Part shown: one piece after another, positions 1-64,000 of the stretch
Numbering within the stretch: position 1 is the first letter of the stretch
How the letters are laid out: each line of letters opens with the position of its first letter
Assembly: GCA_030653505.1 (NCBI GenBank)
Contig: JAURZK010000064.1
Coordinates: forward strand, 1 to 64,000
Direction of reading: 5' to 3'
DNA length: 64,000 nucleotides
From: Rubrivivax sp.
GTDB taxonomy: Bacteria; Pseudomonadota; Gammaproteobacteria; Burkholderiales; Burkholderiaceae_C
The notes under the pieces: generated by a model
Told to the model about the DNA's origin: nothing
The model's input: the letters and a program-made list of their open reading frames with translations, nothing else
The model's database searches: none
Program-made: the position numbers and the translations under genes

Positions 1-2
1 GT

Positions 3-27
3 GGGTGGGTAGGGGGGTGGGTGGGGT
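3..27 (+). repeat. G-run cluster with G-quadruplex potential
   Basis: The first bases hold five G-runs of three or more separated by one or two bases (GGG-T-GGG-TA-GGGGGG-T-GGG-T-GGGG). This fits the usual four-run G-quadruplex pattern on the + strand, about 110 bases before the corA-like start. Whether it folds or regulates anything is inference; the window edge hides the upstream gene. Confidence 0.5.
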
Positions 28-134
28 GCTGCAAGGTCCAGTCTCGGCGCCGCGGCGGTGCGCGGCCATGCGGGAAAGCCAGCGAACCTGCATGCGAAAC
101 TGCCGCGCCGATCCATCACTTCCGGGTGCCCCGC

Positions 135-1103
135 ATGCTCATCAATTGTGTCGCCTACCAGCAGGGCATGAAGCTGGCGGACATTCCGGTGGCGCGCATC
201 GGCGACTACCTGCAGCGGCCCGATTGTTTCGTCTGGGTGGCGCTGAAGGACGCCACCGACGCCGAGCTGCTCGAGATGCAGGGCCAGTTCGGGCTGCACG
301 AACTGGCCGTCGAGGACGCCCGCCACGGCCACCAGCGGCCGAAGATCGAGGAGTACGGCGACACCGTCTTCGCTGTCATGCACATGGTGGAGTACACGCC
401 CACCGACGACATGAGCGTGGGCGAGGTGGCGGTGTTCGTCGGCACGAACTTCGTGCTCAGCGCGCGCAGCCGCTCGACTCAGGGTTTCCTGGGCGTTCGC
501 GAGCGTGCCGAGCGCGAGGCGCACATGCTGCGCCACGGCGCCAGCTTCGTCTTCTATGCGCTGATGGACGCGGTGGTCGACCGCTACTTCCCCGTCATCG
601 ACAGCCTGGAGGAAGACCTCGAGGGCATCGAGGACCAGATCTTCGAGACCGGCTCGGCGCGCCAGAACATCGAGCAGCTGTACGCCCTGAAGCGACGCGT
701 GGGCGTCGTGCGCCATGCCGTGCTGCCGCTGATGGAGGCCACGGGCAAGCTCTTCGGCGGCCGCGTGCCGCCGGTGTGCGAACGTTCGCAGGACTACTTC
801 CGCGACGTCTACGACCACCTCATGCGCTGCAACACCACGCTCGACCGGCTGCGCGACACCATCGGCACGGCGATCCAGGTCAACCTGTCGATGGTGACCA
901 TCGAGGACAGCGACACCACCAAGCGCCTGGCGGCCTGGGCCGGCATCTTTGCCGTGGCCACCTTCTTCGTCGGCATCTGGGGCATGAACTTCGAGCAGAT
1001 GCCCGAGCTGAGGTGGCAGTACGGCTACCCGCTGGCCTTCGGCATCATCGCGTCCGTGTGCGGCACGATGTACTGGCGCTTCAGGAAGTCGGGCTGGTTG
1101 TGA
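135..1103 (+). CDS. corA: CorA-family magnesium/divalent cation transporter
   Basis: Predicted inner-membrane channel for Mg2+ (family members also move Co2+ or Ni2+). The protein is 322 residues, the normal CorA size. Most of it is the cytoplasmic alpha/beta funnel and long helix; the last 60 residues hold two membrane helices, the first ending in the family signature GMN (followed by FEQMPE), then the second helix and a short basic tail. The ATG at 135 is chosen because the family begins at MLINC; the frame is open further upstream but gives no family-like sequence. The stop overlaps the GTG of the next gene (GTGA), so translation is probably coupled, though no functional link with the helicase is known. 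The exact metal cannot be read from sequence. Confidence 0.93.
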   Translation: MLINCVAYQQGMKLADIPVARIGDYLQRPDCFVWVALKDATDAELLEMQGQFGLHELAVEDARHGHQRPKIEEYGDTVFAVMHMVEYTPTDDMSVGEVAVFVGTNFVLSARSRSTQGFLGVRERAEREAHMLRHGASFVFYALMDAVVDRYFPVIDSLEEDLEGIEDQIFETGSARQNIEQLYALKRRVGVVRHAVLPLMEATGKLFGGRVPPVCERSQDYFRDVYDHLMRCNTTLDRLRDTIGTAIQVNLSMVTIEDSDTTKRLAAWAGIFAVATFFVGIWGMNFEQMPELRWQYGYPLAFGIIASVCGTMYWRFRKSGWL

Positions 1104-3586
1104 CGGCCTGGGGCGCCCCTGCAGCGCCGGCATCACGCTCCGCCTTCCGCCCCCGGCTGACGCTGCAGACGCTGACGCGCGGCGAAGGGCTGCTGGGCGC
1201 CCGTGCGGCATCCGGCTTCGGCCCGCGTGGCACGCAGCTGACCCTGGCCCGGGTGGACTGGACCTACGGCCAGGCCCTCGTGCTGCCGGCACCCGCCACG
1301 CTGCTGAACACCCGCCCCTGGCCCGTGCCGCCGGGCCGCGACCTGGCCGCCGAGGTCCAGGCCAGCGACCAGCTCTGGGCCACGGCGCTGCGCCCCTACC
1401 CGAACCGCGCGCTGCAGTGGCGCACGCCCGAGGCCGCCGCCGGTTTCGAGGACCTGTGGAGCCTGCCCGAGGAAGGCGCCTGGGCCGACTTCTGGGCCGA
1501 GCAGGTGCCGCGCCTGCAGACCGCCGGCTGGCAGGTCGTGGTGATGCCCGGCTTTGCACACTTCAGCGTGCCGGTGCAGCGCTGGAAGCTGCTCATCGAC
1601 TCTGTCAGCGGCAACGAAGTCGGCCGCGAACCGGCCGAACGCATCGAGCGCTTTGCGACCGGCGCCCAGGGGCTGGCGGCGCTGCACGGGCCGGCCGGCC
1701 CGGGCGGGCAGGGGTCCTGGCGTGTGAGCCTGGGCATCGACGTCGACGGCGAGGCGCTGGACCTGGCGCCGCTGCTGGCCGACCTGCTCAGGCGCGACGG
1801 CCGCTGGCTGCAGGCGACCGAGCTGGCCTTGATCGACGACGACGCGGTGATCACGCTGCGTGCGCCGGGCGGCAAGCGCATCGACGCGCCTGCGGCGCCG
1901 TTGAAGGCCATCGTCGGTGCCATGCTGGACCTGCTGACCGACCCGCGGCGTGCGGCAGGCCCCATCGAACTGTCGGCCTGGGAAGCCGCCAACGTGCAGG
2001 CGCTGCAGCAATCGCTGATGGACACGCAGGCCGCGCGGGCGGGCGAACACGGCCGCTGGCAGCTGCAGGGCGACGCCGGCCTGGCGGCACTGGTGCAGCG
2101 CCTGCGTGCCGCGGGCAGCCCGCCGCCGGTGGCCGCCCCCGCCGGGCTGGGCTTGACGCTGCGGCCCTACCAGCTGCACGGCCTGGCCTGGCTGCAGTAC
2201 CTGCGCGCGCAGCAGCTCGCCGGCATCCTGGCCGACGACATGGGCCTGGGCAAGACGGCACAGGTGCTGGCCCACGTGCTGGTCGAAAAACACGCCGGCC
2301 GGCTGGACGCGCCGGCGCTCGTCGTGCTGCCGACCTCGCTGCTGGCCAACTGGCAGAGCGAAGCCGCGCGCCACGCACCGGGCCTGCGCGTGCTGGCACT
2401 GCAGGGGGTCGACCGCGCGCAGCACTTTGATGCCATCGCCGCCCACGACCTCGTCTTCACCACCTATCCGCTGGTCTGGCGCGACATCGACGTGCTTGCT
2501 TCGCGCCCCTGGCACCTGCTGGTGCTGGACGAAGCGCAGCTGGCCAAGAACGCCGGCAGCCGCGCCGCGGCCGCGCTGCGCCGGCTGCCGGCGCGCCACC
2601 GGCTGTGCGTGACGGGCACGCCGCTGGAAAACCACCTCGGCGAGCTGTGGGCCCACTTCGACCTGCTGATGCCCGGATTCCTGGGCGACGCACGCAGCTT
2701 CCAGCGCCTGTGGCGCAAGCCCATCGAGACGAATGGCGAAACCGCGCGCGCCGAACTGCTGGCGCGCCGTGTGCGCCCCTTCATCCTGCGCCGGCGCAAG
2801 GAAGACGTGGCGCCCGAGCTGCCGCCGCTGACCGAAGTGGTGCGGCGTGTGCCGCTCGTCGGCCAGCAGCGTGCGCTGTACGAGAGCGTGCGCGTCGCGG
2901 CCGACGAGCAGGTGCGCAAGGCGCTGACGAAGCAGGGCTTTGCCGGCGCGCAGATCGTGGTGCTGGACGCCCTCTTGAAGCTGCGCCAGGTGTGCTGCGA
3001 CCCGCGGCTGGTGAAGGGATCGAAGACCCCGGCGACGATGGAACACGCCAAGATGGCGCTGCTGCTGGACATGCTGCCCGAACTGGTGGACGAAGGACGG
3101 CAGGTGCTGGTGTTCTCGCAGTTCACCGAGATGCTGGGGCTGGTGGCGCTTGAACTCCGCACGTTGTCGTTGCCCTTCCTGGTGCTCACCGGCGACACGC
3201 CGCCGCGCCAGCGCGGCGCGCTGGTGCAGGCCTTCCAGGCCGGCGAGGCGCCGGTGCTGCTGGCCAGCCTGAAGGCCGGCGGCGTGGGCCTGAACCTCAC
3301 CGCAGCCGACACCGTGATCCACCTCGACCCGTGGTGGAACCCGGCGGTGGAAATGCAGGCCTCGGCGCGCGCGCACCGCATCGGGCAGCACAGGCCGGTC
3401 TTCGTCTACAAGCTGGTGGCCGAAGGCAGCATCGAGGAGCGCATGCTGGCACTGCAGGCGCGCAAGGCCGCGCTGGCCGAAGGCGTGCTGGGACAGGATG
3501 CGGCCGGTGCGCCGAAGTTCAGCGCCGAGGACCTGCAGGGCCTGCTGGCGCCGCTGCCCTCGTCGGGCGATGGCACGGCCGCCTAA
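1100..3586 (+). CDS. SNF2-family (Swi2/Snf2) DEAD/DEAH-type helicase-like ATPase
   Basis: ATP-driven DNA translocase of the bacterial SNF2/RapA-like class, 828 residues from a GTG start that overlaps the corA stop by 4 bases. The N-terminal 350 residues are a poorly conserved accessory region. The ATPase core follows: Walker A in DDMGLGKT, motif II DEAQ, motif III TGTP, then the C-terminal RecA lobe with LKAGGVGLNLT and the SNF2 signature motif VI AHRIGQ. All motor motifs look intact. No SWIM zinc motif is seen in this protein; in related loci it lies on a separate gene. Likely role is remodelling of protein-DNA complexes or nucleic acid repair, which is inference. The 3' end overlaps the convergent modA by 4 bases. 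Confidence 0.9.
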   Translation: MTAWGAPAAPASRSAFRPRLTLQTLTRGEGLLGARAASGFGPRGTQLTLARVDWTYGQALVLPAPATLLNTRPWPVPPGRDLAAEVQASDQLWATALRPYPNRALQWRTPEAAAGFEDLWSLPEEGAWADFWAEQVPRLQTAGWQVVVMPGFAHFSVPVQRWKLLIDSVSGNEVGREPAERIERFATGAQGLAALHGPAGPGGQGSWRVSLGIDVDGEALDLAPLLADLLRRDGRWLQATELALIDDDAVITLRAPGGKRIDAPAAPLKAIVGAMLDLLTDPRRAAGPIELSAWEAANVQALQQSLMDTQAARAGEHGRWQLQGDAGLAALVQRLRAAGSPPPVAAPAGLGLTLRPYQLHGLAWLQYLRAQQLAGILADDMGLGKTAQVLAHVLVEKHAGRLDAPALVVLPTSLLANWQSEAARHAPGLRVLALQGVDRAQHFDAIAAHDLVFTTYPLVWRDIDVLASRPWHLLVLDEAQLAKNAGSRAAAALRRLPARHRLCVTGTPLENHLGELWAHFDLLMPGFLGDARSFQRLWRKPIETNGETARAELLARRVRPFILRRRKEDVAPELPPLTEVVRRVPLVGQQRALYESVRVAADEQVRKALTKQGFAGAQIVVLDALLKLRQVCCDPRLVKGSKTPATMEHAKMALLLDMLPELVDEGRQVLVFSQFTEMLGLVALELRTLSLPFLVLTGDTPPRQRGALVQAFQAGEAPVLLASLKAGGVGLNLTAADTVIHLDPWWNPAVEMQASARAHRIGQHRPVFVYKLVAEGSIEERMLALQARKAALAEGVLGQDAAGAPKFSAEDLQGLLAPLPSSGDGTAA

Positions 3587-4350
3587 GGCAGCCCGAAACC
3601 GAAGCGCTTGAACACCGCCCGCGCCGCCTCGCTGCGCAGGTAGGTGATGAACTCGCGTGCCAGCTCGGCCTGCTGGCTGCCTGCCACCACGTTGGCCGGG
3701 TAGCGGATGGGCGTGGTGGTGGGCAGGGTCTCGACCACACGCACGCGGCCTGGCGCGGCCGCGGCCACGTCGGTGCTGTAGACGAACCCGGCTTCGACAT
3801 CGGCGGCGGCCACCAGGGCCAGCACCTCGCGCACGTCGTCCACCAGCACCGCCTTGCGCTGCACCGCGGGCCACAGGCGCTGCGCGTTGATGGCCTCGCG
3901 TGCATAGCGGCCCGCGGGTTCGCTGGCATGACGTCCCATCGCCACGCGCACCACCTCGGGCCGCGCCAGGTCGTCCAGGCGCTGTACCGGCAGGTTCAGC
4001 GACGCGGGCACCACCAGCACCAGGCTGTTCGATGCGAAGCTGCTGCGCAGGTCGGCTACCAGCAGGCGGCGCTGCACGCCCAACGCCACCGTCTCGGCGT
4101 CGGCGGCGGCCAGCACGTCGGTAGGGGTGCCGCGGGCGATCTGTTCCAGCAGCGCGCCCGACGCGCCCAGCCGCAGCGTCACGCCCACACCCTTGCGGCT
4201 GGCCTCGAAGTCGCCCGCCACCACCTTCATGGCGTCGCCCAGGCTGCTGTCGGCGGCGACGACGAGGGTTTGCGCGAGCGCGGCGTGGCCGGCCGTGGCC
4301 AGCAGCAGGGCGAGGGCGACCAGGCGCGCCAGTCGGAGTAGGGTGTTCAT
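3583..4350 (-). CDS. modA: Molybdate ABC transporter periplasmic binding protein
   Basis: Periplasmic protein that captures molybdate or tungstate for an ABC importer. It is 255 residues, the usual ModA length. A Sec signal peptide spans about residues 1-27 (MNTLLRLARL, hydrophobic core, cleavage near AAL-AQ), then the type-II binding-protein fold beginning LVVAADSSLGDAMK with the conserved oxyanion-contacting Ser/Ala segment. ATG 4350 is preferred over ATG 4356 and 4374 because it puts basic residues directly before the hydrophobic core. No modB, modC or modE is adjacent, so it is an orphan here, and its partner permease must lie elsewhere. It faces the helicase gene tail-to-tail and sui1 head-to-head. 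Confidence 0.85.
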   Translation of the reverse strand: MNTLLRLARLVALALLLATAGHAALAQTLVVAADSSLGDAMKVVAGDFEASRKGVGVTLRLGASGALLEQIARGTPTDVLAAADAETVALGVQRRLLVADLRSSFASNSLVLVVPASLNLPVQRLDDLARPEVVRVAMGRHASEPAGRYAREAINAQRLWPAVQRKAVLVDDVREVLALVAAADVEAGFVYSTDVAAAAPGRVRVVETLPTTTPIRYPANVVAGSQQAELAREFITYLRSEAARAVFKRFGFGLP

Positions 4351-4440
4351 CGGCATGCGTGGAGCGTACGACATGGCGGCGGCCCCGCCGCCAGCCAGGG
4401 CACGGCCCGACCGCTGGCCGGGTTGCGGTAGAAACGGGGC

Positions 4441-4803
4441 ATGCGCAGCAAGTCAGAGCCCGGCGGCCTCGTCTATTCCACCGCAGGCGGCCGCATGTGC
4501 CCGGCCTGCCGGCAGCCGTTGACCGCCTGCCTGTGTGCACGGCGCACCAAGCCGCCGGCAGGCGACGGCGTGGCGCGCGTGACGCGCGAGAAGCAGGGCC
4601 GCGGCGGCAAGACGGTGACCGTGGTGCGTGGCCTGGCGCTGGCAGCGGACGCACTGGCCGCACTGGGCAAACACCTGCGCACGGCCTGCGGAAGCGGCGG
4701 CACGGTGAAGGACGGCGTGCTGGAAGTGCAGGGCGACCATGCCGACCGTGTGCTGGCGCTGCTGCAGGCCGAAGGCCACAAGGCCAAGCGCGCCGGCGGT
4801 TGA
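4441..4803 (+). CDS. yciH: SUI1/eIF1-like translation factor (YciH family)
   Basis: Bacterial homologue of eIF1, 120 residues. The N-terminus carries a small zinc-ribbon-like segment with CPAC and CLC pairs (residues about 20-32), and the C-terminal two thirds is the SUI1 fold, ending GTVKDGVLEVQGDH and LLQAEGHKAKRAGG, which is typical of the family. Members bind the 30S subunit and influence start-codon fidelity or stress translation; the physiological role in Proteobacteria is not settled. It starts 90 bases from the divergent modA. Confidence 0.88.
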   Translation: MRSKSEPGGLVYSTAGGRMCPACRQPLTACLCARRTKPPAGDGVARVTREKQGRGGKTVTVVRGLALAADALAALGKHLRTACGSGGTVKDGVLEVQGDHADRVLALLQAEGHKAKRAGG

Positions 4804-4819
4804 GCGCCCGCGTCCAGGC

Positions 4820-5320
4820 TCAGATCTCGATCTCGTCCCGGATGGCCGCGATGCCCGCTTTCGCGCAGCCGTCGTCGAGATCACCGTTGGGCGCGCCCGA
4901 CACGCCGATGGCGCCGATGATCGAGCCACCGGCCTCGATGAGCATGCCGCCGCCGACGCCGATGAAGCGCGGAATCTGCCGGATGCCCGAACTCGGCTGG
5001 CCGGCCTGGGTCGCCTTGGCAAGGTCGCTGGTCTGGCTGCGGAAGCTGACCGCCGTCCAGGCCTTGTTGATGGCCGTGTCGGGCGTGTGCGGGCCGGCAA
5101 AGCGGTCGCGCACCAGTGCCTGGGCGATGCCGAAACGGTCGACCACCGCCACCGCCACCTGGTAACCCTGCTGGCGGCAGGTGGCCATCGCGATCTGCGT
5201 GGCCTTGGTGGCCGCTTCGGGGGTGAGCACACGCACGCTGTGCGTGGCGCCCTGGGCCAGCGCTGCGGTGGCGCCCAGGCAAAGCAGGGTGGTGAGAGCG
5301 GCCAGGGAGATGCGATTCAT
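4820..5320 (-). CDS. GlcG/HbpS-family heme-binding-like exported protein
   Basis: A 166-residue protein of the GlcG/HbpS (DUF336) family. Residues 1-22 are a Sec signal peptide ending ALAQ. The mature part shows the family landmarks: a Gln-Gly-Tyr strand, VAVVDRFG, the VSFRSQTSDLA region, and the glycine-rich IGVGGGMLIEAGGSIIGAIG with SGAPNGDLDD near the end. Relatives bind haem or corrinoids or serve as sensor partners; some are simply hypothetical. The start at 5320 is supported by GAGGT just upstream. It runs in the same direction as parA but 70 bases separate them, and no partner sensor kinase is adjacent. Confidence 0.8.
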   Translation of the reverse strand: MNRISLAALTTLLCLGATAALAQGATHSVRVLTPEAATKATQIAMATCRQQGYQVAVAVVDRFGIAQALVRDRFAGPHTPDTAINKAWTAVSFRSQTSDLAKATQAGQPSSGIRQIPRFIGVGGGMLIEAGGSIIGAIGVSGAPNGDLDDGCAKAGIAAIRDEIEI

Positions 5321-5390
5321 GATGACCTCGGGGTTGGAGCCAGGAGACGCACATCTTTGCGCCGCCGCCGGTCCGCACGGTTGAGCAGGA

Positions 5391-6194
5391 TCAGGTGCGC
5401 TTCTTGCCGCGGCCCTTGGGTTTGGTCAGCGCCTCGTACAGCCCCGAGAACTCCAGCGTCACCTTGTGTTTCGGGTCGAGGTGGATCATCGGCCGCGCCT
5501 GTTCGTGCGATTCCTTGATCTTCACGCTGGCGCTCAGGTAGGGCTGCAGCACCGGCAGCCCCTCGTCGATGAGTTCCTGCACCGTGCGCTGCGGCAGGCT
5601 GGCGCGCGGCTGGAACTGGTTGACGACGATGCCTTCCACCACCAGTTCGTTGTTGTGGTCGGCCTGGATCTCGCTCACCGCCTCCAGCAGGCCGTAGAGC
5701 GCGCGGCGACTGAAGTCGTCGCAGTCGAAGGGGATCAGGCAGCCCTGCGCGGCGATCAGCGCCGAGCGGGTGTAGAAATTCAGCGCCGGCGGGGTGTCGA
5801 TCCAGATCTCGTCGTAGACCTCGTCGAGCTCTTGCAGCGCGTCGCGCAGCTTGTAGATCTTGTAGCGGCTTTCCAGCTTGCCGTGCAGTTCGTCCAGCGC
5901 CGCGCCGGCAGGCATCACGTGCAGGTTCTCGAAAGGCGTGGTCACGACGAAGTCGGTGGTCCTGGGCGCGCGCATGCTGAACTTCAACGTGCTCTCGAAG
6001 AAACCCGCGGCGCCTGGCGCGCCGGCGTGTTCGGCATCGGCCGTCTCGCCCAGCAGGTAGCGGCTGGTGTTGCCCTGCGGGTCGAGGTCGATGACCAGCG
6101 TGCGCTGGCCGGCCTGGGCCGCCAGGGCCGCCAGGTTGCAGGTGATGGTGGACTTGCCGACGCCACCCTTCTGGTTGAAAACGACACGACGCAT
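5391..6194 (-). CDS. ParA/MinD-family ATPase
   Basis: A 267-residue ParA-type P-loop ATPase that would use nucleotide-dependent dimerisation to position DNA or a protein cargo. It begins MRRVVFNQ, then the deviant Walker A KGGVGKST, the Walker A' region VIDLDPQGN, and DEIWIDTPP as Walker B-like. ATG 6194 is chosen over GTG 6206 because GGAGCC lies six bases before it. There is no parB or parS nearby and the gene does not sit with replication genes, so it is likely an orphan ParA of the type common in Burkholderiales chromosomes; cargo unknown. The C-terminus is lysine and arginine rich (KPKGRGKKRT). Confidence 0.9.
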   Translation of the reverse strand: MRRVVFNQKGGVGKSTITCNLAALAAQAGQRTLVIDLDPQGNTSRYLLGETADAEHAGAPGAAGFFESTLKFSMRAPRTTDFVVTTPFENLHVMPAGAALDELHGKLESRYKIYKLRDALQELDEVYDEIWIDTPPALNFYTRSALIAAQGCLIPFDCDDFSRRALYGLLEAVSEIQADHNNELVVEGIVVNQFQPRASLPQRTVQELIDEGLPVLQPYLSASVKIKESHEQARPMIHLDPKHKVTLEFSGLYEALTKPKGRGKKRT

Positions 6195-6300
6195 GCCAGG
6201 CTCCACGCAGCTTCAAAGCGACTATTGTGCGCTGCAACATCACCGCCCTGGCGCCTTGCCGCGGGCAGCCGCGTAGAGGGCCGCCCCTATCATCGGCCGC

Positions 6301-6816
6301 ATGACCCGGTCTCCCGCCCCCACCCCCGCCGCACCGCCGGAGGCCGTCGACGCCGACGCCGCCATCCACGAACCGCGCCTGTGGCGCGACCACGGCTGGA
6401 CGGCGCGGGTGGTGAAGAACAACGACGACGAAGGCTGGGCGGTGGAAATGGTCAAGGCCGGCGAGCCCGAGCCCGCGCTGGTGGGCCCGTGGACCATGGG
6501 ACGCGACAAGAAGAACCCCAAGCCGCTGGACGTGAATGCTTTCAACACACTCGTGAAGACGGCGTCGGAAGTGATACGCCGCCACGAACAGGCGCTGCAC
6601 GCGCTGCTGCACAAGGAAGTGGTGCTGGCGCTGCCGGCCGGGCGCGTCACCGTCACGCTGGACATCGTGCCCGACGACGACGACCCGCACGCGACGCTGA
6701 AGGCGGTGGACGCGGCGGGCAACGAACTGGCGAGCCACCGCGTGGCGGCGAACTTCCGGCTCAACCAGGACAGCGCGACGGCGTTTGTCGACGGCGGGTA
6801 CCGCAGGCCGGGCTGA
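6301..6816 (+). CDS. Conserved hypothetical protein
   Basis: A 171-residue, soluble, acidic protein with no signal peptide or membrane segment. After a proline/alanine-rich leader (1-25) come WRDHGWTARVVKNNDDEGWAV-like and WTMGRDKKNPKPLD-like strands and a short helix with RRHEQALHALLHKEV. I do not recognise a characterised domain; composition and codon use fit the neighbours, so it is probably a real gene. It starts 107 bases from the divergent parA. No function is proposed. Confidence 0.7.
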   Translation: MTRSPAPTPAAPPEAVDADAAIHEPRLWRDHGWTARVVKNNDDEGWAVEMVKAGEPEPALVGPWTMGRDKKNPKPLDVNAFNTLVKTASEVIRRHEQALHALLHKEVVLALPAGRVTVTLDIVPDDDDPHATLKAVDAAGNELASHRVAANFRLNQDSATAFVDGGYRRPG

Positions 6817-6947
6817 AGGCCAGTCTGGCCGGTCGATCACAGGATCGCTACGCGCTGGACGTTCGGCGCAACACCACGGTCCGGTCGTCAAGAGCGGGCC
6901 TGGCGCGTCGTGCAGGGGCCGGCGCTGCTGCCGCCGCAGGCGCCGTC

Positions 6948-7763
6948 TCAGCGCAACGCCGGCAGCGACGGTGGACGCAGGTATTGCAGCGCGATCGCGT
7001 CGGCCCGGCCCACCTGTCCGGTGCGTCGGCACAGGTCGGCGAGCAGACGCCAGTGACCGCGGTTTGTCGGCTCGATCTGCGTGGCACGCTCAGCCATCGA
7101 CAGCGCCGCTTGAAGTGCCTGCGCCGAGGCCTTCGGCCCGGCGCTCAGGCGGGCCAATGCCGTGAGCGCGGGGGTGAAGTCGGGCCAGGCCTTCAGCACG
7201 CGCTGGAAGGCTGCCACGGCCTGGTCCGGCTGCTGGCGGGCGTGCAGTGCCTCGCCCTCGAAATACAGCACCAGCGGATCGTCGCCGCGGGCCTGCAACA
7301 GCGGGCGCCAGCTGACCTGTGCCTTCTGCGGCTGCTTGTCCAGCAGTTGCAGCACACCGTGCGTGAGCGGGCCGAAGTAGGGCGAAGGCTCGGCTTCCTT
7401 CAGCCGGGCTTGCGCGGTCGCTGCGGCGGCGCGGTCGCCAGTGAGCGCTGCACAGAGCGCGAACACGCCCAGCGCCTCGACGTCGGGCACCTGGCGCGCC
7501 AGCACGCTGCTGGCGGTGGCGCAGGCACTGGCCCAGCGCCCCTGGCTGAGCGACTGCATCGCGTCGCGACCTGTCGAGCCGTGGCTGGGCGGCGCCTGCG
7601 CAGCCCAGGAGCGATCCAAGGGCTCGAGCAGTGTCGACGCTGGTGTCTCGGACCGCCCGCCCGTCGAGGCGACCGGCGCCGACCAAGCAGCGGCGGTGCA
7701 GGCCAGTGCGCCACCGACCAGGGCGGCGAACAGCCAGGAACGCGGTGACGGCAGTGGGTTCAT
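6948..7763 (-). CDS. Exported tetratricopeptide-repeat protein
   Basis: A 271-residue protein with an N-terminal signal sequence (residues 1-29, hydrophobic WLFAALVGGALACTAAAWSA, cleavage near SA-PV; the Cys in the core could also suggest a lipoprotein but lacks a good lipobox). The mature region contains TPR-like helix pairs, clearest in VLYFEGEALHARQQPDQAVAAFQRVLKAWPD-type and AERATQIEPTNRGHWRLLADL-type segments. It lies directly downstream of the PEP-CTERM gene in the same direction, but a strong hairpin with a T-run separates them, so it may be expressed mostly on its own or by read-through. TPR proteins are common partners in PEP-CTERM loci, so a role in envelope or exopolysaccharide matters is plausible but inferred. 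Confidence 0.75.
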   Translation of the reverse strand: MNPLPSPRSWLFAALVGGALACTAAAWSAPVASTGGRSETPASTLLEPLDRSWAAQAPPSHGSTGRDAMQSLSQGRWASACATASSVLARQVPDVEALGVFALCAALTGDRAAAATAQARLKEAEPSPYFGPLTHGVLQLLDKQPQKAQVSWRPLLQARGDDPLVLYFEGEALHARQQPDQAVAAFQRVLKAWPDFTPALTALARLSAGPKASAQALQAALSMAERATQIEPTNRGHWRLLADLCRRTGQVGRADAIALQYLRPPSLPALR

Positions 7764-7846
7764 GTTGAAGTTTCTGAAGCGTCGATCATCGGGCAGTCAA
7801 CAACACACCGACCGGGCCGAGGCCCGGCCAGCGTGCCGCGAGGGAC

Positions 7847-7870
7847 AAAACGGCCCCGTGAGGGCCGTTC
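7847..7870 (-). terminator. Rho-independent terminator after the PEP-CTERM gene
   Basis: Perfect 8-bp inverted repeat AACGGCCC / GGGCCGTT (7849-7856 and 7862-7869) with a 5-base loop. Read on the minus strand the stem is followed by TTTTGTCC, so it terminates leftward transcription from the gene ending at 7892. Confidence 0.8.
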
Positions 7871-7891
7871 GCCAGGCTCCGGCCGCTGCCG

Positions 7892-9175
7892 TCACGCCGG
7901 CTTGCGACGGCGGCTGGCAGCCAGGCCGGCGAGCGCCAGACCCACCAGCGCTGCGGTGCCCGGTTCCGGCACGTCGCCGCCGTCCGGGACCTGGGTCGCC
8001 GCCAGGATGTTGATGAACCACGGCGTGGCCAGGGGGCTGCTCCAGGCGTCGTAACCGGTCCACGAGCCGTTGGCATTCTGGCTCTGCACCAACCACTCGG
8101 CGTAATCCTGGAACCAGTTGCAGGCATCCCCTGCGTCAAGCGTGCCGCAGTCGGTCAACAGGTTGGTGATCGCGGTGGTGTCTTCCATGCCGATGGTGGT
8201 CTCGAGTCCCTTGTAGATGCTCCACATCGCGTAGGGGTGACCGAAGTTGCCGTCCCAGGTGGCGCTCGGACCGTCCTTCCAGTGGGTGTTCAGATAGGCC
8301 AGCGCGCCCGCCTTGTCACTCTTGTCACCGGCGCCGGTGCTCGTGCCGTCGTAGCCCGCGAAGGCCATCTCTACCAGCAGGCCACCGGTCTTGGCCTCGT
8401 TGACGAGGTTGCCCGGGCTGTCGTAGCCGGAGCCGCCGTTCGTGGTGTTCTGGATGTAGTCGATCCACTCCTTCAACTCGGTCTTCACGAAGCCGGGGAC
8501 AGTCACGCCCGGCACGGCCTGCCCGTAGAGCATGCCGATCGCCGGCCACTGCGCCGTGGAGTTGTCGGCATCACCCGAATTGGCGTAATAGCGCCACCCT
8601 CCCCGCGCGTAGCCCGAGTCGTTCTGCCCGTAGGCGAAGTAGTCCACCGTGTCCTGCACCACCTGGGCGTAGGTTCTGCCAGCCTGTGACCCCACGGTGA
8701 CAAGCGCCCCGGGGTTCTCGAACGCTGCCTTGGCGATCGCCGGCAACACCAGACCCGTCACGTAGGTGTCGCGTCCATTGACGCCGCCCGGCACGAACTT
8801 CAACCCGATGCCGTTGCCGTTGGTGTCCGGGTTGCCAGCCGGCTGGTTCGAGATCGCAACCGCCTGTGCTTGCGCGAACAGGTAATTCAGGCCCTTGTCG
8901 ACGACCGTCTGGTACGCAGCCGCGTTGACACCCCAGTTGGGCTTCTCCTCCAGGAAGGCCAGCAGTGCCGAGCCTGTGCTGGCGCCGTCCTCCGCCCCGC
9001 CGGAGTACACCCACCGTCCGTCGGCCTGCTGCTGGGTGGCCAGATACGCCAGCCCGCTGTCGATCGCAGCGCGCTTCTGCGCCTCGGTCGCCGCCTGGGC
9101 CGACCCCGCCATCACGCCCAAAGCTGCCACGGCCGCTGCCGTGATTGTTGCTTTCTTGAATTGCATCGCCTTCAT
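7892..9175 (-). CDS. PEP-CTERM-sorted secreted protein with toroid (terpenoid-cyclase-like) repeats
   Basis: A 427-residue exported protein anchored or processed by an exosortase. Signal peptide 1-28 (cleavage AQA-AT). The body is helical with QW-like repeats: QQQADGRW at 48-55 and QNANGSW at 366-372, each next to aromatic and alanine-rich helices, as in prenyltransferase/squalene-cyclase-type alpha/alpha toroids; no catalytic DXDD is seen, so a binding or structural role is more likely than terpene cyclisation. Residues 401-427 form the PEP-CTERM tag: VPEPG, a hydrophobic helix, then RRRK. Start 9175 has GAGAGGTGAG seven bases upstream. An exosortase gene is not in the window and must lie elsewhere. 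A sigma-54-like promoter lies about 90 bases upstream. Confidence 0.88.
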   Translation of the reverse strand: MKAMQFKKATITAAAVAALGVMAGSAQAATEAQKRAAIDSGLAYLATQQQADGRWVYSGGAEDGASTGSALLAFLEEKPNWGVNAAAYQTVVDKGLNYLFAQAQAVAISNQPAGNPDTNGNGIGLKFVPGGVNGRDTYVTGLVLPAIAKAAFENPGALVTVGSQAGRTYAQVVQDTVDYFAYGQNDSGYARGGWRYYANSGDADNSTAQWPAIGMLYGQAVPGVTVPGFVKTELKEWIDYIQNTTNGGSGYDSPGNLVNEAKTGGLLVEMAFAGYDGTSTGAGDKSDKAGALAYLNTHWKDGPSATWDGNFGHPYAMWSIYKGLETTIGMEDTTAITNLLTDCGTLDAGDACNWFQDYAEWLVQSQNANGSWTGYDAWSSPLATPWFINILAATQVPDGGDVPEPGTAALVGLALAGLAASRRRKPA

Positions 9176-9264
9176 GGCTCACCTCTCGAAATTTGTTGGT
9201 CATCCCTTGTCTGCTGCGCTGGCCCGACGCGTTTGAGGCATCGGACCCTCACGCCGCTGAAGAA

Positions 9265-9280
9265 AGCATATACGGTGCCA
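9265..9280 (-). promoter_or_regulatory. Sigma-54-type (-24/-12) promoter for the PEP-CTERM gene
   Basis: Read on the minus strand: TGGCAC, C, GTAT, ATGC, T. The invariant GG and GC are exactly 10 bases apart, as the -24/-12 class requires, and only one base of the TTGC element deviates. It would start transcription near 9254, giving a leader of about 80 bases before the ATG at 9175. Sigma-54 with the PrsK/PrsR pair is the known regulator of PEP-CTERM genes in related bacteria. Confidence 0.65.
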
Positions 9281-9521
9281 TGGTTATTCAACTTGTGTTA
9301 TGTGCATTCACATCAATGACTTGGCCGCAACCCCCGAAATGCGGGCTGCGCCGCGTGTAAAGTGGGCCGACAGTTTTTTTGCCTGGTCAAGCCGGCACGC
9401 AGCGAGGCCCGCGTCCAGGCCCGCTCATGGTGTTGGTCGGCAAGCGATCGCCGGAGGGGTTCGACGACCCCGGAAGGCGCGCGACGGCCGAGCTTTCACA
9501 GAGCCTCAGTCGCCAGCGGCT
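9281..9521. other. Intergenic region upstream of the PEP-CTERM promoter
   Basis: With the promoter and leader this makes a 346-base gap between the PEP-CTERM start and the end of the YgjP-like gene. It is AT-richer near 9280-9320. The only structure I see is a short inverted repeat, CCCG-aaatg-CGGG, at about 9335-9347, which could be an enhancer-binding site for the sigma-54 promoter; that is speculative. No convincing gene. Confidence 0.4.
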
Positions 9522-10103
9522 CTACGCACCCCGTGCGGCGTGGCCTTCCACCGGCCCTTCCACCTCCAGCGCCGTCAGCCACAACCGCGTGTCGAACTCC
9601 AGCTGGTGGTAGTCGGGCTCCATGTGCTGGCACAGCGCATAGAAGGCCTTGCCGTGTTCACGTTCGCGCAGGTGGGCCAGTTCGTGCACGACGATCATGC
9701 GCAGGAAGGCCGCGGGCGCTTCCTTGAAGAGGCTGGCGATGCGGATCTCGCGTTTGCTATGCAGCCGTGTGCCCTGCACGCGCGACACCGTGGTGTGCGT
9801 GCCCAGCGCGTTGCGCACGATGTGCAGGCGCTGGTCGTACACGGCCTTGGCCAGCGGCGGCGTGCTCTTCAGGTGGCGCGCCTTCAGTTCGGCGACGTAG
9901 TCGAAGAGCAGGCGGTCGCTGCGCAGTGCTTGCGGCTCGGGGTATCGCTCGCTCAGCAGCGCGCCCAGGCGGCGCTCGGCCAGCAGCGCCTGCACCTGGG
10001 CCAGCGTGGCGGGTGATGCGCCCTGCAAGTAGCTCAGTTGTGGCTGCGTGACCACTTCAATCGGCCATGCCGCAGCGAAGTCTCCGCGACCCTGGACGCG
10101 CAC
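9522..10103 (-). CDS. YgjP-like (WLM/DUF45) zinc metallopeptidase-fold protein
   Basis: A soluble 193-residue protein with the metallopeptidase motif HELAHLREREHGKAFY near residue 140 (HExxH plus the downstream His), followed by the conserved ending MEPDYHQLEFDTRLWL. This matches the YgjP/M48-related family whose E. coli member has been linked to nucleotide pyrophosphatase activity; the protease role is not proven. The GTG at 10103 gives the longest frame; family members usually start nearer LSYLQG, so GTG 10055 is a good alternative. It follows the SUV3-like helicase in the same direction after a repeat element. Confidence 0.82.
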   Translation of the reverse strand: MRVQGRGDFAAAWPIEVVTQPQLSYLQGASPATLAQVQALLAERRLGALLSERYPEPQALRSDRLLFDYVAELKARHLKSTPPLAKAVYDQRLHIVRNALGTHTTVSRVQGTRLHSKREIRIASLFKEAPAAFLRMIVVHELAHLREREHGKAFYALCQHMEPDYHQLEFDTRLWLTALEVEGPVEGHAARGA

Positions 10104-10159
10104 GCTCGCGACAGAGCTTCCCGCCGCGGAACCGGCTTAGCCGGGCCGCTGGCGGACGG

Positions 10160-10200
10160 CCCCCTCGGGGGGTAGCGAGCGCAAGCGAGCTTGGGGGCTC
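10160..10200. repeat. GC-rich Burkholderiales-type intergenic repeat / stem-loop
   Basis: The element CCCCCTCGGGGGG...GCGAGCGCAAGCGAGC...GGGGGC forms a long imperfect stem-loop and begins three bases after the stop of the helicase. Elements of this form sit just downstream of stop codons in many Comamonadaceae/Burkholderiales genomes and probably act as terminators or mRNA 3'-end protectors. Only this copy was noticed in the window. Confidence 0.55.
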
Positions 10201-10203
10201 CAT

Positions 10204-12435
10204 TCACCGCGCCACGCGCTTTTCGCGCCGCCGCGTCTGCGCCAGCGGGCGCTTGCCCTTGAGCTGGCGCTCGATGCCGTCGTTCAGGGCGCCGCGCAAG
10301 GCGATGACTTCTTCGACGTAGCCGTACACACCCTCGAAGCGCAGCCCCAGCCACAGCCACAGCGTGCAGGCACGCAGCGCCTGTTCCATGCGTTCCAGCC
10401 GGCTGTGGCCGTCGACCTCGTCCAGGAACCAGGGCCTGCCGGCACGGCGCGTGTGGGCGTGGCTGGCAGCCCAGTCCAGGTAGGCCTGCACTTGCCCTTC
10501 GGTGCGTGTGTCCACCGGCGCCTGGGCGTAGATGAAACGTTCCTTCAGAGTGAGCGTGCCGGCGACCTTGTCGAGTTGTTCGGCGAGTTCCAGCATCTGT
10601 TCGAGTTCGGCGACCTGGAAGTGCGCGTCGTCGAGCTTCAACTGCTCCATGAACACACCCAGCACCTCGCGCAAGGCGGTCTTGCCCAGGCGCGCAGAGA
10701 TGGTGTCGACGTGCCAGCCGTTGGGCGCCACCGGCGCCTTGAAGTCGGCCGGCGCCCGCGGCGGCCGAGCCAGCAGTTCCTTCAGCGTGCGCAGCGCGGT
10801 GGCCTCCGCGTCGACGAGCACGCCGACGAAACCTTCCTCGTGGATGCCGTAGCGCCCGGCGCGGCCGGCGATCTGGTGCACTTCCGATTCGTCCAGGCGT
10901 CGGTCGGCGACGCCGTCGAATTTCGTCAGCGTGCTGAACAACACGCGCTGGATGGGCAGGTTCAGCCCCATGCCGATGGCGTCGGTGGCCACCAGGATGT
11001 GGCTCGCGCCGCTGGCAAAACGTTCGGCCTCGCGGCGGCGTACTTCCGGGGGCAAGGCGCCGTAGATCACGCTCACCGGGTGGCCCGCGGCACCGATCTG
11101 GTCGCGCAACAGCAGCACCTCGCGGCGGCTGAAGGCGACCACGGCGTCGCCGAGTTTCAGTGCAGACAGCGGCACCGGCTGCGGCAGCAGTTCCACGTGC
11201 TGCATGCGCGGGAATTCACGCACGGTGCAGCTTTCGCCGCACAGGCCCAGCAGGTTCTCGATCGCCGGCACCGCGTAGGCGCTGCAGATGATGATGACCT
11301 CGCGCGCCGGCACGGCCACGATGGCCTGCGTCCAGGCCCAGCCGCGCGAGTTGTCGAAGATCATCTGCGCTTCGTCGATCACCGCCACGTCGATGACGGT
11401 GTTCGTGCTCACCATCTCGATCGTGCTGCTGACGACACGGGCGCCCTCGGCGGGCACGTTCTCTTCGCCCGTCAGCAGCGAACACGGCACGCCGTTGGCG
11501 ACCAGCCGGTCGCGGCCTTCCAGTGCCAGCAGGCGCAGCGGTGCGAGGTAGGCACCGTCCAGTGCGCCGGCCAGCTTCTGGAAGGCGGTATAGGTCTTGC
11601 CGCTGTTCGGTGGGCCGACGAACAGCGTGACCGTGCGCTGCAGCCGGCGTGCTTTCTGGAAGGTGTCGGGGTAACCCTGGAAGGCCAGCTCGTTGTTCAG
11701 GCCTTCCAGCGTGTCGAGTTCGGTGACGCGCCGCACCCAGCGTTCCTGGGCCTGTCCGCATGCGGCCTGCATGTCGGGCAGCGCACGTGGCAGTGCACAT
11801 TCGGCCTGCAGCGCCGGCAGCAGGCTGGCCAGGTGCGCGGGCCTGAAGTTGCGCGATTTCAGTACCAGGCCGTCGAGGAACGCCGTCAGTTCGGCAGCCT
11901 GCGGGTGCGCCGGCGGCGGACCCAGCGCATTGCGCAACGCGGCTTCGTCGCCACTGCTGAAGTAGGCCCACACCGCGTCGGGCTCCACCGGCACGCGGAA
12001 GATCACCGGCACGCGCCAGTCTTCTTCGGCCAGGCGCAGCGCGTGGCTGATGAGGCGGGTCCACACGCCGGCCTGGCGTGCCACGCCCAGGCCCTGCAGC
12101 ACGCCCGAACGCTGGAGCATCAGCGGCCGCGCTTCGGGGCCGTTGCCGCACGCGTCCAGGTGCGCCAGCGCCGCGCTCATCAGCGTGGGGTCTATCCAGC
12201 GGCTGGGGCGCTGGCCGGCCACGGCCTTCTGCAGGAGCACGAAGCCGAGCTTGTCGAGGTGGTCTTCGGCGCCCTTGCTCGTCTCGGGCACGTAGTCGGC
12301 CGGGCGCACCACCTGGGGCAGGCAGAACACGGCCTGGCGCAGGCGCGCCAGCGCGTCCTTGTCGATGTGCGCGGGCACACGTGCGCTGTGGCGCGGCTGG
12401 GGCAGGAGGTGTGGGGGGTGGTGGTGTGCGGTCAA
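10204..12435 (-). CDS. SUV3-like DEAD/DEAH-box RNA helicase
   Basis: A 743-residue superfamily-2 helicase close to the mitochondrial degradosome helicase SUV3. After a variable N-terminal half (1-260) come Walker A in FVGPPNSGKTYTA, motif II DEAQM, the Ski2/SUV3-type VATDAIGMGLNLP, and motif VI HQIAGRAGRYG. The C-terminus holds helical SUV3-type segments and ends in a basic tail (RRREKRVAR). Bacterial copies are scattered among Alpha- and Betaproteobacteria. The frame opens at a TTG (12435); a later start is possible because no ribosome-binding site is evident. It is divergent from dbpA. Confidence 0.86.
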   Translation of the reverse strand: MTAHHHPPHLLPQPRHSARVPAHIDKDALARLRQAVFCLPQVVRPADYVPETSKGAEDHLDKLGFVLLQKAVAGQRPSRWIDPTLMSAALAHLDACGNGPEARPLMLQRSGVLQGLGVARQAGVWTRLISHALRLAEEDWRVPVIFRVPVEPDAVWAYFSSGDEAALRNALGPPPAHPQAAELTAFLDGLVLKSRNFRPAHLASLLPALQAECALPRALPDMQAACGQAQERWVRRVTELDTLEGLNNELAFQGYPDTFQKARRLQRTVTLFVGPPNSGKTYTAFQKLAGALDGAYLAPLRLLALEGRDRLVANGVPCSLLTGEENVPAEGARVVSSTIEMVSTNTVIDVAVIDEAQMIFDNSRGWAWTQAIVAVPAREVIIICSAYAVPAIENLLGLCGESCTVREFPRMQHVELLPQPVPLSALKLGDAVVAFSRREVLLLRDQIGAAGHPVSVIYGALPPEVRRREAERFASGASHILVATDAIGMGLNLPIQRVLFSTLTKFDGVADRRLDESEVHQIAGRAGRYGIHEEGFVGVLVDAEATALRTLKELLARPPRAPADFKAPVAPNGWHVDTISARLGKTALREVLGVFMEQLKLDDAHFQVAELEQMLELAEQLDKVAGTLTLKERFIYAQAPVDTRTEGQVQAYLDWAASHAHTRRAGRPWFLDEVDGHSRLERMEQALRACTLWLWLGLRFEGVYGYVEEVIALRGALNDGIERQLKGKRPLAQTRRREKRVAR

Positions 12436-12542
12436 GGAGGTTCCGGGCAGGGCGGCCGCGCGCCTTCAGCGAAAGCGGTCTGGCGGACCCTCGATGATCT
12501 CACCGCGGGCGCGCTGCCCGGGCGCGGGCCGACAATCGGGGC

Positions 12543-14009
12543 ATGAACCCTGCTTCCGCCGCTTCCCCCACCGCATCGCCCGCGGCTGGCGCCCCCGCAA
12601 CCGCCGCCCCCGTTACCGCCGCCCCGGCCGGCCCTTCCTTCGCCAGCCTGCCGCTGCCGCCGCACGTGCTGCAGAACCTGGCGCGCCTGGGTTACACCGG
12701 CATGACGCCCATCCAGGCCGCGGCGCTGCCGCTGGCACTGGCCGGCAACGACCTCATCGCGCAGGCCAAGACCGGCAGCGGCAAGACGGCGGCGTTTGCC
12801 ATCACGCTGCTGGCCAATCTGAACGTGAGGCGGTTTGCCGTGCAGGCGCTGGTGCTGTGCCCGACGCGTGAGCTGGCCGAGCAGGTGACGCAGGAGATCC
12901 GCCGCCTGGCCGCGGCCGAGGACAACATCAAGGTGCTCACGCTCTGCGGCGGCAGCACCATGCGTCCGCAGCTGGCCAGCCTGGAGCATGGCGCGCACAT
13001 CGTGGTCGGCACACCCGGCCGGCTGATGGACCACCTGGAACGTGGCAGCCTGGAGCTTTCCGCGCTGAACACGCTGGTGCTCGACGAAGCCGACCGCATG
13101 CTCGACATGGGCTTCTTCGACGACATCGCCACCGTCGTCAAGCAATGCCCGAAGCCGCGCCAGACGCTGCTGTTCAGCGCCACCTACCCCGAAGGCATCA
13201 CCAAGCTCAGCGCGGCCTTCATGCGCGAGCCGAAGGAAGTGAAGCTGACCGACGCGCCCAAGGCCACGCAGATCCGCCAGCGCTTCTATGAAGTGCGCGA
13301 AGAAGAGCGCCTGCACGCCGTGGGCCTGCTGCTGAACCACTACCGCCCCGTCAGCTCGCTGGCCTTCTGCAAGAGCCAGCAGCTGTGCCGCGATCTCGTG
13401 GACGTGCTGCGTGGCCAGGGTTTCGTGGCGCTGGAACTGCACGGCGACCTGGAGCAGCGCGACCGCGACCAGGTGCTGGTGATGTTCACGCAGCAGAGCG
13501 CCAGCGTGCTGGTGGCCACCGACATCGCCGCGCGCGGCCTGGACATCGAGGGCCTGGAAGCGGTGATCAACGTCGACATCACGCCCGACCCCGCGACGCA
13601 CACGCACCGCATCGGCCGCACCGGGCGTGTCGATGCCGCCGGCTGGGCCTTCAGCCTGGCCAGCGTCGACGAGATGGGGCGTGTGGGCGCGATCGAGAAG
13701 GCGCTGGGCTTCACCTCGGTGTGGCAACCCCTGGCCGAACTGAAGCCGACCGGCACGGGCCCGCTGCTGCCGCCGATGGCCACGCTGCAGATCCTGGGCG
13801 GGCGCAAGGAGAAGATCCGCGCCGGCGACGTGCTGGGCGCGCTGACCAAGGACCTGGGATTCGCTGGCACACAGATCGGCAAGATCAGCGTCAACGACTT
13901 CTCGACCTACGTCGCGGTAGACCGCGACATCGCCGCTGCGGCCTTGCGCAAGCTGAACGCCGGCAAGGTCAAGGGCAAGGTGGTGAAGGTGCGGCTTCTG
14001 GATGGCTGA
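12543..14009 (+). CDS. dbpA: ATP-dependent RNA helicase DbpA
   Basis: A 488-residue DEAD-box helicase. A low-complexity Ala/Pro leader (1-35) precedes the core: Q motif MTPIQ, Walker A AKTGSGKT, PTREL, DEAD (VLDEADRMLD), SAT, and motif VI HRIGRTGR. The C-terminal 75 residues (about 410-488, with GDVLGALTK and ISVNDFSTYVAVDR) are the DbpA RNA-binding domain, which in E. coli recognises 23S rRNA hairpin 92 in late 50S assembly. The first ATG of the frame is used. Confidence 0.93.
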   Translation: MNPASAASPTASPAAGAPATAAPVTAAPAGPSFASLPLPPHVLQNLARLGYTGMTPIQAAALPLALAGNDLIAQAKTGSGKTAAFAITLLANLNVRRFAVQALVLCPTRELAEQVTQEIRRLAAAEDNIKVLTLCGGSTMRPQLASLEHGAHIVVGTPGRLMDHLERGSLELSALNTLVLDEADRMLDMGFFDDIATVVKQCPKPRQTLLFSATYPEGITKLSAAFMREPKEVKLTDAPKATQIRQRFYEVREEERLHAVGLLLNHYRPVSSLAFCKSQQLCRDLVDVLRGQGFVALELHGDLEQRDRDQVLVMFTQQSASVLVATDIAARGLDIEGLEAVINVDITPDPATHTHRIGRTGRVDAAGWAFSLASVDEMGRVGAIEKALGFTSVWQPLAELKPTGTGPLLPPMATLQILGGRKEKIRAGDVLGALTKDLGFAGTQIGKISVNDFSTYVAVDRDIAAAALRKLNAGKVKGKVVKVRLLDG

Positions 14010-14065
14010 CAGCGCCGCCGGGCGAGCTGGGGCACACTGCGCCCGAAACCGAGAGCCCGTCGAAC

Positions 14066-15433
14066 ATGCGATTTTTCAGCGCCATCCTTGCCCTCCTGCT
14101 GCCGCTGGCCGCCGCCGCGGCCGACGACTGGCCCATCCCCATCGAGGTGCGCAAGCTCGACAACGGCCTGACGGTCGTCGTCTCGCACGACCGCAGCGCG
14201 CCGGTGGTGGGCATCAGCGTCGTCTACCACGTCGGCATGCGGCTCGAGCCGCGCGGCCGCACGGGCTTCGCCCACCTCTTCGAGCACCTGATGTTCCAGG
14301 GCACGCCCAAGGCGCCCAAGGGCGTGTTCGACAAGGTCACCAGCGGCGCCGGCGGCTGGAACAACGGCAGCACGCGCGCCGACTTCACCAACTACATCGA
14401 GGCCGTGCCCGTGTCGGGGCTGGAGACCATGCTGTGGCTGGAAGCCGACCGCATGAAGACGCTCGACTTCAACCCCGAGACGCTGAAGAACCAGCAGGAC
14501 GTGGTGAAGGAGGAGATCCGCGTCAACGTGAAGAACAGCCCCTACGGCGGCTTCATGTGGATCGACATCAACCAGCTGGCCTTCGACAAGTGGGAGAACA
14601 GCCACGACGGATACGGCAGCTTCGAGGACCTGGAAGGCGCCACGCTCGACGACGTGCGCAGCTTCCACCGCGACTTCTACGGCCCCAACAACGCCGTGCT
14701 GTCCATCGCCGGCGACGTCACGCCGGCACGCGCCTTTGCACTGGCACAGAGGTACTTCGGCGGCATCCCGCGACGCACCGTGCCGCCGCGCGGCGACGTC
14801 AGCGAGCCGCTGCTCGAAGCGCCGCGCCGCCTGGTGCAGCCCGACGCGCTGGCCCAGGTGCCGGCGCTGGCCGCCGGCTGGCGCATGCCCGAGCGCGGCA
14901 GCGCCGACCAGGCGCCGATGGCGGTGCTGGGTGAACTGCTGACGGGCGGCAGCGCCAGCACGCTCTACCAGGGCCTGGTGAAGGGGCGCGAGATCGCGCT
15001 GGGTGTCGAAGGCTTGAGCAGCCCCTGGGCCTACGCCGGGCCGACGCTCTTCACCGTGTTCGCCATCTACAAGCCGAATACCAGCGCCGATGCCGTCTTG
15101 GCGGCGATGGACGAGGAGATCGCGAAGATCGCCAAGGCCGGCCCCGACGCCGCGGCGTTGCAGCGCGTGAAGACGCGCATGCTGGCCGACTGGTACAACG
15201 GCCTGGAAGGCGTGGTCGAACGCGCCGACACGCTGGCGCAGCTGCAGACCCTGTGGGGCGACGCCGGCGTGGCGCGGCGCATCCCGCAGTGGATCGCGGC
15301 CGTCAGTGCCGCCGACGTGCAGCGTGTCGCCGCGCGTTACCTGGCGCCGCACCGCCGGGCCGTCATCGACCGCCAGCCGCAGCCCGCCGCCGCGATCGCC
15401 CCGCCCGCCGCGGCCTCTGGAACCAAGCCATGA
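14066..15433 (+). CDS. M16-family zinc peptidase, catalytic subunit
   Basis: A 455-residue periplasmic insulinase-family protease. Signal peptide about 1-18 (MRFFSAILALLLPLAAAAA). The inverted zinc motif HLFEHLMF (HxxEH) lies near residue 70, with the downstream Glu region VVKEEIRVN. The ATG 14066 gives the signal peptide; the longer frame upstream overlaps dbpA and is not coding. It overlaps the next gene by ATGA, forming the usual two-gene set of an active and an inactive M16 chain that assemble as a heterodimer (as in PqqL/YmxG-type pairs). Substrate unknown. Confidence 0.92.
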   Translation: MRFFSAILALLLPLAAAAADDWPIPIEVRKLDNGLTVVVSHDRSAPVVGISVVYHVGMRLEPRGRTGFAHLFEHLMFQGTPKAPKGVFDKVTSGAGGWNNGSTRADFTNYIEAVPVSGLETMLWLEADRMKTLDFNPETLKNQQDVVKEEIRVNVKNSPYGGFMWIDINQLAFDKWENSHDGYGSFEDLEGATLDDVRSFHRDFYGPNNAVLSIAGDVTPARAFALAQRYFGGIPRRTVPPRGDVSEPLLEAPRRLVQPDALAQVPALAAGWRMPERGSADQAPMAVLGELLTGGSASTLYQGLVKGREIALGVEGLSSPWAYAGPTLFTVFAIYKPNTSADAVLAAMDEEIAKIAKAGPDAAALQRVKTRMLADWYNGLEGVVERADTLAQLQTLWGDAGVARRIPQWIAAVSAADVQRVAARYLAPHRRAVIDRQPQPAAAIAPPAAASGTKP

Positions 15434-16857
15434 AGCGTCACCTGACCTCCACCGCCCCGGGCGCGCTGCTGGCACTGCTGGCCGTGCTGGCCTGGGGCGC
15501 CGTTCCGGCCAACGCCGCGCCCGCCTCGGACATGCCGCCTTTCGGCGCCGACAAGCCGCTGCCGCCGCTGAAGGTGGTGCGCCAGACCTTGCCCAACGGC
15601 CTGCAACTCTGGGTGCTGCCGCGCAACGGCCCGCCGCGGGTCGATGCGCTGCTCGTGCTGCGCGGCGCCGGCAACGCCGCCGACGCCGCCGACCGCCCGG
15701 GCCAGGCCGGGCTGCTGGCCGATCTGCTGACCGAAGGCACGCAGCAGCGCGACGCCAAGGCGCTGGCCGAGGCCGTGCAGGCCCTGGGCGGCAACCTGGG
15801 CGCCGCCGCGGCGGCCGACGGCATGCTGCTGAGCGCCAACGCACTGGCGTCGCAGGCCGAACCGCTGCTGAGGCTGCTGGCCGAGGTGGCACGCCTGCCG
15901 TCCTTCCCCGAAAAGGAAGTCGCGCTGGCACGCGAAAACGCGCTGCAGGCGCTGAAGGCCGCGCAGGCCACGCCGGGCTTCCGGGCCGATGGTGCCCTGC
16001 AGCGCGCGGTCTTCGGCGACCACCCCTACGGCCGCACCCAGCCCACCGAAGCATCCATCAACGCCGTCACCGCCGAAGGGTTGCACGCCGAACACGCGCG
16101 CCGTTTCAGGCCCGACCGCGCGCTGCTCATCGTCGCCGGGCGTGTCACGCCGGCGCAGGTGCAGGGCTGGGTGCGTGCGGCCTTCGGCGACTGGAAGGCG
16201 CAGGGCGACGCGCTGCCCGAGCCGCCGGCGCCTGCGACGAGCGCCGCGCCGCAGCGCCTGCTGCTGGAGCGGCCCGGCAGCGTGCAGGCCACGGTACGGC
16301 TGGGCCGGCCCGGCGCACCGGCCAGCACGCCCGACTACGTGGCGCTGCGCCTGGCCAGCACGGTGCTGGGCGGCGGCTTTTCGAGCCGCCTCAACTTCAA
16401 TCTGCGCGAGGAAAAGGGCTACACCTACGGCGCCTCGGCCAGTGCACGCAGCTTCCGCCACGGTGGCAGCATCGTCGGCGCCGCCGACGTGCGCAACGAG
16501 GTCACGGGTGCGGCGCTGCAGGAGTTCGTTGCCGAGTACCGGCGCATCGGCAGTGAACTCGTGCCTGCCGACGAGCTGACGCTGAACAAGCGCTACCTGG
16601 CCGGCAACACGCTGCTGGGCATACAGCAGCAGGCCGGGCTGGCGCAGACGCTGGCGCGCAACTGGCTCGTCGGCCTGCCGCCGGGTTTCCTGGGCGAGTT
16701 CGTGCCGCGGCTGCACAAGGTCAGCGCGCAGCAGGTGCGCGCGATGGGCGCGAAGTACTTTGCGCCCGAGACGCAGAGCATCGTGATCGTCGGCGACAAG
16801 GCCGCTGTGGCCGAGCAGCTGAAGGCCTTCGGCGACTTCGTCACGCCGGCGAAGTAG
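15430..16857 (+). CDS. M16-family peptidase-like protein, non-catalytic subunit
   Basis: A 475-residue partner of the preceding peptidase. Signal peptide about 1-30, then the M16 fold, but at the zinc-site position it reads GLLADLLTEGT, so HxxEH is absent and the chain cannot bind the catalytic zinc. The C-terminal M16 segment is well preserved (GGGFSSRLNFNLREEKGYTYGA, the Arg/Tyr substrate-binding region). Start and stop of the pair overlap by 4 bases, so equimolar, coupled translation is likely. Confidence 0.9.
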   Translation: MKRHLTSTAPGALLALLAVLAWGAVPANAAPASDMPPFGADKPLPPLKVVRQTLPNGLQLWVLPRNGPPRVDALLVLRGAGNAADAADRPGQAGLLADLLTEGTQQRDAKALAEAVQALGGNLGAAAAADGMLLSANALASQAEPLLRLLAEVARLPSFPEKEVALARENALQALKAAQATPGFRADGALQRAVFGDHPYGRTQPTEASINAVTAEGLHAEHARRFRPDRALLIVAGRVTPAQVQGWVRAAFGDWKAQGDALPEPPAPATSAAPQRLLLERPGSVQATVRLGRPGAPASTPDYVALRLASTVLGGGFSSRLNFNLREEKGYTYGASASARSFRHGGSIVGAADVRNEVTGAALQEFVAEYRRIGSELVPADELTLNKRYLAGNTLLGIQQQAGLAQTLARNWLVGLPPGFLGEFVPRLHKVSAQQVRAMGAKYFAPETQSIVIVGDKAAVAEQLKAFGDFVTPAK

Positions 16858-16918
16858 CGCGCGGCGGCGCCAGGCGACGGCCCGCGTCGCCGGCCACGCG
16901 CGACGCCGCGCAGCGGGG

Positions 16919-18910
16919 TCACGTCGCCGCCAGCGCGCGTTCGATGTGCCGCTTCGCGATGCCGGTCTTGGGCACCGGGAAGTCAAACCACTTGCGCACG
17001 TCCTCGTCCAGCCCGATGCCGTGCATGTAGTTGTAGAGCGCCTTCTTCAGCCCCACGCCCAGCGCCGCGTGGTCGGTGCCGGTGGGGTCGGTGAAGCCGA
17101 TGTCGTTCTTCGCGAACGTCACCTCGGGCAGCGCGGCCAGCGTCACGCCGTAGGCGGCAGGGTCCAGGCCCACGGGTGAATGCACGGTGCAGCTGAAGCG
17201 GTGCCAGAAGCCGCTCTGGATGCAGCCCGCGGCGAAGAGCTGGCGCACGAGTTCGAGTGCGTCCACCGTGTCCTGCACCGTCTGCGTCGGGAAGCCGTAC
17301 ATCAGGTAGGCGTGCACCAGGATGCCGGCGTCGCTGAAACCCTTGGTGACGCGCGCCACCTGGTCTACCGATACGCCCTTCTTCATCAGTTCGAGCAGCC
17401 GGTCGGAAGCCACTTCCAGCCCGCCGGAAATGGCGATGCAGCCGCTGTCGGCCAGCTGCTGGCACAGCGCAGGCGTGAAGGTCTTCTCGAAGCGGATGTT
17501 GCCCCACCAGCTGATGGCGAGCTTGCGCCGCTGGATCTCGGCGGCGAGTGCCTTCAGGCTCTTGGGTGGCGCTGCTTCGTCGACGAAATGGAAGCCGGTC
17601 TGCTCGGTCTCGGCGACGATGGTCTCGATGCGGTCGCACAGCGTCTCGGCCGTGGCGGCGTCGTAGCGACCGATGTAGTCCAGGCTCACGTCACAGAAGC
17701 TGCACTTCTTCCAGTAGCAGCCGTGGGCCACGGTGAGCTTGTTCCAGCGCCCGTCGCTCCACAGCCGGTGCATGGGGTTGAGCATGTCCAGCAGCGAGAG
17801 GTAGTCGCCCAGCGGCAGCCCGTCCCAGGTGGGCGTGCCGACCTCGTCGAAGGCGATGTCGGGCTCGATGAAATTCACGTAGCGCACGGCCTGTGTATCG
17901 GCGTGGCGCAAAAAGGTCCGCACCAGGCGCTGCGCCGAACGTTTGCCCTGCAGGTGGTCCAGCAGCGCCAGCAGCGGGCGCTCGCCGGCATCGAGCGTCA
18001 CGAAGTCGAAGTAGTGAAAGACCCGCGGCTCCTTCAGTTCACGCAACTCGGTGTTGACGTAGCCGCCGCCGAGCACGGTGACGATCGACGGGTCGTGTGC
18101 CTTGATCGTCTGCGCGATGCGGAAGGCCGCGTAGACCGCACCGGGGAAGGGCACCGAAAGCAGCACGACGGTGGGCTGGTGCTTCACCAGCGCGTCCAGC
18201 GTCAGCGCGGCCAGCGTGGCGTCCACCAGGTTGGGCGCGGCGGCCAGCGCGGTGGCCAGCGGCTCGAAGGCGGGCTGGCTCATCGCCAGGCTCTCGGCAT
18301 AGCGCACGAACTCGAAGCGCGGGTCCACCGCGTCCTTCAGCACGTCGGCGATGTCGTTGAGGTAGAGCGTGGCGAGATGGCGCGCGCGGTCGTGCACGCC
18401 CAGCGAGCCGAAGGCCCAGGCGAGGGGGTCGCCGCCGCCTTCGTCGTTGTCCGGGTCGACGAAGACATCCAGCGCGTCGAAACGCGGGCCTTCGGGCAGG
18501 AAGGCGCGGCTGGCGATGCGGTGCGCCAGCGTCGGGTCGCGGCCCTGCAGGAAGGCCAGCGTGGGCGGCAGCGTCGCGAGATACAGGTCGAAGGCGTCGA
18601 CGAAGGCCTGTACCCGTTCCGTGCGCATCGGCAAGGTCTCGATGCACACGCGCACCGCCTGCAGGCCCTCGCGCGACAGCAGTTTCAGGATGAGTGCCAG
18701 CGCCAGGTCGGCCTGCACCGCGTGCACGCCGCGCGAACGCAGGAAGCCCGTGAGGTAGGCCGTGGACGGGTAGGGCGTGTTGAGCTGCGTCATCGGCGGG
18801 ATGACGCTCAAGACACGCAGCGGCGGCGGCGGGGTCGGCATGGGTTGCTGGTGATTGTCGTGCCCGTGCGCGCCTGTGCTGCTGGCACTCAGTCCGGCCG
18901 TCACCGTCAT
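16919..18910 (-). CDS. B12-binding-domain radical SAM protein
   Basis: A 663-residue enzyme of the cobalamin-binding radical SAM class. Residues about 30-330 are a B12-binding-like Rossmann region (VLSVIPPMTQLNTPYPS, later VTVLGGGYVNTEL); the radical SAM barrel starts near 390 with the cluster motif C-YWKK-C-SF-C. The first spacing is four residues, not the usual three. Downstream are SWWGNIRFEKTFTP, SGGLEVASDRLLELMKKG and a YLMYGFPTQT strand, as in radical SAM methylthiotransferase-like barrels. Start 18910 is the longest; ATG 18841 before the Pro-rich stretch is an alternative. Stands alone; substrate unknown. Confidence 0.84.
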   Translation of the reverse strand: MTVTAGLSASSTGAHGHDNHQQPMPTPPPPLRVLSVIPPMTQLNTPYPSTAYLTGFLRSRGVHAVQADLALALILKLLSREGLQAVRVCIETLPMRTERVQAFVDAFDLYLATLPPTLAFLQGRDPTLAHRIASRAFLPEGPRFDALDVFVDPDNDEGGGDPLAWAFGSLGVHDRARHLATLYLNDIADVLKDAVDPRFEFVRYAESLAMSQPAFEPLATALAAAPNLVDATLAALTLDALVKHQPTVVLLSVPFPGAVYAAFRIAQTIKAHDPSIVTVLGGGYVNTELRELKEPRVFHYFDFVTLDAGERPLLALLDHLQGKRSAQRLVRTFLRHADTQAVRYVNFIEPDIAFDEVGTPTWDGLPLGDYLSLLDMLNPMHRLWSDGRWNKLTVAHGCYWKKCSFCDVSLDYIGRYDAATAETLCDRIETIVAETEQTGFHFVDEAAPPKSLKALAAEIQRRKLAISWWGNIRFEKTFTPALCQQLADSGCIAISGGLEVASDRLLELMKKGVSVDQVARVTKGFSDAGILVHAYLMYGFPTQTVQDTVDALELVRQLFAAGCIQSGFWHRFSCTVHSPVGLDPAAYGVTLAALPEVTFAKNDIGFTDPTGTDHAALGVGLKKALYNYMHGIGLDEDVRKWFDFPVPKTGIAKRHIERALAAT

Positions 18911-18991
18911 AGGGGGTACGCAGGGCGGCCATCACGAAGCGTGAAGTCCGACCGTGCGTGCGCTCGGCGTGGCCTCCCAGAATCGCGGTCG

Positions 18992-19936
18992 ATGTTGTTC
19001 AACCTCTGCCCCGCCTGCCGGTCCACCAACCGACCCACCGCCCGGCGCTGCGAGACCTGCGGTGCCGCGCTGAGCGACTTCGACACCCTGCCGTCTGCGC
19101 TGACACGGTCCGGCACGCCTTCGGACACGGTGCCAGCGTCGCTGACGCACCGCGGCGCTGTTGGGGACGGCGTGGACTCGCAGGTGGGCGCCCTGTGGTT
19201 CGACGATCTGATCTCGCCCGCGGCCCCACGCCGTCCGGCGCCCCAGCCATCGCCCGCGGGCGCCACGGAGCTGTCCGGGGTGGTGGTGCGCGAGATCCGG
19301 CTGGGCCAGACCCGGGTGCCTGCCGATCGCCGGAACCCGGCGCCGCTGCAGGCGCCTGCCGCCACGGGGGCCGCGCCGTCGGCGCCCCTCCCGCCGGTCA
19401 CGCCGACGTCGCGCCTGCCGTCGTCGTCAGCGACCCTGCCCACCGACCCTGCAGCCCGGGCCGCGATCAAGGTGGCCCGCCGCGCTGCGGTGCGCCGCGC
19501 CAGGCAGGCCGCCATTCCGCCGCTGCAGACCGTGTGCGACGTGCTCGTGATGGACACCGAAAACGTTGCCCGCAACCAGCTCGACGACCTGCTGGGCGAC
19601 TTCGGCTTCCGTGTGCGGCCGGTCGCCACGCTGGCCCAGGCCGCGCTGCTGGCGGGTTTCCACCCCTTCGCGGCGGTGTTCGTCGCCGTGCCGGCGGGCG
19701 CCATCGACGGCGCCGTTCACGATCTGTTCAAGTGTGCACGCGAGGTTTGCCGCCGCACGGGCACCGCGCCGGCGGTGCGTGTGCTGATGGCCGCGCAGTG
19801 GTCGCCCGTGGACCGCGTGCGCGCCGAGCTGGCCGGCTGCGAAGCCACGCTGGCCCGGCCGGCGAGCCGTCGCGACATCGCCCGCGTGCTCGACGCCAAC
19901 GGCGTCGTGCTGCCCCGCGACCCGCGCCGGGCTTGA
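18992..19936 (+). CDS. Zinc-ribbon protein with a degenerate response-regulator receiver domain
   Basis: A 314-residue protein. Residues 6-23 form a zinc ribbon (C6, C9, C20, C23). A Pro/Ala/Ser-rich linker covers about 25-180 with a basic helix at 150-170. Residues about 185-305 have the layout of a CheY-like receiver (VLVMDTEN, then FVAVPAGAIDG, VRVLMAA, LARPASRRDI), but the phosphorylated Asp is Ala, the switch Ser/Thr is Ala and the conserved Lys is Arg. It therefore cannot take part in normal phosphotransfer. ATG 18992 is the only start that keeps the ribbon and avoids overlap with the divergent radical SAM gene. No partner kinase adjacent. Confidence 0.75.
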   Translation: MLFNLCPACRSTNRPTARRCETCGAALSDFDTLPSALTRSGTPSDTVPASLTHRGAVGDGVDSQVGALWFDDLISPAAPRRPAPQPSPAGATELSGVVVREIRLGQTRVPADRRNPAPLQAPAATGAAPSAPLPPVTPTSRLPSSSATLPTDPAARAAIKVARRAAVRRARQAAIPPLQTVCDVLVMDTENVARNQLDDLLGDFGFRVRPVATLAQAALLAGFHPFAAVFVAVPAGAIDGAVHDLFKCAREVCRRTGTAPAVRVLMAAQWSPVDRVRAELAGCEATLARPASRRDIARVLDANGVVLPRDPRRA

Positions 19937-19938
19937 AC

Positions 19939-19989
19939 TGAAGGCCAGGCTCGCCTTCACTCCCCGCCTTGCGGATGGCGGCCGCAAGG
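19939..19989. terminator. Tandem hairpins between convergent genes
   Basis: Two perfect inverted repeats: TGAAGGC/GCCTTCA (19939-19945, 19953-19959) and CCTTGCGG/CCGCAAGG (19967-19974, 19982-19989). They begin two bases after one stop and end 50 bases before the opposite stop, so they probably end transcription from both sides. No T-run is present. Confidence 0.5.
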
Positions 19990-20038
19990 CCCGATCAGCC
20001 CCTTGTTGGCGCGCAGGCGCTCGCCGCGGGCCAGCCCG

Positions 20039-21220
20039 TCAAGGCGATGACGCGGCGCCGGCGCCCAGCCATTGCCGCAGGCGGGCCGCGACCTCGGGGC
20101 TGTCGAGCAGGTCGAGATGGCCGGTCTTTTGCAGCACGCACTGCCCGTCGGACGAGAAGGCCAGCGTGTGGGCGGGGTCGCGGTGGCGGCCCAGGGCGCT
20201 GTCCACCGGCACCAGCCCGTCGCCGAGGAGGCGGCCCTTCAGCGCGCCCTGGCCTTCGCCCAGCGTCGCCGCCACGGCCCAGCAGCGCGGTCCGGCGGGA
20301 AGAGGCAGCGGGCCGTGGTGCGGGCCGGACAGGCCGTGGCGCAGGTCGGTGATGCCGGCGCTGCGCACGCGGCCCAGGCGCGCCAGCGGCGCGGCGTAGG
20401 GCGCGGCGGTCAGCAGCAGGTCGACACCGTGGCCGGCACGCTCCAGCGGCGCGCCGTGGTGCGGAGTGCCGAGGAAAACGAGGTCGTCGACACGCGCCGG
20501 CCAGGCCTGCCCGGCGGCCGCGCCCAGCTGAAGCGCGCTGCGCGCCACCAGGCCGCCCATGCTGTGCGTCAGCAGCACCACGCGCTGCAGTGGTGCCGGC
20601 CAGGCGGCCAGCAGCTGCTGCATCAGGCCGGCGAACTGGCGGCCGTTCTCGGTCACGGGCAGGCCGGTGTTGTAGTGAAGGTATACGGGCGTGGCGTCCA
20701 GCGCCTTGGCGAGCATCGCCCCGTGGTCGTGGTCGTTGCGCTGCCATTGCAGGTCGTTCATGCACAGGCCGTGCAGCAGCACCACGAGCGTCGGCCGGGC
20801 GTCGGGCAGCCGGGCGGCCAGCGCCTCGCGTTCCAGCAGCAGTGCGCGGCCCGCGCTGCGCAGCGCCATCGTGATGGCCAGCGGGTTGGCGCTGGCCGCC
20901 AGATGGTCGCCCAGCACGCCGTTGAGCGCCGCCACCAAAGCCTCGCGTTCGCGGCGCGGCGGTGCAGCCGGGGCGTCGGCGGCCAGCGCGGGCGCGATCA
21001 GCGCCAGCAGCGCGTCGACGCTGCCGCCCACCACCTTGGTCACGCCGCGGATGCTCTGGTAGACCAGGCCCGTGATGCCCTTGGTGCGGCCCTCCGGCGC
21101 CGCACCGCCGGCGCCGGGCAGGCGCGCGATGCGCTCGTGCATCGCCTCCACCAGGTCGGTCAGGCCGGCGGTGGCGTCGGCGGCCAGGCGGGCGGCGCCG
21201 CGCAGGTCGTTGGTGTTCAT
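20039..21220 (-). CDS. Alpha/beta-hydrolase lipase/esterase (PGAP1-like)
   Basis: A 393-residue alpha/beta hydrolase. The N-terminal 140 residues are a helical region not typical of the fold. The hydrolase begins LVVLLHGLCMNDLQW (oxyanion HG), has the nucleophile elbow THSMGG near residue 215, then FLGTPHHGAPLERAG, the GTPHHGA motif characteristic of PGAP1/lipase-type esterases, DGLVPVDSALG for the acid, and TGHLDLL for the catalytic His. No signal peptide, so probably cytoplasmic. Convergent with the zinc-ribbon gene, divergent from the patatin gene. Confidence 0.85.
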   Translation of the reverse strand: MNTNDLRGAARLAADATAGLTDLVEAMHERIARLPGAGGAAPEGRTKGITGLVYQSIRGVTKVVGGSVDALLALIAPALAADAPAAPPRREREALVAALNGVLGDHLAASANPLAITMALRSAGRALLLEREALAARLPDARPTLVVLLHGLCMNDLQWQRNDHDHGAMLAKALDATPVYLHYNTGLPVTENGRQFAGLMQQLLAAWPAPLQRVVLLTHSMGGLVARSALQLGAAAGQAWPARVDDLVFLGTPHHGAPLERAGHGVDLLLTAAPYAAPLARLGRVRSAGITDLRHGLSGPHHGPLPLPAGPRCWAVAATLGEGQGALKGRLLGDGLVPVDSALGRHRDPAHTLAFSSDGQCVLQKTGHLDLLDSPEVAARLRQWLGAGAASSP

Positions 21221-21398
21221 GGCGTGGGCCCCAAGTCTGGCCGCAGCCTGGGCAGGCCTGCGGGCGACCTGACTCTACCCGTGCCCGGTCAGGCCATGCC
21301 GCCTGCGGCGAGTGCAGCACCCGCGGGCGATCCAAGGCCCTGACCCGGGGGCATGACCCGGGGGCAAATGCCGCGGGGCTCGGATACATTGTTTGCCC

Positions 21399-23318
21399 AT
21401 GCCCGATCGCGCGCCAGCTTCCCTGCCAGCAGCCCACAGTCCCGCCGACTTCCAGGACCGCCTGCTCGAGCGACATCTGACCACCTTGTTCGGCACGCTC
21501 GACGCCGAGGCGCTGGCCCTGCTGCGCCGCGAACTGCAGTGGGTGGAAGTGGCCGCCGGCCAGACGCTGATGGCCCAGGGCGAGCCCGGCGAGTGCGTCT
21601 ACCTGTCGATCAGCGGCCGCCTGCGCGCTTACGTGCGCGACGACCACGGCGTGGAGCGCCTGGTGCGCGAGATGTCACGTGGCCAGGTCATCGGCGAGAT
21701 GGCGCTCTACACCGACGAGCCGCGCTCGGCCACCGTGGTGGCCATCCGCGACTCGGTGCTGGTGCGGCTGGACAAGCCGGCCTTCCTACAGTTGCTTGCT
21801 GGCAGCGTGCAGCTGTCGATGGTGCTCACGCGTCAGCTCGTCAAGCGCCTGCAGGCCGTGCAGGTGCGGGCCGACCTGGCGCGCCCGGTGGTCATCGCGT
21901 TGTTGCCCATCACGGCGGGCGTGGATCTGCGCCCCTTCGCCGAGGCCCTGGCGGCGCAGCTGCGGCGCGTGCCCGGCGCGCACCCGGGCAGCGGCGTGTG
22001 CGTCGTCGATGCCGTGGCCATCGACGCCGCGCTGGGCCAGCCCGGCCTGGCACGCAGCGACGCCGCAGACACCACCGCCAACCGCCGCATCGCGCTGCAC
22101 CTGGACGAGATCGAGGCTGGCCACGACACCGTGCTGTTGCTGGCCGACGACGCACCCACCGCGTGGACGCAGCGCTGCACGCGCCGCTGCGACGAGCTGC
22201 TGCTGCTGGCCGACGCCACCCGGCCGCCGCTGCTGCACGCCAGCGAGACCACCTTCCTGATGCAGCGCGACGGTCGTGCCGTGGTGGCCGAGGTCCTGGT
22301 GCTGCTGCACGCGGCGGACTTGCGCTGCCCCAGTGGCACCCGGGAGTGGCTGGCGCGCCGCCCCGTGGCCGACCATGCCCACATCCGCCCGGCACTGGAA
22401 CGCGACATGGCGCGGCTGGCGCGCATGCAAAGCCGCACGGCCGTGGGCCTGGTGCTGGCCGGTGGCGGCGCACGCGGCCTGGCGCATCTGGGCATAGCGC
22501 AGGCCATGCAGGCGCGTGGCATCGAGATCGATTTTTTTGGCGGCACCAGCATCGGCAGCGTGATGGCGCTGCTGCTGGCCAGCGACCAGCCGCTGGACGA
22601 CGCCATCGCCATTGCCGCCCGCGGCTTCGGCGGCGGCCCTACCGGCGACTACAACCTGCTGCCGCTGCTGTCCCTCATCCGCGGGCGGCGCCTGCGCCGG
22701 ACCATCGAAACGGCCGTGCAGGCCCTGGTGGGCCAGCGCGCCGACATCGAGGACCTGTGGAAGAACTGCTACTGCGTGGCCAGCAACTACACGCAGGCGC
22801 GTGAGCAGGTCATCAGCCACGGCGACGCCGCCAGGGCCATGCGCGCCAGCGCGGCCATCCCCGGCGCACTGCCGCCGGTGCTGATGGACGGCGATCTGCT
22901 CTGCGACGGCGGCACCTTCAACAACTTCCCGGTCGACGTCATGCGTGCACGTCGTGGTGTCGGCAAGGTCATCGGCATCGACCTCGCCCTCGGCCCGCCG
23001 CGCCGCATCGGGCACGACGAGGTGCCGGGCCCCTGGGCGCTGCTGCTCGACCGCTTGCGACCGCGCCGCCGGCGCCGCTACCGCTTCCCTTCGCTGGTGG
23101 CCTATCTGATGAACGTCACCATCCTCTACAGCAGTTCGCGCCAGCAACAGTCGCGCCGTCTCACCGACCTGTACTTCAACCCCCCGCTGCACCGCGTGGG
23201 CATGCTGCAGTGGGAGCGCTTCGACAGCATCGTGCGCCAAGGCCGCGCACACGCGGTCGAGGTGCTGGACGCGATGGCACCCGAAGCGCTGGCACCTTTC
23301 CGGGGGCCCGCACGGTGA
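21399..23318 (+). CDS. Patatin-like phospholipase with cyclic-nucleotide-binding domain (NTE/RssA-like)
   Basis: A 639-residue protein. Residues about 20-145 are a CAP_ED cNMP-binding fold (LMAQGEPGECVYLSISGRL, then GEMALYTDEPRSATV, the phosphate-binding cassette). A middle region (150-330) may be a second, degenerate regulatory domain. The patatin domain starts near 345 with the oxyanion loop GGGARG, then nucleophile elbow GGTSIGS and the dyad Asp in DGGTFNN. Predicted lysophospholipase/esterase gated by cyclic nucleotide or by the bound domain. ATG 21399 is preferred to the in-frame TTG six bases earlier. It overlaps the next gene by GTGA. Confidence 0.91.
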   Translation: MPDRAPASLPAAHSPADFQDRLLERHLTTLFGTLDAEALALLRRELQWVEVAAGQTLMAQGEPGECVYLSISGRLRAYVRDDHGVERLVREMSRGQVIGEMALYTDEPRSATVVAIRDSVLVRLDKPAFLQLLAGSVQLSMVLTRQLVKRLQAVQVRADLARPVVIALLPITAGVDLRPFAEALAAQLRRVPGAHPGSGVCVVDAVAIDAALGQPGLARSDAADTTANRRIALHLDEIEAGHDTVLLLADDAPTAWTQRCTRRCDELLLLADATRPPLLHASETTFLMQRDGRAVVAEVLVLLHAADLRCPSGTREWLARRPVADHAHIRPALERDMARLARMQSRTAVGLVLAGGGARGLAHLGIAQAMQARGIEIDFFGGTSIGSVMALLLASDQPLDDAIAIAARGFGGGPTGDYNLLPLLSLIRGRRLRRTIETAVQALVGQRADIEDLWKNCYCVASNYTQAREQVISHGDAARAMRASAAIPGALPPVLMDGDLLCDGGTFNNFPVDVMRARRGVGKVIGIDLALGPPRRIGHDEVPGPWALLLDRLRPRRRRRYRFPSLVAYLMNVTILYSSSRQQQSRRLTDLYFNPPLHRVGMLQWERFDSIVRQGRAHAVEVLDAMAPEALAPFRGPAR

Positions 23319-25204
23319 ACGGCCTGTCCGGCCCGCTGCACCCGCTGCTGCAGCCCCACGCCGACAAGGTGTGCAGCGCCAAGGAGGCCGTGGCCCACGT
23401 GCGCCCCGGCGACCACGTCTTCGTCGGCAGCGCCTGCGCCACGCCACGTGCGCTGGTGGCCGCGCTGGAGGCGGTGGACTACGGCCCCGCCGACGTCGAG
23501 CTGCTGCACTTCTTCACCGACCACGCCGTGCCGCACGACGAGCATGGCAAACCCACCACACGCTTCCGCCACCGCAGCTTCTTCGTCGGCGCCGACATGC
23601 GCGCAGCGGTGCAGCAGGGCCTGGCCGACTACGTGCCGATGAGCATCGCACGGGTGCCCGAGCTGATGGCACTGGGACGCATCGCGGTCGACGTGGCCTT
23701 CATCCAGGTCTCGCTGCCCGATGCCTTCGGCTACGTCAACCTGGGCGTCAGTGTCGACATCATCCCGGCCGCGGTGGCGCGGGCGCGGCTGGTCATCGCC
23801 GAGGTCAACCCGCACATGCCGCGCAGCATGGGCGAAAGCGTGCTGCACGTCAGCCAGCTGCACCACCTGGTGCCGGTGGACACGCCCATCATCGAATACG
23901 TGCATGCGCCCACCGACAGCCCGGCGATGGAGCAGATCGCGCGCTACATCGGCGGCATCATCGACGACGGCAGCACGCTGCAGATCGGCCTGGGCCGCGT
24001 CACCAACGAGGCGCTGAAGTACCTGGCCGACCGCCAGGACCTGGGGATCCACAGCGATGTCGTCACCGACGCCATCATCCCGCTGCTGGACAAAGGCATC
24101 CTCACCGGCGCGTGCAAGACGCTGCTGCCGCGCAAGATCGTCACCAGCTTCGCGATGGGCACGCGCAAGCTGTATGACCTCATCGACCGCAACCCGCTCT
24201 TCGTCTTCCTGCCCATCGAGGCGGTATGCAACCCGCAGGCCATCGCGGCGCAGCACAAGATGGTCTCGGTGACGCAGGCCTTCGCCGTCGACCTCACGGG
24301 CCAGGTCTGCGCCGACCAGTTCGAGGGTCACTTCTACAGCGGCCTGGCGGCGCAGGGCGAGTTCCTGCACGGCGCCTCGCGCTCGCCGGGCGGCAAGCCC
24401 ATCATCTGCCTGACCAGCACCGACGACGCCGCCGCGACGTCGCGCATCCGCGCCACGCTGCTGCCCGGCGAAGGCGTGACCGTGGCGCGCTCCGACGTGC
24501 ACTACGTCATCACCGAGTTCGGCATCGCCTACCTCTTCGGCAAGAGCATCCGTGAACGTGCGGTGGCGCTGATCGAGATCGCGCACCCGAAGTTCCGCGC
24601 CGAGCTGTTCGATCAGGCGCAGGCGCTGGGTTACGTGGGGCCCGAGCAGACGCTGAAGAACATGCGCGCCTACGCGGTGGAAGACGAAAAGACCGTGGTG
24701 CTGAAGGACGGCCGCGACGTGCTGCTGCGCCCCGCGGCCTCGGGCGACGCGGCGGGCGTGCGCGACCTCTTCCACGGCCTGTCCGACCGCGACGTCTACA
24801 CCCGCTTCTTCCGCAAGGTGCGCGGCCTGAGCGACCGTGACGTGCAGCGCCTGTGCAACCTGAATTTCGACAACGAGGTCGCCTTCGTGGCCTGCGAGGG
24901 CCCGCGCGAGAACGCGCTGATCGTGGCCCATGCCTGCTACTTCGTCGACCCGTCGACCAACCTGGCCGAAACCGCCTTCATGGTGCACCCGGCCTGGCAG
25001 GGCAGCGGGCTGGGCAGTGCAATGCAGCGCCACATGGCCGAACATGCACGGCAGCGCGGCGTGCGGGGCTTCGTGGCCGAGATCCTGTCGAGCAACGAGA
25101 ACATGATCCGCCTGGCGCGCGCCAGCGCCGGCGCGGTGCCCGGCGGCCCGAAGGTGACGGTGGAGCCCAGCGGCAGCACGGTGCGCATCACCACCTTGTG
25201 GTGA
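23315..25204 (+). CDS. Acetyl-CoA hydrolase/transferase fused to a GNAT acetyltransferase domain
   Basis: A 629-residue fusion. Residues about 1-430 are the acetyl-CoA hydrolase/4-hydroxybutyrate CoA-transferase fold (VGSACATPRALV, SLPDAFGYVNLGVSVD, LQIGLGRVTNEALK, then VITEFGIAYLFGKSIRERA near 400). Residues about 470-629 are a GNAT domain (LLRPAASGDAAGVRDLF, MVHPAWQGSGLGSAMQRH, the acetyl-CoA loop). CoA-transferase-GNAT fusions of this layout occur in Proteobacteria; the acyl substrate and acetyl acceptor are unknown. Start is GTG 23315, overlapping the patatin stop, which suggests coupled expression and perhaps a shared role in acyl-lipid turnover (inference). Confidence 0.9.
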   Translation: MNGLSGPLHPLLQPHADKVCSAKEAVAHVRPGDHVFVGSACATPRALVAALEAVDYGPADVELLHFFTDHAVPHDEHGKPTTRFRHRSFFVGADMRAAVQQGLADYVPMSIARVPELMALGRIAVDVAFIQVSLPDAFGYVNLGVSVDIIPAAVARARLVIAEVNPHMPRSMGESVLHVSQLHHLVPVDTPIIEYVHAPTDSPAMEQIARYIGGIIDDGSTLQIGLGRVTNEALKYLADRQDLGIHSDVVTDAIIPLLDKGILTGACKTLLPRKIVTSFAMGTRKLYDLIDRNPLFVFLPIEAVCNPQAIAAQHKMVSVTQAFAVDLTGQVCADQFEGHFYSGLAAQGEFLHGASRSPGGKPIICLTSTDDAAATSRIRATLLPGEGVTVARSDVHYVITEFGIAYLFGKSIRERAVALIEIAHPKFRAELFDQAQALGYVGPEQTLKNMRAYAVEDEKTVVLKDGRDVLLRPAASGDAAGVRDLFHGLSDRDVYTRFFRKVRGLSDRDVQRLCNLNFDNEVAFVACEGPRENALIVAHACYFVDPSTNLAETAFMVHPAWQGSGLGSAMQRHMAEHARQRGVRGFVAEILSSNENMIRLARASAGAVPGGPKVTVEPSGSTVRITTLW

Positions 25205-26511
25205 CGGCCAGTGTGCAGCTGGCGCAGGGTGCCGGCTCGGTGCGACGGCCTCGCCGTATCCCGGCCGGCTCGACCGTGATCTACAGCGACGCGGCTTCGG
25301 TCACCGGCCTCGACACGTTCCCGGTCTGGGGCCAGAGCCCGCCGGCGGTCGGCACGCAGCCCACGCTCGCGGGCAATAAGGTGCTGAAGTACGTCTTCGG
25401 CGCGCTCTACCAGGGCATCGCCTGGGCCGGCAGCCCGCAGGACGTGTCGGGCAAGGGCAACCTGCACCTGGACTTCTTCTCGCCCGACATCACGAGCGTG
25501 AAAGTCTCGATCATCAGCGCCGGCAAGGAGAACTTCGTCACCAAGACAGTGACGCCGGGCAGCTGGAACGCCGTCGACATCGACATGGCGCTCTACACCG
25601 TGCCCGACAAGACCGCGATCATCCAGATCAAGCTCGAGCCGAACGTGGCCGGCACGCTCTACGTCGACAACATCTACTTCGCGGGCGCAACCACCGGCAG
25701 CGGGGGCGGTGCGGGCAGTTGCGCCGCAGCGGGCGCCGACATGGGCGCCGGCGGCCCGCAGACACTGGTGCTCGGCACGGGCGACAGCAAGGGCATCTTC
25801 GCCGCCGGCGAGGGCATCTTCGCCTTCGACTACAGGGGCAGCCTCGACTCCCTCGGCAACTTCGCGGCATGGCCCGGCGGGCGCAGCGACGGCACACCCG
25901 GCTGCGGCACCATCGGCTACTTCAACGACACGGCGATGAGCACCTCACCGCAGAAGCTCGACGAGGGCGGCTGGATCGTCGGCACCTCGCTCGACCCGGG
26001 CGGCACGCCCAACTTCTTCCGCTACTTCGTGCTCACCGCGCCGAGTTCGACCTTCTCTTCTTCGTACATGGGCCTGTTCGCCAACGCGCCCAACAACGGC
26101 ACGCTCGACGTCAGCAGCTTCGGCAGCATCAAGTTCAGGCTCTGGGGCCCGGCCGAGATGTACCAGCAGTCCAACCTCAACCCGGTGCTCGAGATGGTGC
26201 TCTCGGGCCCGAAGGTGGCGGGTTGCACGGCCACCGGCTCGGGCGGCACCGAGATCGCCAGGAACGTGACGGCGAACCTGAAGATCGGTGCGGACTCGGC
26301 CTACAAGGTCGGTCTGGCCGGGTTCACGGTCAAGGGCGTCTGCGGCACGGACAGCAACGCCACGGCGGTGGCGTCGGTACTGTCCAAGCTGTCGCGGGTG
26401 GCCTTCACGGTGCCGGCCAGCAGCTTCAACTTCGTCAACGCCAACCCGGGCGCAGCACCTTCGTATTCGTCGGGGCTGACCCTCGGTCCGATCGGGTTCA
26501 CGAACAACTGA
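25201..26511 (+). CDS. Secreted-type carbohydrate-binding-like protein lacking a signal peptide
   Basis: A 436-residue frame beginning at a GTG that overlaps the previous stop (GTGA). The sequence looks extracellular: residues about 22-165 form a beta-rich jelly-roll-like module (VIYSDAASVTGLDTF, later LYVDNIYFAG) like those appended to secreted glycosidases; a Gly/Ser linker (GSGGGAGS) follows, then a second beta-rich region with paired cysteines (C-GTIG, GCTATG, GVCGTD). Yet residues 1-21 are not a signal peptide. Either the true 5' end was lost when this sequence was joined to the GNAT gene, or the protein is cytoplasmic. No enzyme motif is recognised. Confidence 0.6.
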   Translation: MTASVQLAQGAGSVRRPRRIPAGSTVIYSDAASVTGLDTFPVWGQSPPAVGTQPTLAGNKVLKYVFGALYQGIAWAGSPQDVSGKGNLHLDFFSPDITSVKVSIISAGKENFVTKTVTPGSWNAVDIDMALYTVPDKTAIIQIKLEPNVAGTLYVDNIYFAGATTGSGGGAGSCAAAGADMGAGGPQTLVLGTGDSKGIFAAGEGIFAFDYRGSLDSLGNFAAWPGGRSDGTPGCGTIGYFNDTAMSTSPQKLDEGGWIVGTSLDPGGTPNFFRYFVLTAPSSTFSSSYMGLFANAPNNGTLDVSSFGSIKFRLWGPAEMYQQSNLNPVLEMVLSGPKVAGCTATGSGGTEIARNVTANLKIGADSAYKVGLAGFTVKGVCGTDSNATAVASVLSKLSRVAFTVPASSFNFVNANPGAAPSYSSGLTLGPIGFTNN

Positions 26512-26521
26512 TCGGCCCCTT

Positions 26522-26540
26522 GGCCGGGCTGCGCCCGGCC
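26522..26540 (+). terminator. Hairpin downstream of the secreted-type gene
   Basis: Perfect GGCCGGG / CCCGGCC stem with loop CTGCG, starting 11 bases after the stop at 26511. No T-run follows, so this is a weak terminator or an mRNA-end structure. The remaining bases to 26734 show nothing else. Confidence 0.4.
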
Positions 26541-26734
26541 CCGAACCGCGATGCTGGATGGCATCGCGGGTCGTCCGTGTGTGGCGCTCACCATCGAGAC
26601 TGCGAATGGCCACCGGCGCTTCGCTTCCGCGGCGCCCATGGCACAGGCGGGCAAAGCGGGGCGCCCAGCGGACAGGGTGATCGGGCCGACGGTGCGACAC
26701 TGCCGGCAGCCCGCTGCCCCTGCCCGTTCCCGAC

Positions 26735-28063
26735 ATGAACCCCGCCTCCCAACCTTCGCGCACGCCGGTGGTGCTGGCGCTGGGCGTGGCGCAGACGCTG
26801 GCCTGGGCATCGTCCTTCTACCTGCCGGCGATGCTGGCCGCGCCGATGTCGCGAGAGCTGGGTGTCGCCGTGCCCACCATTTACGCGCTGCTGTCGCTGG
26901 CACTGGTGGTCTCGGCGCTGCTGGGGCCGCTGGCCGGCCGCCTGATCGACCGCCACGGTGGCCGACCGGTGCTGATGGCCTGCAGCGGTGTCTTTGCGTT
27001 CGGCCTGACGGTGCTGGCCACGGCGCAGGGCCTGGCGTCGCTCACCCTCGCCTGGGTGCTGCTGGGCGTGGCCATGGGCTTCGGGCTCTACGACGCCGCC
27101 TTCGCCGCGCTCGTGCGGCTGTACGGCCCCCATGCACGCACCGCCATCACCGGCATCACCTTGCTTGCCGGCTTCGCCAGCACCGTGGGCTGGCCGCTGA
27201 CGGCGTGGCTGGAAGCGACCTGGGGCTGGCGCGTGGCCTGCGGCAGCTGGGCGCTGCTGCACCTGGTGCTGGCGCTGCCGCTGAATGCGATGCTGCCGCG
27301 ATCGATGCGTGCGGCGCCGCCCGCTGTCGCACCCGTTGCCGCGCCGCCTGCCGCGCCGCCTGCCGCGCGTTCTGCGGTGCCTCTTGCCGTGTCCGACCTG
27401 CCAGTCGCTGCGACAGCCGCCCCCGCTGGATTCCCACCCGAGACGGCCCATGCGGACCCCAGCGCGCCGAAGGTGACCGCGCGGCCGTCGCGCCCGGGCG
27501 GCGCACGCGAACTGCTGCTGGCGACCATCTTCGCGCTGATGAGCATCGTCAGCACCGGCGTGGCCACGCACCTGCCGGCGGTGCTGCAGGCGGCAGGCGC
27601 CACGCTGGCAGTGGCCGTCGCCACCGCCGCGCTGATGGGTCCGGCGCAGGTGGCGGCACGGCTGGTCGAGCTGGGCTTGATGCGCCGCCGCTCGCCGCTG
27701 CTGACGGCACGCGCCGCAGCGCTGGGCCACCCCGTGGCCGTGGCGCTGCTGGTGGCACTCGGCCCGCTGGGGGCGCTGCCCTTCGCCGTCGTGCACGGGC
27801 TGGGCAACGGCCTCGTCACCATCGTGCGTGGCACGCTGCCGCTGGCGCTCTTCGGTGCCGCGGGCTACGGCGCGCGCCAGGGCTGGCTCACGATGCCGGC
27901 TCGACTGCTGGGGGCGCTGGCGCCGTGGCTGTTCGGGCTGGCGCTGGCGCGCTGGGGGCTCGGTGCGCTGGGCCTGTCTGCAGCGCTGGCGCTGGCCGCC
28001 TTCGGCGGGCTGGTGCTGCTGCGTTTGCCGTCCGAAGCAGGCCGGCCTGCCGCCGCAGCTTAA
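26735..28063 (+). CDS. MFS transporter
   Basis: A 442-residue major-facilitator permease. Twelve hydrophobic segments in two sixes, separated by a long Ala/Pro-rich cytoplasmic loop (about 190-255). The MFS signature between helices 2 and 3 is recognisable as GRLIDRHGGRPV. Substrate cannot be told; the resemblance is to the cyanate/organic-anion-like group. It ends 62 bases before nikR, so co-transcription with the nickel regulator is possible, but no nickel-specific motif (for example a His-rich loop) is seen in the permease. Confidence 0.85.
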   Translation: MNPASQPSRTPVVLALGVAQTLAWASSFYLPAMLAAPMSRELGVAVPTIYALLSLALVVSALLGPLAGRLIDRHGGRPVLMACSGVFAFGLTVLATAQGLASLTLAWVLLGVAMGFGLYDAAFAALVRLYGPHARTAITGITLLAGFASTVGWPLTAWLEATWGWRVACGSWALLHLVLALPLNAMLPRSMRAAPPAVAPVAAPPAAPPAARSAVPLAVSDLPVAATAAPAGFPPETAHADPSAPKVTARPSRPGGARELLLATIFALMSIVSTGVATHLPAVLQAAGATLAVAVATAALMGPAQVAARLVELGLMRRRSPLLTARAAALGHPVAVALLVALGPLGALPFAVVHGLGNGLVTIVRGTLPLALFGAAGYGARQGWLTMPARLLGALAPWLFGLALARWGLGALGLSAALALAAFGGLVLLRLPSEAGRPAAAA

Positions 28064-28125
28064 GTGCGGCCGGTTCGTCGGCAGAATGCACCCAGGGCGC
28101 ACGGGCGCAGCGAAAGGCCGGCACG

Positions 28126-28590
28126 ATGGAACGCTTCACGATCTCTCTGGACGACCACCTGGCCGCCGCCTTCGACCAGTGGACAGCCCAGCGCGGCTAC
28201 GCCAACCGTTCCGAGGCCGTGCGTGACCTGCTGCGCGCCGAGCTCGAACGCTCGCGCCAGGCGGCGCCGCAGGGCCTGCACTGCGTGGCCTGCCTGTCCT
28301 ACGTCTACAACCACCACGAGCGCGACCTGGGCGAGCGCCTCACCGCCATGCACCACGCCCATCACGACCTCACGCTCGCCACCACCCACGTGCACCTGGA
28401 CCACGAGCATTGCCTGGAGACCGTGCTGCTGCGCGGGCCTGCCGAGGTAGTGCGCAGCCTGGCCGACGCCGTGTGCGTCGAGCGCGGCGTGCACCACGGG
28501 CACCTCAACCTCATCGGCGTCGAGCCGCACGATCACCACCACCACGGCGGTGATGCCGAGCCGCACCTGCATCTCAAACCCGCGAACTGA
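28126..28590 (+). CDS. nikR: Nickel-responsive regulator NikR
   Basis: A 154-residue ribbon-helix-helix repressor with a C-terminal ACT-like nickel domain. Residues 1-45 are the DNA-binding RHH (RFTISLDDHLAAAFDQW, NRSEAVRDLLR). The nickel ligands of E. coli NikR (H76, H87, H89, C95) correspond to H77, H88, H90 and C96 here (motif THVHLDHEHCLE). The tail is unusually His-rich (HDHHHH, HLHL) and may add metal-binding capacity. NikR normally represses nickel uptake genes when Ni is abundant; no nik transporter is in the window. The start follows a purine-rich GAAAGG. Confidence 0.93.
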   Translation: MERFTISLDDHLAAAFDQWTAQRGYANRSEAVRDLLRAELERSRQAAPQGLHCVACLSYVYNHHERDLGERLTAMHHAHHDLTLATTHVHLDHEHCLETVLLRGPAEVVRSLADAVCVERGVHHGHLNLIGVEPHDHHHHGGDAEPHLHLKPAN

Positions 28591-28592
28591 TG

Positions 28593-28615
28593 CCCCGCAA
28601 GCGGGGGTAACCCCC
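28593..28615 (+). terminator. Candidate hairpin after nikR
   Basis: Two overlapping GC stems directly after the nikR stop: CCCCGC-AA-GCGGGG and GGGGG-TAA-CCCCC. They could form alternative hairpins. No T-run, so termination is uncertain. Confidence 0.35.
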
Positions 28616-28692
28616 CGTGGCCGCGGCGGCACCGCGGGCAGCGCGGTGCTATGGTCGGTCACGTGCCCCCGGCACGGCCAGGAGACCCGAAC

Positions 28693-28926
28693 GTGACGAT
28701 GCAAGTTGCCCCTGCCCCTGCCCTGAAGTCCCACCCCCGCGAGGAACTGCTCGGGGCCCTGCTCGATACCGTCGAGCTGCTGCACGGCCGCCGCGCGGCC
28801 GAGATCGGCCCTGGCTACATCGACGACTACGTGGCGCTGAACTGGCTGGAGTGGAACGGCGGCTCGCTGCGACTGACGGTCACCGGCGACAACATCCGCA
28901 AGCAGCTCAAGGCGCAGAAGGGCTGA
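28693..28926 (+). CDS. Small conserved-looking hypothetical protein
   Basis: A 77-residue protein. AGGAG at 28680-28684 sits eight bases before GTG 28693, making it a better start than ATG 28699 or earlier codons. The sequence has a helix with ELLGALLDTVELLHGRRAAE and then an acidic/aromatic segment (GYIDDYVALNWLEWNGG) and LTVTGDNI. No domain recognised. It lies 72 bases before the fumarylacetoacetase gene in the same direction; a link is not established. Confidence 0.65.
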   Translation: MTMQVAPAPALKSHPREELLGALLDTVELLHGRRAAEIGPGYIDDYVALNWLEWNGGSLRLTVTGDNIRKQLKAQKG

Positions 28927-28998
28927 CCGCGCGGCTGCTGCCGCGCGGCGTGAAGACGCGCCAGCGGCGCGCACTCGACTTCCGGCGATGATTGCGGC

Positions 28999-30330
28999 AT
29001 GGAACCCGTGACACTCACCGATGCCACGCACGACCCTGCGTTGCGCAGCTGGGTCGCCTCGGCCAACCGCCCGGCCTGCGACTTTCCCATCCAGAACCTG
29101 CCGCTCGGGCGTTTCCAGCTGCCCTCGGCCGAAGGCGGCGAGACCGTGCCGCCGCGCGTGGGCGTGGCCATCGGCGACCAGGTGCTCGACTTCAAGCTCG
29201 CCGCTGCGCAGTGCCCCTGGGCCGAAGACGTCTACCCGCTGCTCGAACCGCTGGCCGCAGGCGACCTGGCGGTCTTCATGGCGATGGGACGGCCCGCCTG
29301 GCAGCTGCTGCGCAACGCGCTCTCGGCGGCGCTGGCAGAAGGCAGCGACCAGGGGCCTTTCCTCGAGCTCTGCCTGCACCCGCAGGCGGGGCTGGCGATG
29401 CTGATGCCGTGCACGGTGCGCGACTACACCGATTTCTACATCGGCATCCACCACGCCACGGCCATCGGCCAGATGCTGCGCCCCGACAACCCGCTGCTGC
29501 CGAACTACAAGTGGCTGCCCATCGGCTATCACGGGCGCGCCTCGTCGGTGGGCCTGGGCGGCCCGCTGCGGCGCCCGCGCGGTCAAATCCGCCTGGCCGC
29601 AGATGCGCCCCCGGTCTACGCACCCACGCGCCGGCTCGATTACGAGATGGAGCTGGGCCTGTGGGTGGGCGTGGGCAACAAGGCCGGTGAGCCGGTGGAC
29701 ATGGCCGAAGCCGAAGACAGGCTCTTCGGCGTCACGGTGCTCAACGACTGGTCGGCGCGCGACCTCCAGTCGTGGGAGTACCAGCCGCTGGGGCCATTCC
29801 TGTCGAAGAGCTTTGCCACCTCGGTGTCGCCGTGGGTCGTCAGCTTCGAGGCGCTGGCACCCTTTCGCCGCCCGCAGCAGCGGCCGCCCGGCGACCCGTT
29901 GCCGCTGACGTATCTGGACTCGCCCGCCAACCGCGCCCACGGCAGCTTCGGCATCACGCTCGAGGCCTGGCTGCAGACCGCCCGCATGCGCGCCGCGCGG
30001 CTGCCGGCGGTGCGTCTGTCGCAGGCCGACATGGCCGAGGCCGCGTACTGGACGCCAGCGCAGCTGCTGGCCCACCACACCAGCAACGGCTGCCCGCTGG
30101 CCACCGGCGACCTCTTCGGCACCGGAACGCTTTCGGGGCCCGGGGTCGGGCAGGGCGGCAGCCTGATGGAGTTGTCGCGCGGCGGCCGCGAGCCGCTGCT
30201 GCTTCCCGGCGGCGAACAGCGCTGCTTCCTCGAGGACGGGGACACCGTGGCCCTGCGCGCCTACTGCGAAGCGCCGGGCGCCGTGCGCATCGGGCTGGGG
30301 GCCGTGGCGGGCACCGTGGTGGGCGGCTGA
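28999..30330 (+). CDS. fahA: Fumarylacetoacetase
   Basis: Last enzyme of tyrosine/homogentisate breakdown, splitting fumarylacetoacetate into fumarate and acetoacetate. The 443 residues match the family's 420-430 plus small insertions. The N-terminal SH3-like domain has PLGRFQLPS; the catalytic domain shows DFYIGIHHATAIGQMLRP (metal ligand Asp and catalytic His), PIGYHGRASSV, DYEMELGLWVG (metal Glu residues) and LNDWSARDLQSWEYQPLGPFLSK-type. All catalytic positions I can place are present. Unusually, homogentisate dioxygenase and hpd are not beside it. Confidence 0.94.
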   Translation: MEPVTLTDATHDPALRSWVASANRPACDFPIQNLPLGRFQLPSAEGGETVPPRVGVAIGDQVLDFKLAAAQCPWAEDVYPLLEPLAAGDLAVFMAMGRPAWQLLRNALSAALAEGSDQGPFLELCLHPQAGLAMLMPCTVRDYTDFYIGIHHATAIGQMLRPDNPLLPNYKWLPIGYHGRASSVGLGGPLRRPRGQIRLAADAPPVYAPTRRLDYEMELGLWVGVGNKAGEPVDMAEAEDRLFGVTVLNDWSARDLQSWEYQPLGPFLSKSFATSVSPWVVSFEALAPFRRPQQRPPGDPLPLTYLDSPANRAHGSFGITLEAWLQTARMRAARLPAVRLSQADMAEAAYWTPAQLLAHHTSNGCPLATGDLFGTGTLSGPGVGQGGSLMELSRGGREPLLLPGGEQRCFLEDGDTVALRAYCEAPGAVRIGLGAVAGTVVGG

Positions 30331-30433
30331 CGGCGCCGCCCCGCACGGCGCGTCACCCACGCGGCGAAATGCACCACCGCCGCGCCGCTTATGCCGCGTT
30401 GGTGCCGGCGCCGGCTGCGCACAATCCGTTCAG

Positions 30434-31945
30434 ATGATGGACGATTTGCGCCTGGCTGCCGTGGCCGCCCGCGTGGTGGCCTGGCACAACCGCCACCCGC
30501 TGGCACGCCGCATTTCCGCGGCCCAAGTGCACGCGGTGGGTTATGTCGGGCTGCCCTTCGCGGCGGCCGCCGGTGCCGACCTCGCGGCCGCGGCTGCAGA
30601 CGGCGGCGCCGCGGCGACCACAGGCCACGCCGGCGTGGCGGCGCCTGCGACCGACGCCGAGCTGCCTGCACTGGCCACGCTGCAGCCGGACTTCAGCGAA
30701 GACTTCATCGACCCGCTGCACCCGCGTGCCGTCGCGCGCTTTGCCGGCCGCGTCGGCCAGGTGCAGGCGCGCCCGCCCGGCGACGGCCCGGTGCGCGACG
30801 TGCCCGCCGACGGCAAGCACACCGGCCTGCAGCCGTGGCGGGTCTACCTGCTCACTGCTGTCATCGAGACCAGCACACGCAAGAGCCGCGTGCTGATAGG
30901 CACCGGGTTGACGGCGCCGGTGCTGGGCTGGCGCATCTTCGACAACGCGCGGGTGGCTGCGCTGGCCGGCTTGGTGGCGCTGGTCGTCGGCGTGCCGGCC
31001 TGGCTGCTGCAGCCAGACGACAGGCCGACGCCGTCGCTGCATGCGGCGGCGCGCGCGGGGGACTTGCCGGCGTCTGCCGCGTTTGCCGAGTCTTCCGCGT
31101 CGCCCGCTTCCGCCGCGTCTGACGGGCCCGACGGGTCCGACGGGTCCGACGGGGCGGCCGCTTCTGCCACCTCTGCCGCGTCGGTTGCATCGGCCGCCGC
31201 AGCGCAAAGCGCGCTCGCCGCTGCACCCGTGGCAGTGCCCCCGTCGGTGCCTGCTTCGGCCACCGGCGAAGCGGTCGCGCCGGCGGATGTCGCCACCGCA
31301 TCCTTGTCGGTGGGCGCCGGCATCGGCGGCACCGAGGTGCCAGCCGCGGTCACGCCGCATGCGCGGCGCGGCGCTGCGTCGAGTGCCTCACGCTTGGCGC
31401 CCTTGGTGCCCGCGGTGCCGGGGCGGCTCGCTGCGCTGGGCGGGGGCGCGCCGTCCATCCGGCCCGTGATCAGCAACGATGACAAGGCGCGAGCCCGCCA
31501 GGCTCGCGAGACCTGGGTTGCGAGCCGCGACAGGGCAGCGCAGGAACATCCCGAAGCGCCGTCGGACGTCGCCTCCGCACCCGAGCTGGCGCGCAGCCTT
31601 GCGCCGCTGCCCGCACCCGGTCCCCAGCCCGCGCCGGCCCCGGCGCAGGCGCGGGTGCAGCCGGCGTTCACTCCCGCTGCGACTGTGGCAGGCCCCGCGC
31701 CCGCTTCGGCCACCTTTGCGCTGTCCACGCGTACGCTGCGCACCCGTGCCGAGGCCGAACAGGTGCAGGTGGCCATGCGCTCGCTGCTGCGCACCGTCGG
31801 CGCCAGCGACCTGAAGGTCGACGTGCTGCCCCAGGGCGAAGACTGGCGTGTCGTCGCGCTGCCCTTCACGCAGCGTACGGCGGCCGACAAGGCGCGTACG
31901 CTGCTCGTCTCGCGCGGCATGCGTGTCGTGGTGATCGACTTCTAG
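30434..31945 (+). CDS. Single-pass membrane protein with C-terminal SPOR-like domain
   Basis: A 503-residue protein of unrecognised family. Residues 1-172 are a cytoplasmic soluble region, 173-192 a single membrane helix (VAALAGLVALVVGVPAWLL), then a long Ala/Ser/Pro-rich linker to about 425, and a compact end domain (FALSTRTLRTRAEAEQVQ, then LPQGEDWRVVALPFTQR) with the beta-alpha-beta layout of peptidoglycan-binding SPOR domains. The order suggests a cell-wall-linked inner-membrane protein. Two ATGs are adjacent at the start; the first is used. The linker DNA holds a short tandem repeat (31121-31147). Confidence 0.65.
   Translation: MMDDLRLAAVAARVVAWHNRHPLARRISAAQVHAVGYVGLPFAAAAGADLAAAAADGGAAATTGHAGVAAPATDAELPALATLQPDFSEDFIDPLHPRAVARFAGRVGQVQARPPGDGPVRDVPADGKHTGLQPWRVYLLTAVIETSTRKSRVLIGTGLTAPVLGWRIFDNARVAALAGLVALVVGVPAWLLQPDDRPTPSLHAAARAGDLPASAAFAESSASPASAASDGPDGSDGSDGAAASATSAASVASAAAAQSALAAAPVAVPPSVPASATGEAVAPADVATASLSVGAGIGGTEVPAAVTPHARRGAASSASRLAPLVPAVPGRLAALGGGAPSIRPVISNDDKARARQARETWVASRDRAAQEHPEAPSDVASAPELARSLAPLPAPGPQPAPAPAQARVQPAFTPAATVAGPAPASATFALSTRTLRTRAEAEQVQVAMRSLLRTVGASDLKVDVLPQGEDWRVVALPFTQRTAADKARTLLVSRGMRVVVIDF
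31121..31147 (+). repeat. 9-bp tandem repeat inside the SPOR-like gene
   Basis: Three copies of GACGGG(C/T)CC followed by a partial fourth encode Asp-Gly-Pro/Ser units in the periplasmic linker. It is in frame, so copy-number change would only alter linker length. Confidence 0.7.
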
Positions 31946-31959
31946 TCGGCGCGGGCCGT

Positions 31960-32520
31960 TCAGGGCCGGCGCGCGACGTGGAAGACGACGGCCTGCTCGG
32001 CCATGCGCCCCTGGTCGTCGGCCACGCGCAGCAGCAGCCTGTGCGTGCCCTGCGGCATGCGCGCACCTTCGACCACCACGCCGCGTTCGCTGAGCCGGGC
32101 CTGGCGCTGCAGCCGCTCGGTGAGGTCGATCTTCAGCAGACCGTAGAGCAGGCGAAAGCTGTCGGGCACGATGCGCGCACCCGGCGCGGGGCGGAACCTC
32201 ACCTCCAGGCGCAGAGGTGAGTTCACCGTCGCCTCGCCCGCCGGTGTGACGACCTCGATGGCCGGCGCGCTGCCTGGCCCGGGCGGCTGCGGCACGCCGC
32301 GCGAGCGCGGCTGCGGTGCCGCGGCCGCACCGGCCGAGGTCGCTGCGGCGGCGGCGCGCTGCGCCTCTTCCTCGGTGACGAGATCGAAGGCCGTCGCGGC
32401 GGGATCGGCTGCAAGGGCCGGCGCCCAAGCTTGCAGCGCCAGCCCGCAGACGAGCGCGCCGCCCAGCAGCACGCGCCGTGTCGCCGCGAGGGGTGTGCGT
32501 CGGGCTTGCAGCTTGGACAT
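31960..32520 (-). CDS. Exported hypothetical protein
   Basis: A 186-residue protein with a signal peptide (residues about 1-37, hydrophobic VLLGGALVCGLALQAWAPALA, cleavage ALA-AD). A Pro/Ala-rich segment follows, then a beta-rich domain with IEVVTPAGEATVNSPLRLEVRF and HRLLLRVADDQGR, resembling an Ig-like or bacterial repeat fold. Start ATG 32520 has AGGAG six bases upstream and is preferred to GTG 32526. It is 13 bases after the acyltransferase in the same direction, so they are probably co-transcribed. Function unknown. Confidence 0.75.
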   Translation of the reverse strand: MSKLQARRTPLAATRRVLLGGALVCGLALQAWAPALAADPAATAFDLVTEEEAQRAAAAATSAGAAAAPQPRSRGVPQPPGPGSAPAIEVVTPAGEATVNSPLRLEVRFRPAPGARIVPDSFRLLYGLLKIDLTERLQRQARLSERGVVVEGARMPQGTHRLLLRVADDQGRMAEQAVVFHVARRP

Positions 32521-32533
32521 GGTCACTCCTGGC

Positions 32534-33124
32534 TCACTCGGGGGCGAACTGCGACGCGTTGCGTCCCTGCACGCCGACGTAGAAGCGCTTGATCTCGACC
32601 ATGTCGGCGTCGATGTCGCCCGTGGGCCTGAACACCGGCCCCAGCACGGCGCGCTTGCGTGCGTAGTCCAGCGAAGTCAGGATGATGGGCACCTTGGCTT
32701 CCACTGCAATGTAGTAGAAGCCCGTCTTCCAGTGCCGCGTCTTGCCGCGTGTGCCTTCGGGCGGCACCACCAGCTGCATCGGTCCGTCGGCAGCGGCCAG
32801 CGCCGCGGCCGAGGCCGACACCAGGTTGTTGCTCTTGCTGCGGTCCACCGCGATGCCGCCCAGCGAGCGCATCAGCGGGCCGAAGGGAAAGCCGAAGATG
32901 CTGCGCTTGCCCATCCAGCGGATGTTCAGGCGCAGCACGAAGGCGCAGACCAGGGTGTAGGGCAGGTCCCAGTTGCTGGTGTGCGGCGCGGCGATCAGCA
33001 CACACTTTTGCGCCTCGTCGGGCAGCGCACCTTCCACCGTCCAGCCGTTGCAACGCAGGAAGGCGCGCGATGCGGCGCGCAGCAGCGTATTGACCACCGG
33101 GGTGTCGAAGATCGTGCGGGGCAT
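32534..33124 (-). CDS. 1-acylglycerol-3-phosphate acyltransferase-family protein
   Basis: A 196-residue PlsC-type acyltransferase. It shows the catalytic HX4D box as HTSNWD near residue 45, the substrate-binding FPFGPLMRSLGGIAVDRS region, and the third motif PPEGTRGK. The chain is short and starts MPRTIFDTP, as in the small bacterial lysophospholipid acyltransferase group; upstream frame extension overlaps the PFK promoter region and is not used. Likely acts at the inner-membrane surface on a lysophospholipid; specificity unknown. Confidence 0.87.
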   Translation of the reverse strand: MPRTIFDTPVVNTLLRAASRAFLRCNGWTVEGALPDEAQKCVLIAAPHTSNWDLPYTLVCAFVLRLNIRWMGKRSIFGFPFGPLMRSLGGIAVDRSKSNNLVSASAAALAAADGPMQLVVPPEGTRGKTRHWKTGFYYIAVEAKVPIILTSLDYARKRAVLGPVFRPTGDIDADMVEIKRFYVGVQGRNASQFAPE

Positions 33125-33201
33125 GAGGGCGGGGATGCGGTGGCGGGGCGCATTGTCGCCGCCGCGCCGGCTGCACAATGCAACGCAGGAGGAAACAAGC
33201 C

Positions 33202-34434
33202 ATGCCATCAGGAAAGATCCTCGTCGCCCAGGGCGGCGGCCCCACCGCGGTCATCAACCAGTCGCTGGCCGGCGTGGTGCTGGAAGCACGCCGCCACCAC
33301 GGCATCCAGCGCGTCTACGGTGCGCGCCACGGCGTGCGCGGCATCGTCAACGAAGACTTCGTCGACCTCACGCAGGAGACCAGCCACAACCTGGAACTGG
33401 TGGCCAACACGCCGGCCGCGGCGCTGGGCAGCACCCGCGACAAGCCCGACCTGGCCTACTGCCGCGAGATGTTCGAAGTGCTGAAGGCGCACCACATCGA
33501 GCATTTCTTCAACATCGGCGGCAACGACAGCAGCGACACCATCCGCATCGTCGCCGAAGAGGCCGCCAAGGCGGGCTATCCGCTGCGCTGCATCCACATC
33601 CCCAAGACCATCGACAACGACCTCGTGCTCAACGACCACACGCCGGGTTTCCCGAGTGCGGCACGTTTCGTGGCCCAGGCCTTTGCCGGCGCCAACCTCG
33701 ACAACGCGGCGCTGCCCGGCGTCTACGTCGGCGTGGTGATGGGCCGGCACGCGGGTTTCCTCACCGCCGCCAGCGCCCTGGGCAAGAAGTTCCCCGACGA
33801 CGGCCCGCACCTCATCTACGTGCCCGAGCGCGTGTTCGACGTCGAGCGTTTCCTCACCGACGTGAAGTCCACCTACGACAAGCACGGCCGCTGCGTCGTC
33901 GCCGTCAGCGAAGGCATCCACGACGCCGCCGGGCGGCCGATGCTGGAAGTGCTGGCCAAGGGCGTGCAAGGCGGCCTGGAGCGCGACGCGCACGGCAACG
34001 TGCAGCTCAGCGGCAACGGCGCGCTGGCCGACCTGCTGTGCGAGGAGATCAAGAGCAAGCTGAAGATCAAGCGCGTGCGTGGCGACACCTTCGGCTACCT
34101 GCAGCGCAGCTTCGTCGGCTGCGTCAGCGACGTCGACCAGCGCGAGGCGCGCGAGGTCGGCGAGAAGGCCGTGCAGTTCGCGATGTGGGGCAGCACCAAT
34201 GGCTCGGTGGCCATCAAGCGCACCGGGTTCTACTCGGTCGACTACGAACTGCTGCCACTGACTGCGGTGGCCGGCAAGACACGCGCGATGGAAGACCACT
34301 TCATCAGCGACAGCGGCACCGACGTCACCGACGCGTTCAGGCTCTACCTGCGCCCGCTGCTGGGTTCGGGCATGCCCGACGCGTTCAGGTTGCGGCCGGC
34401 GATGGTGCCCAAGGTGCTGGGGCGCGGCGTGTGA
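33202..34434 (+). CDS. pfp: PPi-dependent 6-phosphofructokinase
   Basis: A 410-residue phosphofructokinase that uses pyrophosphate rather than ATP, making the step reversible. Motifs: GGGPTAVINQSL at the nucleotide/PPi site, IGGNDSSDT where ATP enzymes have GGDGS, and PKTIDNDL, the PPi-type catalytic loop with the base Asp. ATG 33202 is preceded by AGGAGG nine bases upstream, so the earlier in-frame ATG is rejected. Such enzymes are common in Betaproteobacteria that lack ATP-PFK. Stands as a single gene, divergent from the acyltransferase. Confidence 0.94.
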   Translation: MPSGKILVAQGGGPTAVINQSLAGVVLEARRHHGIQRVYGARHGVRGIVNEDFVDLTQETSHNLELVANTPAAALGSTRDKPDLAYCREMFEVLKAHHIEHFFNIGGNDSSDTIRIVAEEAAKAGYPLRCIHIPKTIDNDLVLNDHTPGFPSAARFVAQAFAGANLDNAALPGVYVGVVMGRHAGFLTAASALGKKFPDDGPHLIYVPERVFDVERFLTDVKSTYDKHGRCVVAVSEGIHDAAGRPMLEVLAKGVQGGLERDAHGNVQLSGNGALADLLCEEIKSKLKIKRVRGDTFGYLQRSFVGCVSDVDQREAREVGEKAVQFAMWGSTNGSVAIKRTGFYSVDYELLPLTAVAGKTRAMEDHFISDSGTDVTDAFRLYLRPLLGSGMPDAFRLRPAMVPKVLGRGV

Positions 34435-34789
34435 GGAGATGCGCCGACCCAAGGGAGCCCGTGGCGGCTCTCTCAGCGAGCGACCGGCACTACCTCAAAA
34501 CTTGACTCTCGCTCACGCCGACGAAGAGCTTGGTGGCAGCGACAGCAGAAGTTCCCAGGTGGCCAGCATCGACCGGGTGAGGATCTCGGCTGAACGACTG
34601 CCTCCGAAGACCGCGTACTCGCACGGCCGACCCGAAGCGGGCGTACGGAATGGCGCTGTCGTCGCCCCTCCTGAAGGTGGCTACCGGCATGCACCAAGCT
34701 TTGCCAGACTGGATCGCCTGCACTTGCGTGGGGGTCACCTTGCAACGGCGCACCGAGGACATCATCGAATTCTCGCCGCCTGATTGAAG
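34435..34789. other. Gene-free stretch upstream of the cytochrome promoter
   Basis: About 355 bases with lower GC than the neighbours and no convincing gene on either strand; the only long frames have untypical codon use and no recognisable protein. It ends at the FNR-type site. It could hold upstream regulatory DNA or a decayed fragment, but nothing supports a specific call. Confidence 0.5.
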
Positions 34790-34803
34790 TTGATCTCCAT
34801 CAA
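34790..34803 (+). promoter_or_regulatory. FNR/ANR/DNR-type binding site upstream of the hexaheme cytochrome
   Basis: Perfect palindrome TTGAT-CTCC-ATCAA, the consensus of the FNR/ANR (Crp/Fnr) family. A -10-like TACCGT at 34825-34830 is 29-34 bases past the centre, the spacing expected for a class II (-41.5) site, so transcription would start near 34838, about 90 bases before the ATG. Confidence 0.7.
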
Positions 34804-34929
34804 TATCCGCAGGCGATATCGAAGTACCGTCGTGCGACGGATGGTGTGGTCCTGCCCGCAGGTACTGTAGGTCGCTGCCCGCCATCACCCACTTCACCGG
34901 CGCGGTGCCGGCCCGAAAGGAAGCACACG

Positions 34930-36408
34930 ATGTTGAAGTTGTTCCGCAAGCTGGTCGCCGCCTCAGTGACCGCACTGGTCTGTGTGGGCACGGCGCAGGC
35001 CGACCCGCCGGCCTACCCCGCGCCCGAGTTGAAGCAGATCGCGCTCACCGGCAAGTACGTGGGCAGCCAGGCCTGCCTGGAGTGCCATGAAGACGAACAC
35101 AAGACCTGGGCGACTTCGCGCCACACGAAGAAGGCCACCAAGGGCCCAGCCTTCGGTGCGGAGTTCAACAGCAACATCTACGAGTGGGTGCGTCGCGACT
35201 GGGACAAGCTCGACGGCTACATGATCGTCGACCAGAAGGACAGCAAGACCAACTTCATGGCTGCGCGCAAGGTGGCGCTGGGCGAGATCGACTACGTCAT
35301 CGGTCAGACCTACAAGCAGCGGTACATGAAGTATTACGACGGCGGACCGGTCGAAGTCTTCGAAGCCACCACCGAGGACGGCGGCATCAGCTGGAAGCTG
35401 GACAAGAGCAAGGTCTCGATGTTCCCCGGCAACAAGCAGCGCGCCGGCTACAAGTTCCTGTTCCTCGAACTCCGCCCCAAGGATGGCGACGTGAACAGGA
35501 ACTACTACGGCGAGTACCGCTCGTGGCAGGAGCGCTGCATCGGCTGCCACGTCACCGGCTTCGACCCCAAGGCCTGGGACCAGGCCAAGGCCGACTTCGT
35601 GGCCGGCAAGCGCGCCGACCTGCGCGACATCTTCGTCGCCGATCTGCGCGTGGGCTGCGAGTCGTGCCACGGCCCCGGTGAAGCGCACTCGAAGAAGGCG
35701 ATGAAGGGCGCGAACATCATCAACCCGGCCAAGATGACCGACGTCGAGGCACGCAAGATGGTCTGCGAGCAGTGCCACACGCGGCCGCAGGTCAGCAAGC
35801 ACAGCCCGCTTGCGCAAGACCTGCGCGGCTACAGGCTCACGCAGGACTACCAGGACTTCGCGCAGTACACCCGCCCGTCCTGGGGCAAGGGCAACCGGCA
35901 GGTGTCGGTGGACGGCAAGGGCCGGCGCGACCACCAGCAGGACATGGACATGCGGCTGAGCACCGCCATCAAGGGCGAGCACAGCGTGCACGCCGACATG
36001 GCCTGCTTCGACTGTCACGACCCGCACGGCGTGGGCAACCAGGGCCGACGCAACGCCACACTGAAGAAGGCCAGCGCCCAGGAAGCCTGTGCCGACTGCC
36101 ACCGCGGCCAGGCCGGTGAAGTGCTGAAGGTGATGGACGGCCGCAAGGGCTGGACGCCAGCCAAGTTCGGTGCCTGGGGCAGCGAGTGGGGCCGCCAGGG
36201 CAACAAGCAACACGTCTTCAACATCGACAACGTGAGCGGCAACCAGCGCTCCTGGGGCTTGTCACCCGACCGCTACCACTGGTCACTGAAGAAGGGTGGC
36301 GACGCTGCCAAGGAAGCCGACTGGGAAGCCATCTGGCCCTGGGAGAAGGCCCGCTACGAGAAGGACGGTCGCACGGTGACCATCGGCCAGGCGCCCTGGA
36401 AGAAGTAG
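34930..36408 (+). CDS. Hexaheme c-type cytochrome (cytochrome c554-like)
   Basis: A 492-residue periplasmic multihaem cytochrome. Signal peptide 1-24 (cleavage AQA-DPP). Six CXXCH haem sites: CLECH (C49), CIGCH, CESCH, CEQCH, CFDCH and CADCH. The first stretch (YVGSQACLECHEDEHKTWATSRH) and the CESCHGPGEAH segment are like the cytochrome c554/c-prime-type domain found in many anaerobic respiratory proteins. Predicted to carry electrons or reduce a substrate in the periplasm. GAAAGGAAG is eight bases upstream of the ATG. The FNR-type site suggests induction at low oxygen. The redox partner is not in the window. Confidence 0.87.
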   Translation: MLKLFRKLVAASVTALVCVGTAQADPPAYPAPELKQIALTGKYVGSQACLECHEDEHKTWATSRHTKKATKGPAFGAEFNSNIYEWVRRDWDKLDGYMIVDQKDSKTNFMAARKVALGEIDYVIGQTYKQRYMKYYDGGPVEVFEATTEDGGISWKLDKSKVSMFPGNKQRAGYKFLFLELRPKDGDVNRNYYGEYRSWQERCIGCHVTGFDPKAWDQAKADFVAGKRADLRDIFVADLRVGCESCHGPGEAHSKKAMKGANIINPAKMTDVEARKMVCEQCHTRPQVSKHSPLAQDLRGYRLTQDYQDFAQYTRPSWGKGNRQVSVDGKGRRDHQQDMDMRLSTAIKGEHSVHADMACFDCHDPHGVGNQGRRNATLKKASAQEACADCHRGQAGEVLKVMDGRKGWTPAKFGAWGSEWGRQGNKQHVFNIDNVSGNQRSWGLSPDRYHWSLKKGGDAAKEADWEAIWPWEKARYEKDGRTVTIGQAPWKK

Positions 36409-36500
36409 CCGGTCGGCGCCGCCGGGCGGGCGACAACGTCGTCCACCCGGCAGCTTCGGCCTGGTCGACCCGGGTGGACAATGCCGCTCGGTAGAACACC

Positions 36501-36827
36501 ATGACCGACGCCGTCCGCGACATCCTGTTGGCCTTCATGCGCGTGCACGTGCTGCACCACGCGGTGCACGAACGTGTGTTCGGCGTGGGCATGATGAAGG
36601 AACTCGCGCGCCACGGCTACAAGCTTGGGCCTGGCACGCTATACCCCCTTCTGCACCGCCTGGAGGCCGATGGCCTGCTGCGCAGCGAGGTGGAGGTGGT
36701 AGCTGGCAAACAAAGGCGTTACTACACCGCCACCCCCAAAGGAGCGAAGGCGCTGGAACGCATTCGGCCTCAGCTGGCTGAACTGGTGGGCGAGGCCGGG
36801 CGGCACGGGCACGGTCGGCAGTCCTGA
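36501..36827 (+). CDS. PadR-family transcriptional regulator
   Basis: A 108-residue winged-helix protein of the short PadR type: MRVHVLHHAVHERVFGVGMMKEL as recognition region, GPGTLYPLLHRLEADGLL and the wing VAGKQRRYYTATPKGAK. It begins 92 bases after the cytochrome stop and in the same direction, so it may be co-transcribed with it. PadR proteins respond to small ligands or stress; the ligand is unknown. Confidence 0.86.
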   Translation: MTDAVRDILLAFMRVHVLHHAVHERVFGVGMMKELARHGYKLGPGTLYPLLHRLEADGLLRSEVEVVAGKQRRYYTATPKGAKALERIRPQLAELVGEAGRHGHGRQS

Positions 36828-37183
36828 TTCAAGCCTGCAAGCCCTCGGTGCTGGCAACCTTCGGTCTTTGGGTGAGCGAGGAGGAGGCCGCGCGATGCTG
36901 AATCCTTCCCGTGAAGGCACTCACTGACCTCAAACGTGGGGCGTGGTTGCGCCTTGCAGCGTCCGCAACCGGACCGCCGGCCGGCAGTCTGCCAGCGAGG
37001 TCGCCGATGGAGGTCACGATCCGAAGCGCGGGGAAGACCACCTCAAGCTGATCTCAACGTCAGGTCACCGAAGCAGCTGAGCTTCAGCGCCCAAGCTCGA
37101 GCGGCAGCAACCCAGCCTCAAGCGGCACTCCGCGCCGCGCGTCGCCGACGACTGCTCCTGGCCGTACGCCGCCTTTCGTGCCC
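36828..37183. other. Gene-free stretch between padR and the amidase
   Basis: A 356-base gap. A short frame around 36830-37041 on the minus strand and part of the plus strand look translated by composition but match nothing I recognise, and no start/ribosome-site pair supports them. It may hold a decayed gene or intergenic repeat. No regulatory motif recognised. Confidence 0.4.
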
Positions 37184-38680
37184 TCAGCAGGCCAGCGGCC
37201 GCATGTCGAACCACGGCCGAGCGCGCTCCAGCTGCCCGGCCAGCCGGAACAGCGTCGCGTCGTCGCCCAGCTTCGCCACGCACTGCACGCCGATGGGCAG
37301 GCCGTCGGTGTTCCAGTGCAGCGGCAGCGACATCGCCGGCTGGCCGGTGGCGTTGAAAATCGGCGTGAACGGGATGTAGTCGAAGGTCCGGGCGGCCATG
37401 GGCGCGATGGCGCCCGTTGCCTCGAGCAGCCAGCCAGCACCGAGGGCGTTGACGGCGCGCATCAACCACTGCTCTGACGCCCTGGGCGCGAGCGCGCCGA
37501 TGCGCGACGGCGGGGTGCCGAGCGTCGGTGTCAGCAGCACGTCGTGCCGCGCGAAGAACGGCGCCTGACGCCGCGCGATCATCTGCAGGCGATGCGCAGC
37601 GCCAGCGTAGGCACCGGCACTCAGCGCCTTGCCCAGCAGCGCCAGCGCCCAGGTGGCGGGCTCGAAATCGGCGGCGCGCAGCCTGCGCCGCAGCAGGCGC
37701 GACATGGTCTCGATGTCGGCACGCATCTCGCCGGCCAGCAGCGTGACGAAGGCCTGCGCGTCGGCCTCGGTGTCCAGCGGCGGTGTGGCCTCCTCGACAT
37801 GGTGGCCCAGGCTTTCGAGCAGCTTCGCCGCGGCGCGCAGCGCGACCACGCAGTCGGCGTGCACCGGGCCGTGGCCGAAGAGCGGCTGGGCGGTGAAGGC
37901 GATACGCAGGCGGCCGGGTTCCGTGGCCACCTCGTCGAGGAAGGGCCGTGCACGTGCCGGTGCGGCGTAGGGCGCACCGGCGTCGGCGCCGTACGTGGCG
38001 TCGAGCATCGCGGCGCTGTCGCGCACCGAGCGGCTGATGACGTGCTCGATCACCAGGCCGTGCCACAGCTCGCCGAAGTTCGGCCCCGTGGGCGTGCTGC
38101 CGCGGCTGGGCTTGAAACCGAAGAGGCCGCAGCACGACGCCGGGATGCGGATGGACCCTCCGCCGTCGCCGCCGCTGGCCAGCGGCACCATGCCGGCGGC
38201 CACCGCGGCGGCCGAACCGCCACTGGAACCGCCGGCCGAATGCGCCGGCGACCACGGGTTGCGCGTCGGGCCGCAGAGCAGCGGCTCGGTGGTGGGCAGG
38301 AGTCCGAACTCGGGTGTGTTGCTGCGCCCGGCGATCGTGACCCCCGCGGCACGGAAGCGTCGAACCAGCGCGCTGTCCTGCGGCATCGGCACCTGGGCCA
38401 GCACTCGGTTGCCGCTGCCGGTGGGCTCGCCGGCGATCGTGCTGCACAGGTCCTTCAGCAAGAAGGGCACGCCGGCGAACGGCGCCTGCGGGTCGACGTG
38501 TGCGAGTTCGGCACGCGCGGCGTCGTAGCGTCGGCGCACGACGGCGTTCAGCGCCGCGTTGTGGCGTTCGATGCGCACGATGGCGGCGTCCAGCAACTCG
38601 TTCGCGCTGACCTGGCCGCTGCGCGCCAGCGCCGCCAGGCCCAGACCGTCGTGGGCCGCGTATTCGGTGTCGGAGATCAT
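37184..38680 (-). CDS. Amidase-signature hydrolase
   Basis: A 498-residue amidase-signature enzyme with the complete Ser-cisSer-Lys triad: Lys in PFLLKDL (about residue 76), the signature [16 protein letters not shown], and cis-Ser/nucleophile in [13 protein letters not shown]. Length and layout fit the 6-aminohexanoate-cyclic-dimer-hydrolase/aryl-amidase branch rather than GatA, because no gatB or gatC is near. Substrate unknown. It runs in the same direction as the CBS gene, 34 bases downstream. Confidence 0.9.
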
Positions 38681-38714
38681 CGGGGCATTCTGGCCTGCCC
38701 CGGGCGCGCCCGTC

Positions 38715-39155
38715 CTAACCCAGCGAGTCGTTGATCTGCTCGTTGAATTCCGACAGGCTGACGGCGGTGTTCACCTCGCGCGGCAGCGCGTCGCGCACCG
38801 AGAACACGCCCATGATGCGGCCGTTGCCGGCCACCACCGGCAGGTGGCGGAAGCCGCGCTCGATCATGATCAGCACCGCGTCGGCCACCTTCAGCTCGGG
38901 CTGCACGCACTGCGGGTTGGGCGTCATGATCTGGCTCAGCGGTGTGGTGCTCGGGTCCAGCGCCTTGGCCAGCACGCGGGTCATCAGGTCACGCTCGGTG
39001 ACGATGCCCAGCAGCTGGCTGCCCTGGTCGATGACGAGCACGCTGCCACAGTTGGCGCGTGTCATCACGCAGGCCGCCTCGTGCACGGTGGCGGTGGGGC
39101 CCAGGCTCAGCACGTGGCGGCGCGACATGGCCTGGAAGATGGTGCGTTCGGACAT
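38715..39155 (-). CDS. Tandem CBS-domain protein
   Basis: A 146-residue protein made of two CBS domains (about 10-65 and 75-135; LVIDQGSQLLGIVTERDL and LPVVAGNGRIMGVFSVRDAL). CBS pairs bind adenosyl nucleotides and often sense energy state. The start is fixed by GGAGGTGA just upstream. It begins 40 bases after korB in the same direction, so it is probably the last gene of the korCAB operon and could regulate it or a partner by nucleotide binding (inference). Confidence 0.88.
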   Translation of the reverse strand: MSERTIFQAMSRRHVLSLGPTATVHEAACVMTRANCGSVLVIDQGSQLLGIVTERDLMTRVLAKALDPSTTPLSQIMTPNPQCVQPELKVADAVLIMIERGFRHLPVVAGNGRIMGVFSVRDALPREVNTAVSLSEFNEQINDSLG

Positions 39156-39195
39156 GGGTCACCTCCGGTTCGGGCGGGGCAGGGCGCTCTGGCTT

Positions 39196-40251
39196 TTAGC
39201 GCAGCGCGGCGTTGATCTTGGCCAGCGCACCGGCGCCGGGGCACAGCTGCGCTTCGGCCAGCGCGTTCAGCGGCGTGGCGCAGGTGTTGAAGGCGGTGTG
39301 CAGGTCGGTGGCCAGCGGGTCGAGGTAGAGCAGCCCGGTGACGACCTCGCCGTGCTTGGCGGCTTCGTTCATGTAGGCCAGCGCGGCGTAGCGGTCGGTG
39401 GGGTCGTAAGCTTCGTGCAGCTTGCGCAGGCGCAGCACCGTGCCGTCGTGCTGCGGCACGTCGATGACGTCGCCGGGCGCGTAGTCGGTGGTGATCTCTT
39501 CGCCTGGCGTCATGAAGTCGATGCGGCTCACGGCTTCGTTGTGCTGGCGGATGTAGTCGTAGCTCTTGGTGCTGCCGCCGTGGTTGTTGAAGGTGACGCA
39601 GGGGCTGATGACGTCGATGAAGGCCGCGCCGCCGTGCGCCATGGCGCCCTTGATCAGCGGCACCAGCTGCGCCTTGTCGCCCGAGAAGCTGCGCGCGACG
39701 AAGGTCGCACCCAGCTGCAAGGCCAGGCCGACGAGGTCGACCGGGCTGTCGCTGTTGACCACGCCCTTCTTGCTCTTGCTGCCGCGGTCGGCGGTGGCGC
39801 TGAACTGGCCCTTGGTCAGACCGTAGACGCCGTTGTTCTCGACGATGTAGGCCATGCGCACGCCGCGCCGCATGGCGTTGGCGAACTGGCCCAGGCCGAT
39901 GCTGGCGCTGTCGCCATCACCGCTGACGCCGAGATACAGCAGCGAACGGTTGGCGAGATTCGCGCCTGTCAGCACGGATGGCATGCGGCCGTGCACGGTG
40001 TTGAAGCCGTGGCTGGCGCCCAGGAAGTAGTCGGGTGTCTTGCTGCTGCAGCCGATGCCCGACAACTTCGCCACGCGGTGCGGTTCGATGTCGAGTTCCC
40101 AGCAGGCCTGGATGATCGCCGCGGAAATCGAATCGTGGCCGCAGCCGGCGCACAGCGTGCTGATGCGGCCTTCGTAATCTCGCCGCGTGTACCCGACCTT
40201 GTTCTTCTGCAGCGTGGGGTGGTGCAGCCTGGGCTTGGTGATGAACGTCAT
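39196..40251 (-). CDS. korB: 2-oxoacid (probably 2-oxoglutarate):ferredoxin oxidoreductase, beta subunit, copy 1
   Basis: A 351-residue TPP-binding beta subunit. [4Fe-4S] ligands C34 and C37 (STLCAGCGHD) and C68 (SGIGCSS) are in place, the fourth probably in SPCVTF; the TPP/Mg motif is GDGDSASIG followed by ENNGVYG. It overlaps korA by ATGA. Together the pair would oxidise a 2-oxoacid, with CoA, and pass electrons to ferredoxin or to the attached KorC flavoprotein. The fold does not itself fix the substrate; context favours 2-oxoglutarate. Confidence 0.9.
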   Translation of the reverse strand: MTFITKPRLHHPTLQKNKVGYTRRDYEGRISTLCAGCGHDSISAAIIQACWELDIEPHRVAKLSGIGCSSKTPDYFLGASHGFNTVHGRMPSVLTGANLANRSLLYLGVSGDGDSASIGLGQFANAMRRGVRMAYIVENNGVYGLTKGQFSATADRGSKSKKGVVNSDSPVDLVGLALQLGATFVARSFSGDKAQLVPLIKGAMAHGGAAFIDVISPCVTFNNHGGSTKSYDYIRQHNEAVSRIDFMTPGEEITTDYAPGDVIDVPQHDGTVLRLRKLHEAYDPTDRYAALAYMNEAAKHGEVVTGLLYLDPLATDLHTAFNTCATPLNALAEAQLCPGAGALAKINAALR

Positions 40252-42092
40252 GCGGACACCTTGTCGGCGGGGGTGGTCGTCGCGCCCGCTTCGGCCAGCG
40301 CCTTGCGGATGGCCGCGGCGATGAAACGTGCGGTGATGGGCGTGCCGTCGTAGTGCAGCACGGCGGGCAGGCGTGCGGGGTCGATCTCGAGTTCGTTGAC
40401 GAGCAGGCTGCGCATCTGCGCGTCGCGGTTCTGCTCGATGACGAAGACCTTGTCGTGGGCGCCGATGAAGTCGGCCACCACCTTGGGGAAGGGGAAGGCG
40501 CGCAGGCGCAGCGCCTCGACCTGCAGGCCCTCGGCGTCCAGCACGTCGAGCGCCTCGCGCATGGCTGGCGCGGTGCTGCCGTAGTAGATGACGCCGAAGC
40601 GCGTGGGCTCGTCGCACAGGCGCAGCACCGGTTGCGGCACCAGCGTGGCGGCGGTCTGGAACTTCTTCAGAAGCCGCTCCATGTTGTAGATGTAGTCGGG
40701 CCCGCGTTCGCTGTACTGCGCGTAGGGGTTGCGCGTGGTGCCGCGCGTGAAGAAGCTGCCCTTGGTCGGGTGCGTGCCGGGCAGCGTGCGCCAGGGGATG
40801 CCGTCGCCGTCGACGTCCTTGTAGCGGCCGAAGTCCTTGCCGGCTTCGAGCTCTTCAGCCGTCATCACCTTGCCACGGTCGTAGCTGCGGCTGTCGTCCC
40901 AGGTGAAGGGTTTGCTCAGCCGCTGGTTCATGCCGATGTCGAGGTCGGTCATGACGAAGATGGGCGTCTGCAGGCGGTCGGCCAGGTCGAGCGCCGCGGC
41001 TGCGTGCTCGAAGCACTCGTGCGGGTCTTCGGGCAGCAGCAGCACGTGCTTGGTGTCGCCGTGCGAGGCGTAGGCGCAGGCCAGGATGTCGCTCTGCTGC
41101 GTGCGCGTGGGCATGCCGGTGGAAGGGCCCCCGCGCTGCACGTTGACGATGGTGACGGGGATCTCGGCGAAGTAGGCCAGGCCGATGAACTCCTGCATCA
41201 GGCTGATGCCCGGGCCTGAGGTGGCGGTGAAGGCGCGTGCGCCGTTCCAGCCCGCGCCGACCACCATGCCGATGCTCGCCAGTTCGTCCTCGGCCTGCAC
41301 GATGGCGTAGCGGTGCGTTCCGGTGGCGGGGTCGATGCGGAACTTGTCGCAGTACTTCTGGAAGGCCTCGGGCACGGAAGACGACGGCGTGATCGGGTAC
41401 CACGCGCAGACCGTGGCGCCGCCGTAAAGGCAGCCCAGGGCGGCGGCGCTGTTGCCGTCGGTGAAGATCTGGTCGCCCACCTTGTCGGAGCTGTGCACGC
41501 GGATGCCCAGCGGGTGCGGCAGATGCTTCTTGACGTAGTCGCGGCCCAGGTGCAGCGCCTTCACGTTGCTGTCGAGCAGCCTTTCCTTGCCCTTGTACTG
41601 CTCGGCAAAGAGTTTTTCGAAGACCTCGGCCTCCATGTTCAGCAGCACCGACAGCGCACCGACGTAGATGATGTTCTTGAACAGCTGGCGCTGGCGCGGG
41701 TCGGTGTAGTTGGCGTTGGCGATCTCGGTCAGCGGCACCGGGATGACGACGATGTCATCGCGCAGGCTGCCCGGCGGCAGGGGCCGCGTGCTGTCGTAGA
41801 AGAGGTAGCCCCCGGGTTCGATCTCGGCCACGTCCTGGGCCCAGGTCTGCGGGTTCATCGCCACCATCATGTCGACGCCGCCGCGCCGGCCGTGGTAGCC
41901 GTGTTCGCACACCCGCGCCTCGTACCAGGTGGGCATGCCCTGGATGTTGCTGGGAAAGATGTTGCGCGGGCTGACGGGCACACCCATGCGCATCACCGCC
42001 TTGGCAAACAGTTCGTTGGCCGAGGCCGAACCCGAACCGTTGACGTTGGCGAACTTGATGACGAAGTCGTTGACGGCTCTGATGCGTTTCAT
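40248..42092 (-). CDS. korA: 2-oxoacid (probably 2-oxoglutarate):ferredoxin oxidoreductase, alpha (gamma-alpha fused) subunit, copy 1
   Basis: A 614-residue subunit in which the gamma domain (about 1-190, NVNGSGSASANELFAKAVMR, Rossmann-like) precedes the alpha domain (from about 215, AALGCLYGGATVCAWYPITPSSSVPEAF, then SGPGISLMQEFIGLA and QRGGPSTGMPT). ATG 42092 overlaps the korC stop by ATGA. The layout korC-korA-korB matches the NADP-linked 2-oxoglutarate oxidoreductase described in denitrifying, aromatic-degrading Betaproteobacteria such as Azoarcus, so that substrate is favoured. Confidence 0.9.
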   Translation of the reverse strand: MKRIRAVNDFVIKFANVNGSGSASANELFAKAVMRMGVPVSPRNIFPSNIQGMPTWYEARVCEHGYHGRRGGVDMMVAMNPQTWAQDVAEIEPGGYLFYDSTRPLPPGSLRDDIVVIPVPLTEIANANYTDPRQRQLFKNIIYVGALSVLLNMEAEVFEKLFAEQYKGKERLLDSNVKALHLGRDYVKKHLPHPLGIRVHSSDKVGDQIFTDGNSAAALGCLYGGATVCAWYPITPSSSVPEAFQKYCDKFRIDPATGTHRYAIVQAEDELASIGMVVGAGWNGARAFTATSGPGISLMQEFIGLAYFAEIPVTIVNVQRGGPSTGMPTRTQQSDILACAYASHGDTKHVLLLPEDPHECFEHAAAALDLADRLQTPIFVMTDLDIGMNQRLSKPFTWDDSRSYDRGKVMTAEELEAGKDFGRYKDVDGDGIPWRTLPGTHPTKGSFFTRGTTRNPYAQYSERGPDYIYNMERLLKKFQTAATLVPQPVLRLCDEPTRFGVIYYGSTAPAMREALDVLDAEGLQVEALRLRAFPFPKVVADFIGAHDKVFVIEQNRDAQMRSLLVNELEIDPARLPAVLHYDGTPITARFIAAAIRKALAEAGATTTPADKVSA

Positions 42093-43942
42093 GCCCGGGC
42101 CCCTGCGCGGTGGGTGGTGGACTGGTGTGATGGATTGGGCCCGCGGCAGCCCGGGCCGGCCTTGGTGGTGAGCAGCAGGAACTTCTGCATGTCCCAGGCG
42201 CCGGTGGGGCAGCGTTCGGCGCACAGGCCGCAGTGCAGGCAGACGTCCTCGTCCTTGACCATCACGCGTGCCGTCTTCAGCGCCGGGCTGACGTAGAGCG
42301 CCTGATCGAGGTTGTTCGAAGGCGCCTTCAGCCGCGTGCGCAGTTCGGGTTCTTCAGCGGGCGCCGTGAAGGTGATGCAGTCGGTGGGGCAGATGTCGAC
42401 GCAGGCGTCGCACTCGATGCACAGCTTGTCGGCGAACACGGTCTGCACGTCGCAGTTCAGGCAGCGTTCGGCTTCCTTGAAGGCGACCGCGGCGTCGAAG
42501 CCGAGTTCGACCTCGACGCGGATGCTGGCCAGCGCCTTCTCGGCCGCGGCCCAGGGCACCTTGTTGCGCAGGTCGTCGCTGGGCGCGTTGTCGTAGCTCC
42601 ACTCGTGGATGCCCATCTTCTGCGACACCAGGTTGACCATCGGTGGCGGCCGGTTGGCCACCGGTTCGCCGTGCAGGAAGCGGTCGATGCTCACGGCCGC
42701 CTCGTGGCCGTGAGCCCCCGCGGTGATGATGTTCTTGGGGCCGAAGGCGGCGTCGCCGCCGAAGAAGATGTGGGGCACCGTCGACTGCAGGGTCTGCGGG
42801 TCGAGCTTGGGCAGACCCCACTTGTCGAACTGGATGCCGCTGCCGCGTTCGATCCAGGGGAAGGCGTTTTCCTGCCCCACCGCCACCAGCACCTCGTCGC
42901 AGGGCAGCACCACGTCGCGTTCGCCGGTCGGCACCAGGCTGCGGCGGCCTTCTTCGTCGTAGACGGCCTTGACGATCTCGAAGCTCATGCCGGTGAGCTT
43001 GCCGCCTTCGTGCAGGTAGGCCTTGGGCACGTGGTAGTTCAGGATCGGGATGCCCTCGTGCAGCGCGTCTTCCTTCTCCCAGGGGCTGGCCTTCATCTCG
43101 TCGAAGCCCGAGCGCACCACCACCTTCACGTCCTTGGCGCCCAGGCGGCGTGCCGAACGGCAGCAGTCCATCGCGGTGTTGCCGCCGCCGAGCACGAGCA
43201 CACGCTTCTTCACGCTGGTGATGTGCTGGAAGGACACGCTGGACAGCCAGTCGATGCCCACGTGGATGTCGGCCGCGGCCTCCTTGCGGCCGGGCAGCAC
43301 GAGGTCGCGCCCGCGGGGTGCACCGCAGCCGACGAAGATGGCGTCGTAGCCGTGGTCCATCAGCGCCTGCATCGAGTCGACACGGTGGCCCGACTTGAAG
43401 TCGACGCCCAGGGCCATGATGTAGCCGGTCTCTTCGTCGATGACTTCTTCGGGCAGGCGGAAACGCGGGATCTGCGTGCGGATGAAGCCGCCGGCCTTCT
43501 TCTCGCCGTCGAACACCGTCACCGCATAACCCTGCGTGGCGAGGTCGCGCGCCACCGTCAGCGAAGACGGCCCGGCACCCACGCAGGCCACGCGCTTGCC
43601 GTTGGGCGGCAGCGGCGTGGGCATCTGCGCCTTGACACCATCGACAGCCTTGAAGTCGGCCGCGACCCGCTTCAGCCGGCAGATGGCCACCGGTTCGGGC
43701 TTGACGGCGTTGGCTTCCTCGACGCGGCCGCGCCGGCAGGCCGGTTCACAGGGGCGGTCGCAGGTGCGGCCGAGCACGCCGGGAAAGACGTTGCTCACCC
43801 AGTTGACCATGTAGGCGTCGTCGTATCGGCCCTGGGCGATGAGCCGGATGTATTCCGGCACGGGGGTGTGGGCCGGGCAGGCCCATTGGCAGTCCACGAC
43901 CTTGTGGAAATAGGTCGGGTCCGCGATGTTCGTCGGCTGCAA
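42089..43942 (-). CDS. korC: GltD/Nfn-type FAD-NAD(P) oxidoreductase with two C-terminal [4Fe-4S] motifs (KorC-like)
   Basis: A 617-residue electron-transfer flavoprotein. N-terminal Cys pairs (CQWACPAH, CDRPCEPACRRG) are the GltD-type iron-sulfur region; FAD site VACVGAGPSSLTVA and NADP-type site VLVLGGGNTAMD; a GGDAAFGPKN loop; and two ferredoxin motifs CIECDACVDICP and CLHCGLCAERCP near the C-terminus. Start is TTG 43942, with CAGGAG seven bases upstream; the open frame before it gives no homologous residues. It would pass electrons between KorAB, its clusters and NAD(P). The three genes are coupled by 4-base overlaps. Confidence 0.87.
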   Translation of the reverse strand: MQPTNIADPTYFHKVVDCQWACPAHTPVPEYIRLIAQGRYDDAYMVNWVSNVFPGVLGRTCDRPCEPACRRGRVEEANAVKPEPVAICRLKRVAADFKAVDGVKAQMPTPLPPNGKRVACVGAGPSSLTVARDLATQGYAVTVFDGEKKAGGFIRTQIPRFRLPEEVIDEETGYIMALGVDFKSGHRVDSMQALMDHGYDAIFVGCGAPRGRDLVLPGRKEAAADIHVGIDWLSSVSFQHITSVKKRVLVLGGGNTAMDCCRSARRLGAKDVKVVVRSGFDEMKASPWEKEDALHEGIPILNYHVPKAYLHEGGKLTGMSFEIVKAVYDEEGRRSLVPTGERDVVLPCDEVLVAVGQENAFPWIERGSGIQFDKWGLPKLDPQTLQSTVPHIFFGGDAAFGPKNIITAGAHGHEAAVSIDRFLHGEPVANRPPPMVNLVSQKMGIHEWSYDNAPSDDLRNKVPWAAAEKALASIRVEVELGFDAAVAFKEAERCLNCDVQTVFADKLCIECDACVDICPTDCITFTAPAEEPELRTRLKAPSNNLDQALYVSPALKTARVMVKDEDVCLHCGLCAERCPTGAWDMQKFLLLTTKAGPGCRGPNPSHQSTTHRAGARA

Positions 43943-44062
43943 TGTCGTCTCCTGGGCCTGCGCGCGTGGGGGGTCTGGCACAGGTAGGCCCGAGTCTACC
44001 CAGTGCACCGGGCCAGACAAGGCGGGCACACACGCGGTTTGCACCGCCCATGAGATGCGTCA

Positions 44063-44088
44063 ACCCGGCCGCTTGCAGGCGGCCGGGT
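44063..44088. terminator. Hairpin ending the upstream nfn-kor operon
   Basis: Perfect 10-bp stem ACCCGGCCGC / GCGGCCGGGT (44063-44072 and 44079-44088) with loop TTGCAG, 48 bases downstream of the stop of the PFOR-like gene and before korC. There is no U-run on either side, so it is a strong structure but not a canonical intrinsic terminator. It marks the border between the two kor operons. Confidence 0.5.
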
Positions 44089-44135
44089 CTTCGTGAGGTG
44101 TGCACCCGCGCGCAGCTGCTGTTGCACGTCCTCGG

Positions 44136-46331
44136 TCAGCGGAAGGGCTCGGCGCGCGCGAGAAGTTCTTCCAGGCCGGACTCTTTCGGGTCACGGGGCT
44201 TGCCGGGGTGGATGATGGCCACCTGGCAGCTCTCTGCGGCCTCGACGAGCTGGCGGTAGCTGCCTGCGGTGATGTCCTTGATGTACGCCTGCTTGCGCTC
44301 GTCGTAGCCGAACAAACGGTCGTTGATGAGCTGGCATTCGTTGCAGCTGGGGCAGCGCGCGGTGTCTATCCAGGCCTCATCGCGCGAATGTTCAACCGCC
44401 GCGGCGGGCTCGGCCGCTGGCGCGGCTGGAGACCCTGCACCGGCTCCGGCAGCGACCCCTTGCTCGGCGGCCGGCGCCGCCGCCTGCGCGGCATCCCACG
44501 CCGCCTTCTCGCGCGCCAGCAGGCGCTCGGCGTGCGAATCGTGCACGCCGCCATGTTCCTGCAGGCGGTGCCACAGCAGCAGGCAGCGCTGCGTGGCCTG
44601 CATCAGTCGCGCGTCGACCAGCACACGCTGCAGCGTGTCGTGTTCGTCCACGGCCAGCACGTAGGGCAGGTGGCGGGCCGCGGCGGCCTCGTCCAGTGCC
44701 AGCCAGTCGGCGGCGGGCAGCAACGCGTCGCTCCAGCGTTCGCGCGGCACGAGCGCGAAGTGGGCCGCCTGGCGCGGGTCGCAGAGCATGAAGTCGGCGA
44801 AGGTGAAGGCGCAGCGCTCGCTGGCGCGCTGCAGCGCGGTGTCGGCGTAGTCCAGCGTCTCGACCGGCCAGTCGGCGTCGGCATGCGGGTTGTTCTCGAG
44901 CGAAAAACGTTCCGCCCAGTTGCTGCCGGCCGCAGCGTCGTAGCTGAAGCACGGGAAGGCGCGCGACTGCATCGCCGCCGCGGCATAGAGGTAAGCCGGC
45001 AGCGTGCCCACCGGGTCTTCGTCGCGCGCAAAGACGCTGAACAGCGAAGGGCCGCGGCAGGCCAGGCCCTGCGCGATGCGGCCGCGCAGCGCATGCAGGT
45101 TGGCGCTGGGCGCCTGCAGCACGAACATGCCGCCCAGGCCCATGGCCGTGGTCGCCAGCCGCGCGCTGCGCACGCCGAAGGCGTAGTGGCCGGTGCCGAT
45201 GGCGGCTTCTTCCAACAGGTCGTCGGTCTGCACCAGCACCTTCACCGGCAGGCCCGAAGACAGCAGGTCCATCAGCATCGCGTTCTCGGCCGCGTCGTTG
45301 CGGCCGGGCGGGATGCACACCAGGTAGTCAGGGAAACGCGCCAGGTCGTCGGGCGCCAGCGCGTGTTCGTCCATGGCCTCGAAGCTGAGGTCGTGCTCGG
45401 TTTCGATGTAGTGACCCTGCGCCTCGAGTTCGGCCACGGCGATCGCCTTTACGAGCGTTGCCACTTCGGGCAGGCGTTCGCGGAAGGCCGCGGCCGCTGC
45501 GGCGCAGTTGTCGAAGCTGAAGTTGTAGCCGGCCGCGGCGGTGTCATCGAGTTCGGGGGGCGCGTAGAAGCGCTGCGACTCCAGCACGGCCAGCGTGCGC
45601 AGCAGGCGTTCGCGCCGTGCCGGCGTCAGTTCGTCGTGAGGCACACCCTTGCCGACGATGCGCGACAGTGCGTCGAAGTCGAACTGCGCCTGGTGCGGGC
45701 CGCCCACCGAGGCCATCAGCGCCTGCGGCTGCCGGCCGGCCTGCGAATGGCTGTAGGCGGCACGCAGGATGTCCGACAGCTTGCGCACGAGGCGACCGAG
45801 GTCGGCATGGAACTGGCGCGCCTTGCGCCGTTGCGCAGCCTGCCAGGCGTGCGTCAGCAGCCGTGCCGGCATCTCGCGTGTGCAGCCGAGCACGGCACCG
45901 TCGGCCTGCAGCGCGGTGCCGGCCTGCGTCAGCACCTGCTCCAGTGTCTCGCCCGCCTGCGTGCCCAGGCGGGCGGCGGCGGCGTTCCACAGCTCGGCCA
46001 GGCTGCCTTGTGCGCCGTGGGCCACGGCAACGCGGATCTCGCGCTCCAGCTGCAGCGCATGGCGGCGCAGTCGCTCACCGTCGATGCCGCGCGGCGCCAC
46101 GTCCTTCAGCACGGCGTCGACCAGGCCCGACAGCGTGTGCACGAAGTCGGGCGCGCCGGGGCGCGTTTCCAGCACCAGCGGGAAGTCGTGGCGCAGCGCG
46201 GGCAGGTCGCGGTAGGGCGCCAGCAGCGCCGGGCGCAGGCCCATGCCGCTGATGGGCAGCACGCCGTCGCCGGCGCGCTTGGCGGTGAGGTGGAAGACCC
46301 GCTGGTCCTGGTGCCTGGTTTGTTTGTCCAT
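44136..46331 (-). CDS. Large protein with degenerate PFOR-like domain and one [4Fe-4S] motif
   Basis: A 731-residue protein, ATG 46331 preceded by GAGGGG. The first 300 residues are helical, ending in a YNFSFDNCAAA segment. Residues about 300-450 look like the TPP-domain part of pyruvate:ferredoxin oxidoreductase (LPVKVLVQTDDLLEE, then LATTAMGLGGMFVLQAPSAN, and RGPSLFSVFA), but the GDG TPP motif and catalytic Glu are not found. The C-terminus has a single ferredoxin-like cluster site: C660, C663, C666 (CPSCNEC) and C702 (ESCQVAIIHPG). It sits 13 bases after korB copy 2, the last gene of that operon. Likely an electron-transfer or scaffold partner of KorAB; the PFOR link is my alignment by eye. 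Confidence 0.65.
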   Translation of the reverse strand: MDKQTRHQDQRVFHLTAKRAGDGVLPISGMGLRPALLAPYRDLPALRHDFPLVLETRPGAPDFVHTLSGLVDAVLKDVAPRGIDGERLRRHALQLEREIRVAVAHGAQGSLAELWNAAAARLGTQAGETLEQVLTQAGTALQADGAVLGCTREMPARLLTHAWQAAQRRKARQFHADLGRLVRKLSDILRAAYSHSQAGRQPQALMASVGGPHQAQFDFDALSRIVGKGVPHDELTPARRERLLRTLAVLESQRFYAPPELDDTAAAGYNFSFDNCAAAAAAFRERLPEVATLVKAIAVAELEAQGHYIETEHDLSFEAMDEHALAPDDLARFPDYLVCIPPGRNDAAENAMLMDLLSSGLPVKVLVQTDDLLEEAAIGTGHYAFGVRSARLATTAMGLGGMFVLQAPSANLHALRGRIAQGLACRGPSLFSVFARDEDPVGTLPAYLYAAAAMQSRAFPCFSYDAAAGSNWAERFSLENNPHADADWPVETLDYADTALQRASERCAFTFADFMLCDPRQAAHFALVPRERWSDALLPAADWLALDEAAAARHLPYVLAVDEHDTLQRVLVDARLMQATQRCLLLWHRLQEHGGVHDSHAERLLAREKAAWDAAQAAAPAAEQGVAAGAGAGSPAAPAAEPAAAVEHSRDEAWIDTARCPSCNECQLINDRLFGYDERKQAYIKDITAGSYRQLVEAAESCQVAIIHPGKPRDPKESGLEELLARAEPFR

Positions 46332-46344
46332 CACGGCCCCTCGT

Positions 46345-47334
46345 TCATGCGGCGTGCTGCGCCTGGGTGTCTTCGTCGGGCCACACGGTGTACTTGTCGA
46401 ACTCGCGGTTCAGCCCGCTGCAGATGGTGGCGGGCGTGCGCATCTGGCCGGCGTTGCGCAGGTCTTCGTAGCAGGGTGCTTCGGGGTTGCGGTAGAGGAT
46501 GCCCACCGGGATGGGTTCTTCCATCGACGCGATCTCGCGCGCACGGTCGATGTCGATCGGGTCATGTTGACGCTGGTTGCGGTAGGCGCTGGACAGACTC
46601 GGGCTGAGCTGCAGGCCGTCCTTGTGCGTCAGCAGCATGGTGCGCTGCGGGTCGTGCAGCCAGGGGTCGAAGGCCTTGGGCATGAACTCGGGGCAGCGCT
46701 GCAGCACACGCACGAACGAGAAGCCGCGGTGCCTGAAGGCCGCGCGCACGATGTCGTAGAGCACCTCGGGCACCCAGTCGACGGCCTGCGCGATGAAGGA
46801 CGCGCCCTGCACGCCCAGCGACACCGTCAGCGGGTTCATCGGCTCGAGCATCGCGCCGTAGGGCGTGGTGTTGCTCTTCAGGCCCTTGGGGCTGGTCGGC
46901 GAGGCCTGCTTCTTTGTCAGCCCGTAGACGTGGTTGTCGTGCAGGATGACGGTGAGGTTCATGTTGTAGCGCAGCGCATGGATCCAGTGCGCCGCGCCGA
47001 TGCTGCAGCAGTCGCCGTCGCCGGTGCTCACGAACACATTCAGATCGGGCCGGGCCATCTTGATGCCCTCGGCCACCGGGAAGGCGCGGCCGTGGATGCC
47101 GTGGAAGCCGTAGGTCTTCATGTAGTGCGGCAGCCGGCTGCTGCAGCCGATGCCGGACACGAACACCGTGTTCTCGGGCGCCAGGTCTTCCTCGCTGCAC
47201 AGGCGCTGCATGGCGGCGAGGATGGCGTTGTCGCCACACCCGTTGCACCAGCGCGGCACGCCGCCCTGGTAGTCCTCAAGCGCGTGGTGCTCCTCGACGA
47301 GCTTGATGACACATTGACTGAGTGAGCGGCTCAT
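46345..47334 (-). CDS. korB: 2-oxoacid (probably 2-oxoglutarate):ferredoxin oxidoreductase, beta subunit, copy 2
   Basis: A 329-residue TPP-binding beta subunit. Ligands C30 and C33 (WCNGCGDNA) and C64 (GIGCSSRLP), TPP motif GDGDCCSIG with DNHVYGLTK after it, and a late Cys in LQRCPEF. It overlaps korA copy 2 by ATGA. Sequence is distinct from copy 1 (39-40 kb), so the two operons are not recent duplicates. Confidence 0.9.
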   Translation of the reverse strand: MSRSLSQCVIKLVEEHHALEDYQGGVPRWCNGCGDNAILAAMQRLCSEEDLAPENTVFVSGIGCSSRLPHYMKTYGFHGIHGRAFPVAEGIKMARPDLNVFVSTGDGDCCSIGAAHWIHALRYNMNLTVILHDNHVYGLTKKQASPTSPKGLKSNTTPYGAMLEPMNPLTVSLGVQGASFIAQAVDWVPEVLYDIVRAAFRHRGFSFVRVLQRCPEFMPKAFDPWLHDPQRTMLLTHKDGLQLSPSLSSAYRNQRQHDPIDIDRAREIASMEEPIPVGILYRNPEAPCYEDLRNAGQMRTPATICSGLNREFDKYTVWPDEDTQAQHAA

Positions 47335-49232
47335 GCGGCTTGCCCCTTGGTTAACAGTGCCTTGCGCACGACGCGGCAGATGTCGCCGGGCTTGATGGGC
47401 TGGCCGCGCGCTTCGCTCCAGCAGTCGATGTCGACGAGGAAACGTGCGCGCAGCATCATCGCCAGCGCCGAGTAGCGGCGGTTGTCCTCGTCGATCAGTT
47501 CGTCCTCGATCTTGTCTGACCAGTTGCCCTCGATGGTCATCACGTGGCGGAATCGCGCCAGGATCTCGCGTATGCCCGAGGGCATGGGCTGCAGGAAACG
47601 CAGGTGCATCGAACTGACGGCCAGGCCGTCGGCGCGCAGGCGTGTCACGGCTTCCTCGATGGCGCCCATGGTGCTGCCCCAGCCCACCAGCAGCATGTCG
47701 CCCTCGGGTGGGCCGAACACCGGCGGCGCCTTCAGCGTCTTCTGCAGCGCGGCCAGCTTCAGGCTGCGCGCGCGCAGGCCCTCTTCGTTGATCTTCGGGT
47801 CGTAGGCCACCTTGCTGGCGCGGTCGTGCGCCAGGCCGGTCAGCGTGTGCATGCCGCCGGGCTGGCCGGGCTGGAAGCGGCGCGACAGGCCGGTGACGGC
47901 GTCCCAGTCGTAGGGCTTGGCGCCGGGTGGCACCGGGGTCTGGTCGACAGGCGGCGCCAGCCAGTCCTCGCTGAACACCGGGCGCGGGAAGGGCTGCTGC
48001 GCGGTCGACAGGCTGGCGTCGGACAGCACCACCACCACCATGCCGAAGGTCTCGGCGATCTTGCGTGCGGTGATGACGGAGTAGAAGCAGTCCTCGATGC
48101 TGCACGGCGCCATCACGACCTTGGGCGCGTCGCCATGGCTGCCGAAGATGGTGGCCAGCGCGTCGCCCTGTTCGACCTTGGTCGGTTGCCCGGTGCTGGG
48201 GCCGCCGCGCTGCACGTTGACGACGACGAGCGGAATCTCGGCCATCACCGCCAGGCCGATGGCTTCCTGCTTGAGCGAATAACCCGGCCCCGAGGTGATG
48301 GTGACGGCGCACTTGCCGGCGTAGCTGGCGCCGATGGCAAAGGCGCAGGCGGCGATCTCGTCCTCGGCCTGGTGCACCAGGCCGCCGACCTTCTCGAAGA
48401 CCTCGCTGAGGTAGTGCGAAGCCGAGGTGGCCGGCGTGATCGGGTACATGGCGCAGATGTCCATGCCGGAGGCCATCACGCCCAATGCAACGGCGGTATT
48501 GCCGTTGATGACGATCTGCGCCTCTTTGGACTTCTGCGCCGGGATGCGGTACTTGAAGTCGAGGTGTGTTTCGCCCCAGGTCGCGCCGGCCTCGTAGAGC
48601 GCCACGTTGCTGGCGATGACCTTGGCGTCCTTCTTGCCGAAGATGCGCGCGATCTGCTCGCGGGCCAGTGCCGCATCCAGCCCGTACAGGTTGCACAGCA
48701 GCCCGAGCACGAACATGTTCTTGCCCTTGCGCGGGTCGGGCACGAGTTCCTTGCAGCGCAACTCGAAGGGCGCCTCGATGACCTTGAAGCCGTCCTTGCG
48801 CAGCGCCTCCACCGTCTTGCGGTAGCTGGCGACGATGGCCGCGTCGCGGTGTTCGCCCCACATGCTCTCGAGCAGGATGGTCGCGCCGGGTTTCAGTTCA
48901 CCCGCCTGCACGCGCCCGATCAGCACTTGCTCGTTGAAGGCCACGACGAGGTCGGTCTGGTCGCCGCCGTTCGTGATGCGCTCGGAGCCGATGCGGATGC
49001 GGATGCCGCTGGCACCGGCCACGCTGCGTGCCGGCGGCTGGATCTCGGCCGGGATGATCTCGGTCGTCCAGATGCCGTTGCCCATGCGCGCTGCAATTGC
49101 CGCCAGGCTCTGGCCGCAGCGCTGCGCACCTTCGCCCGAGTCGCTGATGACCTCGACGATGTGTTCGCTGATCGGCACGGCTGGCCGTGGTGTGCTGGTC
49201 GCCGGGCGCTCGAGGAGGGTGGTGTCGTTCAT
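47331..49232 (-). CDS. korA: 2-oxoacid (probably 2-oxoglutarate):ferredoxin oxidoreductase, alpha (gamma-alpha fused) subunit, copy 2
   Basis: A 633-residue gamma-alpha subunit. Gamma domain about 25-200 (EVISDSGEGAQRCGQSLAA), alpha domain from about 245 (AQIVINGNTAVALGVMASG, CAMYPITPATSASHYLSEVF, SGPGYSLKQEAIGLA, QRGGPSTGQPT). Nine bases separate it from the upstream NfnB-like gene. Predicted to form KorAB with the next gene, feeding electrons to ferredoxin. Confidence 0.9.
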   Translation of the reverse strand: MNDTTLLERPATSTPRPAVPISEHIVEVISDSGEGAQRCGQSLAAIAARMGNGIWTTEIIPAEIQPPARSVAGASGIRIRIGSERITNGGDQTDLVVAFNEQVLIGRVQAGELKPGATILLESMWGEHRDAAIVASYRKTVEALRKDGFKVIEAPFELRCKELVPDPRKGKNMFVLGLLCNLYGLDAALAREQIARIFGKKDAKVIASNVALYEAGATWGETHLDFKYRIPAQKSKEAQIVINGNTAVALGVMASGMDICAMYPITPATSASHYLSEVFEKVGGLVHQAEDEIAACAFAIGASYAGKCAVTITSGPGYSLKQEAIGLAVMAEIPLVVVNVQRGGPSTGQPTKVEQGDALATIFGSHGDAPKVVMAPCSIEDCFYSVITARKIAETFGMVVVVLSDASLSTAQQPFPRPVFSEDWLAPPVDQTPVPPGAKPYDWDAVTGLSRRFQPGQPGGMHTLTGLAHDRASKVAYDPKINEEGLRARSLKLAALQKTLKAPPVFGPPEGDMLLVGWGSTMGAIEEAVTRLRADGLAVSSMHLRFLQPMPSGIREILARFRHVMTIEGNWSDKIEDELIDEDNRRYSALAMMLRARFLVDIDCWSEARGQPIKPGDICRVVRKALLTKGQAA

Positions 49233-49241
49233 GGTGTTGCC

Positions 49242-50750
49242 TCAGGCCAGATGCACACGGGCGTAACCGCGCTCGCTGCGCGGGATGCCGAACAGGCGCG
49301 CGCCGGGGTCGTCACCGGGTGGCGTGTAGACGCCGTCGGTGTCGCGCAGGCCCAGGTAGGCTTTCATGCCGCGTGCGGCCTTGCGGCCGGCGCCCATGGC
49401 CTGGATCACGGTGGCGGCACCGGTGACGATGTCGCCACCGGCGTAAACGCCGGCGATCGAGGTCGCCAGGCTGTCGTCGGTCTCGATGTAGCCGCGCTTG
49501 TTCAGTTTCAGGCCCGAGGTCTGGCCCAGGATGGGGTTGGCGTTGGTGCCGATGGCGAAGACCACCATGTCGGTTTCGAGCTCGAAGGCACTGTCGGGCA
49601 CCGGCACCGGCTTGCGGCGCCCCGAGGCGTCGGGCTCGCCGAGTTCCATGCGTTCACAGCGCATGCCTCTCACGTTCTTCTTCTCGTCGCCCAGGAGTTC
49701 GAGTGGCGACGTCAGCCACAGGAACTCGATGCCTTCCTGCTGCGCGTGGTGGATCTCCTCGGCACGCGCCGGCGCTTCGGCGGCGCTGCGGCGGTAGACG
49801 CAGTAGACCTTCTCGGCGCCGACGCGCAGCGACACGCGCATGGCGTCCATCGCGGTGTTGCCGGCGCCGATGACGGCCACGCGTTTGCCGGGCTGCAGGG
49901 GTGTGTCGAAGGCCGGGAAGTCGCGCCCGCGCATGAGGTTGCAGCGCGTCAGCCATTCGTTGGCCGAGAGCACGCCGCCCAGCGATTCGCCCGGGATGCC
50001 CATGAAGCTGGGGTAACCCGCGCCGGTGCCGATGAACACGGCGTGGAAACCCATCTCACCCAGCATCTGCTCGACGGTGAAGAGGCGCCCCACCAGCGTG
50101 TTGCACTCGAACTTGATGCCCAGTTGCTGCAGCTTGCCGATCTCGACGTCGACCACGCTGTTGGGCAGGCGGAAGTCGGGGATGCCGTACTTCAGCACGC
50201 CGCCGGGTTCGTGGAAGGCCTCGAACACCGTCACTTCGCAGCCGGCCTTGGCCATGTCGGCCGCGCAGGCCATGCCGGCCGGGCCCGAGCCGACGATGCC
50301 GACCTTGAAGCGGGTGCGCTCGATGTAGGGGATGTTGGCCCAGCCCTCGGCGATGGCCATGTCGCCGACGTAGCGTTCCAGCCGGCCGATGGCCACCGGC
50401 TCCAGCGATTCACCCACCGTGCACACGCCCTCGCACTGGTTTTCCTGCGGGCAGACGCGGCCGCAGACGCTGGGCAGCAGGTTGGTGTCGGTGATGACGT
50501 CGTAGGCGCCGTGGAAGTTCTTGGCCTCGATCTTCTTGATGAAGCCGGGGATGTCTATGCCCACCGGGCAGCCGCGCACGCAGGGCTGGTCGGCGCAGTC
50601 CAGGCAGCGTTGGGCCTCGACCAGCGCGTCCTCGAGCCGGTAGCCCATGGCCACCTCGTCGAAGTTCGTCACACGTTGCTCGGGCGCCTGCTCGGGCATG
50701 GGCGTGCGCGCCTGCGGGATGCTGCGGATCGTCTTTTTCTTGGTGGCCAT
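49242..50750 (-). CDS. NfnB/GltD-like NAD(P)-dependent flavoprotein
   Basis: A 502-residue protein of the glutamate-synthase small subunit/NfnB family. N-terminal [4Fe-4S] Cys cluster (CLDCADQPCVRGCP and CGRVCPQENQCEG), FAD site VGIVGSGPAGMACA, NADP site VAVIGAGNTAMD, GGDIVTGAATV near the end. Start 50750 is preceded by GGAGAC. Nfn couples ferredoxin, NADH and NADPH (bifurcation) in anaerobes; here it is next to korA, so it likely passes KorAB electrons to NAD(P). Confidence 0.85.
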   Translation of the reverse strand: MATKKKTIRSIPQARTPMPEQAPEQRVTNFDEVAMGYRLEDALVEAQRCLDCADQPCVRGCPVGIDIPGFIKKIEAKNFHGAYDVITDTNLLPSVCGRVCPQENQCEGVCTVGESLEPVAIGRLERYVGDMAIAEGWANIPYIERTRFKVGIVGSGPAGMACAADMAKAGCEVTVFEAFHEPGGVLKYGIPDFRLPNSVVDVEIGKLQQLGIKFECNTLVGRLFTVEQMLGEMGFHAVFIGTGAGYPSFMGIPGESLGGVLSANEWLTRCNLMRGRDFPAFDTPLQPGKRVAVIGAGNTAMDAMRVSLRVGAEKVYCVYRRSAAEAPARAEEIHHAQQEGIEFLWLTSPLELLGDEKKNVRGMRCERMELGEPDASGRRKPVPVPDSAFELETDMVVFAIGTNANPILGQTSGLKLNKRGYIETDDSLATSIAGVYAGGDIVTGAATVIQAMGAGRKAARGMKAYLGLRDTDGVYTPPGDDPGARLFGIPRSERGYARVHLA

Positions 50751-50779
50751 CGATGTGTCTCCGGATCGATGTGGCGGGC

Positions 50780-51646
50780 TCAGTGCGCGTGACCAGCGCC
50801 GCCTCGCAGGCGGCAGCTCTCGTTCCACGCCTCGAGCGCCGCCTTCTCGGTGGGCTTGTAGCGGCCCAGGCGCGCCATGAGGTCGTCGAAGTCGACCTGG
50901 TGGCCGTCGAAGTCGGGGCCGTCGACGCAGGCGAACTTGATGCCGTCGCCGATCTTGACGCGGCAGCCGCCGCACATGCCGGTGCCGTCGACCATCACCG
51001 GGTTCAGGCTCACCATGGTCTTGATGCCGAAGGGCCGGGTCGTGTCGGCGCAGCCCTTCATCATGATCGGCGGCCCGATGGCCACCACCTCGTCGATGTC
51101 GGCGTGTTTCGAGATCGCCTGCCTGATGCCCTCGGTGACCAGGCCCTGGATGCCGGCCGAGCCGTCGTCGGTGCAGACGATGAGTTCGTCGCACACGGCG
51201 CGGAACTTGTCTTCCCAGAACATCAGGCCCCGGTTGCGGAAACCCAGCACGCCGATGACGTAGGCGCCGCCTTCCTTGTAGGCGCGCGCCTGCGGGTAGA
51301 CGGGTGCCACGCCCAGGCCGCCGCCGACGCAGACCACCTTCTTTGCGGTGCCGACATGGCTGGGGATGCCCATCGGCCCGACCATCGCGTGCAGCGAAGT
51401 GCCCACACGGCAGTTCTGCTGCATCTCCTTCGTCGTCTTGCCCACGGCCTGGATGACGAGGGTGATGGTGCCGCGCTGGCTGTCGAAGTCGGCGATGGTC
51501 AGCGGGATGCGCTCGCCGTGTTCGTGCTCCATCACGATGACGAACTGCCCGGGCCGGGCCGCCCGCGCCATCTGCGGGTGCCGCACCTCGAGCAGGTAGG
51601 TGACGTCGGAGAAGTCCGAACGCGCGACGATCTCGAAACCAGACAT
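50780..51646 (-). CDS. NfnA-like ferredoxin/NADPH oxidoreductase subunit with FAD/NAD and [2Fe-2S] region
   Basis: A 288-residue ferredoxin-NADP reductase fold of the NfnA/dihydroorotate dehydrogenase electron-transfer subunit type. FAD-binding RIPLTIAD, NAD-binding GGGLGVAPVYPQAR, and a Cys-rich end GTGMCGGCRVKIG plus FACVDGPDFDGHQVD with the D/C pattern of the [2Fe-2S] cluster. ATG 51646 has GAGGGGAT upstream. First gene of the nfnAB-kor operon; an FNR-like box lies 126-139 bases upstream of it. Confidence 0.87.
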   Translation of the reverse strand: MSGFEIVARSDFSDVTYLLEVRHPQMARAARPGQFVIVMEHEHGERIPLTIADFDSQRGTITLVIQAVGKTTKEMQQNCRVGTSLHAMVGPMGIPSHVGTAKKVVCVGGGLGVAPVYPQARAYKEGGAYVIGVLGFRNRGLMFWEDKFRAVCDELIVCTDDGSAGIQGLVTEGIRQAISKHADIDEVVAIGPPIMMKGCADTTRPFGIKTMVSLNPVMVDGTGMCGGCRVKIGDGIKFACVDGPDFDGHQVDFDDLMARLGRYKPTEKAALEAWNESCRLRGGAGHAH

Positions 51647-51771
51647 GGCATCCCCTCGCGTTGCGGCGCTATGCCGGGGTGGCCTCACCTGACTGCATGG
51701 GGTCACGTCGGCGACGGATGCCGCTCGATGGTGTTCGAGGCCCGAGGGTAGCGGCGCGGCCGGGCTGGGGC

Positions 51772-51785
51772 TTGCGCCAGATCAA
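51772..51785 (-). promoter_or_regulatory. FNR-like site for the nfn-kor operon
   Basis: On the minus strand TTGAT-CTGG-CGCAA: 8 of 10 consensus bases of TTGAT-N4-ATCAA. A -10-like TACCCT at 51745-51750 is exactly 29-34 bases past the centre, the same spacing as at the cytochrome site, and both sites are about 133 bases from their start codons. It may also serve the divergent hydrolase. Confidence 0.45.
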
Positions 51786-51821
51786 GCGCCGCCGCCCGGG
51801 GCCGCCCCGTGAGATGCGGGC

Positions 51822-52694
51822 ATGCCCGTTCCTCCGCTGGCCCCGGCCCTTGCCGGCGAACGTTTCGAAGTGGACGGCGTGAGTTGTCATGTGGCCGGAC
51901 AGGGCCCGCCGCTGCTGCTGTTGCACAGTGTGAACGCCGCCGCGTCGGCGGCCGAGGTCAGGCCGCTCTACGAGCACTACCGCCCCACGCGCACGGTGTT
52001 TGCGCCCGACCTGCCGGGTTACGGCTACAGCCGGCGTGGTGACCGTGCCTACACACCGCGCCTGATGACCGACGCGCTGCACGCCATGGCGCAGCAGGTC
52101 CGCAAGCGCTGCGGCACGGCGCCTGTCGATGCGCTGGCGGTGTCGCTGGGTTGCGAGTTCCCGGCCCGCGCCGCGATGGAGCAAGCCGCGCTCTGGGGCC
52201 GGTTGGCACTGGTCAGCCCCGCCGGGCTGATGGGCAGAAACCGCGGCGAGGACCGTCGGGCAGCACCCACGTGCTGCCGTGGCACTACAAGACGCTGGCC
52301 AACCCGCTCTGGGCGCAGGCGCTGTTCGACGGCCTGGCCCAACCCGCCGTGGTGCGCTACTTCCTGCGCCGCACCTGGGCGGGCCGGCCATCGACGCACA
52401 GAGGGCCCCGACTGCGCCATCCTCACCGCGCGCCAGTCCGTCGCGCGCTTTGCACCGCGGCACTTCCTGGGCGCGGGCCTCTTCAGCGCCGCCATCCACG
52501 ACGTCTACGACGCCGTGCGCAGCCCGGTGTGGGCCTGCCATGGCGTGCACGGCGACTTCACCGACTGCCGCGGCTTGGCCGCACTGAAACCGCAGCCGCC
52601 GTGGCGCGTGACGGTCTTGCCCACCGGCGCGCTGCCCTACTTCGAAGTGCCCGAGGCCTTCCGCGCCGAGTTCGACGCCTTCCTTGCGAAATGA
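51822..52694 (+). pseudogene. Alpha/beta-fold hydrolase with compensating frameshifts
   Basis: The frame is open for 290 codons but only its ends look like the hydrolase. Start to about 52250: LLLLHSVNAAASAAEVRPLYEHY-type and the lid region are in frame 1 of the gene. Between about 52250 and 52380 the homologous protein (HVLPWHYKTLANPLWAQALF, then RYFLRRTWAG) is in a different frame, a short piece (AIDAQRA) is in the third, and from about 52410 the original frame resumes (ARFAPRHFLGAGLFSAAIHDVYDAVRSPVWA). Three small indels that cancel out are the simplest reading; sequencing error is also possible. Likely nonfunctional or misread; divergent from nfnA. Confidence 0.7.
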
Positions 52695-52795
52695 CACGCG
52701 GGGCGGTGGCGCGCCGGCGCGGCGCTGCGGCTGGCATATTCTTCGCAGCGGCCGTGCACCAGCGCGCAATTGAACGCCACCCCGCCGCGACCCCC

Positions 52796-54355
52796 ATGTC
52801 GACATCGACCGCACTCACTGCCACGGAAGTCCGCGTACTCAGCCTGCTGCTCGAGCGTGCGCTGGCGCTGCCCGTCGACGAGCGCGAGGCCTTCATCGCC
52901 GCGCTGCCCGAACGCCAGCAGGTGCTGGTGCCGCGTTTGCGCGAACGTCTGGCGCAACTGGAGCACGGCGGCGATGCCCCCGCTGCGGCGGCGCCGCCCC
53001 CACCGCCGCGACCGCCGCCGCGTGCCGAGATGCGTGTCGGCCCCTACCGCCTGCTGGACCCGCTGGGCGGTGACGAGCGGGGCCGCGTCTGGCGCGCCGA
53101 ACGCGGCGAAGGCGCGGCGCGCAAGCTGTTTGCGCTGCGCCTGCCGCCGGCTGCGGCCGAGCCCGGTTCGCCGCAGGCCAACGCCGCGGAGATGCAGGTC
53201 GTGCTGCTGCCCGGGCACGAACACATCGTGCGCCTCGTCGACGCCGGCATCGACGCCGAAGGCCGCTTCTACCGGGTGCTGCCGCTGATCGAGGGCCTGG
53301 GCCTGGTCGAACACGCGCAGCGCCGCGGCCACGGCGAGCGGGCCGTGGCGCAGCTGATGCTGAAGGTGGCCAGGCTGGTGGCGCACGCCCACGAAGGGCA
53401 GGTGGCTTGCGGCGACCTGCAGCTGTCGCGCCTGCGTGTCGACGACGAGGGCCGCGTGCTGCTGCTCGACTGGGGCCAGGGCCGTGCGCTGCGGGCCGAG
53501 ACGGTCGCCGCCGACGTGCGTGCGCTGGGCCGCGCGCTGCACGCGTTGCTGGTTGGCACCGACCCGGGCGCAGCCCCGGGGGCCGATGCGAACCGGCCGG
53601 CCCGCGCCAGGCCGGTCGCCCCGGGCCCCGACCTGGGCTGGGTGCTGCAGCGTGCACTGGGCGCTGCAGCGGGCGTGCCACCGTATGCCGGCGTGCAGGC
53701 GATGGTGGACGACCTCAAGGCCATCCCCGCCTTCCGTCCCGTGCCCGGCGCGCCCGGCGGCGCACTGCATCTGGCGCGCCTCTCGCTGCGCCGCAACCGG
53801 CTGGGGCTGGGCGCTGGCGTGCTGGTGGGCGCGCTGGTTCTGGGCGTGGGCAGTGCCGGCTGGCGTGCCTTCAACCAGGGCCAGGCGCAGGCCCAGCGCA
53901 CGGACCAGGTGCAGGTCTTCCTGACCGAGCAGCTGCCCGGGCCGGCGCCGGGTGCCGACGGCCAGCCGCCTGACATCGGTGTCGAGGCGCCGCGCCTGCA
54001 GCGGGCACTGGAGACGGCGCGTTTCGGCTTCCCCGGCAACCCGGTCCTGCGTGGCCAGGTCATCACCGCCTTGGGCCTGCGCTTCCGCGCCCTGGGCCAG
54101 CCCGAGCAGGCACTGGCCGTGCTGCAGGAAGCGGTGTCACTGCTTCAGGGCACGGCCCGGGCGGGCGACCCGGCGCTGCACAGCGCCAGGCTGGAACTGG
54201 CGCAGCAGTTGCTGCAGGTGGGTGCCCCCGGCGCGCCGGCGCAGGCCGCGACGCTGGCGCGGCAGGTGCTGGACGGTTGCAGCGCCGGCGACGCATGCAC
54301 CGCGGCGCGCAACGCGGCGCAGGCCGTGCTGCAGCAGGCGGGAGCGGGGCGTTGA
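52796..54355 (+). CDS. Membrane-anchored pseudokinase with C-terminal TPR-like region
   Basis: A 519-residue protein. Residues 1-75 are helical with a Pro stretch; a Ser/Thr-kinase-like fold spans about 83-315, but the catalytic residues are lost: glycine loop DPLGGDERGRVW, VAIK-type Lys replaced by Arg (FALRL, R115), HRD replaced by CGD (205-207) with the catalytic Lys absent, DFG replaced by DWG (225-227). One membrane helix at about 337-356 (GAGVLVGALVLGVGSAGW), then a periplasmic helical region with repeated Leu/Ala-rich TPR-like segments. Resembles PknB-type proteins in layout, so a signalling scaffold rather than an active kinase. The stop is 25 bases before the orphan 3' end of the acs-type gene. 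Confidence 0.8.
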   Translation: MSTSTALTATEVRVLSLLLERALALPVDEREAFIAALPERQQVLVPRLRERLAQLEHGGDAPAAAAPPPPPRPPPRAEMRVGPYRLLDPLGGDERGRVWRAERGEGAARKLFALRLPPAAAEPGSPQANAAEMQVVLLPGHEHIVRLVDAGIDAEGRFYRVLPLIEGLGLVEHAQRRGHGERAVAQLMLKVARLVAHAHEGQVACGDLQLSRLRVDDEGRVLLLDWGQGRALRAETVAADVRALGRALHALLVGTDPGAAPGADANRPARARPVAPGPDLGWVLQRALGAAAGVPPYAGVQAMVDDLKAIPAFRPVPGAPGGALHLARLSLRRNRLGLGAGVLVGALVLGVGSAGWRAFNQGQAQAQRTDQVQVFLTEQLPGPAPGADGQPPDIGVEAPRLQRALETARFGFPGNPVLRGQVITALGLRFRALGQPEQALAVLQEAVSLLQGTARAGDPALHSARLELAQQLLQVGAPGAPAQAATLARQVLDGCSAGDACTAARNAAQAVLQQAGAGR

Positions 54356-54380
54356 GGGGTCAGAAGCGGCGGCCCGCTAC

Positions 54381-54417
54381 AGCGCCTTGGTCGCGATCCT
54401 GAAGTCCGGGTCTTCCG
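54381..54417. repeat. Left copy of the 3'-end repeat bounding the RHS island (orphan acs-GNAT tail)
   Basis: Thirty-seven bases identical in 35 positions to 60746-60782. Read on the minus strand it encodes EDPDFRIATKAL plus a TAG (54377-54379): the last 12 codons of the acetate-CoA ligase/GNAT gene, with three synonymous changes and a different stop codon. It is the detached end of the target gene. Confidence 0.85.
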
Positions 54418-54439
54418 AGTCCCGGTGAGCAGAGCTCGG

Positions 54440-55160
54440 TGAGGGCAAGTCTTGCCTTCTGCCTCAGAGGCGTCGAACGCGGTAATCACCCGGGTTACCG
54501 TGGCCACCGACAGGGGCAAAGCCCCCGCCAAATGCGTCATGGCGCCGCCGCCTTGGGTGCAGGCGGGTGCAGAGCTTCTTCACGCGACAGGTCGGCCTGC
54601 AGCAGTTGCTGCAGCGAAAGCGGCCGGCTGCGCTGGGCCCGCTGCACCTCGTGCGCGTCGCGTGTCCGGCAGGCAGCGCCTCCTGCAAGCTCTCGACGAA
54701 GGCCTCGTCTCCGAGAAACAGCTGCTACCTCAGGCCCATTGCCCGGAAGTCGACGCCCACTGCCTGGTTGACCAGTTCCGCATACCGCGCCGCTGAGCTC
54801 GACGTAGCGACACAAGGTCAGCAGGTAGCTGTGGCGGTCGACCACGATGGCCTTGAAAAACTTCTGGACCAAGTGACCCAACCAGACCGTGGCGACGGTT
54901 GGAACGCTGCGCGTAAACCCTGTTCAGGTGGCGCATCAAGCGCGACAGATTGCCCTTCGGGGTGCGCAAGACCATGTGGTAGTGGAGCCCCATCAGGCCG
55001 TAATCCAGCAGCTGCGCGTCGAAGCGTTCCATTGCCTGGGCCAGTACGTCCAAATGCACATGGCGGTCCGCGTCGTCACGGCTGATCGGCTCACGTCGGT
55101 CGACGCGGGAGATGACTGGTAGACAGCGCCAGGGAACTCCAGGCGGAGAGGGCGGGACAT
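54440..55160 (-). pseudogene. REP-associated tyrosine (Y1) transposase pseudogene
   Basis: Three or more frames together recover the IS200/REP-associated (RAYT) transposase. Frame A at about 55120-55160 (MSRPLRLEFPGAVYQ), frame B (ISRVDRREPISRDDADRH, then GLMGLHYHMVLRTP with the HUH-type HYH, and the nucleophile Tyr in RVYAQRSNRRH), frame C (KAIVVDRHSYLLTLCRYVEL) and finally an HTH-like end (LAGALPLSVATVTRVITAF). The shifts at about 55115, 54880 and 54540 break it, so it is inactive. It lies just inside the left island repeat. Such enzymes normally mobilise REP elements. Confidence 0.75.
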
Positions 55161-55335
55161 GGGGTGAGATTAGGGGGCGAGGTGAGTAAAAAAGTAAGAC
55201 CCGCCCCGTCCTAGACCCCATCCCCTGACCCTGTCCCCTGCGTTCCCGAGGACAACGGCAAGACGACCTCCTGTCATGCAAAACGCAAGACCGGAACCCG
55301 AGACCCTGGAGGCGAGGCGCGAAGGCTGAAGCGGA
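55161..55335. other. Short gap between RAYT remnant and ComJ
   Basis: 175 bases with a T/G-poor run CCCCATCCCCTGACCCTGTCCCC at about 55207-55228, resembling motifs seen near RAYT genes, but no clear REP palindrome was identified. Confidence 0.3.
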
Positions 55336-55815
55336 TCAACCAAGCGCAGGCTGCGCGGTAGTCAGAAGCTCACCATCAATCGTCAACTCTGGGTCTGCGC
55401 GAACAACCGCGAAGCGGGGGTCATCGTTTCTCGCGAATGTCAGTCGCACTCGCTCTCCGGCAGTGCCGGCGGGCTGCAAGAACTCGCAGCGCAGGAGGAA
55501 GGAACCGGCCGGCAGAGACAGGGCTACTGTCTCGGCAATGCTCCCAACCTCTACCGCACCGTCAGCTGGAATGTTGAAGGGCACCTCCACCACACGCACC
55601 GCATCAGAATGAACAGCACCAACATGATTGGCGACATCGATCTCGACCGAGTGTTGACCGGCCTCGACCATGCAACGGAACGACACGCTGCCAGGCCGCC
55701 AGGCAAACCCCTGCGCAACGTGTCGATCGGTCCAGTCGTTGAACGGCTGCTTCAGTGAACTCGCGAAGACCGCAAGTTGCCGATACGAGACCTCAACGCC
55801 GATCCTGGTCGTCAT
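55336..55815 (-). CDS. ComJ-like nuclease inhibitor, predicted immunity protein
   Basis: A 159-residue protein resembling ComJ, the B. subtilis inhibitor of the NucA DNA-entry nuclease: SYRQLAVFASS, NDWTDRHVAQGFAWRPGSVSFR and LTFARNDDPRFAV. It starts two bases after the RHS stop (ATG 55815, with GGAGATTGAGG upstream), so toxin and inhibitor are co-translated. No signal peptide, as expected for cytoplasmic self-protection. The pairing with a NucA domain strongly supports the role. Confidence 0.82.
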   Translation of the reverse strand: MTTRIGVEVSYRQLAVFASSLKQPFNDWTDRHVAQGFAWRPGSVSFRCMVEAGQHSVEIDVANHVGAVHSDAVRVVEVPFNIPADGAVEVGSIAETVALSLPAGSFLLRCEFLQPAGTAGERVRLTFARNDDPRFAVVRADPELTIDGELLTTAQPALG

Positions 55816-55817
55816 CC

Positions 55818-58800
55818 TCAATCTCCGATCTTGATCTGGACTCGGGTTCCATTCGGCAAGCCGCGACATGCGTTGCCGATACAGGCCCCCGATGACATGT
55901 TGTCGCGTGGGCTGATTGGCCGAACACTTGCGCCTGCGCCACCCTCTCTGAACATGGCCGGTGGGTACTCATCCAAGTGCTTGCCAACCACCTTGTCAAG
56001 CGCACCCGTAGATGTTTGCCTGTTCGCCGAAGCGCCGGCTCGATCAATGGTTAACACGCTTGGCTTACCTGCCTTGATCGCATCCGCAGCATGCGCCGCC
56101 GCTTCACCGTGGATCGAACGCGAAAGAGATATCTCCCTTGCGGCAATCCCCTGAACTGCAGCTATCCCGCCCCGTGCACCGCCGCCAATTCCGCCGGCCA
56201 ACGTGGCACTCGCAGCAAGTGCCGATCCCACCTGAGCAGACACCGTTTCAGGAAGCACGTCGGCGATGCCGGCGCCGTTTCCGCTGCCGCCAACCTCGTG
56301 CGGCACGTCAGCGGCTATCGACGAGCGACCGTCAGGATCTGTGAACTTGTATGGGTTGCTCTCTGCATAGACGTAACGGTTGAAATGCCCGCCAGTCTTG
56401 GCGTCGGTGGTGACTGGATCGACCGACAGGAACCTCCCCGCGATCGGATCGTAGTACCGCTGCTGCATGTAAACGAGCCCCGTATCCGCATCGTTCACAT
56501 GCCCCGTGTACCCGATGGTCGCCGGACTCGTGCTGCCCGCCACCGTCGCGCCATACGGCTCATAACGTGTGCGGGAGACCACCGCCCCGGTGTTGCTCGT
56601 TTTCGCAACGGGGCTGCCCAGACCATCGGTGTGTGCATAGGTCGTGACTCCGCCGTCGGTGGTCTCGGCGATCAGCCTGTTGCCCAGATACACGTGCCGT
56701 CGCCCCCCCTGCGACGAACCCCATGCAAACCGCAGCTTGCCGTCCTTCGTGTAGGCCTGGTGCAGGTAACCGCCGCCGGCGAACCACACCAGATTGCGCC
56801 TTCCGTGCCCGTCGTAGGCATAGGTGGCCTTGCCGGTGGCACTCCTCATCCGGTTGCCGATGTCGAACACGAAACCCTGGCCCCCAAGCTGCGCGATGTT
56901 GCCGTTGGCGTCGTAGCCGATGCCCAGGTTCAGGCTGCCACTGATACCCGTCAGCCGGTTCGTGCTGGGGTCGATATGGTGGGTCAGGCTGCGCCCGCCC
57001 ACCGTGCTGCCGGTCAGGTTGTCCAGCGCGTCGTAGCCGAAACTGCCCGCACCCCAGGGGCCGCTGGCCTGCCGCAGGCGGTCCAGCCCGTCGTACAGTG
57101 TCATGCCGCGGCTGTTCACGCCGCCCGGAGTCTCGTCGGTGATGGCCGTGACGTTGCCGTTGCCGTCATAGGCGTAGCGGTCGCGCACCACGCTGCCGTC
57201 TTGCATCAGTGCGGTCAGGCCGCGCACGTTCTGCGTCATGACGTAGCCGATGCCGTTGCCCAGCGTGTAGCCGGCCACCGCGCCGTTGGGGTGGTAGCTC
57301 ACGGCACTGGCGTAACCCGACACCTGCGTCGGTCGACCCAGCGCGTCGGGTGAATACTGGACGGTGCCCCATGGGTCGGACAGCGAAGCGGCGTGGCCGT
57401 AGGCGTCACGTCCCCAGTTGAAGTCCCACCCGTTGTTGGCGTCGCCCCAGGTGTAGCGTTCCCGGGTCAACAGCCGCCGGCTGTTGTAGCTGTAGCTCCA
57501 GGTGACCGGGTTGACGCCGGCGCCATTGGTGCCGATGCTGCCCAGCAACCCGTCGTCCGTGTAGCTGCGCGTGATGTTCTGGCTGCCGTCGCCGTAGGTG
57601 GTGGTCAGCAGCCGGTTGCGTTGGTCGTAACCGTAGCTGATGAGGCTGGAGCCGGCCACCTGCGTCTCGCAGCCCGGGCCGGGGAAGTTCTGTCCGCTGG
57701 CGCGCCAGCTCACGTTGCCGGCCGCGTCGTAGCCCTGCACCGTCGCGCTGCTCTCCGGCTCCACGGTCTTGCACAGGCGCTCGTGAGCGTCGTAGACGTA
57801 GCTGCGGCTGGCCGAAACGCCACCGCCCGAGCGCGTGATGGACGTCGGCTTGCCCAAGGCGTCGCGCGCGATGGACACCGTCACGCCCTCGGGCGCATCG
57901 ATGTTTCTGATGCCGTCTTCGGTGGGTTCGTCCCAGGCCTGGTAGCTGAACGTGCTGGCGTGCCCTTTGGGGTCGGTCACGCGCTTGCGGAAGTCGCCCA
58001 GGTACTCGGTGATGGTGCTCAGCAGGCTGGGGCTCAGTTCGCTGCTCTGACGGTGTACCAGTTCACGGCCCAGGGCGTCGTATTCCCACCAGTGGCCACT
58101 GGTGCCGGCGCCGACGCCGCTGATGGTGCGTTGGGGATAGGTCTCGAAGGTCTTGCGGCCGTCGATGTCGTAGCGCGTTTCCACGGCAGCCGAGGTGCCT
58201 GCCTCGTTGCCCGCGTCGTACTCGACACGTAGCCGCTCCCGCCACAGCGCGTCGAAGTAGCTTCGTGCCACGCTGTTGCCCGTCGTGATGGTCTGCTGCC
58301 AATGCCCGCCTTCCAGGCCCTTGTCGGCGGCGGGCATCTGCTGGAAGCCGATGGTGGTCGCGTGATAGTTCAGCCCCGTCTCAGGTGGGTAGTCCACCCG
58401 GTTCAAGCGGCCCATCGCGTCGTAGCCGTACTGCATCGTCGTGCCGGCCGCGTTGGTCCAGGCGGTCACCAGGCCGATATCGCTGACATCCACCCTCTCG
58501 CTCTTGCCATCGGCATAGGCAATCAAGCGCGCAAGGCCGCGCTTGTAGTCCCCATAACTCGTCTGCTGCCCTGCGCCGTCACGTATCCACTTCAGCGTGC
58601 CGTCGGCGTGAAAGTCGAAGGTCTGATCGGGCCGCCCGTTGACGGAACGCGCGATGGGCCAGGCCTTGACGGGGTCGTAGGAGATCGACTCGGTCAGCAC
58701 GGCCTGCGGCAAGCCCCCGCCCGACACGGTGAGGCTCGCCCGCTGGCCCAGGATCCACTTGTCCGGCTTGTCCCAGTACACCGTCGACTCCATGCGCTGG

Positions 58801-60611
58801 TAGCCCAGGCTGCTGCCCTTGAGCATCACCGTGGGCCTGACCCGGGTGTCGAACGTGGAAGCCTCCCAGACGAAATCGACGCCCTGCTGGGTGGTCTGCC
58901 TTCGATCCAGGGGCAGGTGCTTGCTGGCCATGGCCCCGTCGGTTCGGAAGCTGATGGGTGTGCCGGCTGTCAGCGGGTAGTCCCCGTTCGGCGACTGCCG
59001 GTAGCGGAGCGTCTTGACACGCAGCGCAGCCTGCCCGTTCCAGCCCTCCTCTACCTTGAGCAACTGGCCTTCGTTCTGCAGCCAGCGGTTGCCGTGCGTG
59101 TACCGCGTCACGAAGCCACGCGGGTCGGTGACCTTCATCGCCACCGTCTCCGCACAACCGGCGCAGGGACTCAGGCTGCCGTTGTGTGCGTCCCAGGTGT
59201 AGGTCCACGTCGAGGCCGAAAGGCCCGGCCCGCTCAGGGACTTCCGGGTCAGGGCACGCTGGAGGTAGAACACCGGAATTGAGTTGACGACGGCGCCAGA
59301 GGCCGACCAGCAATCGTTGATGACGTGCGACCGACCGCGCATGATCTGTTCGAGCGTGAAGCTGCCGATAGCGCCGCTGGGATGCACCATCGTCATCGTC
59401 CGCGACGCCGCCACGAAGCTGCCTTGATTGGCGGGCCCGCTGCCGCAACCGTAGGGCGCGTACCCAGGTGTGTACGCCGGGTTGACCTGCAGGCTGTCCC
59501 CGTAAAACCGCCACTGCGCGGCGTCAGGCTGGGTTACCGCTGTCAGCACTGAGCTGCCGACGTAGCTGTAGGTCCAGGTTCGAGTGCCATCGGTCACCGA
59601 CCGGATGACATCGGTCGTGGCGTCGTAGGCCAAGTCTATGGTGCGCCCGTCGCTGGCGGCGATGCGTTCAAGCCGCCAAGGACGGGTCGCCGAATACGTG
59701 TAAGCCACGGTGTTGCCGTAGCGGTCGGTGACCAGCGTAGGCAGCAGGAAAAACTCGCTGCGCAGCAACTGAAAGCCCATGCCGGCGTTTTCGCCCGGGA
59801 CTCTCTGGCCGCGCGCGCCTGTGCCGGATCCGCCTGCGCTTCGATAGTCCTGACTGCCGGGCGCGACGAAGGGTGCGTAGGGCCTGGAGACCAGCCAGTC
59901 GAAGCGGTACTGCGTGCCATCGGGTGCCACGCCGACGAAGCCCTCGCCCGCCTGGCCGCGTGGCAGCGGCCCGGCAATGCAGCGAAACGCCCACCCGCCC
60001 TTGGTGACGACGGGGTAGCTGTTGCCGTCGGTGGGTGCAGGGTTGACGGCCTCGCGGCGCAGCAGTTCCTGCTCGCCGCTTCCCGGCACGTAGAGGTGGT
60101 TGCCAAACCAGAACTCGAAGTTGGAGACGATTGCCTGGCCGGTCTGCGTAGGCGCATCTGCTGGCGCATTGAACTGGCTGCAGCGCTTGAACCGGTCTGG
60201 CGAGCCGTAGTAGTGCCCGACATTCCAGCCGTCGTAGTGGCTGAACACGCCCTTGAGGTGTGGAATGTCTAGGTCCCAATCACCAAATGCACCCTTGGCC
60301 ATGCGTTTGGCACCGGTGGGCAAATGCCGGCCTATGCGCACGGCCAGTGCGCTGTTCCCCGGCAGGCTCACATCGGTCTGCGTGAATGACACGCCGCCGT
60401 TGTAAAGGCTGACCTGACCGCCAAAGAGCGACGAGGTCAGGCTTTCGACCTTGCGGCTGCCACGGACGAGTTGCCCCTGCTCTTCGTAGATCGTCGGTGT
60501 GGGGGCCTGCGCCGTCGCGGGGGCCGTCATCGACAGCGCGATGGCCAGCAGGCCCGCCTGCAGCCAAACGCGTCGACGCCGCGATGCGTCTATGGGGCGG
60601 ACGTGATCCAT
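55818..60611 (-). CDS. RHS/YD-repeat polymorphic toxin with C-terminal NucA/NucB DNase
   Basis: A 1597-residue secreted RHS protein. Signal peptide 1-35 (LLAIALSMTAPATAQA), then a beta-rich N-terminal region, many YD repeats (for example GRPTQVSGYASAVSYHPNG, NGNVTAITD), and the RHS core ending YYDPIAGRFLSVDPV and NPYKFTDPDGR at residue 1429, the usual autoproteolysis/cleavage border. Residues 1430-1597 are toxin; from about 1515 they match NucA/NucB (VLTIDRAGASANR, DEYPPAMF at 1547-1554 with the catalytic Asp/Glu, SPRDN, IGNACRGLPNGTRV), a sequence-nonspecific DNase fold. Sec export rather than a T6SS adaptor is indicated. ATG 60611 has GGGAGGAA upstream. Confidence 0.9.
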   Translation of the reverse strand: MDHVRPIDASRRRRVWLQAGLLAIALSMTAPATAQAPTPTIYEEQGQLVRGSRKVESLTSSLFGGQVSLYNGGVSFTQTDVSLPGNSALAVRIGRHLPTGAKRMAKGAFGDWDLDIPHLKGVFSHYDGWNVGHYYGSPDRFKRCSQFNAPADAPTQTGQAIVSNFEFWFGNHLYVPGSGEQELLRREAVNPAPTDGNSYPVVTKGGWAFRCIAGPLPRGQAGEGFVGVAPDGTQYRFDWLVSRPYAPFVAPGSQDYRSAGGSGTGARGQRVPGENAGMGFQLLRSEFFLLPTLVTDRYGNTVAYTYSATRPWRLERIAASDGRTIDLAYDATTDVIRSVTDGTRTWTYSYVGSSVLTAVTQPDAAQWRFYGDSLQVNPAYTPGYAPYGCGSGPANQGSFVAASRTMTMVHPSGAIGSFTLEQIMRGRSHVINDCWSASGAVVNSIPVFYLQRALTRKSLSGPGLSASTWTYTWDAHNGSLSPCAGCAETVAMKVTDPRGFVTRYTHGNRWLQNEGQLLKVEEGWNGQAALRVKTLRYRQSPNGDYPLTAGTPISFRTDGAMASKHLPLDRRQTTQQGVDFVWEASTFDTRVRPTVMLKGSSLGYQRMESTVYWDKPDKWILGQRASLTVSGGGLPQAVLTESISYDPVKAWPIARSVNGRPDQTFDFHADGTLKWIRDGAGQQTSYGDYKRGLARLIAYADGKSERVDVSDIGLVTAWTNAAGTTMQYGYDAMGRLNRVDYPPETGLNYHATTIGFQQMPAADKGLEGGHWQQTITTGNSVARSYFDALWRERLRVEYDAGNEAGTSAAVETRYDIDGRKTFETYPQRTISGVGAGTSGHWWEYDALGRELVHRQSSELSPSLLSTITEYLGDFRKRVTDPKGHASTFSYQAWDEPTEDGIRNIDAPEGVTVSIARDALGKPTSITRSGGGVSASRSYVYDAHERLCKTVEPESSATVQGYDAAGNVSWRASGQNFPGPGCETQVAGSSLISYGYDQRNRLLTTTYGDGSQNITRSYTDDGLLGSIGTNGAGVNPVTWSYSYNSRRLLTRERYTWGDANNGWDFNWGRDAYGHAASLSDPWGTVQYSPDALGRPTQVSGYASAVSYHPNGAVAGYTLGNGIGYVMTQNVRGLTALMQDGSVVRDRYAYDGNGNVTAITDETPGGVNSRGMTLYDGLDRLRQASGPWGAGSFGYDALDNLTGSTVGGRSLTHHIDPSTNRLTGISGSLNLGIGYDANGNIAQLGGQGFVFDIGNRMRSATGKATYAYDGHGRRNLVWFAGGGYLHQAYTKDGKLRFAWGSSQGGRRHVYLGNRLIAETTDGGVTTYAHTDGLGSPVAKTSNTGAVVSRTRYEPYGATVAGSTSPATIGYTGHVNDADTGLVYMQQRYYDPIAGRFLSVDPVTTDAKTGGHFNRYVYAESNPYKFTDPDGRSSIAADVPHEVGGSGNGAGIADVLPETVSAQVGSALAASATLAGGIGGGARGGIAAVQGIAAREISLSRSIHGEAAAHAADAIKAGKPSVLTIDRAGASANRQTSTGALDKVVGKHLDEYPPAMFREGGAGASVRPISPRDNMSSGACIGNACRGLPNGTRVQIKIGD

Positions 60612-60685
60612 CGCCGTTCCTCCCTTGGCGGCCTTTCAATCACCGCTTGCCGAAGAGGTTAGCGACGACGCTGCTTCGCCATAAG

Positions 60686-60701
60686 CTGTAAGGATTTACA
60701 G
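60686..60701. promoter_or_regulatory. Inverted repeat upstream of the RHS gene
   Basis: CTGTAA-GGAT-TTACAG, a perfect 6+6 palindrome 75-90 bases upstream of the RHS ATG and inside the island. A candidate operator or promoter element; no known regulator matches. Confidence 0.35.
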
Positions 60702-60741
60702 GGTAACGGGACAGGCGACGTGGACTCGTGCAAAGGCCGCG

Positions 60742-63363
60742 TCAAAGCGCCTTGGTTGCGATCCTGAAATCCGGGTCTTCCGCGTAGGGCGCCACCTGGA
60801 AGCCCAGGCTGGTCATCAGCTTGAGCATCGGTGCGTTGTTGGTGAGGATCAACCCCATGATCTCGGCCAGCCCCATGCGCCGCGCGGCGTCCATGATCGA
60901 CAGCATCAGCCGCGAGCCCAGGCCGCGGCCGGCGAAGTCGTCGGCCACCAGCAGCGCAAACTCGCAGCTCGTGCCGTCGGGGTTGGTGACGATGCGGCTG
61001 ACGCCGACGATGCGCTCAAGTTCGCTCGTGCTGCCGTCCTCGGCAGCCACGTTCTCCTTCACCACCGCCACCAGCGCCATCTCGCGGTCGTAGTCGATCA
61101 GCGTGAAGCGCGCCAGCATGCGCATCGGCAGTTCGGGCAGCGAACTGGCGAAGCGGAAGTAGCGGCTCTCGGGCGACAGCTTGCGCACCAGGCCCTGCAG
61201 CATCTCGGCGTCGTCCGGATGGATGGCGCGGATGGTGTAGGCGCCGCCGCCCTTCAGCGGCCACTCGCGGTCCAGCCCGGTGGGGTAGGGCAGGATGGCC
61301 AGGTGGTTGTAGCTGCCGGGCGTGGACCCGGCGTCGTCGATGACGACACGCGCGTCCACCGCGATGGCGCCGCTGTCGTCGACGATGATGGGGTTGATGT
61401 CCATCTCGCGCAGCTGTGGCAGCGCGCACACCATCTCGCTCACGCGCAGCAGCACCGCCTCCAGCGCACCGTGGTCGATGGCCTGTGCGCCGCGCCAGGC
61501 TTCCAGCATTTCGGCGACGCGGGCGCGGTTGATGAGGTGGCGGGCCAGGAACTGGTTCAGCGGCGGCAGTTCCATCGAACGGTCGGCAATCAGCTCGACC
61601 ATGGTGCCGCCGGCGCCGAAGGTGATGACGGGGCCGAAGGCCTCGTCGGTGGTCATGCCGACGAAGACCTCGCGCCCGCGCGGACCCTGGCGCGGGCCGG
61701 CCATCGGCTGCACGGTGATGCCGTTGATGCGCGCCTCGGGCTGCGCCTTGGCCACCGCCTGCAGCATCTCGTTGTAGCGGTCGCGCACCTGGGTCGCGTT
61801 GTGCACGTCGAGCGCCACGCCCTGCACGTCGCTCTTGTGGCTGATGTCGGGCGAGTCGATCTTCAGCGCCACCGGGTAGCCCAGCTGGCTGGCAATCAGC
61901 ATCGCCTCGTTGGCGCTGCGCGCCAGCATGGTGCGCGTGACGGGGATGTGGAAGGCCGCCAACAGCGACTTGCTCTCCATCTCTGTCAGCACCTTGCGGC
62001 GTTCGGCCAGCACACCCTCGATGAGCAGGCGCGCGCCCTCGGTGTCGGGTGCGGCACCGCCGCCCAGCGGCGGCGGCGTCTGCTGCAGCAGCTGCTGGTT
62101 GCGGTAGAAGCTGGCGATGCTGTTGAAGGCGTCCACCGCGCCTTCGGGCGTGCGGAACACGGGCATGTGCCTGGCCACCATGATCTCGCGCGACTTGCGC
62201 ACACGCGCCTCGCCCATCCAGCAGGCCAGCACCGGTTTGGCGGTGGGCGAGAACTCGCCCGCCACCGCGCTGGCGATGGCCTCGGTGTCGACGCCCACCT
62301 TGGGTGCGTGGATCACCAGCACGCCGTCGATGCCGGGGTCGGCCACCGCCGCCTGCATGCCGGCGACGTAGGCCGCGGCGTCGGCGTTTTCGCCCAGATC
62401 GTCGACCTTGGCGATCTTCAGGCCGAGCCCGTCCCCCCAGTCGGCGGCCAGCACGGCCGGGCCGCCGCCGTTGGTCACGATGCCCAGGTTCACGCCCACC
62501 GGGCGGAAGCGCGAGGCCAGGCACTGCGCGGCGCTGAAGAGCTGGGTGAACTGGCGCACGCGCACCACGCCGGCGCGGCGCAGCGCGGCGTCGAAGACAT
62601 CGTCGGCACCGACGATAGAAGCCGAGTGCGTCAGCGCCACCTTGCTGCCCGCGGCCTGGCGGCCCGACTTCATGACCACCACCGGCTTGGAATAGGCCGC
62701 GGCGCGCAGCGCGCTCATGAAGCGGCGGGCGTTGCGTATGCCTTCCATGTAGACCAGGATGCTCTGCGTGCCGGCGTCGGCCGTCAGGAAGTCCAGCACC
62801 TGGGGCAGTTCCACCGCGGTGTTCGGCCCCAGCGAGATGACGGTCGAAAAACCCACGCCCTGGTGCTGCGCCCAGTCGAGCATGGCGGTGGTGAGTGCAC
62901 CCGACTGCGACACCAGCGCCAGCGGCCCGGCTGCAGCCAGCTGGCCCATCGTGCTGGCGTTGAGCTTGATCGCCGGGCGCTGTATGCCCAGGCTGTTGGG
63001 CCCCAGCAGGGCCACGCCGTGCAGGCGCGCGATCTGGTGCAGCTCGGTGCATTTCGCGGCATCGAGGCCGCTGGTCAGCACCAGCGCGGCGCGGCAGCGG
63101 ATGCGACCCGCCGCTTCCAGCGCCGCGGCGCACTGCGCGGCCGGCAGCGCGATGAGCGCGAGGTCGGCGCGCGACTGCGCGAGTTCGCCCAGCGTGCCAT
63201 GGGTGCTGATGTCCAGCCAGGTGACGGGGCCTGCGTAGCCACCCTCGGCGATGGCGGCGCGCAGTGCGCCGGCCTCGCGCGAGGGGGCCTCGGCGTCGGG
63301 GTCGCCGGCAAAGGCGATGATCGAGCGGGGGTTGAACAGGGGGGTCAGGAAATGGCGGTCCAC
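60742..63363 (-). CDS. Acetate-CoA ligase (ADP-forming)-like protein fused to GNAT acetyltransferase (Pat-like)
   Basis: An 873-residue protein of the Pat/AcdI type. Domains in order: CoA-binding (about 1-130, FNPRSIIAFAGDP), ligase alpha (about 135-430, GPNSLGIQRPAIKLNAS and SGRQAAGSKVALTHSASIVG), ATP-grasp beta (about 460-680, YPVALKIDSPDISHKSDVQG), and GNAT (about 700-873, LVADDFAGRGLGSRLMLSI). Salmonella Pat with this layout acetylates enzymes such as acetyl-CoA synthetase; others are true ligases. GTG 63363 (VDRHFLTPLFNPRS) is the family start; ATG upstream is not used. The 3' end is the insertion point of the RHS island. Confidence 0.9.
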   Translation of the reverse strand: MDRHFLTPLFNPRSIIAFAGDPDAEAPSREAGALRAAIAEGGYAGPVTWLDISTHGTLGELAQSRADLALIALPAAQCAAALEAAGRIRCRAALVLTSGLDAAKCTELHQIARLHGVALLGPNSLGIQRPAIKLNASTMGQLAAAGPLALVSQSGALTTAMLDWAQHQGVGFSTVISLGPNTAVELPQVLDFLTADAGTQSILVYMEGIRNARRFMSALRAAAYSKPVVVMKSGRQAAGSKVALTHSASIVGADDVFDAALRRAGVVRVRQFTQLFSAAQCLASRFRPVGVNLGIVTNGGGPAVLAADWGDGLGLKIAKVDDLGENADAAAYVAGMQAAVADPGIDGVLVIHAPKVGVDTEAIASAVAGEFSPTAKPVLACWMGEARVRKSREIMVARHMPVFRTPEGAVDAFNSIASFYRNQQLLQQTPPPLGGGAAPDTEGARLLIEGVLAERRKVLTEMESKSLLAAFHIPVTRTMLARSANEAMLIASQLGYPVALKIDSPDISHKSDVQGVALDVHNATQVRDRYNEMLQAVAKAQPEARINGITVQPMAGPRQGPRGREVFVGMTTDEAFGPVITFGAGGTMVELIADRSMELPPLNQFLARHLINRARVAEMLEAWRGAQAIDHGALEAVLLRVSEMVCALPQLREMDINPIIVDDSGAIAVDARVVIDDAGSTPGSYNHLAILPYPTGLDREWPLKGGGAYTIRAIHPDDAEMLQGLVRKLSPESRYFRFASSLPELPMRMLARFTLIDYDREMALVAVVKENVAAEDGSTSELERIVGVSRIVTNPDGTSCEFALLVADDFAGRGLGSRLMLSIMDAARRMGLAEIMGLILTNNAPMLKLMTSLGFQVAPYAEDPDFRIATKAL
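60746..60782. repeat. Right copy of the 3'-end repeat bounding the RHS island
   Basis: Coding copy of the 37-base repeat: the last codons of the acetate-CoA ligase/GNAT gene, just before its TGA at 60742-60744. It is 6365 bases from the left copy. See the left copy for the comparison. Confidence 0.85.
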
Positions 63364-63615
63364 GGCAGATCTCGCAGCGCCGAAAGGGCGCACTCGCCTA
63401 CAGCATAGGCCCGCACGGGGGGCCGGGTTGTGACGCCGCGCAAGCCGCAGGGCAGCGTCGCGCGCCATCGGCGTGAAAAAAGCCGCCACCGCCGAGGGGC
63501 TGCACGATCAACTGTGGCGCGCCATCGCGAAGCACCACGGCGTGCGCCGCCTGCCGACGGCCCCGTGGTGCCGGTGGCCGAGGCCGACGTCCCGTCGGCC
63601 TGCTGGCGTTCAGGT
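63364..63615. other. Gap between the TPR-like gene and the acetate-CoA ligase gene
   Basis: 252 bases upstream of the acs-type gene with no clear gene or promoter motif. A minus-strand frame with a short hydrophobic/Gly-rich segment is noted but not supported by a start. Confidence 0.35.
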
Positions 63616-64000
63616 TCAGGCGCCGGGGCCGGCCAGCAGCGCGCGGCACTCGGCCCGCCCCTGCAGCGCATGTTCGCGGGCGACGGGGTCGCGGATGTGC
63701 GCCGCCCAGGCCAGCAGGCTGGCGCGGGCCTGCGACCACAGTGCCGCCGCGTGCGGGTCGCCGGCGGCCTGCAGCACGCGGCAGGCGGCCAGCCAAGCGT
63801 CGGCGCCGCCACTGTCCAGGGCGCCGGCCTCGGCCAACGCCGGCAGCTCGGCCTGCACCGCGGCCAGGGCGGTGTCGACCCGGCCGGCCTGCAGCCAGGC
63901 GCCGGCCAGCAGCAGGCGGCAGCGCAGCGCTTCGCTCACCATGCCGGCGCTGTCGAAACCCTGCGCGGCAGTGCTCAGCAGGGCCCGTGCGAGGGTGCCT
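63616..64000 (-). CDS. C-terminal part of a TPR-like protein (runs off the window)
   Basis: Only the last 127 codons are visible; the frame is open to the edge. Alanine/leucine helical pairs (LARALLSTAAQGF, RLLLAGAWLQAGRVDTALAAVQAELP, VLQAAGDPHAAALWSQARASLL) indicate TPR-like repeats, as in the C-terminal parts of bacterial transcriptional activators or adenylate-cyclase-type regulators. The identity cannot be decided without the upstream sequence. Confidence 0.65.
   Translation of the reverse strand, partial: GTLARALLSTAAQGFDSAGMVSEALRCRLLLAGAWLQAGRVDTALAAVQAELPALAEAGALDSGGADAWLAACRVLQAAGDPHAAALWSQARASLLAWAAHIRDPVAREHALQGRAECRALLAGPGA

Follow-up and report, generated by a model that had tools for sequence, protein, structure and literature searches.

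A NucA/NucB-tipped RHS protein and its ComJ-family neighbor in a Rubrivivax genome: a probable toxin/immunity pair within an apparently inserted block

The RHS gene and its carrier protein

The window considered here, by which is meant the whole 64,000-nucleotide stretch of Rubrivivax sp. DNA that was analysed (contig JAURZK010000064.1, positions 1 to 64,000), contains a gene encoding a 1597-residue putative RHS (YD-repeat) polymorphic toxin (55818..60611, minus strand), so assigned by both Pfam and NCBIfam matches. Specifically, the open reading frame matches RHS_repeat (PF05593; Pfam, 1.5e-20) in five separate stretches and Rhs_assc_core (TIGR03696; NCBIfam, 1.4e-22) at residues 1350-1428, and the RHS core ends in the border NPYKFTDPDGR at residues 1419-1429 (56325..56357, minus strand), located from its letters together with the TIGR03696 match. 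YD/RHS repeats and an RHS-associated core thus stand ahead of a variable tip, as in RHS polymorphic toxins, and the length, repeats and border given for this protein in a sequence-only reading of the DNA all hold. A GGAGG-like site lies upstream of the ATG, and within the host genome RHS_repeat, NucA/NucB and ComJ each return a single match (E 0.001).

The first 35 or so residues (60507..60611, minus strand) are signal-peptide-like, as judged by eye and by a hydropathy scan: an RRRR motif is followed by a hydrophobic stretch and then by AQA. By eye this resembles the signal peptide of the sequence-only reading, but the hydropathy maximum of 1.66, at residues 15-29, only slightly exceeds the 1.45 reached in the remainder of the protein. 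Taking the inspection and this weak peak together, the start of the protein looks like a Sec-type signal peptide, while the stretch RRRVWL makes a Tat route possible.

The nuclease tip

The C-terminal tip of the RHS protein contains a NucA/NucB (Tox-ComI) nuclease domain at approximately residues 1488-1597 (55821..56150, minus strand), an assignment drawn from Pfam, a PDB sequence match, the predicted fold and the catalytic residues. DNase_NucA_NucB (PF14040) is matched at 4.4e-6 and 27.6 bits by the whole RHS protein and at 1.7e-7 and 32.1 bits by the tip alone, both above the cut-off of 23.8, so that the family membership first proposed from the letters passes the HMM check. Additionally, a phmmer search of PDB sequences with the tip recovers Bacillus NucB at 2.2e-19; the NCBIfam scan gave no match to the tip. 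The predicted structure of the tip has a mean pLDDT of 78.6, with tip residues 13-60 nearly all below 50 and the remainder mostly above 90, and those poorly modelled residues are likely a linker. The nuclease had initially been placed at residues 1430-1597; the domain does fall within that range, but residues 1440-1487 are modelled at pLDDT below 50 almost throughout, and the domain proper begins near residue 1488. Against the PDB, the model produced only three matches at E ≤0.001, all of them NucB structures (9fj7, 6ejs and 5omt), the best being 9fj7 (E 1.7e-12, TM 0.92 by target length, rmsd 0.9).

The catalytic residues are likewise retained. In a sequence alignment whose letters were checked, H53, D93, E94 and N117 of BlNucB correspond to H1507, D1547, E1548 and N1571 of the RHS protein, and the H, D, E and N columns are invariant in all 13 nuclease domains aligned. 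Variants of BsNucB at each of these four residues are described, in the portion of the NucB structure paper available, as having no significant nuclease activity (PMC5758888). From the computed fold and catalytic residues we infer that the tip would be a metal-dependent DNase of the NucB type.

The adjoining ComJ gene

Two bases past the RHS stop begins a gene encoding a 159-residue ComJ-family protein, the putative immunity protein (55336..55815, minus strand), recognised by Pfam, by PDB sequence match and by predicted fold. Its match to ComJ (PF11033) has an E-value of 2.7e-21 and, at 76 bits, lies far above the cut-off of 25, and a search of PDB sequences with the 159-residue protein returned B. 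subtilis ComJ, 4MQD, at 3.8e-8; an NCBIfam scan gave no match. The predicted structure, with a mean pLDDT of 93.3, matched nothing in the PDB at E ≤0.001 other than two chains of 4MQD (2.0e-9 and 3.5e-9), the first with a TM of 0.79 by target length. Both the position of a ComJ-like gene two bases after the RHS gene and its family, as proposed from sequence, are therefore confirmed. No signal peptide was seen by eye in this protein. That the nuclease and ComJ assignments might be chance matches was also considered, and is ruled out by the Pfam, PDB sequence and predicted-fold matches.

Tip swapping and composition

Of 60 genomes of the genus, 17, the window's own included, encode a match to carrier residues 38-637. 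Eighteen carrier regions were compared. Sixteen come from the other genomes of the genus, with 13 of these 16 genomes represented (G015, G059 and G075, with short matches, were left aside), and order-level relatives supplied the remaining two. Within the genus, the match to the core in most cases reaches the border, beyond which the tips differ; one carrier with differing tips in its relatives is a hallmark of RHS polymorphic toxins. Neither the tip nor the ComJ of the window matches any open reading frame of the 16 genus regions, even at E 10, while of the two order-level regions one (L074) matches the nuclease and the other (L073) matches ComJ. The tip is rare near the species of the window, occurring in two of 41 genomes, its own among them. 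Among the 14 genus tips taken into the tip-family scan (all except L061 and L066), toxin families were matched above cut-off in two, Ntox10 in L070 and EndoU in L075; the L069 tip gave ParB_N and VapB matches, both below their cut-offs, and the remaining 11 were without a tip family. Two genus carriers (L060:3179-3688 and L063:5139-5582) bear what appears by eye to be a similar tip, with no Pfam family. Separately, the carriers of L059 and L060 have N-termini that read by eye as lipoprotein-like (LLAAC and LLTAC, respectively).

The composition of the locus sets tip and comJ apart from the core. GC at third codon positions falls from 0.850 in the core to 0.602 in the tip, with comJ at 0.650, and the lowest value of any 170-codon stretch of the core is 0.776. 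By this measure tip and comJ resemble each other and differ from the core, and so look like one acquired cassette.

Nuclease and ComJ in other genomes, plasmids and phages

A single scan of genome contigs identified at least 21 loci with a relative of the tip, to which the following pairing counts refer. Pairing was scored by a single-sequence search with the window's ComJ (E ≤0.01, open reading frames of at least 40 residues), a search that distant ComJ proteins may escape. ComJ lies directly downstream of the nuclease in eight of the 21 listed loci (L004, L005, L006, L007, L008, L009, L011 and L018); the other 13 gave no ComJ match at E 0.01, the downstream DNA being short in some, and the nuclease may also occur with other partners or with none.

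RHS or filamentous-haemagglutinin carriers are present in six of the eight ComJ-paired loci, five by Pfam (L004, L005, L006, L008 and L011) and one by phmmer (L007). Within the 10 listed loci that the Pfam carrier scan covered, a set that does not include L018, RHS families occur in the carriers of L004, L005, L006, L011 and L016; the L008 carrier is a filamentous haemagglutinin whose nuclease match, at 23.0 bits, falls just below cut-off, L012 has a pre-toxin domain below cut-off, and L007, L009 and L017 have no carrier family. Despite this, L007 matches the RHS core of the window by phmmer. In L007, from Luteimonas endophytica, a long RHS core ends in another tip, and after it come two partial RHS C-termini; one of these bears NucA/NucB and precedes ComJ, and the arrangement resembles an array of spare tips. 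In Bacillus timonensis (L009:2158-3537), a weakly RHS-like end is followed by one stop, a nuclease open reading frame in the same frame, and then ComJ. In one order-level relative (L073:3749-4210), ComJ stands beside RHS ends, with no NucA/NucB match in the contig stretch examined.

On mobile elements, the nuclease domain matches 38 plasmid records, among them six from Burkholderia multivorans annotated as RHS plus comJ. The window's ComJ matches only six plasmid records at 1e-5, four from Sinorhizobium and two from Rhizobium; since the annotated B. multivorans ComJ is not among these, it is distant from that of the window. Among phage records, the nuclease domain matches 12 (11 Bacillus and one Listeria), and comJ has no match at 1e-5.

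The insertion boundary

A 40-base direct repeat brackets the locus. One copy (60746..60785, minus strand) lies within the 3' end of an acyl-CoA synthetase (NDP-forming)/GNAT gene (60742..63489, minus strand), a flanking gene outside the toxin system whose 3' end is duplicated, and the second copy of that end (54381..54420, minus strand) is alike at 37 of 40 bases; the next best site in the window, on either strand, reaches 24 of 40. The far copy repeats the final residues encoded by the acyl-CoA synthetase/GNAT gene, has a stop of its own and lies 25 bases from the end of a convergent kinase-like open reading frame on the far flank (52151..54355, plus strand; start uncertain; Pkinase at 24.7 bits, below the cut-off of 31.7). 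Between the copies, downstream of comJ, is a remnant of an IS200-like (Y1_Tnp) transposase (54730..55281, minus strand; 2.3e-5, 24.9 bits, cut-off 23).

At 1e-40 the C-terminus of the acyl-CoA synthetase/GNAT protein has matches in 39 of the 60 genus genomes; the junction was compared across 30 loci, the window's own included. A relative of the kinase-like open reading frame, convergent with the acyl-CoA synthetase/GNAT gene, is present in three of the 29 others (L084, L086 and L088), where the match starts 29, 17 and 123 bases, respectively, past the last residue of that gene. The neighbor of the gene evidently varies within the genus, since the other 26 loci have no kinase-like match within up to 1.5 kb. 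On the simplest reading of these sequences, a block of approximately 6.3 kb consisting of the RHS gene, comJ and the transposase remnant was inserted at the junction of the acyl-CoA synthetase/GNAT gene and the kinase-like frame. An insertion bounded in this way suggests the joint arrival of carrier, tip and antidote.

No integrase was recognised in the block among the open reading frames scanned, a set that leaves aside some small ones. Nor does a duplicated gene end flank any of the 14 further RHS loci compared within the genus, in searches that reached at most 5.5 kb upstream and 6 kb downstream; ten of these loci provide a fair test, L114, L122, L123 and L124 having less than 1.5 kb of downstream DNA, and L118 shows just a weak 24-base flank match. 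As far as these sequences go, the pattern is not general in the RHS loci sampled. It is conceivable, though we consider it improbable, that the block exemplifies a self-contained islet directed to the 3' end of a protein-coding gene, which it makes whole again with a copy that it brings along; with no recognised integrase, such islets would spread secreted RHS weapon-plus-antidote units between chromosomes.

Delivery and function

Neither a PAAR domain nor an adjoining VgrG gene, the marks of a PAAR-RHS effector of the type VI secretion system (T6SS), is found at the locus. PAAR has no match in the RHS protein (Pfam) or in the genome as a whole, which is 93% complete in 200 contigs, VgrG has none within the window, and no delivery machinery was found adjoining the RHS gene. 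The earlier statement that VgrG and PAAR are lacking is therefore true of the window, but elsewhere in the genome VgrG is matched on contigs C20 and C150 only, weakly on the latter, TssC on C20, and the type II secretion (T2SS) secretin GspD on C152; T6SS and T2SS genes thus lie away from the locus. For the RHS protein the route that we tentatively prefer would be Sec export and then either T2SS or display at the surface.

The locus is very probably an RHS-class polymorphic toxin/immunity pair. Sequence, fold and catalytic residues, together with the recurrent pairing of the two genes and the swapping of tips, give good support to the reading of the tip as toxin and of ComJ as its immunity protein. 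In the sequence of events that we propose, the RHS protein would be exported by means of its putative signal peptide, with a YD-repeat shell presumably enclosing the C-terminal nuclease, by analogy with the RHS family; the NucB-type, metal-dependent tip would then cut the DNA of competitors. ComJ, with no visible signal peptide, would remain in the cytosol, block the nuclease and shield the producer and its kin, as reasoned from Nin/ComJ of B. subtilis. Their composition supports the gain of tip and comJ as a single cassette, and the repeat and the related loci support insertion of the RHS-comJ block next to a housekeeping gene, at its 3' end, both steps being putative.

The same signal-peptide-like start would also suit a secreted or surface-bound nuclease acting on environmental DNA, whether for nutrition, biofilm or DNA uptake; ComJ would then guard the cytosol against enzyme still awaiting export. 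NucB is presented in the available text of its structure paper as an extracellular, biofilm-degrading enzyme (PMC5758888), and the lipoprotein-like N-termini of two carrier relatives, L059 and L060, point in the same direction. We nonetheless regard such a function as unlikely: the same RHS core bears other tips within the genus, Ntox10 and EndoU among them, which better fits weapons, and the composition shared by tip and comJ differs from that of the core. Slightly more doubtful is use of the RHS protein as a T6SS cargo effector by way of a VgrG encoded elsewhere in the genome. The presence of VgrG and TssC together on contig C20, and a B. multivorans plasmid with the order VgrG-DUF1795-RHS-comJ, would be in keeping with that route, against which stand the signal-peptide-like N-terminus and the missing PAAR and local VgrG genes described above. 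A silent or decaying locus, as the adjoining transposase remnant might hint, is very improbable given that both reading frames are open, that no catalytic residue is lost and that the RHS ATG has a GGAGG-like site ahead of it.

Relation to known systems

The sequence-only reading held the pairing to be unusual, a judgment that does not survive comparison with the literature. In the portions available, Zhang et al. (2012; PMC3482391) treat the ComI nuclease as a toxin domain, against which ComJ homologs act as immunity proteins in several proteobacteria, and in their Table 2 Tox-ComI appears together with T2SS and T6SS export, Imm-ComJ, Imm-SUKH and RHS repeats. Like the window, Tox-ComI/Imm-ComJ as presented there combines a DE-motif nuclease toxin, RHS repeats and immunity by a ComJ homolog; no difference in kind was found in those portions, and the window adds the insertion boundary. 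The 'Tox-NucA' of the same work is, in the available text, a separate HNH/EndoVII entry, a name that can mislead. Opposite to the proposal that a competence pair was reused as a weapon, the available text of Zhang et al. (2012; PMC3482391) raises the possibility that the Bacillus pair derived from a toxin/immunity pair. Bacillus NucA/NucB and its inhibitor Nin (ComJ) share nuclease fold, catalytic residues and inhibitor fold with the window's proteins, but the Bacillus nuclease is a free secreted enzyme whereas that of the window is the tip of an RHS protein.

A second precedent is pBMUL01 of Burkholderia multivorans ATCC 17616, where an RHS gene whose product carries a NucA/NucB tip (48% identity across 69% of the query) is likewise followed by an annotated comJ. 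Its RHS gene adjoins VgrG and DUF1795 genes, fitting T6SS delivery, whereas the gene of the window has no such neighbors and has a signal-peptide-like start; the pBMUL01 ComJ does not match that of the window at 1e-5. The idea that the pairing is new is refuted by this plasmid and by what is available of Zhang et al. (2012). Salmonella PAAR-RhsA-NucA_B also joins RHS to a NucA/NucB tip, a predicted DNase, but in the available part of its description it has a PAAR domain, a T6SS island and a DUF6707 partner where the window has ComJ (PMC11669294). Salmonella RhsA-HNHc, from the accessible text, bears another nuclease (PMC13224477), and the terms NucA, NucB, ComJ and Nin do not occur in the main text, as available, of the paper on Tde5/Tdi5 (PMC13392607). 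Among the titles and abstract openings of a partial coverage of the literature, none described an RHS NucA/NucB-ComJ pair being tested experimentally.

Implications

The locus is a well-formed example of the Tox-ComI/ComJ kind known since 2012, real, intact and ordinary in kind, in which the insertion boundary is the new element and the one unexpected detail. The NucB structure paper, in the text available, leaves open the mode of inhibition by Nin/ComJ (PMC5758888). As an intact Gram-negative Tox-ComI/ComJ pair whose carrier has a signal-peptide-like start, the locus is useful for testing how Nin/ComJ inhibits NucA/NucB.
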